This document shows positions 1-64,000 of a DNA stretch of 64,000 nt, one piece after another. A program made the position numbers and the translations under genes. Below the pieces are notes generated by a model. The model had not been told where the DNA came from, made no database searches, and worked only from the letters and a program-made list of their open reading frames with translations. Within the stretch, counting starts at the first letter, position 1, and every line of letters starts with the position of its first letter. The stretch is from Chionis minor. Its lineage: Eukaryota > Chordata > Aves > Charadriiformes > Chionididae. The DNA is taken from NCBI GenBank assembly GCA_013398295.1, contig VZSF01001145.1, forward strand, positions 1,142,146 through 1,206,145, read 5' to 3'.

Positions 1-2440
1 ATTTCGCATCTCGTGCGGTGCAATTCTTTGGTCCATTTTGCACCAGATTTTTCCATGCTGCTGTAACAAGTCTCCTCCCCATTTCTGTTTAAAATCATTT
101 CCTGCTCGAAGCAGGTTGCTAACCACCAAAAGCCTTGCCACCAAGGGCTTGGCTGCTAAAATATAGGGTTGGCTGAATCGCTCCTTAACTCTTTCATGGC
201 ATCAGAAAGTCATTTCAGAGCTTTTAAGGGCTTGTTTTCGGAGCTGAGCCCCCAGCACAGGGTGCAGCAACCCTTGCTTCTCCCCTCCTTACCTCCTGCT
301 TGCCTTTCCCCTCACTCCCAAATTGGGACGTCTCCAGAACTGGGTGTGGGGACCTCTGTTTTTGGGAGGGAGGGTGCTTAATATGAGAAATGCCACTGCA
401 AGTGGTTTTTCCTCTTATCCCCGTGGTGAAGTTGGTGAGCTGAGCCTGCTGTCCCTGGATGCTGCAATGGCTGCATCCCACTTTTCTCACTGCTGCTGTC
501 ACCTGGGGCATCTTCTGGCCTCCTGGCCAAGACCAAAGTGCTCCCAGATGTGGCTTTTGACACCATTACAACCTTGGACATAGGGCATGTTACACTGGGC
601 TGCTGCAAGGCCGGAGTATTGGGTTGCTTAAGTGAATATTTTGTTTTGGAAGGATTCCCCAGGCCATTATATCAGCTTTAGAGATGCTTCCCTGCAGCGC
701 TTTTACTTATAGGAGCTCTCCTATGGAAAGAAAAAAGAATATTTGCAATGTAAAAGCATAGGGTGTGTGCAGGAAGAGGGGTTAATTTTTAATTTTTTTG
801 GAAGCTGTTGTTGATACGCAGTTCCTCTATTTACTGGCTGCCAAGCTGTTCTCAGGACTGGCCGTTGCTCCTACAAGAAAACATTTTGGAGGCGGGATGC
901 CTTTGTCTGGCAGCCCATCGCCAACAAAAATAAAACCACCGTGGAAACATGCAGGAGAGCAGCTGCTGTTTATACGATCCCCACATTGTTTGGAACTGCT
1001 GTCCTGGGAATTAAAAAGGGGAGGAAAGAAGAATGTAAGTTGAAATGGTCTGTTAACACAAGCAAGAGCTGTTGGTGTCCTTGCTGGGGGACAGCGGCTC
1101 CTCATCACCAGTGTTTGGCTCACAGTCGGGGCAAGATGGGGGGGATCACTGAATTTTGGTGTATTTGCGTTATTTGGCTGCACAATTTCTAGGGGGAATT
1201 TATTCTTTTTCTGAAATGAGAGACAGCCATCCTGGTCCCCAGACCAGCAACCTCCCTCCCCCATCCTGGTGTTTGCCCTGTGGGTCTCTTCCTCGCCCAT
1301 CCCAGGGGGAAACATCCCCTCTTCTTTTTCTCAGCCCACATCCCATGTTCCTCACCACACCAACACTAATTCCCTGTGCTTTCACCAGCTTTGTTACATT
1401 TTCAGCTTTTCATTTTCTCCCCATGATGTGTTTCTTACAGCAAAGTGTTTGCTCTTGGGGGGTTGGAGCGAAGCATCCAGGTGGAGGAAAGGGGTCTGCA
1501 GTCAAGAAGCAGGACCTGGTTGGGGTTTCATCTCCGCTAAACTCCTGTGTTGCAGGTAACTGCAGCTGGGCTGTAAATGCTAGGCTGGAGGAGCAGTTGC
1601 CATAAAAACAAGGAAAAATCCATTCCCTCTGTGCTTTCTGGGATACAAGGGTTGACTCTTAGGGTCAGGGAGGGCTGCTCAGCCTCAAGCCTGGTCCAAC
1701 AGGGCCAGTACCACAGTGCCTGGAAATAAGGGTCTGTTGGGAACAAGGGGTTGTTGGATGGAAGCTCAAGCAGCTGTGGATAAACTTTTTTTGCTATTTT
1801 AATTTTTTAAAACTATTTTATTCCAGAGAAAGCTGCACCTTCTAGAGTATTTCACTGGGGGTAAATGCAGCAGTGAAAATGATAGCATTCTCACTAAGAT
1901 GAGTACTATCTTTTTCTTAGTGTAATAGCAGGAACAAACCCCAATTTTCTTTTCTAAACTGTTCTGAGCTAAGATGTGGTTTATAGGCCAAGGTTGGAGG
2001 GTGTTTGTCTGCCTTTGCAGGTGCAGATTTACAGCTCTACCTAGACTGATGCAGTATCATGGTCAAGGCTCCTGACACGTCATGGGGTACCCCCAGGGAA
2101 TATGCCAGCCTGTGGCAGGCTGGTTTGTGGCACGGAAAAAATGCTGCTTTTGAAATGCAGAGCCAAAGATGAATCCAAACTACAAACTGTGTGAATTTTT
2201 CTGCCATCTTGCCTCCCACCAGCAAACAGATCTGTGCTCAGAGGTAGAGGTCTGGGGAGGCCGTGTGTGTTACAAGCGCCAGATGTGACCCCTATGTGTG
2301 ACCCGCTCCCAAAACCCAGCTGCTAACGGGATGTGCAGCAAGTGAGGAGGCCATTGAAGGAATTTGAGGGGATGGATGCTGCGGGGACAGGCTCCAGCTC
2401 TCCCTCTTCAGGGCACTTGGTGCAAGCAGAAGTTAGCATG
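1..2440. other. Intergenic stretch, nothing recognised
   Basis: I see no exon with convincing splice sites, no RNA gene and no recognisable repeat here. Open frames of up to about 160 codons occur on both strands but show no domain and overlap one another. The stretch ends at the provirus 5' LTR. Confidence 0.5.
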
Positions 2441-2664
2441 AGCTAGTGGTGACTAATCCCGTCCCCCCCTCCCCAAATAGATAAGGGGCAGAGCAGCTGC
2501 TACCGTGTGATTTCAGCTTCCCTAATCAGTGCCGAAGAGGATAAGGAAAGACAGGGAAAGTGTCCTTGGGAACACAGGGGGAGGGATGCAGCACCTGCAG
2601 GGGGAAAAGCCACCAAGAAAGTAAACAGAGGTGTTATCAGCCCCAAACAACGACCTGCCATGGC

Positions 2665-2670
2665 TATAAA
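2665..2670 (+). promoter_or_regulatory. TATA box of 5' LTR
   Basis: TATAAA lies in the context CTATAAAAAG, placing a transcription start near 2692-2697. The matching position of the 3' LTR reads GATAAAAG, a weaker TATA. Promoter function is inferred. Confidence 0.6.
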
Positions 2671-2786
2671 AAGCCACCGGCGTGAGACCCTCCGACCAGC
2701 TTGACCTTAAAGGTGTCAAATCCACCGGAGCTCTGCAGCGACCATCTCCAGGTCCCCAGGACTGCCAGGACGTCCAGCCAAGGATT

Positions 2787-2788
2787 GG
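2787..2788 (+). promoter_or_regulatory. Candidate retroviral splice donor
   Basis: GGATTG/GTGAGAT fits a 5' splice site and is also retained in the 3' LTR copy. It could feed the acceptor at 3008-3009, removing a leader intron, or the env acceptor at 8483-8484. No transcript evidence is available here. Confidence 0.4.
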
Positions 2789-2849
2789 TGAGATCTTATT
2801 ATCGGGGTCCTATTACACCTCTGCTTCGCTTTGCCCGTTCCCGCGTCCC

Positions 2850-3081
2850 TTCCCCGTCCCCTCCCCGGGAGCCGGCGGGTTGTGGCAGCTGCCCGCTCGG
2901 CTGCGGCCACCCGTCCCCACCTTCCCGTTCCCTTGCTACCACGTTCAGCATCCCGCTGGGGGGGCTTTTCGGAGGGGTGGGTTGTGGGGTCGCAGCCTTC
3001 CTCTGCAGGTGGGTCAGTGGTGCTGGTGTTATGGTAGCTTTGCCCTGAGACAGAGCCGTCTCGGATCTTGTTTCCCTCACT
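2850..3081 (+). other. Retroviral leader, GC-rich
   Basis: This is a GC-rich untranslated leader between the 5' LTR and gag. I could not identify a convincing tRNA primer-binding site beginning with TGG. A pyrimidine run followed by CTGCAG at 3003-3008 could act as a splice acceptor. A five-codon upstream ORF lies at 3031-3048. Confidence 0.5.
3031..3048 (+). other. Short upstream ORF before gag
   Basis: ATG GTA GCT TTG CCC TGA is the only ATG I find between the predicted LTR start site and gag. It ends 33 nt before the gag start. A terminating mini-ORF there could reduce or gate translation of gag; that effect is inference. Confidence 0.35.
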
Positions 3082-4779
3082 ATGATGACCGACATCGTTA
3101 GCAACTGGAAGCTGGAGCAGTTTGTGCTCCAGAAGTGTCTCCCCCCAGTTTGGTCCCCGGGTGCCTTCCAGGGTCCGGAGGCGTACCAGCAGCTGTGCCA
3201 GCAGTGGGAGAGTTGGTCAGAGGAGACCAAAAAGCCCAAACCCACAAACAAGTGCAAGAAGCGAGCGGCTTTGCAGGGTTTGTTGATGGTGGGCAGGGAG
3301 TTGTCCAGATTGCTGAAGGAGGCTCTGGAGAGCGTGCAGACTTTGGAGCAGGCCAAAGGTGAGCTCAAAATGCAGGTGGACAACCTGCAGGCGGAGGTGC
3401 AGGGTTTGTGCGGGGATTCCCTACGGAGCGCGGTGGAGATCACCCGGCTGGAGAACAAGCTGGGCTACGAGAAGCTGAAATCGGAGGAGCTGCAGAAGGA
3501 GGTTGGCAAGTTGATCGGGGAGACCCACGATGCGCAGAGCGCGGTGCGGGCGGTCCTGCAGGATGTCCAGCGGGACCGGAGCACCGGCCCCGATCACAAG
3601 GTATGCCATGCCAAGATACAGGAGCTGCAGGCAGAGCTGGGGGTGTCGAGGGGCATTGTGGCTGCCATCCAAGGCAAGAGGAGCCGGTTTGGGAATGGAG
3701 AAGGGGAGGAGTCCCTGGACCCGCACCCGCCCCACTATGACTATGAGGATGATGTATGGGGTGCCAACGGCCCCACCAGGCCATCACCCTACGCTCCTCT
3801 GCGGGAGGAGGTGTGCCAGCTGCAAGGAGGGGAGGCGGACACTTCCAAAATTAAAAAGAGCCCCCCTGACGAGCCGGCTGGCCACGGCCCACTCCAGGCC
3901 ATAGACACCAATAGGGCTGTGCTCTGGTTTAGCCCCGAGCAGCTTAAAACATTGGGTAAGACACTGGGGCCATTGACGAAGGAGACAGCAGTCAACTGGC
4001 TGTCCAGGGCCCAGTGGCTGCCCAGGTGCCAGAGCGGCAACTCGGTGAGTGACCTGATAGATGTGGTGAGAAAGTGCATGAAATCGGATGATTTCGCGGC
4101 GCTGCCGGGGGACGTTCAGATGGGCAATGTCCAGGACATCAGGGACATCCAGTCGGCTGTGCTGAAGGTGTTCTTCCCGGAGGTCAACCCCTTAGTGCTC
4201 TTTCACCAGGAGAAGCAAAATCCCGAGGAGCGTCCGGATGCCTACGTTAACCGTAAGAAGATGCTCTACCAAATGACTGGGCTGCCCGGCTCAAAGGACT
4301 CCCCCCTTGATTTTGACAGGCCCGAATTCAAGGAGCCACTGGTGGTTGGGTTGACCCCCCCATTGCGGGTGATCGCTGGTGGAGATGCGGCTAGAAAGCC
4401 GCTGTTGGAGCTGGAGCAGATCCTGACCCAGAATTTTGAGCTGCAAAAGCAGGCGTTCCCGGGATACATGCTGGGGGGGAAGAAAGGGAAAACCTCGGCC
4501 ATGTCCTTCCAAAATCCGGGGGTGAGAAAAATGCAAGGAGACAACCGTAAAGATCCTGATAGCAAGGGTGGTTCGGGGAAGGAGAACAAGCAAGGCCTGA
4601 GGTTTCAAAAATCCAACTTTTGGCCAGCTGAGATGAGGAAGCGCTTGATAAAATATGAGAAGCAGGAGGATATTGACAGCTTGCCGGATGGGGAGCTCTT
4701 AGACAAACTGCTCCTGCATGAGGCCAAAAAGCACAGCAGCTCCCACCCGATTGACCCGGGGTCTAAGGCTCAGCAATAG
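3082..4779 (+). CDS. Endogenous retroviral Gag, intact 565-aa frame
   Basis: This is the retroviral structural polyprotein frame, uninterrupted for 565 codons and ending in TAG. Start: tandem ATGs at 3082, with A at -3. Residue 2 is not Gly, so no N-myristoylation signal is present. Residues about 62-165 are Leu/Glu/Lys-rich with heptad spacing, a likely coiled coil. A PPHY late-domain-type motif sits at 216-219, inside an acidic, proline-rich linker. Residues about 275-460 are capsid-like, with a major-homology-region-like segment around 376-396. The C-terminal basic region (about 467-525) contains no cysteine, so the usual nucleocapsid CCHC zinc knuckle is absent. It is in frame with pol across the single stop. 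Confidence that this is gag rests mainly on position and the capsid-like region; homology is weaker than for pol. Confidence 0.85.
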   Translation: MMTDIVSNWKLEQFVLQKCLPPVWSPGAFQGPEAYQQLCQQWESWSEETKKPKPTNKCKKRAALQGLLMVGRELSRLLKEALESVQTLEQAKGELKMQVDNLQAEVQGLCGDSLRSAVEITRLENKLGYEKLKSEELQKEVGKLIGETHDAQSAVRAVLQDVQRDRSTGPDHKVCHAKIQELQAELGVSRGIVAAIQGKRSRFGNGEGEESLDPHPPHYDYEDDVWGANGPTRPSPYAPLREEVCQLQGGEADTSKIKKSPPDEPAGHGPLQAIDTNRAVLWFSPEQLKTLGKTLGPLTKETAVNWLSRAQWLPRCQSGNSVSDLIDVVRKCMKSDDFAALPGDVQMGNVQDIRDIQSAVLKVFFPEVNPLVLFHQEKQNPEERPDAYVNRKKMLYQMTGLPGSKDSPLDFDRPEFKEPLVVGLTPPLRVIAGGDAARKPLLELEQILTQNFELQKQAFPGYMLGGKKGKTSAMSFQNPGVRKMQGDNRKDPDSKGGSGKENKQGLRFQKSNFWPAEMRKRLIKYEKQEDIDSLPDGELLDKLLLHEAKKHSSSHPIDPGSKAQQ

Positions 4780-4782
4780 GGC
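4777..4782 (+). promoter_or_regulatory. gag UAG stop in frame with pol (readthrough candidate)
   Basis: Gag ends in CAA TAG GGC. The reading frame continues without another stop to 8448, and pol has no ATG near its beginning. A UAG followed by G is the arrangement gammaretroviruses use to make Gag-Pol by stop-codon readthrough. I did not establish a downstream pseudoknot. Confidence 0.6.
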
Positions 4783-7700
4783 TGCCAGGCACCCGCATCG
4801 CCCCTTTTTGTGGCACCGATTAAGACCGATTCGTGGGGGCGCCTGATAGTTGATGTAACTATTGGAGGAGGGGTGCTTGGACAAGTGATGTTAATTGATA
4901 CTGGTGCCTCTTATTCAATTCTGAATATGGCCCCTGGCGAAGCCGGGGTCTTCCAAACCTGTGAAATTATTGAACTGACAGGGCCGAATGGCCAAAAATC
5001 CTCAGTGCCATTCACAGGGCCCATACCCTTTGAAATTGGGACTATCAAAGGGTTTGAAAAATTTGGTAAAATGGAAATAAAGGGAAAGCCAGGAATTTTA
5101 GCCATTTCTGCACTGACAAAAATGGGGGTGGTGGTGGACCTTGCAAACCAAGTGCTGCTACACTGCCCCCAAAGTGATGTGCCTGTCATCCCGGCAAGTC
5201 ACAGGGTGATGTCAGTGAAAGCCCCTGAGCTCCTGGTCCACCCTGAGTGGGAGCCCCGAGTGAAACGGGTCACGGAGCAGTTCCCCCAGGTCTGGGCAAG
5301 GAGCAAGCTGGACTGTGGGCAGATTGATGCTGTTGTGGCAGTCAAAGGGCCGGATCCCCCTCCTCAGCCACAGCCCCAGTACCCAGCTGAGGCTGAGGAT
5401 GGCTTGTGGGACACAGTCAAAACCTTGCTGGAGCAGGGGGTGCTGGTGGAGCAGCAGAGCACCAGCAACGCCCCGGTGTGGCCCCTGCGGAAAGCTGATG
5501 GGAAAACGTGGAGGCTGACAGTCGACTTTCGCGCCTTGAACCGTGTCATCCCGCTGCGGACCTCTGTGGTGGCCAAGTACCCAGACATCATGGCAGCCAT
5601 CTGCCGGGGATCCGAGTGGTTCTCTGTGCTCAGCCTGACCAGCCCGTCCTTCGCCATCCCCTTGCATCCTGAGTCCTGGCACAAGTTTGCTTTCACCCTT
5701 CGAGGACGGAAATTTGCCTTCGTCAGAGTCCCCCCGGGCTTCCACAATGCCCCTGCCATCTGCCACACGCACGTGGCGAGGATGTGGGAGAAGCTCAGCC
5801 ACCGGGAGAGCGTGCTGTCCTGTGCTGGTGATGTCCTCATCCACACCCAGACCAAAGAGGAGAACCTGGAGGTGCTGGCGGAGGTGTTGGAGGCTGTCCA
5901 GAAGACGGGCTTCAGGGTCAGTCCCACCAAGGCCCAGCTGTGCTGGAAGGAGGTCTCTTACATGGGTGTGACACTGGGGGAGGAAGGGTGCTCCCTGGAG
6001 AAGCAGAGGGTTGAGCTAATACAGAAGGTGTCAGCGCCGGCCGATACTACTACCCTGAGGTCCTTCCTGGCTCTCCTGAGGTTCTCCCGGGAGTTCATCG
6101 AGGGCTACGCGGAGAAAGCTGCCCCCCTCTGCCACCTCCTGAAAAAGGACACCCCCTGGGAATGGGGGCCAGAGCAGGACGAGGCGGTGAAGACCTTAAA
6201 GGAAAGCGTGGCGCAAGCCCCCATGCTGGTACGTCCCCAGGGGGACAGACCCTACGTCCTACAGCTGGCCAGCACGGGGAGGGGGCTGCGGGCCACCCTG
6301 GGCCAGCAGCACGGCGGCCACCTCCTCCCCATCGCCCACGCCTCGCGCCTCCTGACGCCGGCCGAGCAGCAGTTCACCGACTACGAGAGGGAGGTTTTAG
6401 CCTTGACCTGGGCCCTGCAGCACTGGGAGTACCTGGTGGGGTCAGCCCCAGTGCTGCTGAGGACCTCCCGCACCCCGGTGAGGTACCTCTTGTCGGGGAA
6501 GGGGCAGGACGTGGGCTGCCCCAGGATGGCCAACTGGGCGCTGGCATTGGCCGACAAGGAGGTCCCCAGGGAGGTGGGGGAGCCCTGCCACGGCGCTTAC
6601 GAGGTGGTAATCAGTGCGGAGAGGGACGGGCAGGAGCTGGGGGGTCCCCTAGCTGAGCCCACGCGGCAGCAGGTGCCCCTGTTTGAAAGTGGCCTCAGCC
6701 TGGCGGAGGCCAAGGCGAGTGGCTATGTCGTGTGGTTCGTAGGCGGGTCCAACTACCACGAGAAGGCGGTGGCCTACACGGGCTACGCCGCCATCAACCA
6801 GGGCACCGGGGAGGTGGTGAAGGGGAAGTGCCTGCCGCACTCCATCCAGGCTGCTGAGCTGGTGGCCGTGACGGTCGCCCTGGAAAACACGCCGGCAGAC
6901 CAGCCAGTGGCCATATTTTCAGACTCGGGTTGGGTGGTGCGAGCGGTGCTGGAGTGGCTGCCGCTCTGGAGGGAGAGGGACATGCAGTCGGCCGATGGCA
7001 ATCCCATCACCTACGCCAAAAAGCTGCTGTACCTCATGAGGCTGGCAGAGCGGAGGGCGCGCCCGGCCCAGATCATTAAGGTCAAGACCCACAAGAAGGG
7101 AACGGAGGAGGCCAAGTGGAACAAGGAGGCGGACACCAAAGCCAAGCAAGGTGCGAAGGAAGGGCTGATGTGGAAGGCCAGCAAATCCTCAGAGAACAGC
7201 CCCGTGTTGGTGGCTCCCACCAGACACTCTGAGAGCGTGGACCTGCTGGGCTTGCAGGCGCAAGACCCCAGCATCTGGGAGTTAGCGAAGGGCAGGGAGT
7301 ATAAAGGGTGCAAGGTGTGGAAGGATGTCTCGGGGCTGGTCCTGGCACGGAGGGAGGGAGCAGACTTCCCGGTCTGGGTGGTGCCTGAACTCATCCGGAT
7401 GGAGCTGGTGGCCCTGGCTCATGAGCAAGGGCATCTGGGGACAGACAAGACCATGGTGAGGCTGCAGGGTGCTGGGTGGTGGCCCGAAATGAGGGAGGAC
7501 GTGGAGAGGTATGTCAGCAACTGCCTGACATGCGCAGCCAACAATCCCGACATCAAAACAGCCAAAGCCCTCCTGGGCCACCAGAGGATTTCTGGGCCGT
7601 GGAGCAAGTTACAGGTGGAGTTTATTGGGCCCTTGCCCCAGACAGCCCAAGGGAACAGGTATTGCCTGGTGATCAGTGATAACTTCACAAAGTGGGTGGA

Positions 7701-8448
7701 AGCATTTCCGGCTCGAAACAACACGGCCAGTGCAACTGCAAAGATCCTGGTAGAGTACGTGTTCTCACAGTGGGGTGTCCCAAAGGAGATCAACTCGGCC
7801 CACGGCCAACGCTTCATTGGGGAAGTCACAAAAGGAGTGTGCCAAGCCCTGGATATCAAGCAAAAGCTTCACATCACGGGACATTTCCAGAAGCCCGGCT
7901 CAGCGGAGGGGCCTGACGAGCCCCTGAAGATGGCGCTAAGGAAGCTCGTGAAACAGCAAAAGAAAGACTGGGATCAGAAGCTCCCATTGGTCCTGCTGGC
8001 GTTACGGGCGGCCATGGCATCTCCAGCACCTTGTCCCCAAAAGCTGCCTCCTGGAAAAGACCTGAAGCTGCTGGGACACTGGTGGCAAAGAGGGGAACCA
8101 CCGGATGAACTGCAGCCCCGTGTTCTGATGGACAGGTGGGTCCAGGATGTGCTGAGGACGCTGTTGGCTACATACCACCAGCTTGCCTCGGTGCAGGAGA
8201 CCAACATCCCCAGGATGGATAAGCAGCTGGGAATGCTGCTGCGTCCCGGAGAGTGGAACACAGGGGACCTGGTAACATATCGGGGGGTCAGAGAGAAGAA
8301 CCAGGTGCTGGAATCCCAATGGATGGGGCCTGTTAGGGTTGTGAACAAGGCCAGCCCCTCTGTGTACCAGGTAGAAATCAGAAAGGGGGCAAAAAGGCAG
8401 GAAAAATGGTTCCATTCTTCACAATTAAAAGCATGGAAGGGAAATTAA
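4780..8448 (+). CDS. Endogenous retroviral Pol (PR-RT-RNase H-IN), intact frame with dead catalytic sites
   Basis: The frame is open from the codon after the gag UAG to TAA. Numbering from codon 4810: protease about 1-120 with D30-T31-G32 retained; reverse transcriptase about 140-560; RNase H about 635-785; integrase about 860-1212. RT motif A has Ser275 where the first metal-binding Asp belongs, and the YXDD box reads CAGD (338-341). RNase H has Gly645 for its first Asp but keeps E683, D705 and D775. Integrase keeps its zinc ligands (H871, H875, C905, C908); the D,D-35-E triad reads E937, A997, E1033, with exactly 35 residues between the last two. Family relationship is gamma/epsilonretrovirus-like. 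Polymerase and strand-transfer activity should be lost, yet there is no frameshift or stop. This suggests selection on the protein or its RNA. Confidence 0.92.
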   Translation, partial: GCQAPASPLFVAPIKTDSWGRLIVDVTIGGGVLGQVMLIDTGASYSILNMAPGEAGVFQTCEIIELTGPNGQKSSVPFTGPIPFEIGTIKGFEKFGKMEIKGKPGILAISALTKMGVVVDLANQVLLHCPQSDVPVIPASHRVMSVKAPELLVHPEWEPRVKRVTEQFPQVWARSKLDCGQIDAVVAVKGPDPPPQPQPQYPAEAEDGLWDTVKTLLEQGVLVEQQSTSNAPVWPLRKADGKTWRLTVDFRALNRVIPLRTSVVAKYPDIMAAICRGSEWFSVLSLTSPSFAIPLHPESWHKFAFTLRGRKFAFVRVPPGFHNAPAICHTHVARMWEKLSHRESVLSCAGDVLIHTQTKEENLEVLAEVLEAVQKTGFRVSPTKAQLCWKEVSYMGVTLGEEGCSLEKQRVELIQKVSAPADTTTLRSFLALLRFSREFIEGYAEKAAPLCHLLKKDTPWEWGPEQDEAVKTLKESVAQAPMLVRPQGDRPYVLQLASTGRGLRATLGQQHGGHLLPIAHASRLLTPAEQQFTDYEREVLALTWALQHWEYLVGSAPVLLRTSRTPVRYLLSGKGQDVGCPRMANWALALADKEVPREVGEPCHGAYEVVISAERDGQELGGPLAEPTRQQVPLFESGLSLAEAKASGYVVWFVGGSNYHEKAVAYTGYAAINQGTGEVVKGKCLPHSIQAAELVAVTVALENTPADQPVAIFSDSGWVVRAVLEWLPLWRERDMQSADGNPITYAKKLLYLMRLAERRARPAQIIKVKTHKKGTEEAKWNKEADTKAKQGAKEGLMWKASKSSENSPVLVAPTRHSESVDLLGLQAQDPSIWELAKGREYKGCKVWKDVSGLVLARREGADFPVWVVPELIRMELVALAHEQGHLGTDKTMVRLQGAGWWPEMREDVERYVSNCLTCAANNPDIKTAKALLGHQRISGPWSKLQVEFIGPLPQTAQGNRYCLVISDNFTKWVEAFPARNNTASATAKILVEYVFSQWGVPKEINSAHGQRFIGEVTKGVCQALDIKQKLHITGHFQKPGSAEGPDEPLKMALRKLVKQQKKDWDQKLPLVLLALRAAMASPAPCPQKLPPGKDLKLLGHWWQRGEPPDELQPRVLMDRWVQDVLRTLLATYHQLASVQETNIPRMDKQLGMLLRPGEWNTGDLVTYRGVREKNQVLESQWMGPVRVVNKASPSVYQVEIRKGAKRQEKWFHSSQLKAWKGN

Positions 8449-8460
8449 CGGGGCTGGAAA

Positions 8461-8484
8461 GCCCATCTTGCTTATGTTTTGCAG
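8461..8484 (+). promoter_or_regulatory. Candidate env splice acceptor
   Basis: A pyrimidine-rich tract (TTGCTTATGTTTTGCAG) ends in AG at 8483-8484, ten bases before the env ATG. This is the expected place for a subgenomic env mRNA acceptor. A second, weaker TTGCAG lies at 8587-8592, inside env. Confidence 0.5.
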
Positions 8485-8494
8485 ATAAAGGAAA

Positions 8495-11119
8495 ATGGAA
8501 GGCGATTGTGACCGGCGGGAAGGGCGAACTTCGTGGCATCACCACCCCTGTTTGCACTGCGGGGAAAATGCTTTCAAATTTCTGGTTGCAGGATTTGCTT
8601 TGCTTTCTGGTATGTGCATAGCGCTGAGCACCCAACATGCCCAACCAACCCATCAGCATCTCAGACAAAAAGTCAGTCTTTCCCACTCAGAAAGGCACCC
8701 CGAAACATGGGCCTCAACCCAGCACAGAGTTAGGAGGTACACAAAAATTGGGACTGATTGGCCCTGGTCTCAAGCTTACATAAAATACACGGGAAGCATG
8801 GGTTTAAATTCTAACAAAGGCTTAAATTTGTCAACGGTAGTTATGCATGGGACGGAGGTGTACTTGGAAAATGAATGGAGCTGGGATAGCACAAACAGAC
8901 TCCCTCAGCTGCTGGGGAAGATGGGACAGGAAATAAAGGTAGGGTGCAGGGTAATTAATGGATCCACTCACCAGCGGGTCACTCAAATCTCCGTAACTGA
9001 AGTAAAAACTAAGAAGACTCATAAAAAAAACTGTGCTGTGGCAAAATTGGACTGTTGGTGCAATTTTACTTTGGTCCAGCCAGTCTTTGTAGTCTGCCTT
9101 TGGGCCCACAACAGCGTGGGGCTGTCCTTTAAATTCAAGATTAGCACCATGATGCCCCCCTTTGCTGCCGTTAAGATCTCAAAGTGCCATTTTTTGGCCT
9201 GGCATGCAGCTCAATACGCTGAAGTTGGCAACCAAGTAAAATTGGAAATAAAATACTCTCTAGAAAGTGTAGCTGACCCAATACAAATCAATGGCACCAC
9301 CGTGACTGTTACTGCCCCTAAAGGCCACAAGTGGGTCGTGCCAGTAAACTGCCTCCGTGAGAGCAAAACATTTAATAGATCTGAATTAGGCATGGAGGCT
9401 TCATGGTATAATCAGGATTATGGACGCTGCCCACACCTGATCATAAATCTCCAGGTATGGTGTCAAGGAAACCTGAGCATAGAAATGTCCCCTGAGCTTG
9501 GAGGGAAGTGGTGGCTAGGAGGACCTGAAGGATTTAAAAAAGAGTTTACCATCATTGCTGTCTTGCGCCCCTTTGTTTCCAAAATAGGCCCTTATGTAGT
9601 CAAGAAAAATCACATCCAAGAGCTGTTGACTGGGCCTGTCCGATCACTGAAGAAGGTGGTGCTGTCCCTGTCCACTGTTAATATTTCATCCATCAGACCA
9701 CTCTGTACCCCCTTCCTATCCACCCTCCACACCGGCTGGCAGGCATGGCTCCACAGCCGCTCCATCCAAGGGACCCGGGCCAGGAGAGACCTCTTGGCCA
9801 CGGCACTGGGAGGAGGAGGTGCTGGGCTAGGAGTACTCAACAGCATGAATGTTGAGGTCCTGGCCAACAAGTTGGAGGCTGTCACCTCGGGCGTGCAGGG
9901 CCTCCTCAACCCCCTGAATTCATCCCTGGCCAGCCTTGGGATGGGGCAGTGGCTCGTGTCAGAGGTGTTACCCACCTGGGAACAAATCAGTGAGAAAGAC
10001 CACCAGGTGCTGTTGCGAGCACTGGGCATCGAACAAAATAACATCTCCCTTGCTCTTAGTTGCATCCAGGCCCAGATGTGGGTGCAGAGTGTTGTTGCAG
10101 GTATCCTGAGAGACGGCGACAACGGTGTCCTCCCCACCGAGATCCGAAAGATCGTGTGGGACGCGGCCACAGAGAAGGAGCGGCAGCTCCAAGCCTGGTG
10201 GAGGCTCGTCAACTTCACCCACGACCAGGTCCTCAACGCAGTCATCGCCCACGTCCTGACCGTGGCGGAAGCCCACATCGAAAAGGTCTACCCCATCGTG
10301 GCCCTGGGGGTTAACACAAACGGGTCTGTGGTCTACCCCCTGGACCACCGCATGTGGGCGAGGGTGTCTCATGGGAAATGGCAATCGGTAGATTTGGAAG
10401 CCTGCATTTTGGAAAGGGGGCTGGGGTTCATATGCGAAGATGATGCCCTTAAGGCGAGCGATGTCTGCTTTGACACCAGAGAAGGGGTATGTCATTTTGA
10501 GATCAATCCCCAGAGCAGTAATAAAACTGTGTTAGCATATGTAGGTAAAGGGTGTGTGTGTTTTAGAACGATGTGTGAATACGTGCAAATTAATGACGTT
10601 TATAATCAGACCGTGTTTAATGACTCGAATATGTGTGCTTGCAATGTAGCTATTATTAGAGGCTGTGATTTTGTGTATAGACCGCCTGTGTTTACTAGCC
10701 AGTTGCTGATCAGAAACTATACCTTGTACCATAGTATAACCCCGACTCCCATCGGGATGGATTTGTCACTTGTAAAAGAAATGTTAGAGCATGCAAATTT
10801 ACAGCAGCTGTTAGAAAATGCTAAGGCAGAAGCTAAAAAGATCCTAATAACTGTACATCATGATGGCAATGTTATAAAACAAGTAATGGAGCGAATTAAG
10901 AGGGTGGGAGAGCACCGCTGGTGGGAAATTTTCTTCGGCTGGTCCCCCACAGCCACCGGCGTCTTCAACGCGCTCCTGCACCCTATTGTAGTCATACTGC
11001 TAATGCAAATCTGCTTGTGCTTTGCCATGGTAGCAACTTGTTACTGGATGAGGCAGGTGAAACTCTGCATTGACAACCAGGTGAAAGGACTGGGGCTGGC
11101 CAAGCGCCTCCTACCATAG
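8495..11119 (+). CDS. Endogenous retroviral envelope glycoprotein, intact 874-aa frame
   Basis: This is a membrane glycoprotein frame, complete from ATG to TAG. The start has A at -3 and G at +4 and follows the candidate splice acceptor; it lies in a different frame from pol, 46 nt after the pol stop. A hydrophobic segment at about 28-46 could be a signal or leader anchor. There are two basic furin-type motifs: RVRR at 78-81 and RARR at 428-431. The second precedes a Gly/Ala/Leu-rich, fusion-peptide-like stretch (about 432-450) and then a helical region. A membrane anchor lies at about 823-852, after a Trp-rich membrane-proximal stretch, followed by a short tail of about 22 residues. There are many N-glycosylation sequons. 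A cysteine-rich block fills 637-724. I do not see a CX6CC motif. The role in this bird is unknown; expression as a surface protein is inference. Confidence 0.9.
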   Translation: MEGDCDRREGRTSWHHHPCLHCGENAFKFLVAGFALLSGMCIALSTQHAQPTHQHLRQKVSLSHSERHPETWASTQHRVRRYTKIGTDWPWSQAYIKYTGSMGLNSNKGLNLSTVVMHGTEVYLENEWSWDSTNRLPQLLGKMGQEIKVGCRVINGSTHQRVTQISVTEVKTKKTHKKNCAVAKLDCWCNFTLVQPVFVVCLWAHNSVGLSFKFKISTMMPPFAAVKISKCHFLAWHAAQYAEVGNQVKLEIKYSLESVADPIQINGTTVTVTAPKGHKWVVPVNCLRESKTFNRSELGMEASWYNQDYGRCPHLIINLQVWCQGNLSIEMSPELGGKWWLGGPEGFKKEFTIIAVLRPFVSKIGPYVVKKNHIQELLTGPVRSLKKVVLSLSTVNISSIRPLCTPFLSTLHTGWQAWLHSRSIQGTRARRDLLATALGGGGAGLGVLNSMNVEVLANKLEAVTSGVQGLLNPLNSSLASLGMGQWLVSEVLPTWEQISEKDHQVLLRALGIEQNNISLALSCIQAQMWVQSVVAGILRDGDNGVLPTEIRKIVWDAATEKERQLQAWWRLVNFTHDQVLNAVIAHVLTVAEAHIEKVYPIVALGVNTNGSVVYPLDHRMWARVSHGKWQSVDLEACILERGLGFICEDDALKASDVCFDTREGVCHFEINPQSSNKTVLAYVGKGCVCFRTMCEYVQINDVYNQTVFNDSNMCACNVAIIRGCDFVYRPPVFTSQLLIRNYTLYHSITPTPIGMDLSLVKEMLEHANLQQLLENAKAEAKKILITVHHDGNVIKQVMERIKRVGEHRWWEIFFGWSPTATGVFNALLHPIVVILLMQICLCFAMVATCYWMRQVKLCIDNQVKGLGLAKRLLP

Positions 11120-11310
11120 TCAAGGGCAAGACTGGGTTGGCCTCTGTGTTTGCCACCAAGAAGAACTTTTAGCTCCGCTGTTGGCTGCAACCCAGTAGGC
11201 GTTGAGCGGTGGGGACACACGCCATACCAGACCTTGATGTGAGGGATGGCCTCCTCTGTTATAAGAGGGCCACCCAGGAGGGGAGGGCAGGCCAAGTAGC
11301 CTGCGGTTGG
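11120..11310 (+). other. Provirus 3' untranslated region
   Basis: Sequence between the env stop and the CR1 insertion. A purine-rich run at about 11275-11290 (AGGAGGGGAGGGCAGG) could be a relic polypurine tract, but it is not directly next to a recognisable LTR edge because CR1 sequence intervenes. Confidence 0.35.
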
Positions 11311-11519
11311 CGTGAATCACAGAATGGTTGAGGTTGGAAGGGACCTCTTGAGATGATCCAGTCCAAACCCCTCCCTGCTCAAGCAGGGTCACCTAGAGCA
11401 GATTGCCCAGGACTGTGTCCAATGGGTTTTGACTATCTCCACAGATGGAGACTCCACAACCTCTCTGGGCAAACCTGTTCCACTGTTTGATCGCCCTCAC
11501 AGTAAAAAAGCAAGAGTTA
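11311..11519 (-). mobile_element. CR1 LINE 3' fragment inside the provirus
   Basis: On the plus strand it opens AATCACAGAATGGTTGAGGT and continues with the conserved CR1 3'-end text (GGAAGGGACCTC, GAGCAG, GACTCCACAACCTC). This is the reverse complement of a CR1 tail. It lies between env and the 3' LTR, so it inserted after the provirus and disturbed the U3 border. Confidence 0.85.
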
Positions 11520-11998
11520 GCATAAGTAATTGTCTTTTAACCTCCCATCCCCAAATCCTAATGAGAAGAAGCTGCTCTTGTGTGATTTAAGACTCCTTAA
11601 GCAGAGGAGAAGGCAATAAACCCAAGGACAGTATCTTTGGAAGGAAAGAGAAGGGAACATAATGCGTGGAAAAGCACGCACTGAAGATGGCAGAGGTGTT
11701 ACCAGCCTCAAAGACTTGGAAACATGATAAAAGATGAGCAGAATGAAAGACCCTGTAATCACCTTGGACTTAAAGGAGCTGAATCCACACGGACCTTGGC
11801 AGCAACTGTCTCTGGGTTCCCAAAACTCCCAGGATGTCTGGCCAACGGATTGGTGAGATCCTGTTTTCAGAGCTTGGACATCACCGCTTTGCTTTGCATA
11901 GTTGTGCATGTGCTCAATAAAATTTGCCTGTTAGAGTATGGACTGTCTATTCAATTGCCACCTGCTCAGCTGCTCACTACCCAGACTTGTAACTTTAG
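11515..11998 (+). repeat. 3' LTR of endogenous retrovirus (polyadenylation LTR)
   Basis: This is a diverged copy of 2445-2850 in the same orientation, extending further because its 3' part is recognisable. It retains the GGATTGGTGAGATC block, then a T-rich stretch and AATAAA. Its TATA position reads GATAAAAG. The last section (CTGTTAGAGTATGGACT ... GACTTGTAACTTTA) matches the end of the third copy near 25000-25050, which helps place the 3' boundary. No clean CA end or target-site duplication was found. Confidence 0.75.
11916..11921 (+). terminator. AATAAA poly(A) signal in 3' LTR
   Basis: AATAAA lies in the 3' LTR downstream of the R-like block. The 5' LTR lacks a hexamer at the matching place, so transcripts would run through the 5' copy and end here. 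Confidence 0.6.
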
Positions 11999-14900
11999 GT
12001 ACACTGGTGAAGAAAAATTCTGGTAAAGAGAAAAGACGTGGGGTTTTTTTCCCCTTCTATAGGCCAAAATCCCTCACTTGCTTTTTTCTGCAGAATATTC
12101 AGTGAAACACAAAGATTTCTACCTTGGGCTGAAGTGGGGCTCTGAGCTGGTGCACAAACCCGCTCCCCTCTTCCATTCTGCCTCTGACAACCTGCATCAC
12201 CCCCCTGCCTCTGAATCCAGGAGCCTTAAAATATACATAGGTTTAAAAACATTGGCAATTTCAAAAACTAGATTATCCACCTCATTTTCAACCCATGTGT
12301 CTGTTCTCATCTTGGAGGTGTTGCTCTCTCTGCGAATGGGGGTGTTATGCAGACAAAAAGCCCTTTTTAATCCAGGCTGAAATAAAAAAAATTAAAGAAC
12401 TGCCTTTAACCCAACAGGCAATTGCTGGGCTAGCTCCAGAAATGAGTTAAAACCCCCACTTTTCGCATACACTGGGCTGGGAAGCACAAAGAAACACTAT
12501 ATTGCCACAGCATTTTTTTTTTTTTTTTTAAAGAAAAATGAAACTTCAATGTATGGGTTTGATAAAGACACTTCTCTTTAAGGAGCACACATTATAAATG
12601 AGCTCATGAAAACGTGAATAAATAAATCACTGTATAAAACCACAGAAATCCTTTTTCCCCCTCCAAGCACCATGAACCCCTCCCCTTCACCCTTGGGAAG
12701 GGAGGCTGAACTCTCTCCCCAGGCTCTCCTCTACACTTTGCTGCTCCCTTTGTTTTACCCATAACAAAGCGTCACAGAAAACACCTGGTTATTTTGGTTA
12801 AAGCACCTTTCTTACTTGCTAACACCTTACATGCTTCACGAGAATTAATTTCCCTGTGAATAATTACCCATTTCATACAAAGCCTTTAGCCCTCTAACCC
12901 GTTTTGAGGGCCTGTAGGGGAACCGCAAAAAATTCACATTACCCACTTTTCAGTCCCAAACTCGCAGCGGCACAGCGTGGTACAGCAGGGGTTACCCCCA
13001 GCATGATGGTACAGCCATAGGGAAAGGGGTTCCTACACCTACACGCAGGTGTTAGCTGCATGCAGACCCCTGCACGGCTGCTGGAGGCGGCAGCAGCATC
13101 CTCTGGAGTTGCAAGGAGCTGCTGCCCTCTGCAGCGCCAGCACATGTGTCCACGTAGGTAACGGCTACCCTGAACTTGTACATCCCATGCTGGCTTGAAC
13201 CAAATTCGGAAGAAATGTGAACCTCAGCATTCCCCTGGCTAGGCTTCTACTTGAGCATGTTACTCAGAAAAATCTCAGGCTTTGACTTCCCCCCCCCCCC
13301 TCCAGTTTAACACCACTGTATTTTCATGAAAACATTCAAAAGATCTTGGAATATTTTTTGCTTGTTTGTTTTGTTCTCCCTCTGAAGCCCTGAAGATTTG
13401 TCAGGGCTGAGGAAGTTAATTTTGTACCTCTTTGGGCAGGTCCAGGCAGATGCTGGCAGACTTCTGTCCATCTGTCAGAGCTCTCCGTCGGACCTGCCTC
13501 CCCAAACCCATCATCAGCATTTTGACCAATGTCACTCCTGCATGACCTTTGGCTTTCAGGCTCAAGGCTTGGCCATGGTTCTCCTTTTTCTACCCTTTCT
13601 CTCTCTCTCTCTTCCCTCTTTCCCACCTCTAACTTTTATCCCCTTCCTCCACCAGGTGCTTTCTACCTTCCTTAACACCAGTTTTCTCGCTTCTTGAGCC
13701 TGAATGTCACTCAAGATCATCCTTCAGGGCTCTCTGCCTTGAACAGGACCTTGCAAAGCTCTCTTCTTCATCCAGCACCTGCAAGGTGCCTGCATGTTCA
13801 CAGAGAGAGGATTCATCTGGCTTAGACCTTCTCGGTACTGATGTCCTTCAAACCTCATGCATTTTGTAAGCCACTGCACATCAAAGGAATCCTGTAAAAG
13901 CAAAAGGAGTAGCAGGTGGGTTGATACCCTGGAGGGTTCAATCTCGGTGCGTCAGCGGACTGTCTGCTGCAGTGCTCTGGTTGTGACCCCTTACAGTTGA
14001 CAACAAACCTTTTATTCCTATCAGTGCTGTTCGGTGGCTAGGCAAGCTATCCGCTATTTCCTTTTGCTCCCAAGTGCTTTACTCCACTCCAGAGCACACT
14101 GGATGATTCACAGAGAAGCTGGATACCAGACCCAACTATTTACAATACGTAAATTTACTGTAGACTCACCCTAGCACAGCAGAGCAGTGAGAAGGGAAGA
14201 GCGAGAAGGGCCCAGGGACAGAGTGGTACCATCAGACAGCAATGTAGCACAGCGTGCTATATCCTGGCTGATCAAGATTTATTATGTATGGGCAGGATGG
14301 AAGAAATGAGTTTTAGCAGGCAGAATAAAGAAGAGCATCAGGGCTCAGAGGTACAACATGGAGCGCTGGTTTGAGAGCTAAAAAGCTGGGTAGCTCATCT
14401 GGGATGTGGGACAAGATTTTGGCTTGTGCTGTGTTTTTCCTGCTTTGTAGAGTCCCAGAGAAATTCTGTGACGTGCCAGCACTCAGCGTGAAGGGAGATG
14501 CTTGATTAATTCCTCAGAGCAGTCTCTGGAAGTGATCAGATATACATCAGCCTGGCTGAAAAGGGGTCATGAATAACTCAGTAGGGAGTTAGTTTACTCT
14601 TAGGAGTGGCGAAATGACTGAAGTTATATCCAGCAGAGGGAAATGTAGGGAATTATTATGGGTTCCTGCATTTTCTTGAAAAATAAAACATAATAGACAC
14701 AATTTCCAATTTTGAGAGAGATCTGTCACTGGCACAACTGTTGAGTTTGGCAAAGCTAACACAGGACAGTGTAATTAAGAATTAGATCTTCTACAGCATG
14801 GGACAATCAAAATGTCCTTGTTCCCCCAGCTGCAGTCAGCAGTTTCACCAGTGGACAAGAGTCACAGTTAGCTGGAAGGAGAACAGAAAGAAATGAGGTT

Positions 14901-15813
14901 ACTTGGAACAGTGCAGGCTAGAAGGTATGCGGAGAAAACATTCCCCTTAAACTTAGAACTACATTTCCTGTTCTTCCCAGCATCTCTAGAAGTAATCCAA
15001 GGCTTTATTCCATTGAGAGGCACAGGAAGGTTGTGACATCTGCATGAGTGATGGTGGACACGCCATTTGACCTGATCTGAGAGCAGGAAACAGCTGTAGA
15101 GCACAGGTCTATGAGGTGAGTGATGGTGTGAATTTACAGCACATCAGCTGCTCATGGAAACTGCTCTCTCCAAGCTCGTACTGCAGGGTGTGCACAGAGT
15201 GACTTCTCCCTCAGTCAAGCTGCGGTTACTCATACTGGTCCTGGGACAAGAGTACACCTTTGGGCAGCGAACCCATGCCCTATTTTGTCTCCTGGTAACT
15301 TGTCTGCATAGCTGGACACAGATTTACAGGCCTGGCCATCCCACCTCATCTGCCCAGATGGACGCTGTCCCCTGCATGCCTGTGGATGCTGCACTGATGA
15401 CCACGCATGGTCATCAACAATACAGGGATACCAGTCATGGCTGGAGCCACCTGCACCGCATGCGTGTGCCCCTCTCCATCCCCCAAACAGATAAAGGCTT
15501 GTTCTGAAACAAAGGGCCTGGTTGATACCAGCACAATGAAAAAGGAAAATGAGCAATGGTAGAAAAATGTCCTACCATTGGCAATATGCAATCAGTATTT
15601 CAATATAACCCTCTGTTTAGCTTTTTCATCCAATTCCAGCAAATTATTCTAGTATTACCCTTCCAAACACATTCAAAGGGCACAGACAGGCTTGCATGGC
15701 AATATTTCTGCACTTGGTGGATTTTCCATAAGACAAACCTGTTTTGGCTGTATATACAGGACTGACACAAATATTTTCAGAAACCCAGATACAATCAGGC
15801 GTTACTGGGGACA
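11999..15813. other. Intergenic stretch, simple-sequence tracts only
   Basis: No gene is supported. It holds a T run near 12512-12530, a C run near 13290-13301 and a CT tract near 13600-13620. ORFs on both strands are short and unremarkable. Confidence 0.5.
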
Positions 15814-16965
15814 GAGAATCACAGAATGTTAGGGGTTAGAAGGGACCTCTGGAGATCATCTGGTCCAACCCTCCTGCCAGAGCAGGTCCACCTACAGCAG
15901 GTTGCACAGGATGGCATTCAGGCGGGTTTTGAATGTCGCCAGAGCTGGAGACTCCGCCACCTCTCTGGGCAGCCTGTGCCAGTGCTCTGACACCCTAGAA
16001 GGAAAGAAGTTCCTCCTCATGTTCAGATAGAACTTCCTATATTCAAGTGTGTGCCTGTTACCTCTTGTCCTATCACTGGGCAACACTGAAAAAAAGCCTG
16101 GCCCCCTCCTCTTGGAACCCTCCCTTTAAGTATTTGTAGACATTTATGAGATCCCCCTCAGTGTTCTCCAGACTAAAAAGACCCAACTCCCTCAGCCCTT
16201 CAGCCCTAGGAAAGATGTTTGAGCCCCCTAATCATCTTTGTAGCCCTTTGCTGCACCCTCTCCAGCAGTTCCCTGTCCTTAAACTGGGGAGCCCAGAACT
16301 GGACACAGTACTGCAGATGTGGCCTCACCAGGGCAGAGTAAAAGGGGAGGATGACCTCCCTCCACCTGCTGGCCACACTCCTCTTGGTGCACCCCACCAT
16401 TGGGTGCCATTGGCCTTCTTGGCCACAGGGGCACATTGCTGGCTCATGGTCATCCTGTTGGCCACCAGGACTCCCAGGGCGCTCTCTGCACAGCTGCTTT
16501 CCAGCAGGTCAGCCCTCAACCTGTACTGCTGCGTGGGGTTATTCCTCCCCAGGTGCAGGACCCTACACTTGCCTTTGTTGAATTTCATTAGATTTCTCTC
16601 TGCCCAACTCTCCAGCCTGTCCAGGCCCTGCTGAATGGCAGCACAGCCTTCTGGTGTGTCAGCCACCCCTCCCAGTTTTGTGCCATCAGCAAACTTGCTG
16701 ATGGTACACTCCATCCCTTCACCCAGGTCATTGATGAATACATTGAAGAGGACTGGACCCAGTACTGACCCCTGGGGAACACCACTAGTCACAGGCCTCC
16801 AACTAGACTCTGCCCCACTGATCACAACCCTCTGACATCTGCCAGCCAGTCTTCAATCCACCCACTGTCCATTCATCCAACCCACACTTCCAAAGCTTGT
16901 GTGCGAGGATGTTGTGGGAGAGGGTGTCAAAAGCCTGGCCGAAGTCAAGAGGAAAGCAGCAAAGA
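15814..16965 (-). mobile_element. CR1 LINE fragment with RT remnant
   Basis: Reverse-oriented CR1. The plus strand begins GAATCACAGAATGTTAGGGG, the complement of a CR1 3' tail. Upstream on the minus strand an open stretch (16825-16325) encodes recognisable CR1 reverse transcriptase with the [11 protein letters not shown] block. The active-site box reads FADG rather than FADD. Frames break repeatedly toward the 3' end, so it is a decayed 5'-truncated copy. Confidence 0.9.
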
Positions 16966-18240
16966 CAGACTCACCTGGCTGCAAGAGCCAAGCTGTAGTT
17001 CAGTGGGGAGAGACAAGCCTCCGTAGCTTACGCAGCAAATGCTCCCAAGGGAAAAAGGGTAGATGCCAACCTTTACAGGTTCCCTGAGGAAGTAAACAAA
17101 CAGTAAGTGCCATTAGATTGCAGTGTTTCCACAGCAACCCTTAAATTGACTAAAGATCAGAAGTTTCAAACCTGGAGGGCTAACACAAGGCATCCAAATC
17201 TCTTTTTAGACAGTTTGTTGGACCATCTGATTTTTTTGTGCTACTAAGCAGCAGCTAGTCAGCTGTTCTCAAAACTAAACCACTTTTTGATGTGCCTACA
17301 AGCGGATATAGGTGCTTATTTGTTAACGTTTTTCAAGACTGCTTGGATAACACCAGCTTAGGCTTCCATTTGCTGATCTTTGAAATCTCTTCTATTTGTC
17401 AAATGCCACATGAGCACATTCTGAAGCATCAACACAACAAATCCACCTTTCTGGGGGGATCCTGCTGCGTTATCCTTGCTCCCTGTTAGCAAACGTTGCA
17501 GTAATGCTACAAAGATACCTGCTTGCCTGCATTTGCCTAAGCAAACAGCATCAGAGTACTCTACAAAACATTGCTAAAAAAAGAAAAAACCCAAAGACTT
17601 ATTTGCCTCAACAGCACATCTACCAGTGAAGTACTGCCACGTCAGCGGTGGTATGTCAGTGGTATGTCTGTCCAAACTTCCTTCATGCTTGTTCATAAAC
17701 CTGACCCACAATCTTAACCCCGTTAGTTGCCAGGGCTAATGCAGAGCAGTAAAATCATAATGAAAGACGATGTAGCTGTGAGATGAGTGTCAGAGAGCAG
17801 ATAAGGCTACACGGCGAAGGTTGAGATGGACACCACCTCGCACGTGTTGCCTCAACCCCCTTTTCTTCACCAACTTGTGCTTCTTGCCGTTTTGAGCGTG
17901 GAGCGGAAAGATGAAAGGCAAGCCGTGCACTGGCGCACGCCCCCCACGCCTGGCGAGCCCCCCCGTCTGCAGCTGCTCGGCTGGCAGCGTGCCGGCTCTG
18001 CTCGGGCTGGGCGGCACAACACCTTCACCGCAGGCACAGCGCCGGGGTCGGCACTCCTGAGGAGACAGGGCTGGTGCGCGCGGTCTGAGCTCTTCATTTG
18101 CTGAGCCAGAAAAAAGAGAGACATAACCAAACCAGAAGGCAGGCAGCAAAGCAGATAGCATCACCTTCTCCCTCAGGTTTGAGAGGGAGAGCTTGCCTTA
18201 GGCTGTGAGTGCAGATACCCTCAGAGAGGGGCATGAAATA
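16966..18240. other. Intergenic stretch between CR1 copies
   Basis: I see no supported gene or repeat. A GC-rich patch near 17930-18090 carries overlapping short ORFs on both strands without recognisable domains. Confidence 0.4.
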
Positions 18241-18245
18241 ACTAA

Positions 18246-19022
18246 GAATCACAGAATGGTTAGAGTTGGAAGGGACCTTAAAGATCATCAAGTTCCAACC
18301 CCCCTGCCATGGGCAGGGACACCTCTCACTAGAGCAGGTTGCTCAAAGCCCCATCCAGCCTGGCCTTAAACACTTCCAGGGATGGGGCGTCCACAACTTC
18401 CCTGGGCAACCTGTTCCAGTGCCTCACCACCCTCACAGTAAAGAACTTCTTCCTAATAGCTAATCTAAATCTCCCCTCTTCCAATTTAAAACCATTACCC
18501 CTTGTCCTATCACTAGACTTCCTGACAAAGAGTCCCTCTCCAGCTCTCCTGTAGGCTCCCTTCAGGTACTGAAAGGCTGCTATCAGGTCTCCCTGGAGCC
18601 TTCTCTTCTCCAGGCTGAACAGCCCCAGCTCTCTCAGCCTGTCCTCATAGGAGAGGTGCTCCATCCCTCTAATCATCCTAGTGGCCCTTCGCTGGACCTG
18701 TTCCAACAGTTCGATGTCCTTTCTATGTTGAGGACTCCAGAGCTGGACACAGTACTCCAGGTGGGGGCTCACAAGCGCAGAGTAGAGGGGGAGAATCACC
18801 TCCCGTGCCCTGCTGGCCACGCTTCTTTTGATGCAACCCAGGATACGGTTGGCTTTCTGTGCTGCCAGCGCGCACTGCCGGCTCATGTTGAGCTTCTCAT
18901 CCATGAGCACTCCCAAGTCCTTCTCCTCAGGGCTGCTCTCCAGCCATTCTCTGCCCAGCCTGTATTTATGCCTGGGATTGCCACGCCCCAGAGGGGCAAA
19001 CTTAGCAGGGAAGAGACACTCA
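18246..19022 (-). mobile_element. CR1 LINE fragment, ORF2 C-terminal part
   Basis: Reverse-oriented CR1. The plus strand begins AATCACAGAATGGTTAGAGT. The minus strand keeps an uninterrupted frame (about 19022-18329) for the C-terminal part of CR1 ORF2, with blocks such as [26 protein letters not shown] and [10 protein letters not shown]. The open frame makes it younger than the copy at 15814-16965. The catalytic RT core is missing through 5' truncation. Confidence 0.92.
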
Positions 19023-22000
19023 TCCTGAGAGCTTTCAAAAATATCACAGATTAGTAAGCGCTTAAACAGACACAAATGCCAATAACACGCTAACATTGAC
19101 CCTGGGTCCCAAATCATTAGCAGAGGGTCCCAAACTCCAGACTTTATATAAACATGAAGGGGTAAACATCTCTGATGTTGCTTTGGAGGATGCAACTCCG
19201 TTATCGTGGTCTTGATTTCACATTGGCCTTCCCAGGTATCCTCTTCCACCTTGAGCATGACAGCATGGAACACGGAAGAAGCTCACATGTGAAGGAATTG
19301 CATATGGACATTCAAATTTGAAGGCTAAGGGCAATACAGGCACAAAAGGTGTCTTACCAAGGGGCTTGAGACCTCTGCATGAGCTGTTTGGCCCAGGAAC
19401 CTCACGGCGTGTGCAGGTGTTGCTGCTGATGGCAAGCCCAGGTGCTGTCTGAGAGGAACCCATGTGAGCCAAGTGCATCCTACGTGATCTCTTGATCTGG
19501 ACTTGCATGAAGTTACAGCACCAAAACTTCAATTGACGTCTAAGAAGTGGGCAAAAGAGCCCCATCTTGCAAGCTGCTGAGAAGTCTCACATTTCGGTGG
19601 TCGCACACATTTGACCAGACAGCGATGAAACTGGTCTCCTGGTGTTGCAGTAATATGGGGAGTGCAAAGCAAGAGAGGGAGCATTACTGGGGGGAAGCTG
19701 AGCAAGGCAGAGTAATTTATGTATTTATTTATTTATTTTTTTAAGCGCAAGAGATGGATTTGAGAAAGGCTGAAGATGGTGTAGGAAAGAACCGAGCTGA
19801 TGCAAACCGCCCCACCCCTCCCCAGCTTCTCCTGTCCTGCTCTGGAGACACAGACTTCATTTGCACATGAAGCCAAACGAATGTACGGATACAGACTCCA
19901 GAGTTTTGATTAACCCTCTGAGGAGAACCTGTACATACACCATGGTACTTCAATGTGTTATTTACCATTGACATATCACTGACATGGAGGAGTGAAGAGA
20001 AATAGAAATCATCATTTCTGCTGACTACAAAAGGGAAGGGTTTGCCACTGTGGCTCAGAAATAGCATCAACGGAGACAGATATAATACAGTTCCAAAAGA
20101 AACATTTTGAGGGGAAAAAGCTCATCTGTGAGCGAGAGGTATCATAGTCAATACCTTTCTCCTACAGCACAGTATTATCAATAACTGTAGTTCAAGCCTG
20201 TGGAGCTTGAATTCATAATGCAGATGGTTTGGAAACGCCTAGCACTTAGCTTTGGGGAAAACAATTTTTTATTTCAACTATTCATTAGGTTAGTGCTCAG
20301 AACATTGCTGTGAACAGTTTCATTGTTAATTCTAAGAAATCCTACTTCATTTTAAAGGTTTCTTTCAAATCTCCCCTCCCTCCCACACACAGAGATTTTC
20401 AGTTTTCCCCACAGCTCTCAAAAAAAAAAAAAAAAAAGTACAATGTACCACTTCTTTCACATTCCCCCCCACTAAGATTCTGGTTTTACTTCAAACTTTC
20501 ACATCTTCAGCAGAGAAATAGCAAGGACCTGAGCCTGTCAATGCATGAAAAGGTCTGTGACATGAGGGTCTCTGTTTTTTGCCTGGCGTTGTTGAGTATC
20601 AACCCTACAGCAAAGCCCAGCTGTGAGACAAGTGGTACTGAGCACATTGTGCAAGGTAGGATCCTGCAGGTGTTCAGGACTTGTGGAAATGTCAGTCACT
20701 TGTAGAAAAGGAGATTTATGCCTGTGCCCCAGGTCTTACGCCCTGGAGCAGGAGCGGTTGCCAGCACACTCCTAGGAGCAAAGCTGGGCAGGCAGTTTGC
20801 TATAACTCTCTGAAATCAAACCAGAATTTTCTTAAAGTTCTATAGGAATCAATGCCTAAACCTTTGCTCTGCCAGAAATAACTGGCTGAAATAGCACTTC
20901 CTTGCTTTCAACTGTAAATTAAGCTCTCTGAAACAAAGGACAGGAGCTTATTTGGAGATGAGGAAACTGTCGCTCTTTTTCCAAAGCTTTCCCCCAGAAA
21001 GATCTATGGCATTGTACCTATTTATTGTTTCCTATTTATTCATTTTTTGTGACCCATTTTTGTGATACCTGCATTCATCACCAGTTTAAGGGTATAATCA
21101 AGAACTGTTGCAGCTGGTCTGGGTTAAAAAGCTACTGTGCCTACCTGCTCACCACCTCACTCGGAAAACATAAGCAGGATAGGAAATGGGTACAGCTGGA
21201 ACGACACCGCCAGATCTGACGGGGCTGTAACCTCCTCCCTTGGTCATTTCCACCAGTGGATGTGAAGAGGAGCCAGAAGCTATAACATGTTAAAATTAAA
21301 ACACTGCAGCTGGAAGAGCTCATCTGGTACCACGTTCCTGGCAAGTTGTAAATCACAGGAGAAGCTTGTGGAAAGGCTGGAAAGAGAATCCAAATCTTCC
21401 AGTGCTCACCCTGGTGCTTTCATCTTGGTGTTCTGGCTGTTGCTTGCAGCCATTAAGAATAGTATCAGCTTCCGCGCCACTGGATAGCAATGCTGGCCAA
21501 GAGCTCCATGCTGAAACAACCACCTTCATTTAATTAAACAGTAATAGTCCTCTAACTAGCTCAAACAACAGTTTTGCACCATAACATGATTCCACAGATA
21601 CATGGTAAATTTGAGATGCAGCTCAAGGCACTGCATTCAGGTAATTTACACCGATTTCAGCTGAATGCCCCTCAATCTTTATAGAAATATGCTTGGGCAA
21701 GTTAGCAGGTTAGATATGAGGAGGGTACATCTCACAGGCCAACTGTGGGGTTAACTTGCCAGGTGTTGTGCTCCCAGTGTGCCTCGCTGAAACCACAGCC
21801 TGAGTTCGGGGCACGCAAGGCGCCTTTAGTGGTTCTCCCTTTCGTTGCAAGATTTCAGATGAGACCCTTCCACTGCGAAAACAACTTTTTGCTCACTTCA
21901 CAGGAGGCAGAAAGACATGTCCTGTTTCAGTTGCGGCCTTTTTCAGACAGGCCTCACGCAAGGATCTCACTACAAATTTTTCACATACTGCAGCCAGTCA

Positions 22001-23744
22001 TGAAACCAAAGGATAAAAAGTCATACAAAGGAAAACAAACTATAAAAACCTGTCAGTATTCTGCAGAACAGCACATTCATGCCGCTTTTCATAGTACACT
22101 GAACATCACAGCTGCTTTCAGAGGGGAGCATCTAGGATCTATTATTACGTGTCCACTGAACACACAACTCCAATGCTTTCAGGCAGTTCTTGTTATTCCC
22201 GCAGCAGCAGAAGGTCGACCTTGCCTCCCTCTGAAGTCAGCTACCCTTACCCACAGATTAAGCCGACCTCTTTGCCTGCGAATGAGAATAGCAGACGCAG
22301 GGACGCAAGGATGTCCCAGGGATGGTAACCTTCAGGAGAAAGGAGGAGAAACTGGCAGCAACAGTCTGCCTCAGGGACACGTCATGGGCAGGATAAATAT
22401 GCCAGAGTCCCCTTTGGCACCATTTGTAGATGAAAAAAAGAGGCCTCAGAAGAATTCAGTACTTGACCCAGGTGATCTGGTGAACCATGGAGAGGGCCAA
22501 AATTGAAACGCAGGAACCTTAAGCCCAGCTTTAAACAGCAGTTTTAGCCTTGTTTCTGCGCTCAGCTTGCCTTTTTCATATCCAGCAGCTTTTCTGCAAA
22601 GCCAAGCAACACACAGGTTTACTGAAAGAGGAGAAAGATCAAATTTAGTCCTGTTGGGCCTTCACAGAGGAACCCACATACCTGCATAACCCACCACTGA
22701 ACTTCAAGGGGTCTCTGGTCAGATCTGCAAGCCTGTCTCCTCAGATGTGACAGAAAGATCTGTGACTTAATTTGTTCTCAAATCAGAATTGTAATGCTCT
22801 GATAGTTTAAATGGGAGGAACAGATAAGCAGAATTAGCTTTCATTACAGACAGCGTGGATTCCTTTGCAACTAAGAAGTGAAAAAAAGACGCACTTACAG
22901 TAAAGGGTAAATAAAGTCATCAGTCTCTGTGCCTAGTATTTTAAATGTCTAGCATGTACATAACTACTGGTACATAAAGCATGTAGAACTACTGGTACAA
23001 ACGTGAAAGGCTTGAAACAAGGCAATCAGGAAACACATAAACAATAAATTATTTATGACCTTAGAAAATTGGATATCACTTACCTAAATTAGAGCTATAA
23101 GTCACTTCTGTTAGGTGAAAATCTGCCACGTCTCATTTGCAGCATTTACATCACAGATTAATTGTTGTTTAATCAAAGTGTGGCAAGAACACTTCTTTTG
23201 GGATCTTATCTTTCATGTTTGATACGAAGAAACTTTGTTTAGAGCTATTCAACATAGTTTGTGCAACCACTTTCCAGTGGATGGGTGAGGAGAGTATGAA
23301 GTTCAAGTACAGATTTGGGAATGATCACTGAAAAAACCAAAAACATCTCCCTGTTGTGCCAACTCATGCTTTTACCATATTTTCAGAGCTGTTAATCTCC
23401 TTCTCCTGACTTCCAAAAGTGCAACTCTTATTTCAAAAGCAAGTAAATTGGTGCTTACTTCCCTTCAATTAGTCTGTTCCTTGTGTACAAGCAGAGTACT
23501 ACACCGTGACCTTTCCGTCTGGTGGAAGTCTAATTGTTTTCCTAGACTGACTTTTGAAGGAAAGGAGGCATACGTGACCATACTGGAGCAAGGGTTCTGT
23601 ACTAACAATTGTGAAAGACACTGGCCATATTTGCACAGCCCTATTTGTCAGAGTGGCAGAAATATCACAGAGATCTCACAGTGCCCCAAGGTTTGCTAAA
23701 TCAGGCGTCCTGGGAGACGAGAAAGTCATTATTTGTCTTACATG
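19023..23744. other. Intergenic stretch
   Basis: No supported gene. It contains an ATTT-rich tract near 19718-19741, an A run at about 20419-20437 and a MIR-like relic near 22440-22512. The longest frame (21745-22506 plus) lacks an ATG near its start and has no domain. Confidence 0.45.
22440..22512 (+). mobile_element. Possible MIR-type SINE relic
   Basis: The stretch GACCCAGGTGATCTGGTGAA, followed by GGGCCAAAATTGAAACGCAGG, resembles the conserved core and 3' part of MIR SINEs. It is short and diverged, judged by eye only. Confidence 0.3.
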
Positions 23745-24479
23745 TGTGATGGTGTCCCCCACCCTCCCCCCACCAGGTGCCAACCTGACCTTTGTCTCCC
23801 ATAACCCTGCCCAAGCAGCAACCACCCCTGGTGGTCATAATGGGTCCATCTAGTCATGATGGCTCCATCTGGTTCAAAACTGGTTTCGGGGAGACAGATA
23901 ACAACGCAATAGCCAAGGGCTAACTTGGGCTAACTTGAGCAATGCTGGTACTGTGGTCAATATGCAAATATGACTATAGGTCAATCATCTTACCCCCCAA
24001 AATAGCAAACAGTCCAAGAGCCATTTGAGCCCTCCTGCACGGCAGCAAGCTGCACACCAGGATCTCCCCTTGAGTAGGGGACACCTCTCAAGGTTACTTC
24101 TCGAGATTCCTTGCCACAACAGATCCTTGGTAAGTGACTAATAGCATGCTAAGCTTTGAAATCTTAGCCAAGTGATATAAAGGATTGACTGTGCATAAAT
24201 AATCCTTTAGACATAAACCATTGATGAAGTCTGGGACTAGGATTGGATCCAGCCACACCTAGACTCCTCTCTGAGAGGGGTTTAGAAAGCAAGGGGGTCC
24301 ATTCTAAACCTCGTGACTCAATGGGAGAGTGTCCCTGACAGCTCTGACCCTGTCCTCCATGCAGTAAATAACCAAGTGCACCTTGCCATCAAATCTTGTT
24401 AAAACACTGTGGCATTTACAATCAAACTTTGTTAAATCCCTGTTTTACATCAATAAATGTATCACTGCTTCTCTCTACA
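23745..24479 (+). repeat. Solo LTR of an unrelated endogenous retrovirus
   Basis: A block of about 735 bp begins TGTGATGGTGTCCCC and ends CTCTCTACA, in the TG...CA form of an LTR. It has TATAAA at 24176-24181 and AATAAA at 24452-24457, about 28 bases from the end. The order TATA, then AATAAA, then CA fits a plus-oriented LTR. No internal retroviral genes flank it. I found no perfect target-site duplication, so the ends may be off by a few bases. It does not resemble the LTRs of the 2.4-12 kb provirus. Confidence 0.55.
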
Positions 24480-24664
24480 GGTGAAGTGCATCGCTCCATC
24501 TGCGATAACATGGGAGACAAGCTGCAGTGTTGCCCACGTTGCTCTCACAGCACAGAGTATATACAGGAGAAAGCGCTTGAAAACCTCCCCAGTTACACTG
24601 TAGGACTACAAGCAGCCTGCAGTTGGCAGCTTATAATAGCTCACAACTGTCATCAACAGCGTAA
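24480..24664. other. Short spacer between two solo LTRs
   Basis: About 185 bases lie between the unrelated solo LTR and the provirus-family LTR. A 90-codon open frame covers 24396-24668 but has no recognised domain and begins inside the LTR. Confidence 0.3.
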
Positions 24665-25075
24665 GTAAATTATGATCGAATCCACTCTCTTCCCAAGCAA
24701 ATAATGAGAAAAGCAGTTAATGTGTGACTTGAGACTCCCTCATTAGACGAGCAGGGGCTAAGGAAAACTGGTGAAAGAATCCTTGAAGGACACAGAAAGG
24801 CATGTAACTCCCGAGTGAGAAAAAAGAGCTACTGAAGAGAGCAGAGGCTTTATCAGCCTGAGACCAAGACCAGGGGAGATTAGAAAAGAGTATCAGAAAG
24901 AGAACCCTACATACACTCTGAACTTAAAGCTGAATCCCCATGGACTTCTGACTTCGGATTCTGCAGACTCCCCCAAAGCTTGTCTGTTAGAGGATGGACT
25001 AAGCTACTTGACAGCTTAGGTGCTAACTACTCAGATTTATGACTTTTATCAGCAGCAGGAAACATCTAAATCCAA
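24665..25075 (+). repeat. Solo LTR related to the provirus LTRs
   Basis: This aligns by eye to 11515-11998 in the same orientation. Shared text includes AATGAGAA, GTGTGACTTGAGACTCC, the AGGCTTTATCAGCCTGAGA block, CTTAAAGCTGAATCCCCA(T)GGAC, CTGTTAGAGGATGGACT and a closing CTACTCAGATTTATGACTTT. The stretch that carries AATAAA in the proviral 3' LTR is deleted here. No gag, pol or env sequence adjoins it, so it is a solo LTR or the remnant of a second insertion. Confidence 0.65.
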
Positions 25076-26195
25076 GATTGAAGTCAACCACAAAACACAA
25101 ATCCTTAAAAAAATACAGCAGACTACATAATTTTAAGGACTTTTCAATCTTCTTACACCCACAAAACTAAAACTAAGACAAATCAGACAGAATTTAAGGC
25201 TTGAGGGCCCTGGGCTCTACTCCATCCCACACCACAACAACCCACAACAGAAAATTTCAGTTGGGCAGATTTACCAAAAGCAGCAGCTCAGCACAGGTGC
25301 CTCCACAAACAGACTAACCCAGTGGAAAGCATAGTCTAAATGGTGGAAAACAACACCATGATGGTTTTCAGATCCCACATCAAGGCTCAGAAAAAGCTTT
25401 CTTGCAACCTGAAGGCATTAAGAGAGATACTAAATGTTGTCTGAGTTTGCTCTTAAATGATCACTTTTTGGAGCTTAACTGTATTTACTCAATCCAGTGG
25501 CTTTCAGCAAGCCATCACACAGGCTTCAAATCCTCTACACAACCCCAACCCCAGTGCAGGCATACAATGCAACCTCCCTCTTCGGAAGCCTCCCGTGCCC
25601 CAGGACCTGTAGAGGATGAAGCATTTCCAGCGTTCATGCTCATGGAAGGTCTCAACTGAGAGTCCTGGGAGCAAGACAAGAGCTTGAACACCATCGTCTT
25701 GAGTTTCTCAGTTAATTCCACATATGCAGGGCATCCGTGCTCATGCCACAATAACGTAAATCCATACTGCCAATTAAGGGCTGGTGACATGACATTTAAA
25801 ATGGAAATACAAAGCTGTGACTGATTTTTCAGGGTATTGTTTGGATCACAAATCTAGCTTCACTCTAACATTTCTTCTGTACGCATTACTTTAGGTGAAT
25901 GAAGCAGAAAATGCCCTCATGGTAGCAATTAATTTTGCATATTATTCCATTTCTGTGTTTCTTAAACTAAAAATGAGGATTACAATGAGAAAAATCTACT
26001 AGACAATGTATATCTGACAAACAGTTGCATGTTTAATAGACTCATTTTCCACTCACAACTGGGTGACAAAAAACCCAAACCAAACAACAAAAAGACCCAA
26101 CAGCAGAAAAGATCTGAAATCAACAGCCTTTCACATTCTCCTTTTAAATTTGTCAGAGAAGTGGTTACAGACATGGCCGGGAACACTGTATTGCC
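25076..26195. other. Intergenic stretch
   Basis: Nothing recognised. It lies beyond the 3' end of the minus-strand zinc-finger gene. Confidence 0.4.
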
Positions 26196-26407
26196 TTTAT
26201 TTATCTTACAAACTTACATACTTTCCTAGAAGAACAATAGAAACCTCAGTAGTAGGCACCATTAACATTAGAAAGAAGCTATACATTTTGGTGAAATTCC
26301 AAGAGCATTCTGTGAGTTACTGACCCTTACTTGCAGTATATTCCAGAAGAGATTACAGACTTTCAAACTTGCATCACTGCAATGGCTACTGTATGTGTAA
26401 GTTTATT
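26196..26407 (-). terminator. Candidate poly(A) signals of ZMAT1-like gene
   Basis: Minus-strand AATAAA occurs at 26407-26402 (about 180 nt past the stop codon) and at 26201-26196 (about 385 nt past it). Either could end the transcript. Which one is used cannot be seen from sequence. Confidence 0.35.
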
Positions 26408-26583
26408 AAAAAATGCCTATCTACTGCCCAAAAATTTCAGAAGACAGGTTTTTTCTCACTTCCAGATTGGAACAAGAACTTTGCTTAAAAAAACCAAAAA
26501 GTCCCAACAGTAATAGTATAGTACAAAATGGTTAAGCGAGCATACAAACAGAATCAACTTCTTAAAGCTAAGCAAAACCTTTA

Positions 26584-27379
26584 TCAATATCCCAAGACAG
26601 ATTCATCCCAAAGCAGTTCCTCTTCTCTTTTGACATCTGTCTGTGGCTTCTTTTTATCCTTTTTACGCATTTTGTTCTCTTTCTCAGTGAGATTTTCTTT
26701 ACGTCTTTTGTCTTTATAAGGTCTTGGTTTATTTTCATTTACAAAGTCTATCTCAAATTTAGTTCTCTTTTGCATCTCATTTTCTTTTCCAAAATCTACA
26801 TCTTCACTATTTTTCTTTCTTTTCTGCTTTGTGGCTCCTTTCTCGCATTTCAACTCTTCACTGATGTATTTTTCCACCTCAAAATGTTTTATCTGAAATT
26901 TCTGTTCTTTTCTGTAGGAGCTGGTAGAAGTTTCAATAAGCACAGGTTTGTAGCAGTCTTTATATTCTGCAACTGGTAGACTAAAGCTCTTATCTCTGAT
27001 AGTGGCCACCTCAGATACTTGCTCTTCTTTACAGTACCCCTCGTTATAGCAATAATTAGTTGTCTTTCCTAGTGCTTGCTCAGAAGCTGATGGCCAGCTT
27101 GGTGATCTATTTTCCCCAGTATTTGTAGGTGACTGGGTTTCTGAGGAAAGGCTGGAATGCTGGCCTTGTTCACACTTAAACTTTGAAGATACAACCTCAA
27201 CGAGGTCACTTTCTCCTTCATTGTTTTTATCTTGAAACTCTTCCTCTTCCGCTTTTCCTAAATACTTTCTTGGTTCTAGACCTCTAGCTTTCTGAACTTC
27301 AGTGTAATGCGTTAATTCATCTTGATGGGAGTCATGTGTTTTCTTTGATTTCTTCATGAGATTGACAAGCATTGCTTCT
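26584..27379 (-). CDS. ZMAT1: ZMAT1-like exon 7, KRCC1-like lysine-rich region and stop
   Basis: Acceptor TTTATGCAG; the single large exon runs to TGA at 26584-26586. It contains the [14 protein letters not shown] and VQKARGLEP blocks typical of ZMAT1 and KRCC1, then lysine/glutamate-rich sequence. An internal Met at residue 286 would give a 257-aa product, close to the length of mammalian KRCC1. Confidence 0.93.
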
Positions 27380-30300
27380 CTGCATAAATTGGACAGAAAG
27401 TCTTAGTTATTAATACTGACCAATTTGTTTAGGATCTGCTGAATTAAAGAAAAAAGAAGTCTTATTTCCAGAGGTAGAAAAAGAACATGTTCCAAGTCTG
27501 TTGTTCTGTGACCGTTACACGTGACCATTATCTGTACAGCTGAAGTTACAGGGAGCAAATTCTACTCTTTGTAAAAACTGAAAATCTGGAATAACTTCAT
27601 GAAGATCAAATGAGTTTCTTGTGACCTAAGTGCTGCAAGAATATGATGTCTTTAAAATGACGCATACATTTTTAAAATTACTTTTTAAAAAGAAAATTTG
27701 AGATTCTCTTTCATTAACTTATCTCCAATTCGCTGCAGATAAGAAGCAACTACATTATATACTGTCTGTCAAGTAGCAAAGTTACTCATCTCTTTATGAG
27801 ATTTATTCTACTGAATAGTTACAGTACAGTAATTTCAGGCAAACTGTGCGACTCCACAGCAAAACCAAAACAGAACAGAAACAACCAACATGGATTGCTA
27901 AAAACCCCAAACAAGATAAACGTGCTCGCAAGGCAAAACTACCTATTAGTTTATATTCTACTCTCCCTTTCCTCAGGCTGGAAGATAAAGTGCTTAGATG
28001 ACAAAGACATCCCCTATGGAAAGGGCAGCTCTGAAGAGCTATCCCTTAAACATATCTTATTCTGCCTTAATTCACCAGCTTTATACATTCATTTTGTTAA
28101 ACTATAGATAGGACTGTAGCAGTTCCCCAACTCTGTTGACTAAACAAACATTTAAAATCATATCAGTTCTACATCAGTCTCTTGTGGTTAATTATTCCGC
28201 CTTCAACTTAAAATATGTCTTAACAAAATGCTTAACATGTAAGCAATTTTGATATTTAGCCTACTTGCACAGCAACCTCTAAAAAGTACATCTTAAATCA
28301 CCACAATACCCACTAACACAGTCTACAAGCCCTCTCGTGGGTGAAAGGGAAAGTACAAGAGCTATCATCTATCCCATAAATCATCTTATGCCAAATGTAA
28401 GATGCACATTGATGAATCCTGAAAGCAACACAATTGATGGAGACTTGGCACCTTTCGGGATTAAGGTCTTCTTCGCCCTCAGTTGGAATCTTTAAGTTCA
28501 GACCACTTCCTTCTAGACTGAGCACTGAAGATGCTGTACCAAAAGAGGTACTGCTATCCCCAGACAGCAAAATAAGTGGGAAACTGTACAGGTTTCAGGA
28601 CCTTTCCCCGGTAGGTTGTCAATGAAGATGCAACCGTGGGAACTCTAAGACTGAATTTCAGTCACAAGTATGATGTTTAAATGGACAGCGCCCCTTTAAA
28701 CCGGTAAACCAAACACCACAAAAAACCCCAAATAAAACCAAAAAACCCAGGACCAGGACAAATTCACTTAACAGCAGACAACAGGGCTAATGAAAAAGTG
28801 TGAGAGTACAGACTACAGAGGAATAGTAACAAAAGACTTATTGACTTACTTAATCCGGTGCTTATTTCCTTGTATGTGGGACTGGTATGTTTCTATAGAT
28901 GTAAGTGTGATGTTACATATGAGGCACATATAATAACCAACCCCAATAGCTGAAAAGAAGGAACGTGTAGGTTAGAGAAACTACAAATGAAAGGCAAAAC
29001 TCAAAGTACATCACCATCCCATCCCATGCAAAAGTCCTAACGTAATGCTCCCGTAAACAATGTTTATAGACAGATATAAAGTCTCTGCTGCAATTTTACA
29101 CTAGAACAATATTCATGAAGGGAGCTGGTGAGCTGGACAGTTGCAGTGTAACCATGGCTTAAACATTAACAAAGAGTATTTCTGATGACTGAAGTGATCC
29201 AAGATAATTCCAGTAAATTGTTGTCAAGTGCTAATGAGAACGAACTGTACTGAAAAATTAAATACTACTGTAAATACCTGACCCAAAGTAAGCACCAAGA
29301 AATACCAATTCACCTGCTCAAATGTTCATGCAGTGTTGGTTCAGCCCTGGGAAGATGCTGAGGGAACTGTGAATACAGTATTTTATGAATATGGTACACA
29401 GAGTCTCAGGGAACTATAAGGTAAGGTCAGATGAGGAAAGCCGGTGCGTTTTCTAGGTTGTCATTTTCTACTTTCTTACAACCTATGTCATCCATAGACC
29501 TAAATATTCTGAAACCAGTGAGTAACCCTTTTCCCCATGCAAACCCAAGAGCTTCATCTGTTCACAAAATACAGCATTAATTCCAATGGGCTACTGTTTT
29601 GCATCAAAACATACTATTTTGTTCAAATAATAGCCTGACTTAATGAAAGGTGTTTTACACTAACAATGACTTTTGACTATCAGGTAGGACTTCGGATTTC
29701 TTACTAAAGAAAAAATTGACAGTTCTGTTGCACAGGACCAGATGACGCCCCCTCAAAATTAACAAAAGTTGCACAGCAACAGGGCCTTGGCTTTGGACTT
29801 GGTGCTTGAGCTGGCAATAGTCTTGATGGGAGGCTAGGGAACAATGACTGTTTAGGAAACAAATTTCCTTATGTGGGAAGATTGCAATAACTACTGCAAC
29901 CAGTTTCATGAACAAAAGATTAAGGCAATACATGACATCAGTTTTCAATTATTTAAAAGAGTGCAACAAAAAGGAAACATGTTTCAATTCTTGTGTCTGC
30001 TTCTTGTTCTGTTCACAGTGAAGAAATACCTTGTGGTCAGAGAGAGCTGAGAGGTTCAATGTCAGTAGAAGGTTTTAAGATCAAGAAGGTAAAGATCAAG
30101 AAGTTCTGGGAGATGTTCCTTATGAAGGCTGTGGAGCGCAGAAGGTTTTTAAGAACAAGATGAATGAACATCTTAAGAATGACATCGGTACAACTGATCT
30201 TGGCCTTGGATTTAGGGGACTGGGCTATTTTCTATGATCCTTTGAATCTGACTACAGAACTCAGTGAGGACTGGATTTGGGTCTCCCAGTCAGTAAGAAA

Positions 30301-33300
30301 TATTATCCAACCTACAGCTGCTAGAGACAGAACTTCAGCAGTTTGTAGACCAAACAAAGGAAGAAATGAACTTGTTCTGTAACGCAGATGATGATTATAA
30401 TTTCAGAGCAGTTCTTTGAACAAATCATAACTGAGCACTCAAGCTACACTTAGAGATTGCAGCACTTGCTCATGTTCTCCTTACCTTTTGTGCCAGATTC
30501 TGCAGGGATGGCTTTGTCTCCCAGCTCCTCTAATATCTTTTTCCGTGCTTCATTTCTTCTGTGCTTCTTACCAATATAATGCTGCTGGGCCGCAAGTGGA
30601 TTATTGAGGGGAGCACAGCAGAGCTTGCAGTACTTGTCTGGATCATTTAACTTCAACCTTGTGTTGGAGGATGATGAAGACTCTTCAGCTTTTGAAGGCA
30701 GCAAGGGTTTCTCAGCCAATGGCTTCTGTAAAACTGGAGACATGGAAGTAGAAGATAAATCTGCTGACAGCACAGCAAATGAAAGGACAATTCCATGGAG
30801 CCGAACAGGTGACTGTAGAACTACAGAGTTGTTGGGTGCTGAACTACTCGCAAGAATTATAAAATCTCTTAGTCCTTGCAAGGACATGAAAGTACAGACC
30901 AGTAAGGAAGACAGCACTGGAATATTCAGAGACCCCACAATTAGATACCTACAGAACAGCTGTGTTCGATGGCTGGTCACTGTAAATTCCTTATGCAGCC
31001 TGAGAGATTTACCTTGCAGAGGGTAACTCAGAGCACATACGTTGTGCTCCATCTTTAAATACAGTTCAGTAACTTGTACAGCACTAACACCAGTTAAGTG
31101 TTGCTTGTGGACTGTTTTTTAATTTCTTATCATATTAATTTATCACAGGGACATCTTGTTGGGACTACAGTGAATTCTCAAAACAACCATAAACACCTTT
31201 CATTAATAACAAAATTAGAAATATTTGCCTTTAGTTTCGGTCAGTGAAAGATAGGGAATTTGAAAGCAAGGTTCCATGGCTCCAGAGTTGCACGGGGCAT
31301 TATTGTTGTTTATTCACCTAAGGAGTTACCACATGACAGCTCCGTGACTTTGGTAGAATAGAAAGGCATAAAGAGATGGCAAAGCGTAGGAAGATACTTC
31401 TCTATATTTGCTTCAGGGAGTGACATTAAATGCATGCAAAGCAAACTAGTTCCTACCAGAAACAGGCCGCATGCTCTGCGCTGTCACATTGGCTTGGTCA
31501 TCCGATAATTGCTTCAGCTTTTTAGCGTGGATCTTTCCCAAGTAGTGAGACAAAGCAACAACTGGGGAAGTAAAAATCATGTTGCAGACATCGCAGTATT
31601 TGTTTTTGTCCACTACTCCACTCCCATCCATCTGAAACCAGGCAAGGGCAAACTCAGTTATGAGCATTCACTGAAGTATACAAGGAAACATTTTATTTAA
31701 CAATGAAGAGGAATAGTCACCTGAAAATTGATACAATCTGTTTTCTTCTGTTTGTCATGCTTCTGCCCCTCCTCTTTCTCACCATGCATTTGGCTGTAAA
31801 CACGAACTTTCTGAGCATGTTTTTTGCCCTGGGAAGAGACTAGAATTATTCCTGTTTCAAGTAATAAGGATACAAGCAGTGATATAGCCAGTGACTGGGA
31901 CTTCATTCGAACTGCTTTCAACACTTGCCAAATTTTATTTGTATAAAGCAGAGCCACATGCAGACAAATGCCAGCTCATGTGACAATCCTATAGTTAATC
32001 AGGAACACAGTACTTAGCATTACTCGTAATATTTTGCCTCAAGCACCCCTTGGAGTCATCTACTCTCAGCTCTTTGGAGAAGGAAAAACCCTGACATGTT
32101 CCTTTGCAAACAGGGATGCTAAAATAGGCAAGGAAAGGAATGCAGCCATGCCACAGAACAAGCCTGCTGTGCTTGAGGGACTTCATGCCATGACACACAA
32201 GAATGACAGGCAGCACAACTTAGCTTACCTTCCTAAATAAGAAGTCTAGTCTTCCCATACAGTCAGTGGAGAGAAACAGGTTTCCCTGGAAGCTGAGTTA
32301 AAATATCTCCAGTTTGCAGTTAGTCTATGGAGATTTCTACACCTTTCTACTGATGATACAATAGTCCAGGTAACTACCATAGGGTCTTAATGTATACTTA
32401 CCTCAGACGCAACTATTTTTTAATTCTTAGATGCTCTCTGAACCCATAACTTCAAACTTGTGCACCTGTAATGTACTTACCCACGTGCAACACTATACCC
32501 ATGGGTACCACACTATACAGTGGTAACCTACAAAGCAAAACAAGAAACTTGTCTTCTCTGACCTGATGCTTTTCAGATGTCTTTTAAGGATTCTGAGGAG
32601 CAGCGCAGGATATTACAACAATATTATCAAAGAGAAAGAGGACCTATTACACCTGGTTAGACAATACAAGCACAGCTGAGAAGAGAGTGTCAGTTATTTT
32701 CATCAATTCATTTTGTAACCGTGATATCCTCAACTGGATTTTGGTCCAAGAAACAGAAAATCAAATTGAGGGTCTGAACTCTATAAAGTTCTGATTGTAC
32801 AACTGCTGCCTAAGTTAAATCAAAGTAAGGAAATATAATACCTTGCAAGACTTGAGTCTTAATAATGTGAACAGCAAAAAAGACTCCTGATAGCAACCAA
32901 CATTTTAAACTTTTGCAGGAAGAAAGACAGAAATTTCTGTGCCTGCAAATCTGTATACCCTCTTAAGATCAAGTTTCAAGCATGCTTTCCCACGTCTACA
33001 ACAATATCCCAAAGCACACGGTAGTTTCAAGAAATCCCTTCAGCATGATTCATACAACCTGCCTCAAGCAGACACCGGTGCACAGAGCATCATGTGTGTA
33101 TCCCTGCGTGAAGCATCAGAAGGCATGACCTTGATCCTCTACTGTGAGCATTGCCCCGTGCCATACGTATGTTCTGGCTCACGTGGTGCAGATCTGCTTC
33201 AACCCCATATACAGCACAGCCTGAACTCGCTCAGTTCCTTCTAAAATCATGCTGCAATATGCAGGTGATTGCCCTTCACTATGCTGAGCTCACAACTTTC

Positions 33301-36300
33301 ACATTCACCTCTGGTTAATGTCTAAGCTTAGCATAAGCCTTGGGAAACACACTATATAAAGGCATAAGTGACCTTTTATAACACTACGTAGAAACCCCAA
33401 ACAAACAAACCAAAGCCCCAGTGCTTGCTAGGAGAAATCCTCCCTTCCAGCCTACCTTGTAGTGTGACGCCCTTTGAGACTCACACTGCAGCACTGCCCC
33501 GCAAACCTTACAGAAAGTGTCAGTGAAAAGGTCTTTCCTTGTTGCCTCATCTAAAACGTCATCTAAACAGAAAGAGCAAAAGACAAAAATCAGCCAGTAG
33601 TTAGGACAATATATATTTGCATGTCTTTGCTTAAACAAAATATCAATCACTTGAATGGTCACACACAGCACAAGATGAAGGAAGAAATGTTCATCCACTG
33701 AATCACACTGTGCCTCACTGTGGCTTTAAACCAATGCTGTAAAGCCACCTAAACCTTCCTACTTGCAGAAGTACTGCTCTCATAGACTTATAAATTATCA
33801 CCATAAGAGTACCTAGACTTTAAAAACAAAGAAGGCAGAGACTCTTAATTGAGTTTTCAGTCCATTTCAAATAAGGCACAATGTCAGAAATACTTGATGA
33901 ATAGCCTAGAAAGAAGAATTTTAACTGGACTAGGTCACAGGGTTCACACAGTTAAATTAGGGAATACTCCTTAAAGAAAAGGTTTAAAGAAAGTCTGGAA
34001 ATAGCTTAGTAGATGAGAAAAGCTTCTGAGACCTCCTGGCCCAGGAAGGTTGTACCTGTGCCCCATATGCCAATTTAACTGATTTAGTCATATGGGGGAA
34101 AACTCCTCCAATGGTTTGTTCTGATTTTCTTCACCCTGTTCCCAGTTAACTTACAGCCTGTATACACTTTGACTCATGCTAAAATTGGCCCAGGTTTGAA
34201 GATATTTCTGAATACTGTATGTGCATGCACATTGGATCTGAGGGGGGACACTCTAATAAGCACTTAAATGTAGTGCCAACATCCTGTCAATTAAGAGACT
34301 TAAAAAACACTCTTCAAACGAGCACAGCTGCACTGGCAAAACCCTCACAAAGATAAAGCTACTTCACCACCCCAGTTCATTCTCCTCTTAGTACACTTAA
34401 ATTCATTAGGGAAACCAGTTTAACTCATATTGCTTGAAACAGTTCTCTGTACTGTACAGGCTGTGTTTTCAGGGAGCAAGTTTACCCATGCTACTTTGCC
34501 ACCAAATCCTTTTCTGTGCCAACAAACTCTGAGACTACCTCGTTTTTTTTTCCATCCCCATTGATCTCACTTCAGTTCCAACTAAGCTAGAATGTTACTT
34601 CTAGGCATGCCCTGCTCTTAAATATAAGCCCAAGTTAAACCAGTCTAAAGCAGAAATAAAGGAAGCCACATAACTGGACAGTTCAACTGAATTGTGCTCT
34701 TCAAATGAAGCTGAGGTTAAAGGGAAAATATTGGGGAAAGTATTGTGATGTTTTAACTGAGCTTACTCCCTCTAAGTTTACCCAACAGTCCATCCTAGAA
34801 GGTTCATGTGGAGCAGGTGGCTTTCCGTGCTTTGCCCACAGCCTGGAGAGACGGTGGGCAGGAAAGCATTACTCCCTGTGGTCTTAAGGCTCAGTGCCGA
34901 AAGGCACCTAGAAACCCGTAACGGCGATCAGCCTTTACACTTATTTCTAAGGGCTGTTCTCTTGGCCCCTTACCAAAGGAAGGTCAAGACCAAGGGAACA
35001 TGAAAAAAACAGAAAGAAATACAGTGTCACAAGCCCTGTAACTTTAAATAACGGTACTAAGCTGTGGGATGATCAGTTCACAAATGATTAAGGAAGGAGC
35101 AGAGTCTATCCAGTCCCCTGTGTTTGCCCTGGACAACACATGACTGCCCTCTTTGCACAAGTAAAAAGCCCCTTAAAAACAGAGCATAAATTTCAGTACA
35201 AGCTGTATGACATATATTTTAACTCAGCCAGTATCACCCCAGGAATGTGGTTGCAGTGAAAGCCTGAAACAAGGAATACCAAACTGCTTTGACAAGCCAA
35301 CCTTAACACCGGTGACCAGCTGAAAATCTATCAGCAGCTCTATGGGCACTGACAAAACCTGAGGAATTGCAGATGCAGAGATCCTTCTCAGACTGTATGC
35401 ATGTTTAATCCCACTTTGCCTTCCCATAGCAGCATTCCCAAATTGTTTAACATACAGACCTTCATTGAAGCTGGCTATGATGAGGGTTTTGGCTGAGACT
35501 GCAACAATGACTGGATATCAAAACGGTGCCATCTGGCATGCTTTACCATCAGTCCCTGATATAAGAATTAATTTTCTAATACAGACTATTTTCATGAACT
35601 ACAATGGCCAGGAGACTCGTCCTTTAAAGCTTTATTATGTGTAGTGTAAGTCACACAGAAATCTTCAATATTCTACAGCTATTCATTCAGATAGCTTAGC
35701 CCCACGATAAACAACTTGAATTCACCCAAGAAAATCCAATAACTTGGTTCTGAGCATTAGCTGAAAGCCCATCTTGCACATGAAACGCATGAATTGCCAA
35801 TGTTTGTAGCAGCAAAAGCCACTTACAGAGGAAAATTACACCGGTTTGCTCAAGCGTATTGAGCTGTAAAAACACAGCTACCTAGAGAAAGATAAACAGA
35901 ACAATATTCTCTATTAAAAACAACAACAAAAAGCAAATTGCAATGCAACTAGGGATGAATCTATGAAATACTACTACCTACCATGGGCAGTATTCACTAT
36001 ATTTCAAACTGCATAACCTCTCACTGGAAAAGAGATCTTTGTTTCAAAGATAGACTTCTTTATATGAATTAAGGACAGTATTCTATGCATATTTGCCTTG
36101 ACTTAGCAGTGAACTGCACAGCCTTCTCGGCAGACAAAAACCAACCAAGTACACGCTACAAAAAAAACCCCTAAAAAACACTGAAACGTGAAATTAAAAT
36201 TGGGTTTTTAATTCACCTTCTTGGCTGACCACTGTAATGAAAAGACTGGATTATAGGGAATAGAAGTCTGGATTTCCAAGTAACTCCTATTGTGCCTCTT

Positions 36301-39300
36301 TGAGCCACTCTGAACCCTGCCGTGTCCTTGTCCTCAATGGCATTCTGCAGTAACTGTTGAATTGCACTAATCTGTATTCTAGGGATAGTTTTAAATATTG
36401 CTCTTCATTGTTACAAGAGTTATTTTCATTCTTCAATATCGTAAAAAGGTTGACAGGACTCGACTTGATAGATCCTTTCTTCTTTGTAAATTTATCACAT
36501 CTTCTTAGTTCTCCTTTCTCTTTATAATATTGTGTTTTCTATTTCTCATTAAGTCTTCCCATTTTTCATCTAACACTGTTGCCCCCCTGTTTCGGCTGTA
36601 TATTTTTCAAGACAAGGTTATACTTCTGCAGCTAAGTCAGCAGTGATGAATGCAGAGCCACAATAATCCCAGTCTAAGACTTGTAGCACTGTAAGCCCAA
36701 GAACTGGGTTTCCCCGAGAGAGAGAGAGAGATCTACTAAAATAAAGACACAGAATTCACAACATTTGCCTTGATTTTGGGACCTTAAAGAACTGCTCTAC
36801 TCAGTTTTTCTGCATGGTCACAAGATGACTATTAATACGTATCACATTAAACAGGCAGGGGTCCCAAACAATAACTTGGCTGGGGAATGCAAACCATGAG
36901 CATGGTAACACAACCTGCTTTAACGCAGCTCTTGGCGTTCACCTGCTATTTTCTAGCAATAGCGCGGGAGTTCAGTTCCAGCTCTGTCAGTATGATACAG
37001 CAAAGCACAGCGTAACCCTCTCTGCTTTCCTTAGACCAAACAAGGACAGAACAACCTGATCCACAAAAAGGATACAGCAGCTGCTACCCAAGTCGGTCAG
37101 AAGCGCAGCTACCCAGCACTTCTGAAAATGCTGAGTACCCACTTTAAAAAAACCCTGATCTGATAATTTCAGCCTCAAACCACATGAAAACCCACACATA
37201 AACATAGTCTTTTTATTTTCTCTATAGTTAGTGGATTTTTAGGCAAATATATATACCTTGGATAACATATTTCTGCGTGGTCTTCTGGTGAATTGCATGG
37301 AGTCAAATGCAGGAATAAACTGATGTGTCTCTCACTTAAATCACAACTGGGCAGTAAGTTGTAAACGGTCTTCAGTCCAGCCTGGGCAACTGCAGACTCC
37401 TTCCCAATGGCAACCACACACATCAACAGCCCTCTTTGCTAAATGACATGTCTCTGCTCGCTCCCAGAGAAGGGTCACAAACAAGTCTGCCCTTTCTCCT
37501 TTTAACTCAAGACCATTTGTGACACACAAAAACGACAAGAGCACAGGGAGATCTGTGCTACTGCTGCCTGTGTGCAACCAGTTCTATAAATATTGGAGCT
37601 GAACAAGAGATCTTCAGCTTTCAGATTCACAAGACATCTTTCCCAGCAACTAAGAAAAACTTTTTTAAAAGATAGCTTACCTTACAGTTTACAACCATGC
37701 CATCAGAAACTTTTCAGAGAATGAATCAAAAGCAGGAGCCTTGCAGAACTGCCAGACTGACCTTGGCATTTTTATGTCTCCAAAATCTTTAAATTAAGGT
37801 AGTGGTATGATAAATTTGGAGCAACTGTTCAGATCAACTTTCTGTCATTAGGAAATGGTTCACTGCAGAACAGACCACCTACTGTTTGTCACAAAGGGAC
37901 TGCTCCATAAATAAAAGGGTATGGACAAAAATGTTCTAAAAATATAAGACATGATATTAAATTTTTTTTTCTAAATAAAAAATACAAACATTTACACCAC
38001 ACAATGAACCCAACCAGTAACTTTCAGTGTAGCTTTTCCTATGTTTTTACTCTATTCCCCAAAAACCTGTTCATGTTTATCAACAGCCCATACGTTGTCA
38101 GAGGAGAAAACAGGTCTCTGGACTATCTGGACCGGAGACATTAATCCAGCCAATACCTCCTATTTACTAGTGATCCAATAGCAATATTTTCTCATGTGAT
38201 TCTTAGCAGGTCTTATGGCGTCCTTGCCACAGTTTTCTCAGCTCTACTATGAGACCTACGGCACCTCGTACCACCACAGACATGCTGTGAGATCTCATGT
38301 TTTGCGAAGTCCACTGACATCTGAAGAAAAGATAAGCCACAGCAAAAGCAAATATTAACAGCGGTTTACGTATCTAAAAGGATGCACCAAGTGAAGCAAC
38401 ACACCTAAGCAGTTTCTGGCAATCAAAGGATGAATCTGATCCTACTGAAATGCTAAGAAGATCTTTGCAGAGGACTTAAGCAGTCAGTTGACCTCAGATA
38501 CTCATAAGGTCTCAGTAAAGGAAGTGCAAAGATCCCTCAAACATTTAACTCGATGTTCACAGGAAGTGTGGAGCACTGTAACAATTCCCCCTGGCTTCCG
38601 GGCTCAGAAATCCCACTGACTAGATCAGTACCTCTCTTCAGTAATGGCCCATTTTTCACCATAACCTCCCAACAATGAGATTGCAAGGACTGGGGAGCAC
38701 AGCTTCTGAGAGCACAGGTGATCCACACTTTGTTGGGGCTCTACAGATGTTAACATCGGGTAGGTCTGTCATGAAAAGACACAGGGTCTTTTACGGTAGA
38801 TTAAATGATTAGCCTTGGGGCTTCAGTAGGCTAGAGGGTGCCTGGTTTACGTGAAGACACAGGGATGAAAACAAGAGTGCAGTTCTTGATTTTTAATTGC
38901 CTAGAAGCACCAAGAAGGATTAGAGACCATTGCTAGTGGGTGTAGTACGAGCATTGAAAAAAAGGAACTTCTGCTCCCATTTAAGGTGGCACTGACAACA
39001 GCAAAAGGATGCACAGGAATGGAAAAGAGCCAAGATGACGATGGACAATTACAGAGACATGAGGCTGCACGTATTAATCATGTGTATTTATAGACTTATT
39101 TCAAGCAAACATAACTATCAGCTCACAACACATCATCTGCCTCACCTGTACCATTTACTTTTGTATTACCCTTTCTAAGCTCTTAAGAAATACTTCTTTT
39201 CAGAGGGAAATGGGCTGAGAAATGTACCTGTCAAAGCTGATTGACTAGACAGATCAGGAAATGAACATTCAAGTACCACCCAGGCATAAAAGGAAAAATC

Positions 39301-42300
39301 CATCCGATAGCCAGGTAACATCATCTTGTTTCACTGCGCTTCAGTTTTACACCCACAAAGAAAATGTGACAGTCTAGACTTCCATGAATGTACTACTTCT
39401 AAGCTGTCCTTAAAAAAGGAGATATTCACACATACAGAGAACATTATTGTTGTTGGACTGTCAAGGCCAAAGAAAGCAAACCCGGGAGACAACTACTACC
39501 CTTAGTGACGACCTGTTAGCATAGTCCCAAAAGGACTATTCCATTTTCTTTTCAAAGGAAGGAATAAAATATTTCTGATTCTTTCAACTACTAATTCTCA
39601 ACAGCCACTGTAGTATTTATTGTGATTACTTCAGCTCTTACTATGCTTCAAGAGCTTAAAGTCTAGGATGCAGAACAGGTGGCAAAAAGATTTTTTTTAA
39701 TCAATCAAAATGCCTATAAAATGCAAAAAAACAAACCACGCACACAGGGAAGTCAACCTGTATTCCCTCTCAGTTTTGTAACACTATTGATTTATAGTAG
39801 TCATCCAAGATACTTGGGCATTTTGATAAACGGCTGCTTTGCAATCAAATTCAAATTCCAGACACCCTGCAGAGGCTGCGGAGCCCTAACAGAGAAGGAA
39901 GATGAGGGTGGGAGGAGGTAAGAGAGGGCGAGGCTGGAAAGATAGCTTATGCCTCTGCACAAAGGAATGGGTCAAGGTGGGTTTATTTGAGATGCTAAAG
40001 ACTGCTTGTATTTCCACACTATTGAAAGAGTGTGAGACACCTACCCGAAACCAGACAGCACCATTGCTGTCTTCAGGCACAGTATACTAACGCAATACAC
40101 GTGCAAATTCTCATGCGGTAAAAATACTGGCTGCCTTCTTGTCCTTTATTACTCAAGCTTACCAGGAATACCAGTCTGATTCATTACTAGATCCTTTTCC
40201 AGGCCCCCTGGTAGTTACTTTATTTAGATAGTACCTCCACAAAATATCACAACAGCCATTCCCTTCCTGGGCTTCCAAGTGTCTGCCAAGCGAAGCACTT
40301 CCAATGCCAAATAAAGACTGGAAAGCTGCCTTCCTATACATTCTGCAGAATTAATAAGTGATCAATGACTGCAGTATCATGCAACCTTGCCCTAAACAAT
40401 GCTCTGGTTCCCCCTGCCCGTTTAGTCCTTGCCCTCCCTACCGATACAGCCAAAGAATGCTCCTTACTGATGCTAGATTCAAAATGATCTGGGTGTTAAA
40501 TACCTCATCTCGTGCTCACCTCAAGAGAAAGAGATGCAGCAGCTCTGGTCATGTTTCAAATGAACGCTAAGACTGCTTGCTATCCCACTACTAATTCTCC
40601 AGCCACCCAAACCACTGTTTTAGCAGTGTGGATTTATAAATAATTATTGATAATTCTGGATGCCCATGTTAAAATTGCATTGCAGGACTGCAACAAAACC
40701 AGTTCATTCAAGACCTAAGGATGAGATCAAGAAAGTAAACTTCAAATATGCAGATACCTATGGAAAGGAGGACTTCAGTGTTAATGACATTCAGTTGCAT
40801 CCAAAAGCGACTTAAAGCAAAACAAACCCAAAACTGTTCAGCGTGAGGGTTTGATTGGGAGATCCTGGGTCTACTCTCAGGTCTGCTGCCTACTTATTAA
40901 ACTTGTCAATACCCTTAAACCTACCATTCTCAAATGGAGGTACATTTGTATCCAGACATTTAAGCTTGAAAACTCTGGTTTTCATTTCTGTGCCTCTTCA
41001 ATTCCTGCAACAGTACCATGGGAGAAATTAGTTACCTACTGCAAAGGGATGAGTTAAAACTAATTATTATGAACCTAACTGTTCCTCAGTTTGATGGGCC
41101 CTTTCAATATTATCCTAAACAACAGAATTAGCATAAACAGCATCACTTTAAATTATTGTTTTTAGTTAGGGTATGAACAGTCTTGATTTAAGTTCCTTGG
41201 TTTTCTTAGAAAACAAGTGTTGCAAACCAAGTGCTTTTGTAAGCAACTCCAGATGCCAACATCTTGCTATTTAAGTATGAAATAAGTAGCAAGTATCAGA
41301 AAAGGACACAGTTCCTCTTTCCTACTTAAGCTGCATTTTACAAGTTACCTTTTGAAAAGCACTTAGTGAGCTACTGCCAATAAAACACAGCTCTGCTATT
41401 ACTTCTCACTGTGGCAGGGGTGATCTTTATGGTCCCTTCCAACTCTAACCATTCTATGATGCTATGGTGGCTGCTCCACACTCGCATAAGAGAGGGAATT
41501 GTTCCTCTTTCTAACAGTGCTGGGGCCTCAAGAGACCGAGAGTCCCACGAGGTCCCGGTCAAAGTCAGTAGCGCCAGCTCAACTTCACAGGGATCAGAGT
41601 ACACTGGAACGTTGAGCCTGGTGAGCTACGGCTGCAGACAGGGACATACAGCCAGCCCTGAGCACATACAGCAAAGACGGGTCAGCCTAGGCGGGGTTAC
41701 GGTCTTCACATTTCAGATGGCAAACAGACACAGAAAGGGCAAAAAGCTGTGTAATCTTAATTCATAGTCAGTACTTAAAGAAAATAATATGGTTCCACAG
41801 GAAAAAAAAAAAAAGAGAGTATGTTTTCAGATGTTTGCAAAGACTGGAGAAGCAAACCACAAGGCAAAACGATCATGTCTTTTACTCCTCTTTGAATAAA
41901 TACAGTCGGTGTCTGTGCTGCATTACTGTTCCCTCTAAGTCAATGTTCTGTTGAAGTTGTACTTGGAATTCTGCTTCATAGATTTTTTTATTGTGCCACC
42001 TTCGAAGCTTGAGATTGAGATGTGACTGATTAAAATCTAATGTTTTAATGAGTTGGTTTCACTGTCACAAGTCCTCCACCATTAAGACAAGCCACGAATC
42101 ACTAAAGTTTTATTAATTACCAAAACCCACTCAAACTTTACAAAGACTGGTAAAAGAAAAGTTCCCTGAACACATCCACTTTCACACTCATAAAAATGAC
42201 TTCTCAGTCTTATCCCCAATGGGCCTCATAAAAACATCTAAGTAGAAAAATCTGTTATTATAGCGAAAGTAGATCATAACAAAAAATGTAGTCTTAAAAC

Positions 42301-45300
42301 CCAGCAGCTTTTTATTGGTATAATTTTCAGACTGGCATCTTCTGAGAGCATTCAGAAGACACAGGAGCTAAAGACGTTGTATGAAGTGAAATTAAAAGCA
42401 GTCTGACATAATAGTGAATAACACAGGCGAAGACAGAGAACATCAAGCATCACCCAAATATCCAGGTAATGTACAATGTACTTACATTCTTGCTCCCTCA
42501 TTTAGCATTTATAAAATACTTGTCCAGAGATGTGTTTTATACAATTATTTTTTTAGTGCAGAGAATAAACCCAGCCTAAATCAATAAAGAATGAGGAGCG
42601 ATCCACAGGCAACAAGGAACACATTCTTAAAACAAGATCAACTTGATTGTTTCAGTGTTCAAATACCAAAATATGGGCATTGAGAAGGCAATGAAAACTG
42701 CAGGTGCTCAGCATCTCCCTCAACAAGAAAACTGAAGCAATTAAAATAAATTTAAAAAAATCAAAAAGTGATCAACAAGTGGATTTTAGAAATCTGGAAC
42801 CAAACAGGTTGCCTAATAATAATAAATCAAACTGTTAGTGTCTGCATTTGAAGAAAATTATTTGGTTACTGTTTCTCAATTCTCAGTTACAATCCTAGAA
42901 GCCACACCCAGCATTTTTTAAAAATTCCTTTTAAAAATCTTTCTTCAATTGAAGAGCAATTCAGTTAAGGCATTAAAACACTGATGTGAGAAGGCTCAGG
43001 GACATTTTAACATTATTATACTTGTATATTTTACTACCTGAGAGTTCAAGAATGTCTCTCCTACTTGAAACCTTTGCTATCTCTTTTCTTATTTTTATGA
43101 GGTTAATTGTAGAGGAATCTTTGTGGCATGCCACGTAGGAAAGGCAGGGAAAAAGTCTTTCCTCAGGGCAGTATAAACGTGGTAGGAAGAATACTAACAT
43201 TAATTAAAATATCAGAGACTAGGTAATTTAAAAAAGCCTGTTCAGCCCAAGATTTTCTACCACTTGATTAAAAAGGAAATGCTCCCAGCTTTAGTCTATT
43301 ATTAATTTTTCTTTCCCAATTCTTGAGGGTAGAGACAGAAAGCAGAATAATGTAGTAAAGGAAGAGTCTAGGCTAGATAAATCCCTTAAGGCAAAGGTAT
43401 AAAGTTTCAAGTTCAAGGTACTAAACCCACAAAATGACACAGCCAAATTCTGCCCTAAAATGCCAATAGCAAACATAGCATTTTAATGAGAAATAGACGG
43501 ATGTACATAAATCAAGTTCAGCAACTGCAAGTCCTCAAGAGCAAATACTGACCCACATATTTTCTTGTTTTCACACAGCTGTCTCCAAGGCATATCCACG
43601 CAAGCAATAGGGTTAGTGCATCTTACCAGGCTACCACCTGTCAGCCTCGCAGTAACTGAGTGTGCATGCTGATGCCTGTCCCAGCTGCAGAGTAAAACAG
43701 GTTAATTTACATCACGTGCACTGTATTAATTGGCTTTACTCTGCAAGCAAGAAAGGCAGGAGCCTGCATGCAGTCAGCTACCTCTTCTCAGCTGACTGGC
43801 TGTAACTTTACATGATGTACAAATTCTATTGCTTGTAATCAGGCCATCGCATTCCTACTCCCTAACAGGACGAAAAATGAACAAAAGCTTGAGTGCTCAG
43901 AGTTGTCAGCTGTCTGAAACTGCAGGCAAACAGCGAACTGAAATCCAGTCACTTTCGGTTGTGGTACAGCAGGAAAGCATGGTCACTGCACATCAGCAGT
44001 CAGAAAGCAATCTTAGAAACAAACTCAGATATCCAACTTTAAAAGGGCAGGCAAAGATAACAAACTTTAAAACCCTTATCAAACACACTGAACTGTAGTT
44101 ATTAGAACACTGTATTCCCATACGAGGAAGGGAGGCTGAACCAGACAGATTTTGATTTCTGCAGTTAGGTGGAAGATGTTTCTCCAAGGAAACAATACTG
44201 TAATAGCACTAAATTTTCATTTTCTCAGCAAGCTTAGTCCCTGAATATCCTTTTGAATGATTTTATTTTGAAAGCTCAGGTGATTGTAAAAAAAGTGAAA
44301 TGCCAAACTGGACTCTGTTGTTTGGAAACGAATGCTGTTACAAATGCTGTTAATGCTGGCACTGCATGTTTCCATAAACAAGTTACATCATACAAACTAC
44401 AACATTTTTTTCCCCACAGAATACTATAACAAGTTAACTTACAAGCATTTATATGCATCTCTGAATATTACACGTTATCACAGATCTGACTAAGATACAT
44501 GCCTAGGCCCCTACACGTGTGGAAAGTCTTTGAAACATGCAATTACAGTACCAAAACAGGGGTTAAACCTCGCGCTGCCCAAACCTTCTAAAACACACAA
44601 ACTAAATGAAAACAGTGCTAAAAGCCTTGATAGCCAGCTGGATCTGCATCTGCCTCTACACACAACAGAAGCAGCTTGCAATTGATGTGAAACATAATGT
44701 CCTATCTTTGGCCCAGGGTGACCAAGTAACAAGACACTTTACTTGCTCTCTTCGGGCTCTGAATTCAGCCAGGACACAGAAAATACTTTAAAGCATTAAG
44801 AGTGAAGTACAATATATCAATCACTACTAATAAAATTAAAGCATTTGCTTCTGGCAACACAGTTCCTTGATTCTCTTCATTTTTCTCCTTGTTGGTCCAA
44901 GTCCTTTTGTTTCCACTCCTCTGTCTCTGCTGAACATTACACTGACCTCTGCTCCGCATACCGTATCACACCCATGAGAGCTGGACCAGCCTGTCACAGC
45001 TGAAGCAGACTGGAATCAGGTATTCTGCTTTTATCAGCAAAAGTGTGTGGGTTTTTTGGTTTCTGTTTTTTGTGGTGTTTTTTTTTGTTTTTTTTTTTTA
45101 AAGAGTGAAATCACTTCTACTGCAATAAATTGCTCAGGATTTCAGAAAACAAGTTATTTGATGTTTTTTTAAAATTTCTGTGAACATAGTTTGACATAGC
45201 TGTGCTGTATGTCTTGAAACACACCGTCAAAATGTGAGTATGAAGGCTGACTAAGTTTATGCTGGCTGGTTGGTTCCTTCTGAAGGAGAGTCTAATGCAT

Positions 45301-47326
45301 TAGACTTCTTAAACATTGCAAGATAAGCTGTTAGTTTTCTTGCCAGGCATTAAGTTATCTCCTTAGGATAACAGATCCTTTTCCCTTTCCACTCTGTCAT
45401 GGTTTAACCCTCCCTGGGTCTTAAGAACACGTAAGAAATACACCTCCCAATCCCCACTTTGCAAACTCTCTGAGGCAGGTTAAGACAAGTTACTTACCCT
45501 TCTGCCCAGCTCTCTTCTGACACATAAATGCTCCCATATGGTTACATGACAGTAGTTTATGCAATGTTATTTCTCAGCCTACTCTCAATGCTGTTTAAGA
45601 GACGCTTGTGGAATACTGGGTGAGAAACATATCATCAGTGAACTGGTACCCGACTCTTCTTTTCCCCCCTTTGGGAAGTGGAGATATGTAGAATAGAAAA
45701 GGAGGGAGAGGGGAAAATCAGTCATTTATAACATGAGCGCGCTATATGCTGCGTCTTGAAACAGGATGCATCGTTCTAACTACAGATTAGCTACACTCTT
45801 ACAGGCACCAAGGGTTTTTTATCTTGTTTACACTGAGTCAAAGAAACCCTTAGGCTAAAACAAACAAAAAACCCTGAGGGGTGTGGGGGTGTGTGTGTGT
45901 GTGCGCGCGCACGCAGGTATGGGTGAAGAAATTAGCACAAACCGTTGCCACAGAATGTTTCCAAAGCCAAAAGTTACTGCTGATTTTGTATTTAAGAAAA
46001 GGATGCCCTCCTTCCTCAACAGGCTATCAAACCAGAAATTACCCATAATATCCAGTTCCACAGCTCTGTTTAGCACATGTATGAACCGACAAGCATAACC
46101 AGCAATCTTTGCTGCGTGTGGGTCACAACACAACCCGTACCAGCTGTACACTAGAAATAAGGGTATGAGCTACCTCTGAACACTGAGAATTTAAGAAACA
46201 CAACCTTCAGTCCCTTAAAATCCTTTGAAATTCCCTAGAGGTCAAAGTACTTTAAAGACCTTGTTGCTAATGCACCAAAGCACATTTTGGAGTTCAGAAA
46301 CTTGACAACACAGTTCAAGAAATACGTGTGAAAAATGGAATTTAAACCTAAATGTAGCAAGACCACATTCCTAACTTTCCCCAAGTATATTCCTTTGAAG
46401 ACCATACATATTTGTGTTGCTTTTTTCTTCCTTAAAATAGCGGCCAGCTTTTTCAACAGGTTCATTCCACCAGAGTTATTTCTGTTCTAGAGTACTACTA
46501 AATTTAACTGACAATGGCGAAACCTGCTGTTAATGGATGTTTTACATATTTAACAACAGCCCATGTTTATTGCTAAGTGTGTGGCTTTTTTTTAGCTTAT
46601 TTTAATTACACAACTGAACAGTCAATGCTTACAAACAACTGACCAAAGCCTTTCAACACGCAAATAGTTTATACTGGTTATTAACAACTTGGCCTTTCAA
46701 CATGCAAGTATTTTAAACCCATTATGAACGACTTGGTGTTTCTGGAAGCTCAACGCTTTATTTTGACTGCAGGAGAGATCACCTGGGAAGGAGCGGGCAC
46801 AGGAAGTTCCCATTGCTTCTCAGCCACAACCTTAAAGATTCAGTTCCGGGGCTCTACATCACAGGCCTGATGTAGGAAAGTAACCTGCTTGGCATCCTAC
46901 CGTCCCATAAGCCGTCGGATTAGTTTACGAAGCTAAAGCAAGGCTCCCCCCTGCACTGAAGAATTAAATATAAGACTACCTTTTACAGGCTGCATATGAA
47001 ACAGCTCAGATGTATGGCAGATACCCCACCTGCTCCTGCCACACGCAAAACACAGACAGGACTCTGGTTGCATTTTGCTGCTCGCTAATTTCTGCCTTTG
47101 GCATCAAACGCCGATCGCTTTTCAGTACCAGCACCATGAGAACATACTTTATTTCACAGAGGGAGCCGCCCTACCACGTTTCTGCCCTGTTCCGACAGCT
47201 CCCCGTCACCACCTTCCCCCTCACGGCCCCAGGCCGCGGGGCCGGGCCGAGCCCCAACTCACCTTCGCGGCGGAGGGCGACGAGAGGGGGCCGAGGGGCC
47301 GCTTCCCCGCCCCGCTCCGCCGCCAT
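26584..47326 (-). CDS. ZMAT1: ZMAT1/KRCC1-family zinc-finger protein, seven coding exons, 542 aa
   Basis: Spliced coding exons are 47326-47263, 33562-33456, 31828-31721, 31631-31457, 30763-30485, 28949-28850 and 27379-26584. All have GT/AG borders, and the phases agree at every junction, giving 1,629 nt. The protein has four U1/matrin-type C2H2 fingers, each C-x2-C-x12-H-x5-H: C39/C42/H55/H61, C106/C109/H122/H128, C197/C200/H213/H219 and C253/C256/H269/H275. Residues 279-542 form a charged, lysine-rich region ending [10 protein letters not shown]. Such fingers typically bind double-stranded or structured RNA; the molecular role of ZMAT1 is poorly known and a nuclear location is inferred. The C-terminal region matches both ZMAT1 and KRCC1. 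The position head-to-head with SMYD1 is that of mammalian KRCC1, so the symbol could be argued either way. Confidence 0.9.
28850..28949 (-). CDS. ZMAT1: ZMAT1-like exon 6, zinc finger 4
   Basis: A 100-nt exon between TTTTCAG and GTAAGTAAG, too short to stand out as an ORF. It reads YYMCLIC ... [11 protein letters not shown] with the same finger spacing. Phases 2/1 join exons 5 and 7 exactly. Confidence 0.92.
30090..30250 (+). mobile_element. Possible old CR1 tail relic in intron
   Basis: The succession GCTGTGGAGC, TTTTTAAGAACAAGATGAATG, GGGACTGGGCTATT resembles a strongly decayed CR1 3' region. Weak, by eye only. Confidence 0.25.
30485..30763 (-). CDS. ZMAT1: ZMAT1-like exon 5, zinc finger 3
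   Basis: Donor AAAAG/GTAAGG. The acceptor is a tandem CAGCAG, so the exon starts at 30763 or 30760; both keep the frame. A third in-frame AG lies nearer 30745. A serine-rich linker precedes the finger YCKLC ... HYIGKKH. Confidence 0.85.
31457..31631 (-). CDS. ZMAT1: ZMAT1-like exon 4, zinc finger 2
   Basis: Acceptor GGTTTCAG, donor TCTG/GTAGGA, 175 nt. It carries a whole matrin-type finger (YCDVC ... HYLGKIH). It opens with an in-frame ATG, but the upstream exons join in phase, so this is not taken as the start. Confidence 0.92.
31721..31828 (-). CDS. ZMAT1: ZMAT1-like exon 3, end of finger 1
   Basis: Acceptor CTCTTCCCAG, 36 codons, donor CAG/GTGACT, phase 0 at both ends. It begins with Gly-Lys-Lys-His, which completes finger 1, then a basic linker. 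Confidence 0.92.
33456..33562 (-). CDS. ZMAT1: ZMAT1-like exon 2, first part of zinc finger 1
   Basis: The acceptor is TTTCTGTTTAG and the donor follows CACTACAAG. The 107 nt hold both cysteines and the first histidine of finger 1; the second histidine comes from exon 3, so this finger is split by an intron. Confidence 0.92.
36715..36731 (+). repeat. GA microsatellite
   Basis: Short (GA)n run of about eight units in intron 1 of the ZMAT1-like gene. Confidence 0.7.
41410..41466 (+). mobile_element. CR1 3' tail fragment
   Basis: GGTCCCTTCCAACTCTAACC followed by ATTCTATGATGCTATG is the plus-oriented CR1 3' end with its octamer repeats. Confidence 0.7.
45888..45912 (+). repeat. TG/CG dinucleotide repeat
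   Basis: GTGTGTGTGTGTG runs into GCGCGCGCACGC, an alternating purine-pyrimidine tract of about 25 bases with Z-DNA-forming character. Confidence 0.7.
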
Positions 47327-47575
47327 GGCCCCAGCGCTACCACCAGGGAGCCGCCCCCGCCGCCTTTGAAGCCCCTTAAGGGCACGGCGCCGCCGGCGGG
47401 GCCCTCAGAGCCGGGAGCCCGTAACGAGCTCCTCCTGTGGGCCGGCTTCTCCTCACCGCCCCCGCCGGCACCGCCGGGGGGGGCCCGGCCCGGCCTGGCC
47501 CGGCCCAGCGCGGCCTCCCTCAGGCCAGCCGGCCCCCGGCCTCCCCCTCCGGGGCCCAGCCACAGCCCTGCGAAC
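47180..47575. promoter_or_regulatory. CpG-rich promoter of ZMAT1-like gene
   Basis: A GC- and CpG-dense block covers exon 1 and its upstream flank. No TATA box is evident. It has the look of a CpG-island promoter and may be bidirectional, but no plus-strand transcript is supported. Confidence 0.6.
47263..47326 (-). CDS. ZMAT1: ZMAT1-like exon 1 (start codon)
   Basis: ATG at 47326 in context GCCATGG (minus strand), a strong Kozak match. It encodes 21 residues plus one base, then GTGAGT. Phase 1 matches exon 2. It sits in a CpG-rich region, as expected of a housekeeping-type first exon. The alanine/arginine/proline-rich peptide has no domain. Confidence 0.8.
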
Positions 47576-47882
47576 TGACCGGGGACTGCTGGTAACTGCC
47601 TCGTGACTGCTAGTAACTGCCTCATCGCTGCCCGATAACTACTCGTAACTACCCGTATCACTCTCGCAACTACTAGGAACTGCCTCAGAACTACTAGTGC
47701 CCAATAACTGCCTAGTAACCCCTAGTGAGAGCCAAGAAACTGCCTAATAATGGCTCGGTAACTACTAGTAAGTCTAGTAATATCGTAATAACTGCCTGGT
47801 AACAACTAGTAACAGCTTAGTGTCTGCCTAGTAACTCCTAGTAACTGCCTAATAGCTGCCTAGCAGCTACTAGTAACTGCAG
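47575..47882 (+). repeat. Diverged minisatellite, TAACTGCCTAG-like unit
   Basis: About 300 bases made of imperfect repeats of roughly ten bases with the consensus CTAGTAACTGC, sometimes combined into about 20-base higher units. It lies directly upstream of the CpG-rich promoter. Confidence 0.75.
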
Positions 47883-48970
47883 GCCTCTCCCCTCACTTCT
47901 CCCTTGGGTGGCTCCTCGCAGACCCCAGTTCCCAAAACACCCCCAAAGTCCCCCAAAATCGCTGCGGATCCACCAGCCAACCCTCCTCTCCATCACCCCA
48001 TCGATCCACCCCCCTTCCGGGCCTGATGCCCCCCAGGCCCTGTTGTGCTCACCCCCAGGGGAACAGACAGGCTCATTTCCCCCAGATTTTCCCCACCGTC
48101 ACCCCCAAAATTCGTTTCATGGAGATGCAGGGCCCACCCTCACCCTGCAGGACAGTGATAACATTTAATGTTTAAAGCTGAGTTATAATGCCAGGATGAA
48201 TCTGAGGGGCACCTGCCTGGGACAGGGTTTTTTCCCCTATTTGTTTCTTTTTTTTTCTCTCCAATGCACATTTTGTCTCAGTACAGCCCAAAGCTGCAGC
48301 AATTAAATTTGGTAACGTTATGCTTCGGACAATTTTTTAGAGGGCAGTAGAGGGTGCTGTTTGTTCTCCTGTTTGGAGGACGGGGCTGCTCACCCCACCC
48401 TTATCCATGCAGAATAACCTGCTGTTGAAGGGCCAGCCTTGCTCAGCGCTCCAAAATTGGCATGCCTCTCTGGCTGGCTTTGAAATTCGATGTGTTTCCA
48501 AGGGGTTGAAAGTAGGGTCACTTCTCCAAACTGATGTTTAAGCCGAAATTCCCATCATCCAGCCTCTAGTGGCCCTTTCCGGCTTTCCCAGTGTTTTCAG
48601 ATTGACGGTTTTTCCATTGTGTTTTTGCACACTGCTGGGTCTGAAACTGTGGCCTGGTGATACCAAGACTGTAATGCACAGCCAGATGGCTGTTCTTCTT
48701 CTGTATGACCTGGCTGAGCAGACACCACCGTGGCATTCACCAGGCTGGAATGGGAGAAATGAGACTTTCATTGCACTGTGTCAGCCAAAATGTTATTTTC
48801 TTTGTGATCCAAAGGGGTGAGGCGTGCATTGTACTGGGTTCACCATGGATGTCTGTCTGTGCAGAGACCTGCTCTGTTGTAACTCCATCCTAGAAAGACT
48901 TCAGTCTGTTGGGTTTAGTTAGCTACTTTGAAAAGATACAGTTATATTTTTTGTTATAGTTTACTCTTCA
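47883..48970. other. Intergenic stretch between divergent genes
   Basis: C-rich sequence followed by ordinary unique sequence. I see no exon or repeat I can name. Confidence 0.4.
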
Positions 48971-48971
48971 T

Positions 48972-49102
48972 TATTCTATTCTATTCTATTCTATTCTATT
49001 CTATTCTATTCTATTCTATTCTATTCTATTCTATTCTATTCTATTCTATTCTATTCTATTCTATTCTGTTCTGTTCCGCTCCGTTCCGTTCTGTTCCGTT
49101 CC
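48972..49102 (+). repeat. Pentanucleotide microsatellite (ATTCT)n
   Basis: About 19 uninterrupted ATTCT units to 49067, then a degenerate tail of CTGTT/CCGTT variants. Confidence 0.97.
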
Positions 49103-50560
49103 ATATTATTTGTTATTTGGGAATCAGAAACAGTGTTTAGTGTGATTAATGACCGAGTTCAGTATAGCCACACTTCAAATCAGGGTGGTTTATTTTGGAA
49201 AAAAAAGAAAATCGGCACCTAATTTTGAGGTGCTAAAGTACTGCTGGCAAATATAAGTATCTAAAAGGTGCTTACACCCAGGGGAATTAAACATGTGTAA
49301 CAGGTGAGACCAGAGCATCCTCACATTACGTATCACACAAGTAGAGCATTGCAATTAAAACTGTAATGGTTTGTAGTGGATAATCTGTAGTGACTTTTCT
49401 ATGCTGTGCAGCGTAAATGCTGGGAGGTTTGTGCTGACAGCTCTGCGATGGCTCTGGCCCTCTTCAGTAGGAGTGGAGGAGTCTGGTTGTTTGGGGAAGA
49501 TTGCTCATAATCATATGAACACCCAGATCACCCTGAATTTATGGAGTTGTGGATTGATATCGTTTGTGCTTGGCACACGCAGGCAAACTATAACACAGGA
49601 TATTTGTGCTGAAGCGTGCTACCATATTTCATTCGCAGGCAAGGAAAATTGCCAGAAGCTTTTAGCAGAAGATGCTGAGCAGTTCTGTGACTGTCTTAGC
49701 GCAGCGATACTTCCCACTGCCTTGACAAGGTAAGGCGTTTCTTTTACAGTCTAGGGATGCACAGGAATTAACCTCTCCACTTCTGTACACCTCACTTTCC
49801 CTCTTAAAACAGGCAGGTTTTTCTGTGCAGAAAGGAGGTGTGGGAAGAGGTTTGCAAACATTGGTATCTGTGTGGTGCTTAGGGATCCAGGAGGAAATAG
49901 CATCAGGTATCCTAGGGGTGGGAGGGTGAGATTAGCAGGAACCAGCCCTGCAAAATGCTATTAAATGATAAAAAAATGCTGATCAACAGTCTGGGCTGTG
50001 TTTAATTTCCACAGTGAAGTTCACTCTTATACATGGAGGCCTTTTCTTGCATCACCCCAAACTTGTGCTGGTGGCTGTGGGCAGAGAGCAAAGCAATGGC
50101 CTGGCTTCTCAGGGGTTTGATCTGTCTGGCGTACCCTCCTTTTCCACTCAGGTGGCTCAAATTCTCCCATCTTTTCTGTGGCTGAGCACTGGAGGTGGGG
50201 AAAGCTCTCCAATGCAGTGCGTTTCAAAGAGGTTTAGCACATCCAAAATTTTGCGAGTATCTAAGATGTTCTGCTTGCTTCTGCAGCCCGCGCCAAACCG
50301 CTGCTGTCCTTCCAGCTTCTTCCACACTGCTCTATGTGCCCGCCGCCACTGGCATTTGGGAAGTGACGCCCCTTTTACAGGCTCTGGTGGCGACAGAGGG
50401 TGCTGGGAATTTCAGAGTGTGTATTTTACTGTTATCCCTGCCTCTAAACACGCCATCCATCTCCTAGAGGGTAAAAATAAAGCAGCATTGTTTAATTTCT
50501 GGAAAAAGCCAGATGACAGTGGAAGGGGTCAGAAATATGCACACCAGCCCTCCCTGTCCC
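49103..50560. other. Upstream flank of SMYD1
   Basis: No gene is supported. Frames of 110 and 216 codons on the plus strand have no recognised domain and no supporting neighbours. Confidence 0.4.
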
Positions 50561-50567
50561 ACTGTCT

Positions 50568-50614
50568 CAGCTGTTGCTTCCTGAGAGACAGAAGCATGTG
50601 GTTGCTAAAAATAC
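50568..50614 (+). promoter_or_regulatory. Candidate muscle enhancer cluster upstream of SMYD1
   Basis: Within 47 bases lie two E-boxes, CAGCTG (50568-50573) and CATGTG (50595-50600), and a MEF2-like CTAAAAATAC (50605-50614), one base off the CTAWWWWTAG consensus. SMYD1 is known to be controlled by myogenic and MEF2 factors. Binding here is inferred. Confidence 0.4.
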
Positions 50615-50881
50615 CCTGCAGAGAATACGTTCTCTCTCCAGTGGGAGAGTATAAATTAATCTGAGTCGTAACATATACAACTGCTCATGTCTGGGAGAAA
50701 CAATTCCAAACGTGGTTTTCGGAGGGGGGTTTCCTAATGAAGCAGAAGTTCCAGCCCTGTGCCTTCCCTGCGTAGGTCGGCGATATTGCGTGCAGGATCT
50801 TCGCCTCCTGCCTCTCCTGCTCCCACCCCCTCACCCTCCTATGGGAAACGGTGTGGCGGGGGGTGGGGAGGAGGCCAGCCC

Positions 50882-50889
50882 TTTTATAA
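50882..50889 (+). promoter_or_regulatory. TATA-like element of SMYD1
   Basis: TTTTATAAG is about 100 bases before the start codon, which would leave a short 5' UTR of roughly 70 bases. Confidence 0.45.
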
Positions 50890-50981
50890 GCGTGGTCTTG
50901 CCGCAAGTCGAAGTTGACAGGAGTGACGGGAGATTTGGCTCGCTCTGAGATACCCACCTCCCAAGCCTTGGGGTCCCTGGG

Positions 50982-51118
50982 ATGACCAAAGGGGGAATGG
51001 AGTCAGTTGAAGTGTTCACGTCTGAAGGCAAAGGCAGGGGCTTGAAAGCGCAGAAGGAATTCTTGCCCGGGGATGTCATCTTTGCGGAGCCAGCCTATGC
51101 TGCCGTGGTTTTTGATAG
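50982..51118 (+). CDS. SMYD1: SMYD1 exon 1
   Basis: ATG in context GGGATGACC. It encodes 45 residues plus two bases (GATAG/GTAAGA), the start of the split SET domain. It is joined to exon 2 through a Ser codon. Confidence 0.92.
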
Positions 51119-54100
51119 GTAAGAGAAAAGCACTTGCAAAACACAGACTGAAGGTCACCTCGATGCAAAATTTCATTTGGCTGGGCGAGTAAAAGTTTGA
51201 AACTGTCTGGACAGCATCAAAGAAGGGTGCGAAAGGAAGTCAGAAGCACTTCTGTAAAGATACATTCATAGCTTACAGTGAATGTGCTTCCCAGGGTTCA
51301 GGGCAGCTTTTTTGCTTTTAATATGGAGCAATCTGTTTCTAGGATGTGATCTTGTAAGGTGCTCGGAGCTGTCAGATTTTACCAAACGTGGTGAAAGTTG
51401 TGTGTACTCAGTGCCTCACAAAACTGACCCATGTTACGCTCTGGTGAATTGCCAGGAGTTAGTGTAATTCAGGTACAGCAATCTCAGACTGACTTTGCTG
51501 AAGCCTCCGATGTATAATGCATGATAAAAGTCGGTTACGTTGTGCTCTGCTCACGTGTACCACCTCCCAGCTGTACATGCCGCTTCATTGCCTGCTGCTT
51601 TCAAACTAGAAACTAGTGGGGATATAATATTGTTTCTGTTAAAGTGATTTTATATTTATAGCTAGCTGAGTTAACTGGAGAGAAGTTTCTGCTTTCAATC
51701 TTGCACAAGACTGGTTTTAAATTTTTGTTCACACTGATGTAGCCAGAAACTGAACTCTGGTGCAAACGCATTTTTCTTTTCTGCTGCTTGTTTCAAGGAC
51801 AAACAACATTTGATGAACCTGCGCTGCCAGTGTGGCTGGTAGGTGCCCACTTCTGCCCTTCAAATCAGTGGAGGATTCCCTTAAATACCCTGAAAGCTAA
51901 AAGACACAAAGAACCAATTTCTCTGTTAATCTTCATTGGGATAAATCTAGAATAAAGCCTAAGACATGAATGGAATTTTTTCAGCCTTATATTATGGTAA
52001 CTGAGAATCGAATTTGGCCCGAACTTTTTAATTGAGGAGCTAGATGTCAGCTGAAGGTTTCGTTCTGGGCTTAGGAAATTCGTGAGAGTTCTTCAAGGGT
52101 GGCATGGTGAGTCCTGAAACTGATTTTTTTGTCCCAAACTACCAGTGGCTTGAGTGAATGTTCTGCACACTAAATCGGTCAGTGAGTGATTCTGCCTAGC
52201 TGAGCTTTCCCTGATTGAATAAACTCTGCTAATGAAGTCTGGGATGCAAGCAGAGCTCATGCTGCTGTTTTAATCCTGGTCATTTTGTAGCTGAAGCTGA
52301 TTTGTGCTACTGTGTGATCTGGCAATAGCAGAGGATTGGGGATTAAATGAACAGAGCAGAAAATAAGTTTTTTTTGTGTCTGTCTTTCACTTTTTCCTTG
52401 CCCTTATACTGTCAGTGGGTGAACATGTTTATGAATCTTTACAATAGCAGCAGTGACACTTTTTAGTTTTTATTTTAATGTCATTGCAAGAGCTCATTAA
52501 AAATGTAATTTTTTTATTTTAAAATATTAAGTTCTTGAACTCTTAACCCTGAATTCAATTATAATACTTAGTGACAAAACCATCTCTCCTTGACATGTCC
52601 TTTCAGCTCTTGTACTTCAGTTTCACTTGTGTCACTAACTGGAATCTTGCTGTGATACTGTTTGCTTCGGAAGTGCCTATGGACAATTATTTGTCCCATA
52701 TGCCTTATTAAAAATACTAATTATCTTTTAAGCCATTGAAAACATTTTGTCTTTTGATTGCTGGTTGAGAATTTTTTTTCTTCTATATGAAATGTTGCGA
52801 GCATCATGTGTAGAGTAGAGCTGCCCACGTTGAAGAGCTACAACTTCACTTCATTTTCAAACATCACTTGTGTCATGTGAGATAAGGGAAGAAACTATCA
52901 CCACGTAGGCGCCTAGATTGCAGACTGTGTTTTAGGCTTAGGTTTCCAACAAAAAGCCTTGGATGGGGAGCGATGTGCTTCCTGCCCTCCCCAGTCTGCG
53001 TTTGTTTAGCTCCCAGAGGGCAGGTCCAGACGCTGAGCAGCAAGAGGGTGAAATAAACACATCCCTTCTCTGCAGAGGATGGGGGTGGCTTCAGTCATTC
53101 TTATCTCTCTTGCTGCTTCTTCATGCTACCATGCAATAATAACAGCCTGTTACCCTCCTGTGGCACATTTCATCCCAAAGCACTTTACATACGTCAGTGG
53201 TGAAATGCATTCCCAAAATCTCTGAAGCACACAGGGCCAATTAAATGCTTGTTGGTTAGTACTCAGCAGGGAGTATCCTGAGCTTGAGATACAATGGAAA
53301 CATGCATTTTTCTTGTGAAAACTGTGCTGATGTTTTTCACATGCACACACGGACAGGGCTTTGGTTTTGAAGGTACCTTTTACTGCTATCCAGATTATTA
53401 AATTGCATATAACCCCCGTTGAACTGATTACTATGAAAGCAGGGTAGCCTGGATCCTTGAAGGACCTGCAAGAATAAATCCATACTCGGCCATGGTGGCT
53501 GTTTTTGCCCTGAAAGAACTGCTGTTGCCTCAGCATGGATGAAAAATCCGATGAAGAGGCATGTGTTTTTCCATGCCCACAAATAAGAATTTATAGGTCC
53601 TAAGCCTGGTGTTGAGCCTCGACTATTAAAAAGGATCTCACCCTGCATTGAGAAACCCAGAGAGTCCATTGTCCTAACTCTACTCAGTATCTTCATCTCT
53701 TGTTGAAAGTAATGTATATGTGTACTATGGAAAGGGGATTCCAATATGAGGAGTAGCTTTAATTTTTCAGCTCGGGTCCTACCAAATAAGTGACCAGATT
53801 TTCCAGAGCCCTGCTTTCTTTGTGTATAAAGGCCACCATGGATGCACAAAAGTGCAGAGTACTTGGAAAAGTTGTTCCATACTTTGCAGCCGTTTGAGGA
53901 GCTTAGTTCTTTGGGAATTCTGGTCCCAGCGTGGATGCTGAGTCCCTGAAACCCTGCCCCTGATTTTGCCAACTTCTATATGGATGTCCATCACACTTCA
54001 GCAGCCACACTGCAGTCTTCTGTGTGACTACAGGTGATGTAGGAACACAGCAGGTGAAGCAAAGGTCTCTTTTTCAGGTTAGTACGAGCAGCTCTTTGGA

Positions 54101-57100
54101 GATAGAGCATGGTTTTCTTGGTGTGGCTGTACTACAGGATGGAAAGCAGATTGTGTTTGTGCCCGGGCACAAAGCTGTCAAGAGATGGGAGGTGCTACTG
54201 TTCAGAAATGAGGGACCCCCATGAAAGCTGATCATCATTTGACCTGGCAAAGGACATAATTATGAAATGAAAGATTTGTGTTATCTTCCATAGGTGTTTA
54301 ACTTCAGATGTGCAAATGAGAAACACCTCCATAGGGCTGTTGCATAGCAGAAACCTACCTTTCATACTATGAGAAACTACCAGAAGAACAAACCCCTTTG
54401 CCTTGATTGTACAGGGATCTAGGGAGCCTCAACAACTGATCTTTCCATCTGGTCCTAAGTGCTCACAGCAGAAAGCGTGGATATGCTACATTTTGGGCTT
54501 AAATAACGCAAAGACCCTTCTCTGTATATTGATGTGAGGAACTGCTGAAGTAATTTGGACCTGAGGCTGTCACCGAACTGCACTGTATGAATGTCTGTCT
54601 GTCAGTAGGAGGCTGAGTTTGAAGAAGTGTTGAGAACTTTATTTTGCTAGTAAAAGGAAAATTGTTTTCTTTGAGGAAACTCTATAATCTGCCATCATAC
54701 TCTGAGCAAGTAAGACACATCAATTTAACTGCACCAACCTCCAGGGTGATGTGATGGCTTGTCCAGCAGCATGTTTTTGGACTCAGCTTGCACGTGAAGA
54801 CACCTAAAGCTAAGATCTACTGTAAGTGTCTGCATAGAGCTAATGGTGGGATTCAGTTGCCATAGGTATTTAGTGTCATTTGAGATGCCCCAGGGTGTCT
54901 GAGACATCCTCTTAGGGCTGACAGGTACAAAACAGGATTTATGAGAATCAGGCCTCTTCTCAGGCCAGATGGGTGTCCCTGCAGGGCCTAAAATAACACT
55001 AGACTCCTATGTCCAGGCAAGAAAATCCAGCCCTAAGTGCCCTTTATAATCAATGGAGCACTATAACGTGCGCAGAACACTACCTTTTAGCTGAATGGCT
55101 TTCCAGACCCGGCTGAGTGTTTTGATGGATCTCTACTTTGACACTGAGGGTACAGATGAGCACATCTGGGTGTCTAAATTTGCAGACTGCATCCCCCCCT
55201 GGAAGCCCACGAAGGTCACAGGGACCCTGAAGGTCCCTGAAGGTCCCTAAGTCATTAGGGCTGGTGAGGGCTTGTACTGTTTGATCCAATGATGGTTATC
55301 TGAGCAGCAGTTTCTTACCCGGTTCCAGAGACTTTTAGTTCAGAAGTACATAAAAGTTAAAGCAAGCTAAAGAGCGTTCCTGTAGACATCAGCCAGCTCA
55401 TAGTTTCTTAGATTTTAAGGCCAGGGTATGACTCACAAGGCTAGCACTGCACATTGCAGGGGGATTGGACTAGATGACATTTAAAGGTCCCTTGCAACCC
55501 AAACCATTCTATGATTCTATGATTCTATAACCTTTTACTTAACAGAGTGGTTACCTGGCATAAACTCCTGCATCAAGCCTCTTACTGCTACCTGAACTAG
55601 AGCAGGCTGTTTAGAGAGATGGTGACTAGTGATTGAAAGGGGGTGCAGAGCGCAGTGTGATCTCCAGTATTTTGCTGTTTGGAAAAAGTGCAGACACACT
55701 CTCTGATCCATGTTTGAATCACTCTTGCTGTTATCAGCTGAAATAGCACTTAGGAAACACCAGTGTCAGGCCTGCTTTGCCCTAAAATAGATGGAGAAGG
55801 TTGGAAATATATCTTTGCAAGGGTTTCTTTGCCTTTGTTGGGGTCATTTTTCCATTTCCAAAGCCCCTGTGCATTCCTCGTTGACAATACCTCTCACTGA
55901 AGCTTTCTCTAGTGCTCTGCTTACGTGCTGGGGTTTAATCCTTCCCTCCTCCCTCTTTACTTTCTCTTTGAAGCTCCCAGGTCTCCTTTCCTCACTGCCA
56001 CCTTCAGGATGATGGCATTCCTTTTGCCTGGGATCAATGTACAGTACATGACCTTCTCTTCTGGCATGTCAGTTGGCTCTCAAGCCTGTAAGAGTTTACA
56101 TTTCCAATGGGCATAGGGATGCCTGATATATCTCTGTCAACATTTATCAAGAGCAGGTTTGCTCTTTAACGAGTGGGGTTTGAGAGACAGTAGTCAAGGC
56201 AAACAGTGTCATGTGGTAGAAAGACAAGATCACCTGAAGGTCTGCTTGGTGAGTGATCTGCAAATTTCTATAAGCTTGAGATCATGCAATTTTTGCACTC
56301 CTTTTTATGTATGAAGCAGGCCCAAAACGTTTTCCAAGGTAAATGTGGGGAGCTCCATTATTGTAGCTGGGATGACCCAGGGATATGAGAAATGCAAATT
56401 CTTCCATAACAGTATGACTCTGAAAAAAAGTATGGAAGCAAATTCTTTGAGTTGATACCAGTAAAACCTGAGAGTTAATGTGATCATATTGTCTCAATTT
56501 TTCTGGGGTTTGATTTTTTATTGTTATCTCATTTGTTCAAAATCTTAAATAAAGCTTGGGAGAAAACCTAGCTTTTTTAAAGGAAACCACACCCACACAT
56601 CTTTAAAAAGAGGCTGAGAAAGCTTGTAATGAGACTAAAAAAATAGTATAAAATTAGTCTAAAATAAATCCTCCACTCAAATCAGACAAAGTAGGATATG
56701 TCATCCCTGACATTTTAAAGATAAAAGTACTAAGTTCCAACCCCCTTTTTTAAAGGAGCAAAACTATTCTTGTGCTAATAATTCTCCATTATAGGTAGCC
56801 TTAGCAGAAACCAGCTATTGAATACCTCCCTTTTCCTTTTACTGCTGAAAGAGTAGGTGCATTTCCTTAGGCTGTTGTGTTTAACGAAGTGTTACAGCCT
56901 CCGATTTGAAAGCCAAGTGGATTTTGCCTTCGTCTTAGGCTATTCTTATGCTGTCCTCTGTAGGACACTGAGGGTTGCCTAGGCACCCAGTAATAAATAC
57001 CAAGCAGGTGGATGTAGGTATGATTTAGGTCGTCTGTGTGAGTGTCATCTGTCATGTACAGAATAGCATAAACTCATATTAAATAGTTTGTGAGCTTCTC

Positions 57101-60100
57101 ACCATGTCCATTAGCTATTCGATGCAATTCTCCTTTTATTCCTTTACATTACAGCCATCTCACCTTGCTTTTCCAGATCAGTGAATGAGGTGCTGTGGGT
57201 GCGGGATGGGAAATGATTGGCAGGTGTTTGGGTTGTACATGTCTCAGAGATGAGGTTGATGTATTCCTGTGGCAGTGCTCAGCCCTCTGTCCTGGCAGGT
57301 CCAACAGACCTTAGTCCGTCTGAATCCAATCCAAGCAGTCACAAGAGCTGTTTGTTTCGTTTGCTTTCATTGAGAGCCGTGCTTGCAGGAGCCATGGTTT
57401 AGTTGACAGTGCTCTGTCACCTCTTGCATTTGTTAGCTGGCACATTGAATCATTGCTTTTGTGACTGTAGCTATGTCCAGGATTAGTAGTAGTTGTGCAT
57501 CTCATCTACGTAACATTAGAGCTTATGAGCCCCGGAGAGTTGAGCTCAGTTGACGTTTGGATGAGAGGCCAAGGAAACCTGAGGCTCTCCAGAAAGTCAT
57601 TTAGTGAGTCAGTCAGTGATGCCTGCCCTCCAAGTCAGTCCTAAATCCCTGACCTGGCACGGCTTGGACAGGCTGGAGAAATCACTGTGCTAATGAAGAT
57701 CCTGCTTTTGGGCAGGGTGAAAAAAAGTAGTTCTCACTATGTGTGGAAGACGGCAGTGAATGAATGGCCAGAGATCACCCCAGAGGTCATGGTGTACATA
57801 GACACAGCAGAAAGCAGTTGTATTGTCCCCGTGTTAAAGCAAGGGAAGCTGAGCACCAAGTCTCTAAGGGTTCAAACCTCCAGGGCTCCTATGTAGGTAC
57901 CACATATCTCTCCAGAAACCTTCAGTGCTGCCTGGCCATGCAGCATCCTGACCATGGGCTGCTCTCCTTACAGGGAGAGGAAGCTCCGTCTGGGCCACCT
58001 GGAGACATTTTGGGTTGTGTTAAACACTTTTTAGGCCAGACAGAGAAGGCTTTGTGGATCAGTGATTTCCACAGGCTGACACTTGGGTTTAACCTGCTGC
58101 TCCCCCTGTCCTTGGGGAACCTTAACCATTGCAGAGGGGATAACAGGGCAGACTGTGAACCACTGCAAGCTTTTGGTGTCCTTGGTGTTCTCTACCTCCA
58201 GGACAGATGGTATGAGAGCCTGTCATAAGGTCCAGCCATGGGGCCAAGGAAGAGCTCCACTTTGCAATCCCCATTTGGGGCATCCGGCTCTGAGCTCCTC
58301 TGAGACAGTAGGATTTCGCATGGCTGTCTAGGAAGACCTGGGGAATTTAGGAGCTTTCAGGGTCAGGGAGTGCTTGAGCAATGTTTGTTGAAGATTTAGG
58401 CAATAGATCTCAAATACCTGCGTCTCCTGATTTTTTTACTGCGCCAAGAGTTGAGCCCAGGCCTCTGGAGTCCTGGTAAGGCACATTATCAATAAATCCA
58501 GTCTTCTTTTAAACCTTTTCTGAGCATGGAGGATCCTGCGAGGATTTTGTGAGAGACGTGGTATTTCTTACACCTGCCAGTCAGACTACCTATGAGTAAT
58601 TGCGTCTGCAGTTTCAATACCACATGAACTGTTCCTTCTCCTCCTCAGGAGGTCTCATATAACTTTTTTTTGGTGCATTTCTGTGTTTCCTTAGAAGTGA
58701 GGGCTTTCCAGGGCTGGGGGTAAGTTCCACCAGTTGTGTTTGCTTTGGAAACTCTGGACGTCTTATGCAATAAACATCAAAATGCAAAGCCAACATTTTA
58801 GTATTTTTCTGTTCTTAGAGAGAGAGCTGGGGGAAGACAAGCCTCTGTTAGAGGACTTGGGGTTTGCTGCGCCATATTGCCCTCCAACCTGTCACTCCTC
58901 TTTACAGGGAAACTTCTTTAACTGCCTTTTTGCTTTCTGACTGTCCTTAAAGCACGCAGGCGGCAGGAGGGACCCCCATTCCCTGTGTGAGATATCTCCC
59001 CATGCTTCCTGGAACGATGTAACGGTGCGGGTTTTATCAGCTGTCTAGCTCTCCTTTGCCTTACAAGGAGTGTAATCTCTCTTGCACCTCTCTGTCTCTC
59101 TGACTTGACAACTGACAGAACACAGCCTCGCATTTCTCAACACCTCCCAGCTCTTTCATTTGACTTAATGGAGTTGGCTGCATCCCCCGTCCTGGAGGGG
59201 GGGAGATATGTGCTCCTCCCAACCCCATCCTGGCGGCTTACCTCGCATTGTGTTCCCTCCCATGCACAGCACTGCTCACTGTCATTTTCCAAACCTCATT
59301 TTTGCATGTGGTTTTGTCTGCTGCAGGTCATCCTGCTTTAAATCAATGGCCTTCTGTTTTAAATCAATGGCCCTCTTCATCCCGCAAGAGCCAAGGGGCA
59401 GGGTGGATTGTGTCAGCAGCTCATGCAATAGTGCCAGAGGAATGAAAGTGCATTTTAAGTGTACTGTGATAGATGTAAATATGCATATGTATGTTTATAT
59501 ATATATATATATGTATAGTGGACAGGCAGGACAGTCTTGGGGCTGGGGACTTGGCCTGTGAGTCTGATTCCTGCCTGTGGCACAGCCTCCTCGTATCGTC
59601 ATCAACACATTTTTTATTTCCTTGTGCCTCAGTTTCCCCACTATGGGCTGTGGATGATGACAATGTTCCCTTGGTAATGAAGCCTCTGTGGTCAGTGAGT
59701 TTTTTGCAATGAAAATCTCCCTCTTGGGGAAAGCAGTGTCTGAGTCATGGGAATTTGAATTCTCCTGTTCTGTTGAGCCTGGCTGGAGGCAGAGGTAAAG
59801 TGGCCTGGAGAAGCAGCTGGGGTCACCAAATCAGGCAGTGAAAAGCCTTCTCTAGCAGCAAGAGGGAAGTCCCAAAGTTGTTTTGGCAGGAGATCAAAGT
59901 GTCTCCCCCTCCTTCCCAATGAAGGAACAAGCAGCTGGACGTGTGAAAGGGACGCATGAGGGAGGTTTCCTGTTGGTGTGGGGCCCTGAACACTCTCAGA
60001 GGGAGGATGTTGGGTTAGACTTCTTCATCAGTATCCTCTGAGATATTCTGCCTCCCCCCCAGCCCTTGGTTATAGTTACATACATACAATTGTAGGGTGC

Positions 60101-63100
60101 TTCTTGGAAATCCTGTTTTGAACTCCCCAAAGAAGAACCCTGCTCCTTTTGAAAGATGTTTCTCGGTTATCCCATGACCATCTAACTCACAGTAACCTCT
60201 CAACTAGTTAAACTGCAGTGCCAGGAGCAGGAATAGCTGGTGAGCAGTACTTATTGCTGCCGGCACCAGAGAAAGACACGTCAGGATTTTTGATTTGGAG
60301 GAGAAATCTGCATCGCTAGTGCATCTGCGTGTTTTCCTAAGTCTCAGGCATGCTGGTGGCTGCTGCTCTGTTTTCTGACCCAGTCCTTGTGAGGCCCAGG
60401 AAAGCCTTAGTGCTTGGTGGGGGTTCACTTCAGCCAAACTCAGAGGCTTTGCAGGCAGGTGAAGTTCTCAGACTGGCTCTTTCCCTTCACATTCTTCTTT
60501 GTGCTCAGTGGAGCCACAGACTAGGTATCTGCTTTCTGCTCAGCAAATGGGTGGCTGGTGCTTCAGCATGGGCCGGACAGATAATGAAAACAGGCTGAAA
60601 GTCCTATTAACAGCAGCAGTGCTGAGGAGGAGCAGATGAGCTGCAGACAAGAGGGCTGAGAGCTGGGGAATGCTTTATTGCTGTCCTCCTTTAAACAAAA
60701 TATTTGTCTCTTTGGCATAGCCAAACAGAAAAGCAACGGCACTGGGCAAGCACACAAGCATTATGCTGGGTGGGAGGTTTCTCCATCCTCCCAAAAAGTC
60801 TTGGAGGGTTCATCCTTAGTGGGTGTGGGGAACCCAGGGATGCAAAGCTGGCAGGACCCTCACTGGGCGGAGCTGTCCCTTCACTGAGGTACAAGCCAAC
60901 CAGTCCTTCTGTCCTTCCAGCCTGACGCATGTCATCTGTCACACCTGCTTCAAACGACAAGAGAGGCTCCACCGCTGCGGCCAGTGCAAGTTTGCCTACT
61001 ACTGCGACCGGACCTGCCAGAGAGCGGCTTGGCTGAACCACAAAAATGAGTGCTCTGCCATCAAGAAGCATGGCAAGGCACCCACTGAAAACATCAGGTG
61101 AGAGCTGGTCCCCAGGGGCTGAGCCAGCAGGCTGGTGATGGGGGGAGAGGACAGGGCATCGCTCTGGAGGGTGGTGAGGAAGAGCAGAGTGGCCCAATTT
61201 GGATGAGATGGAGGTGGGAGATGGTTTGGTAAGGCCAGGACTGTCCGTGAGCTCATGGGATGGGGACCTGGAGGAGCATCTGGGGTGCAAGGGGGTTATG
61301 TTCCTGGTTGGTTTTTTTTGATGCTGGGACCCAAAAACTCTACTGCAGCTAAACATGATGAGGCAAACCTGGCCGGGGTGGTTTAGGAGGAGGTGTGGGA
61401 AAGTGAGGAGTAGGTGGAAAATTGGAAGAGGAAACGGGCTCTTCCCAATTTGTCTACAGGATACATTGATTTGGATTCGCACCCTGGCTCCGTTAAAAGA
61501 AAATGAGAGGTATCCCCAAGGAAATGAGAGCCATTGTGGAGGGCTGGGGACCTGGGGGTCTGTAACACTTCTGCAGATAAGAACATAGATGCCAGGGCAA
61601 AACCCTGCGTCTGTCTCCCTTTCCTTCAAAAGCCCATGGATGGTGACCAACCATCAGCTATTCAATTCTGAGCCTCTCTCAGTCTATCTGCACACAGTCT
61701 CCCACCCATGAAATGAATAGCAATGGTCCTTCGGTCCCTCTCCATGGTGGTGGTGCTAACGCCGGGCTCCCTCCTGTCCAGGCTGGCTGCCCGCATCATG
61801 TGGAAGATAGAGAGGGAAGGCAGCGGGCTGGCAGAGGGCTGCCTGGTCTCTATCGATGACCTGCAGAACCACGTGGACAGCTTCGGTGAGGAGGAGAAGA
61901 AGGAGCTCCGTGCTGACGTGGAGAGCTTCCTCGAATTTTGGCCACCCCAGAGCCAGCAGTTTGGCATGCAGTACATCTCCCACATATTCGGAGTGGTATG
62001 TCAGAGGGGTGGGAGAGCAAGTGGGGGCTGCTTTTCATGCCGGCTTCCTGTAGAAAGTCTCCAGCCAGCTGGAGTTGGGGATGCCCAAGTTCATCCCTCT
62101 CTTGCCCTTAAGAGGCCATGGCAGTTGGCATAGCTGAGATCGATATTTGCTGCAGGCGGTTTGAATACTGTTTATTCCCCATCTGCGTCGCTTCTGCACT
62201 GACACTGGGAAACTGAGGCATGGAAAGGGCAAGGTCTGAAACCTTTTATCTGTCTGACCATGCAGGCTAGTGGTTGCTTAACTGTAGGTGCTGCATTGTC
62301 ATCACAAGTCCCTCTGGGCCTCTTTCTGCACCTGGGAAAGCTTAGAAAATCTATTTGAATATATTTTTAGTAAAGGTGCTCAGGATATATTTGAATATAG
62401 CAGATACATTTTAGTATGTACATTAATGTCTATTATATATTGTGTGCATTAGATTTTTACATGTCTATTATAAATATATATTTTATATATGTGTGTAAAA
62501 TAAAAATAGGTAAAATATACAAAATACATTTCCGTATATTTCCAATACAATATCCATTATTAACTTGATAACTACAGATTTTTGTTCTCAGTATAGCAGG
62601 GACGGACATTCCCAGAAGCCAGTTCAGGCTGAGCTGCTCTGTCCCCAGCCCTGGTAGAAGTCAGTGTGTCCCGGGCTGCACTAACCCCTCACCTTGCAAC
62701 ACTGCCAAAGGGGCCGGGGTGAGCTGAGCTGAGACACATGCTCTGCTTGCACCTCTGCTGATGGCTGGTGTGGCGGAGCTTGCTTTGCCAGCCCTAGCAC
62801 GGGGAGGACACACAGCATCCTTTGGTACCCACCCCAAAAAGAAAATCCAGTCCACTGGGCGCAGGGAGACATGTGTACTAGTGACCAGCATAGCTTGCCC
62901 ATGCAGAAGGAAGGGAGTACAGATAAGGTACAGAATCAGTTAAGAAAGGAAATAGAACTATTAACATAGTGGAATAATTAACAGCCAAGTTATTATTTCC
63001 TTTGATATATCCTGTAGCGTTTTCTCTTTGTAAATAATTCCTTTGTTTATGTTTGCAACTAAAAACTATTCAATTCATATGTGATAATAATGTACCATAT

Positions 63101-64000
63101 AGAAAAGTATAATAATTCATTCTTTGTATATATGTCATGCCAGAGTAGTCATCCTGAAAATTGTTTGTGACTCAGACAGTAGTAATTGGGTTTTATAAGC
63201 TCCGTGGGCCACCCAGCAAACGCGATCAGGTTGAATACAGCTCTTAAGGTTGATTTCTAACTGATACCTGTTTTAATAAGCGTGAACTTTGCTTTCTGCT
63301 GATGCTCTGCTTGAATTGCCTCAAATTCATTTTCCTGTGACCTTTCTCTGAATTATTTGCAGGAAGCAAACATAAGGAAACCCATGCATGGTCAAACCAA
63401 ATTTATCTTAGACATCCCAAATGAATATTAACAGCAAATAATTCTCATCTCTGCTCTGGGCTGGACCATCTGCATGAGTCCTGCATTGCTTCTCTTCTGA
63501 TGTGTTATCTCAACTAAAGATGTTTTTTCTATACTACCTCCTGCAGTGATCTCATAGGCACTCCTTTCTCATTAAAGTCTGGAGATGAGATGCTGGAGAT
63601 ATATTTCTTCTAAAGCATCGGCGGGAACTGAGAAATCCTGAATGTAGCTGAGTTCAGTGTTTTCTCTAATGCTTCTTCCTGCCTATGTTTTGGGACTAGA
63701 TCAGCTGCAACGGCTTTACCCTCAGTGACCAAAGAGGACTGCAGGCTGTTGGTGTGGGAATCTTCCCCAACCTCTGCCAGGCCAACCATGACTGCTGGCC
63801 CAACTGTACCGTCATCTTCAACAATGGCAAGTGAGTGGATTTCTTTCCTTGAGTACAGCAGGGATGCATCCTGGTGGGCAGCTCGGCAGACTCTGCTAGC
63901 CCCACAGTGTCAGATCTCTGCCCCAGAAAATCTATTCATTCTTGTTTCCTTCTCTAGCTCAGAAAAAAGGTATCAGGATTTTCTTTCTAAAGGGGAACTG
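50982..64000 (+). CDS. SMYD1: SMYD1, muscle SET and MYND domain protein (partial, exons 1-4)
   Basis: SMYD1 is a striated-muscle SET/MYND protein, reported as a histone methyltransferase and a myosin chaperone partner needed for heart development and myofibril assembly. Visible coding exons are 50982-51118, 60921-61097, 61782-61995 and 63700-63830, with GT/AG borders and consistent phases, giving 219 codons plus two bases. The N-terminal SET part has GKGRG at 16-20. The MYND zinc finger spans 52-90 (C52, C55, C65, C68, C74, C78, H86, C90). Exon 4 gives the SET motif NHDCWPN at 205-211. The start is the first of two Met residues (1 and 6); SMYD1 proteins normally begin this way. The gene runs off the window; the family is about 490 aa, so over half is missing. 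Confidence 0.95.
55450..55532 (+). mobile_element. CR1 3' tail fragment
   Basis: GGGGGATTGGACTAGATGAC, then AAAGGTCCCTTGCAACCC and repeated ATTCTATG octamers: the plus-oriented CR1 3' end. Confidence 0.88.
57815..57900 (+). mobile_element. MIR-like SINE relic
   Basis: The stretch TATTGTCCCCGTGTTAAAGC followed by AGGGAAGCTGAGCACCAAGT resembles the MIR 3' region in the plus orientation. Diverged and short. Confidence 0.4.
59495..59512 (+). repeat. TA microsatellite
   Basis: (TA)n run of about nine units. Confidence 0.75.
59560..59680 (-). mobile_element. MIR-like SINE relic
   Basis: TGCCTCAGTTTCCCCACTAT followed by GGATGATGACAATGTTCCC is the complement of the well-known MIR text with GGGGAAACTGAGGCA. 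Confidence 0.5.
60921..61097 (+). CDS. SMYD1: SMYD1 exon 2, MYND zinc finger
   Basis: Acceptor TCTGTCCTTCCAG, donor ATCAG/GTGAGA, 177 nt. It contains the complete MYND finger with all eight ligands. MYND fingers bind proline-rich partner peptides. Confidence 0.96.
61098..61781 (+). other. SMYD1 intron 2
   Basis: 684 bases. No exon or repeat is recognised. Confidence 0.6.
61782..61995 (+). CDS. SMYD1: SMYD1 exon 3
   Basis: Acceptor CTCCTGTCCAG, donor GGAGTG/GTATGT, 214 nt ending in phase 0. It encodes the helical insert between the two SET parts (LAARIMW ... QYISHIFGV). Confidence 0.95.
61996..63699 (+). other. SMYD1 intron 3
   Basis: 1.7 kb. A short MIR-like text (GGGAAACTGAGGCATGGAAA) lies near 62207-62245 and AT-rich, TATA-repetitive sequence at about 62350-62560. 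No further exon was seen. Confidence 0.55.
62207..62245 (+). mobile_element. MIR-like fragment
   Basis: GGGAAACTGAGGCATGGAAA is the most conserved part of MIR SINEs. Only about 40 bases are recognisable. Confidence 0.4.
63700..63830 (+). CDS. SMYD1: SMYD1 exon 4, SET core motif
   Basis: Acceptor GGGACTAG, donor GGCAA/GTGAGT, 131 nt. It encodes ISCNGFTL and [15 protein letters not shown], the SET-domain NH(S/D)CxPN block that binds the methyl donor. The last two bases start a codon completed beyond the window. Confidence 0.95.
63831..64000 (+). other. Start of SMYD1 intron 4
   Basis: 170 bases with no recognisable exon before the window ends. Confidence 0.6.

What the first reader, a model, noticed from the sequence alone, without database searches (positions are those of the whole stretch)
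3082..11119. Old provirus with all three long reading frames intact: probable domesticated endogenous retrovirus
The two LTRs differ by many substitutions and indels, which under neutrality means a very old insertion. Over the same time about 2,650 codons of gag, pol and env collected no frameshift and no stop other than the gag UAG. Neutral decay cannot easily explain that. Selection on one or more products, or gene conversion, would.
Basis: partly seen in the sequence, partly recalled or inferred. Interest (0 to 1): 0.85.

Follow-up and report, generated by a model that had tools for sequence, protein, structure and literature searches.

The report
Bird copy of domesticated retrovirus OVEX1
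This is another bird's copy of OVEX1, a retrovirus that settled in the bird lineage very long ago and whose three genes are still kept open although it has lost parts it would need to multiply; it was first described in chicken ovaries in 2009.

Summary
Gag (565 aa, then UAG), Pol (1,222 codons after the UAG, same frame) and an Env-like ORF3 (874 aa) are open, between degenerate repeats 2424-2834 and 11508-11897 (72% identity in aligned columns, 17 gap runs; score 119.5, maximum 23 in 300 shuffles). Neutral decay to that distance would give about 10, 20 and 15 premature stops. Chicken LOC422926 is 85% identical to ORF3. Added here: kiwi ORF3 and ostrich Pol relatives, ostrich outside the other birds in the Pol tree; an LTR remnant of about 400 bp, where the paper found 120; two RT and one integrase catalytic residues absent in 17 of 17 bird proteins compared, so Pol stayed open after losing chemistry; and a published follicle proteome listing a LOC422926 protein. 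No function is proven; dN/dS values are the paper's.

The parts
2424..2834 (+). 5' LTR remnant holding the TATA box and the splice donor; true ends not identified
   Evidence: alignment to 11508-11897
2665..2670 (+). TATA box; by comparison with chicken the cap site lies near 2692
   Evidence: in chicken the cap lies 23 nt after the TATA box
2788..2792 (+). splice donor GTGAG, inside the repeat (the same bases stand in the 3' copy)
   Evidence: the chicken intron starts at +97. Assigned by comparison, no RNA seen
3082..4779 (+). gag ORF, 565 aa, ends in TAG (4777-4779)
4780..8448 (+). pro-pol ORF in frame after the TAG: protease, RT (two catalytic residues absent), RNase H, integrase (first catalytic residue absent)
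8477..8484 (+). splice acceptor TTTTGCAG, 10 nt before the ORF3 ATG
   Evidence: [quoted passage not shown] Assigned by comparison
8495..11119 (+). ORF3, Env-like, 874 aa: two RxRR sites, TM-type ectodomain, C-terminal hydrophobic segment
9155..9559 (+). segment of ORF3 (residues about 221-355) mostly missing from the related multi-copy Envs
   Evidence: 7 related Envs aligned
11276..11287 (+). 12-purine run, candidate polypurine tract
   Evidence: chicken has a 13-purine sequence in the 3' UTR
11310..11507 (-). CR1 LINE fragment in antisense, abutting the 3' LTR; identified by eye and by the paper's CR1-Y4 in the same place, borders approximate
   Evidence: sequence; paper
11508..11897 (+). 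3' LTR remnant
11916..11921 (+). AATAAA polyadenylation signal
   Evidence: within about 10 nt of the chicken spacing from the ORF3 start

Best explanation
The element is the OVEX1 gene of a bird: a retrovirus that integrated before the palaeognath/neognath split, lost reverse transcription and integration, and is kept as a host gene. Shown here or in print: an LTR-derived TATA promoter; in chicken one full-length and one singly spliced mRNA; purifying selection on all three frames (chicken against zebra finch); two catalytic residues of RT and one of integrase absent in the bird proteins compared. Inferred: Gag is made from the unspliced mRNA, with some Gag-Pro-Pol by reading through the UAG; ORF3 is made from the spliced mRNA as a membrane glycoprotein cut at its RxRR site. 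My commitment on function (about 0.5): a conserved cellular role in ovarian supporting (granulosa) cells, exerted by the membrane glycoprotein and the capsid-type Gag as structural proteins, rather than an antiviral arms-race role, because the sequences are strongly constrained. The confidence below is for identity and domestication, not for that role.
For: Identity: the window Gag contains the chicken motifs EKQNPEERPDAYVNRKKMLY and KKPKPTNKCKKR exactly and has the same length, 565 aa; MLIDTGASYSIL and WMGPVRV are the same; TATA, donor, acceptor and poly(A) signal stand where the chicken map predicts; chicken LOC422926 is 85% identical over 100% of ORF3; a SMYD1 SET exon lies downstream at 63700-63828 (E 7.8e-23), and the paper places OVEX1 between CD8 and SMYD1 in chicken and zebra finch. 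Constraint. Age: kiwi ORF3 86% over 874 aa, ostrich Pol 82% over 91%, ostrich outside 12 other birds with 100/98 support. Loss of enzymes. Protein: LOC422926 (accession C7ACT2) quantified by TMT LC-MS/MS in chicken follicles, F6/SY ratio 0.476, P 0.0007. Ovary is the site of highest expression in chicken.
Against: No molecular function is shown in the papers opened. C7ACT2 was not checked to be ORF3 rather than another product of the locus, and it was not among the nine proteins that paper confirmed by PRM. Wide low expression (PMC5006616) does not fit a purely ovarian role, and those authors favour receptor interference. Kiwi and ostrich copies were placed by sequence and tree only, not by neighbouring genes; the ORF3 tree did not resolve kiwi as basal, and in the Pol tree both outgroup rows are long branches whose place the tool calls unsure. 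The CD8 side was not tested. Read-through of the UAG is not shown; the RNA after it folds no better than shuffles (z -0.25).
Confidence: 0.9

Rival explanations
1. Antiviral co-option: the Env-like protein blocks receptors, or the Gag interferes with capsids, of related retroviruses.
For: Proposed for OVEX1 by PMC5006616 (passages). Related Env proteins are still encoded in many birds (18 clusters at 43-54% identity), so a target lineage existed.
Against: Strong constraint (gag dN/dS 0.08; ORF3 TM ectodomain 92% mean identity to the window over 10 chosen orthologs) is unlike typical arms-race genes (recalled); expression is highest in ovary. The more variable segment at residues 221-355 (78%) could still be under such pressure; not tested.
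Confidence: 0.25
2. Only one product (for example Gag) is selected and the other frames stay open by chance or hitch-hiking.
For: Gag has the lowest dN/dS; Pol has lost enzyme residues.
Against: At half the LTR distance 0 of 1000 simulations keep pol or ORF3 free of stops; at a quarter of that, 0 of 1000 for pol and 9 of 1000 for ORF3. Pol and ORF3 dN/dS of 0.18 and 0.16 are far below 1.
Confidence: 0.05
3. Younger insertion or gene conversion: the frames are intact because the provirus is recent, or was overwritten by young copies.
For: Open frames alone are typical of young ERVs.
Against: Same frames and a SMYD1 neighbour as in chicken and zebra finch; catalytic residues absent in common in 17 of 17 bird proteins; LTRs not homogenised; apparently single-copy gag-pol in chicken and zebra finch.
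Confidence: 0.02
4. A replication-competent endogenous retrovirus.
For: All three frames are open.
Against: RT and integrase residues absent, degenerate LTRs, no primer-binding site found by the paper in chicken.
Confidence: 0.005

Closest known systems
OVEX1 (chicken chr 4, LOC422925/LOC422926; PMC2717909)
   Same: Gag length and motifs, in-frame UAG, Pol with RT and integrase residues lost as the paper describes, ORF3, splice sites, TATA, CR1 in the 3' UTR, SMYD1 neighbour
   Different: Another bird: ORF3 85% identical to chicken; a longer LTR remnant is recognisable (about 400 bp against 120 bp); the window lacks one RNase H residue kept by the 16 other bird Pols, and a second integrase residue
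Crocodilian CrocERV37-39 and tuatara SpeV
   Same: CrocERV37-39 cluster with OVEX1 in the phylogeny of PMC4299795, with similarity to SpeV (passages)
   Different: Repeat groups or fragments in reptiles; not compared here directly. A turtle Pol (P0073, Pelusios) at 43% keeps the RT aspartates
GGLTR11-type avian Envs
   Same: 18 hit clusters at 43-54% identity over 39-59% of ORF3; homology runs from the WPWSQA region to the transmembrane segment in the 7 aligned
   Different: They mostly lack ORF3 residues about 221-355. That these hits are GGLTR11 members, and multi-copy, is inferred from the paper's account of GGLTR11
Syncytins, PEG10/RTL1, percomORF (recalled)
   Same: Old retroviral or retrotransposon genes kept by hosts
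   Different: As recalled, these keep env alone or gag-pol; OVEX1 keeps gag, pol and env together

Membership tests
OVEX1 ortholog | Gag of 565 aa with the quoted MHR and NLS motifs | tested here: met
OVEX1 ortholog | gag and pol in one frame separated by UAG; ORF3 in another frame, starting just after the splice acceptor | tested here: met
OVEX1 ortholog | SMYD1 as neighbour | tested here: met
   SMYD1 SET exon at 63700-63828, about 52 kb downstream, E 7.8e-23; paper. A zinc-finger ORF lies between
OVEX1 ortholog | CD8 as the other neighbour | not tested
   only 2.4 kb lie upstream in the window; one motif scan for Ig-type sequence found nothing there, which does not test it
OVEX1 ortholog | Sequence closest to bird OVEX1 proteins | tested here: met
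   ORF3 at least 82% to 24 of 46 hit clusters including chicken LOC422926; Pol 81-90% to 16 of 82; Gag 83-98% to 7 of 7. The searches scored capped candidate lists
Endogenous retrovirus (provirus) | LTR pair flanking gag-pol-env | tested here: met
   TG/CA ends, target-site duplication and primer-binding site not identified
Domesticated (co-opted) retroviral gene | Frames kept open under purifying selection across long-diverged species | tested here: met
   open frames and neutral-decay test; dN/dS values are the paper's, not mine
Domesticated (co-opted) retroviral gene | A demonstrated host function | not testable with these tools
   none seen in the parts of papers read
Replication-competent retrovirus | Complete RT and integrase catalytic residues | tested here: not met
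   absent in 17 of 17 bird rows
Retroviral Env glycoprotein | SU/TM cleavage site, ectodomain with conserved Cys, C-terminal membrane anchor | tested here: met
   RxRR or RTKR site, Cys motif and hydrophobic segment in 11 of 11 aligned (window and 10 of the 24 ortholog clusters); homology to other avian Env-like proteins. Cleavage itself not tested
Retroviral Env glycoprotein | Known Env fold or Pfam Env family | tested here: inconclusive

The most novel reading that the evidence does not exclude
Birds keep a whole retroviral protein set (capsid-type Gag, an enzymatically dead Gag-Pol made by UAG read-through, and a membrane glycoprotein) as one host machine that makes non-infectious particles or surface complexes in granulosa cells, perhaps for transfer between follicle cells and oocyte, conserved since the ancestor of living birds.
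Probability: 0.12. Interest if true: 0.88.

Novelty: already known. Interest (0 to 1): 0.36.

Why it matters
Keeping gag, pol and env all open for the age of living birds is rare (the domesticated cases I recall keep one or two genes). The kiwi and ostrich proteins bear on the dating question left open in 2009, and a Pol that is open but lacks catalytic residues points to a use of the polyprotein other than its chemistry. The follicle proteome entry suggests that the missing evidence of translation may already exist. For the scan itself the result is a re-discovery of a published locus, which is why the score is moderate.

Tried and rejected
Rejected: young provirus, replication-competent virus, chance open frames (see rivals). 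The 37-bp direct repeat between pol and env found was left as a chance match and not tested. Extending the LTR pair upstream across the CR1 fragment or downstream gave scores of only 10.0 and 10.5; no shuffles of those sizes were run, but shuffles of the larger regions averaged 14.8. Primer-binding site: eight TGG starts were listed after the 5' repeat and not compared with tRNA ends. Read-through structure after the UAG: z -0.25, nothing. Structure models of Gag (mean pLDDT 44.4) and ORF3 (42.7) were too poor to use; only ORF3 was searched, and none of the 50 rows shown by each search is a retroviral Env, which means little at that confidence. Profiles of Gag and ORF3 matched no solved structure by sequence. 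NCBIfam gave four RNase H or transposase matches, all for the second Pol piece and all below their cut-offs. No Rfam or tRNA hit in the window. Viral contigs held no relative of Gag. Of ten flank ORFs only one had Pfam matches. No DNA of relatives was obtained, so no dN/dS of my own.

Full report
What was claimed.

The frames. Gag is 3082-4779 (565 aa, TAG), Pol continues in the same frame from 4780 to 8448 (1,222 codons and a stop), ORF3 is 8495-11119 (874 aa). Pol carries RT, RNase H, integrase zinc-binding and core domains (Pfam), and its best solved-structure matches by sequence are XMRV-type RT, Ty3 and foamy-virus enzymes (that the p80 entries are XMRV is recalled). Gag and ORF3 match no Pfam family at E 0.001.

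The LTRs. Regions 2424-2834 and 11508-11897 align with 277 identities, 106 mismatches and 17 gap runs; K2P distance 0.351; score 119.5 against at most 23.0 in 300 dinucleotide shuffles. The 2009 paper found only 120-122 bp repeats at 73% in chicken and no U3 or U5 match (section 7), so in this bird a longer pair is recognisable, or the paper's method missed it. A 12-purine run (11276-11287) precedes a CR1 fragment, identified by eye, that abuts the 3' copy. With an avian neutral rate of about 2e-9 per site per year (recalled), 0.351 corresponds to roughly 90 million years; constraint on the promoter could make this an underestimate.

Neutral decay. Taking half of 0.351 as the distance since insertion, simulated neutral change of today's frames gave on average 9.7, 20.3 and 15.1 premature stops in gag, pol and ORF3, with 0 of 1000 runs free of stops for each; scaling the LTR gap runs gives 36, 78 and 56 expected indels. 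At half that distance 2, 0 and 0 of 1000 runs were free of stops, at a quarter 42, 0 and 9. Openness therefore needs selection or a different age.

Identity. The locus is OVEX1 (PMC2717909; I read the abstract and outline and sections 6, 7, 8 part 1 of 2, 13, 14, 19, 21 and 32). The paper quotes EKQNPEERPDAYVNRKKMLY and KKPKPTNKCKKR in a 565-residue chicken Gag; both stand exactly in the window Gag. The TATA box, splice donor at 2788, acceptor ending at 8484 with the ORF3 ATG 10 nt later, and AATAAA at 11916 fall where the chicken map predicts; no RNA of this bird was seen. ORF3 is 85% identical to chicken LOC422926 over its whole length. The paper places OVEX1 between CD8 and SMYD1 in chicken and zebra finch; a SMYD1 SET-domain exon lies at 63700-63828 in the window (E 7.8e-23). 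The CD8 side was not tested.

Spread and age. All three protein searches scored capped candidate lists and report clusters at 90% identity. Gag: 7 of 7 hit clusters are 83-98% identical, lengths 544-565; 8 of 8 aligned Gags (window included) end at the same residue, but one, a predicted hornbill protein (P0009), lacks 27 residues and has 6 extra, and another lacks the first Met. ORF3: 24 of 46 clusters are at least 82% identical over 96% or more, among them crane, chicken, kiwi, woodpecker and several songbirds (groups partly recalled; for kiwi and crane); 3 are partial (59-67% covered); 18 are related Envs at 43-54%; 1 is a short match. Pol: 16 of 82 clusters are 81-90% identical, including ostrich; one is a 48% match and 65 are more distant. 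In the Pol tree (15 rows chosen from the 19 of alignment A2) ostrich lies outside the other 12 birds with support 100/98, and the birds form one group (99/94) against the turtle and one unnamed protein; both of those are long branches, and one has an unusual letter make-up, so their place is unsure. In the ORF3 tree (16 rows chosen from the 27 of A5) the 10 bird orthologs form one group (100/100), but kiwi is not resolved as basal. So the 2009 paper's open question about Palaeognathae leans to an insertion before the split, by sequence and tree but not yet by neighbours. The library search for 'ovex1' plus 'ostrich' gave one paper, on chicken repeats, seen as a listing only; of the 12 papers listed for 'ovex1' I opened 7 and saw no palaeognath OVEX1 in the parts I read.

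Enzymes. Of 17 bird rows (window plus 16), the motif A aspartate and the first motif C aspartate of RT are absent in 17 of 17, and the first integrase catalytic aspartate in 17 of 17; the second motif C aspartate is kept in 16 of 17. The protease aspartate is kept in 14 of 14 rows that cover it (one of them changes the next residue), and the zinc-binding His and Cys of integrase in 17 of 17. The first RNase H aspartate is kept in 16 of 17, missing only in the window; the second in 16 of 17. The second integrase residue is missing in the window and one other bird, the third in one other. One outgroup (P0072) keeps all of these; the turtle protein keeps those of RT and RNase H and does not cover protease or integrase. 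The paper reports the RT losses and the first integrase change in chicken and zebra finch. The losses shared with ostrich suggest a date before living birds diverged, and Pol stayed open afterwards.

Expression and protein, from papers. Chicken OVEX1 is expressed in the left gonad cortex, then in granulosa cells (abstract). PMC5006616 (passages) reports wide expression with ovary highest and 207 sites of the avian ORF3 alignment under purifying selection, and suggests receptor interference; it also reports homologous proteins in four reptiles, which I did not examine. PMC10572726 (passages) lists LOC422926 among 12 genes higher in the left gonad in both sexes at three stages; PMC8944860 (passages) reports low LOC422926 expression in its LYF follicles. 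PMC7367319 (section 6 read) quantified a LOC422926 protein, accession C7ACT2, by TMT LC-MS/MS: F6/SY ratio 0.476, P 0.0007, listed as 'Unknown', not among the nine confirmed by PRM. If the peptides are sound this is evidence that a product of the locus is translated, which the 2009 paper said remained to be shown. A search for that accession found only that paper.

Mechanism. Shown: open frames, LTR-derived promoter layout, absent catalytic residues; in print: transcripts, splicing, purifying selection. Inferred: read-through of the UAG (supported weakly: from the eleventh codon after the UAG up to the protease two relatives differ from the window at only 2 and 3 of 25 residues; no special RNA fold), furin-type cleavage and surface display of ORF3, and a conserved cellular role in ovarian support cells. 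I prefer that role to an antiviral one because constraint is strong, but neither has been tested.

Verdict.

Noticed in passing
window 30453-31052 (-): ORF with a C2H2 zinc finger resembling zinc finger protein 346 (E 8.5e-13) between OVEX1 and SMYD1; perhaps an exon of a host gene.
   Followed up: partly
window 63700-63828 (+): SMYD1 SET-domain exon (E 7.8e-23).
   Followed up: yes
window 2788-2792 and the matching bases in the 3' repeat: The splice donor lies inside the LTR repeat, as I recall for foamy viruses; this would fit OVEX1's reported closeness to class III elements.
   Followed up: no
window 4780-8448: This bird alone among 17 lacks the first RNase H aspartate, and with one other it lacks the second integrase residue: ongoing erosion of chemistry under an open frame, unless it is a sequencing error.
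   Followed up: partly
P0037-P0054: Related Env-like proteins are still predicted in kiwi, stork, penguin, gull, buzzard, shearwater and songbirds; some records are marked low quality.
   Followed up: no
window 48972-49076: TATTC array, 21 copies at 99%.
   Followed up: no
window 47705-47880: Diverged tandem array, 11-base unit, 16.6 copies.
   Followed up: no
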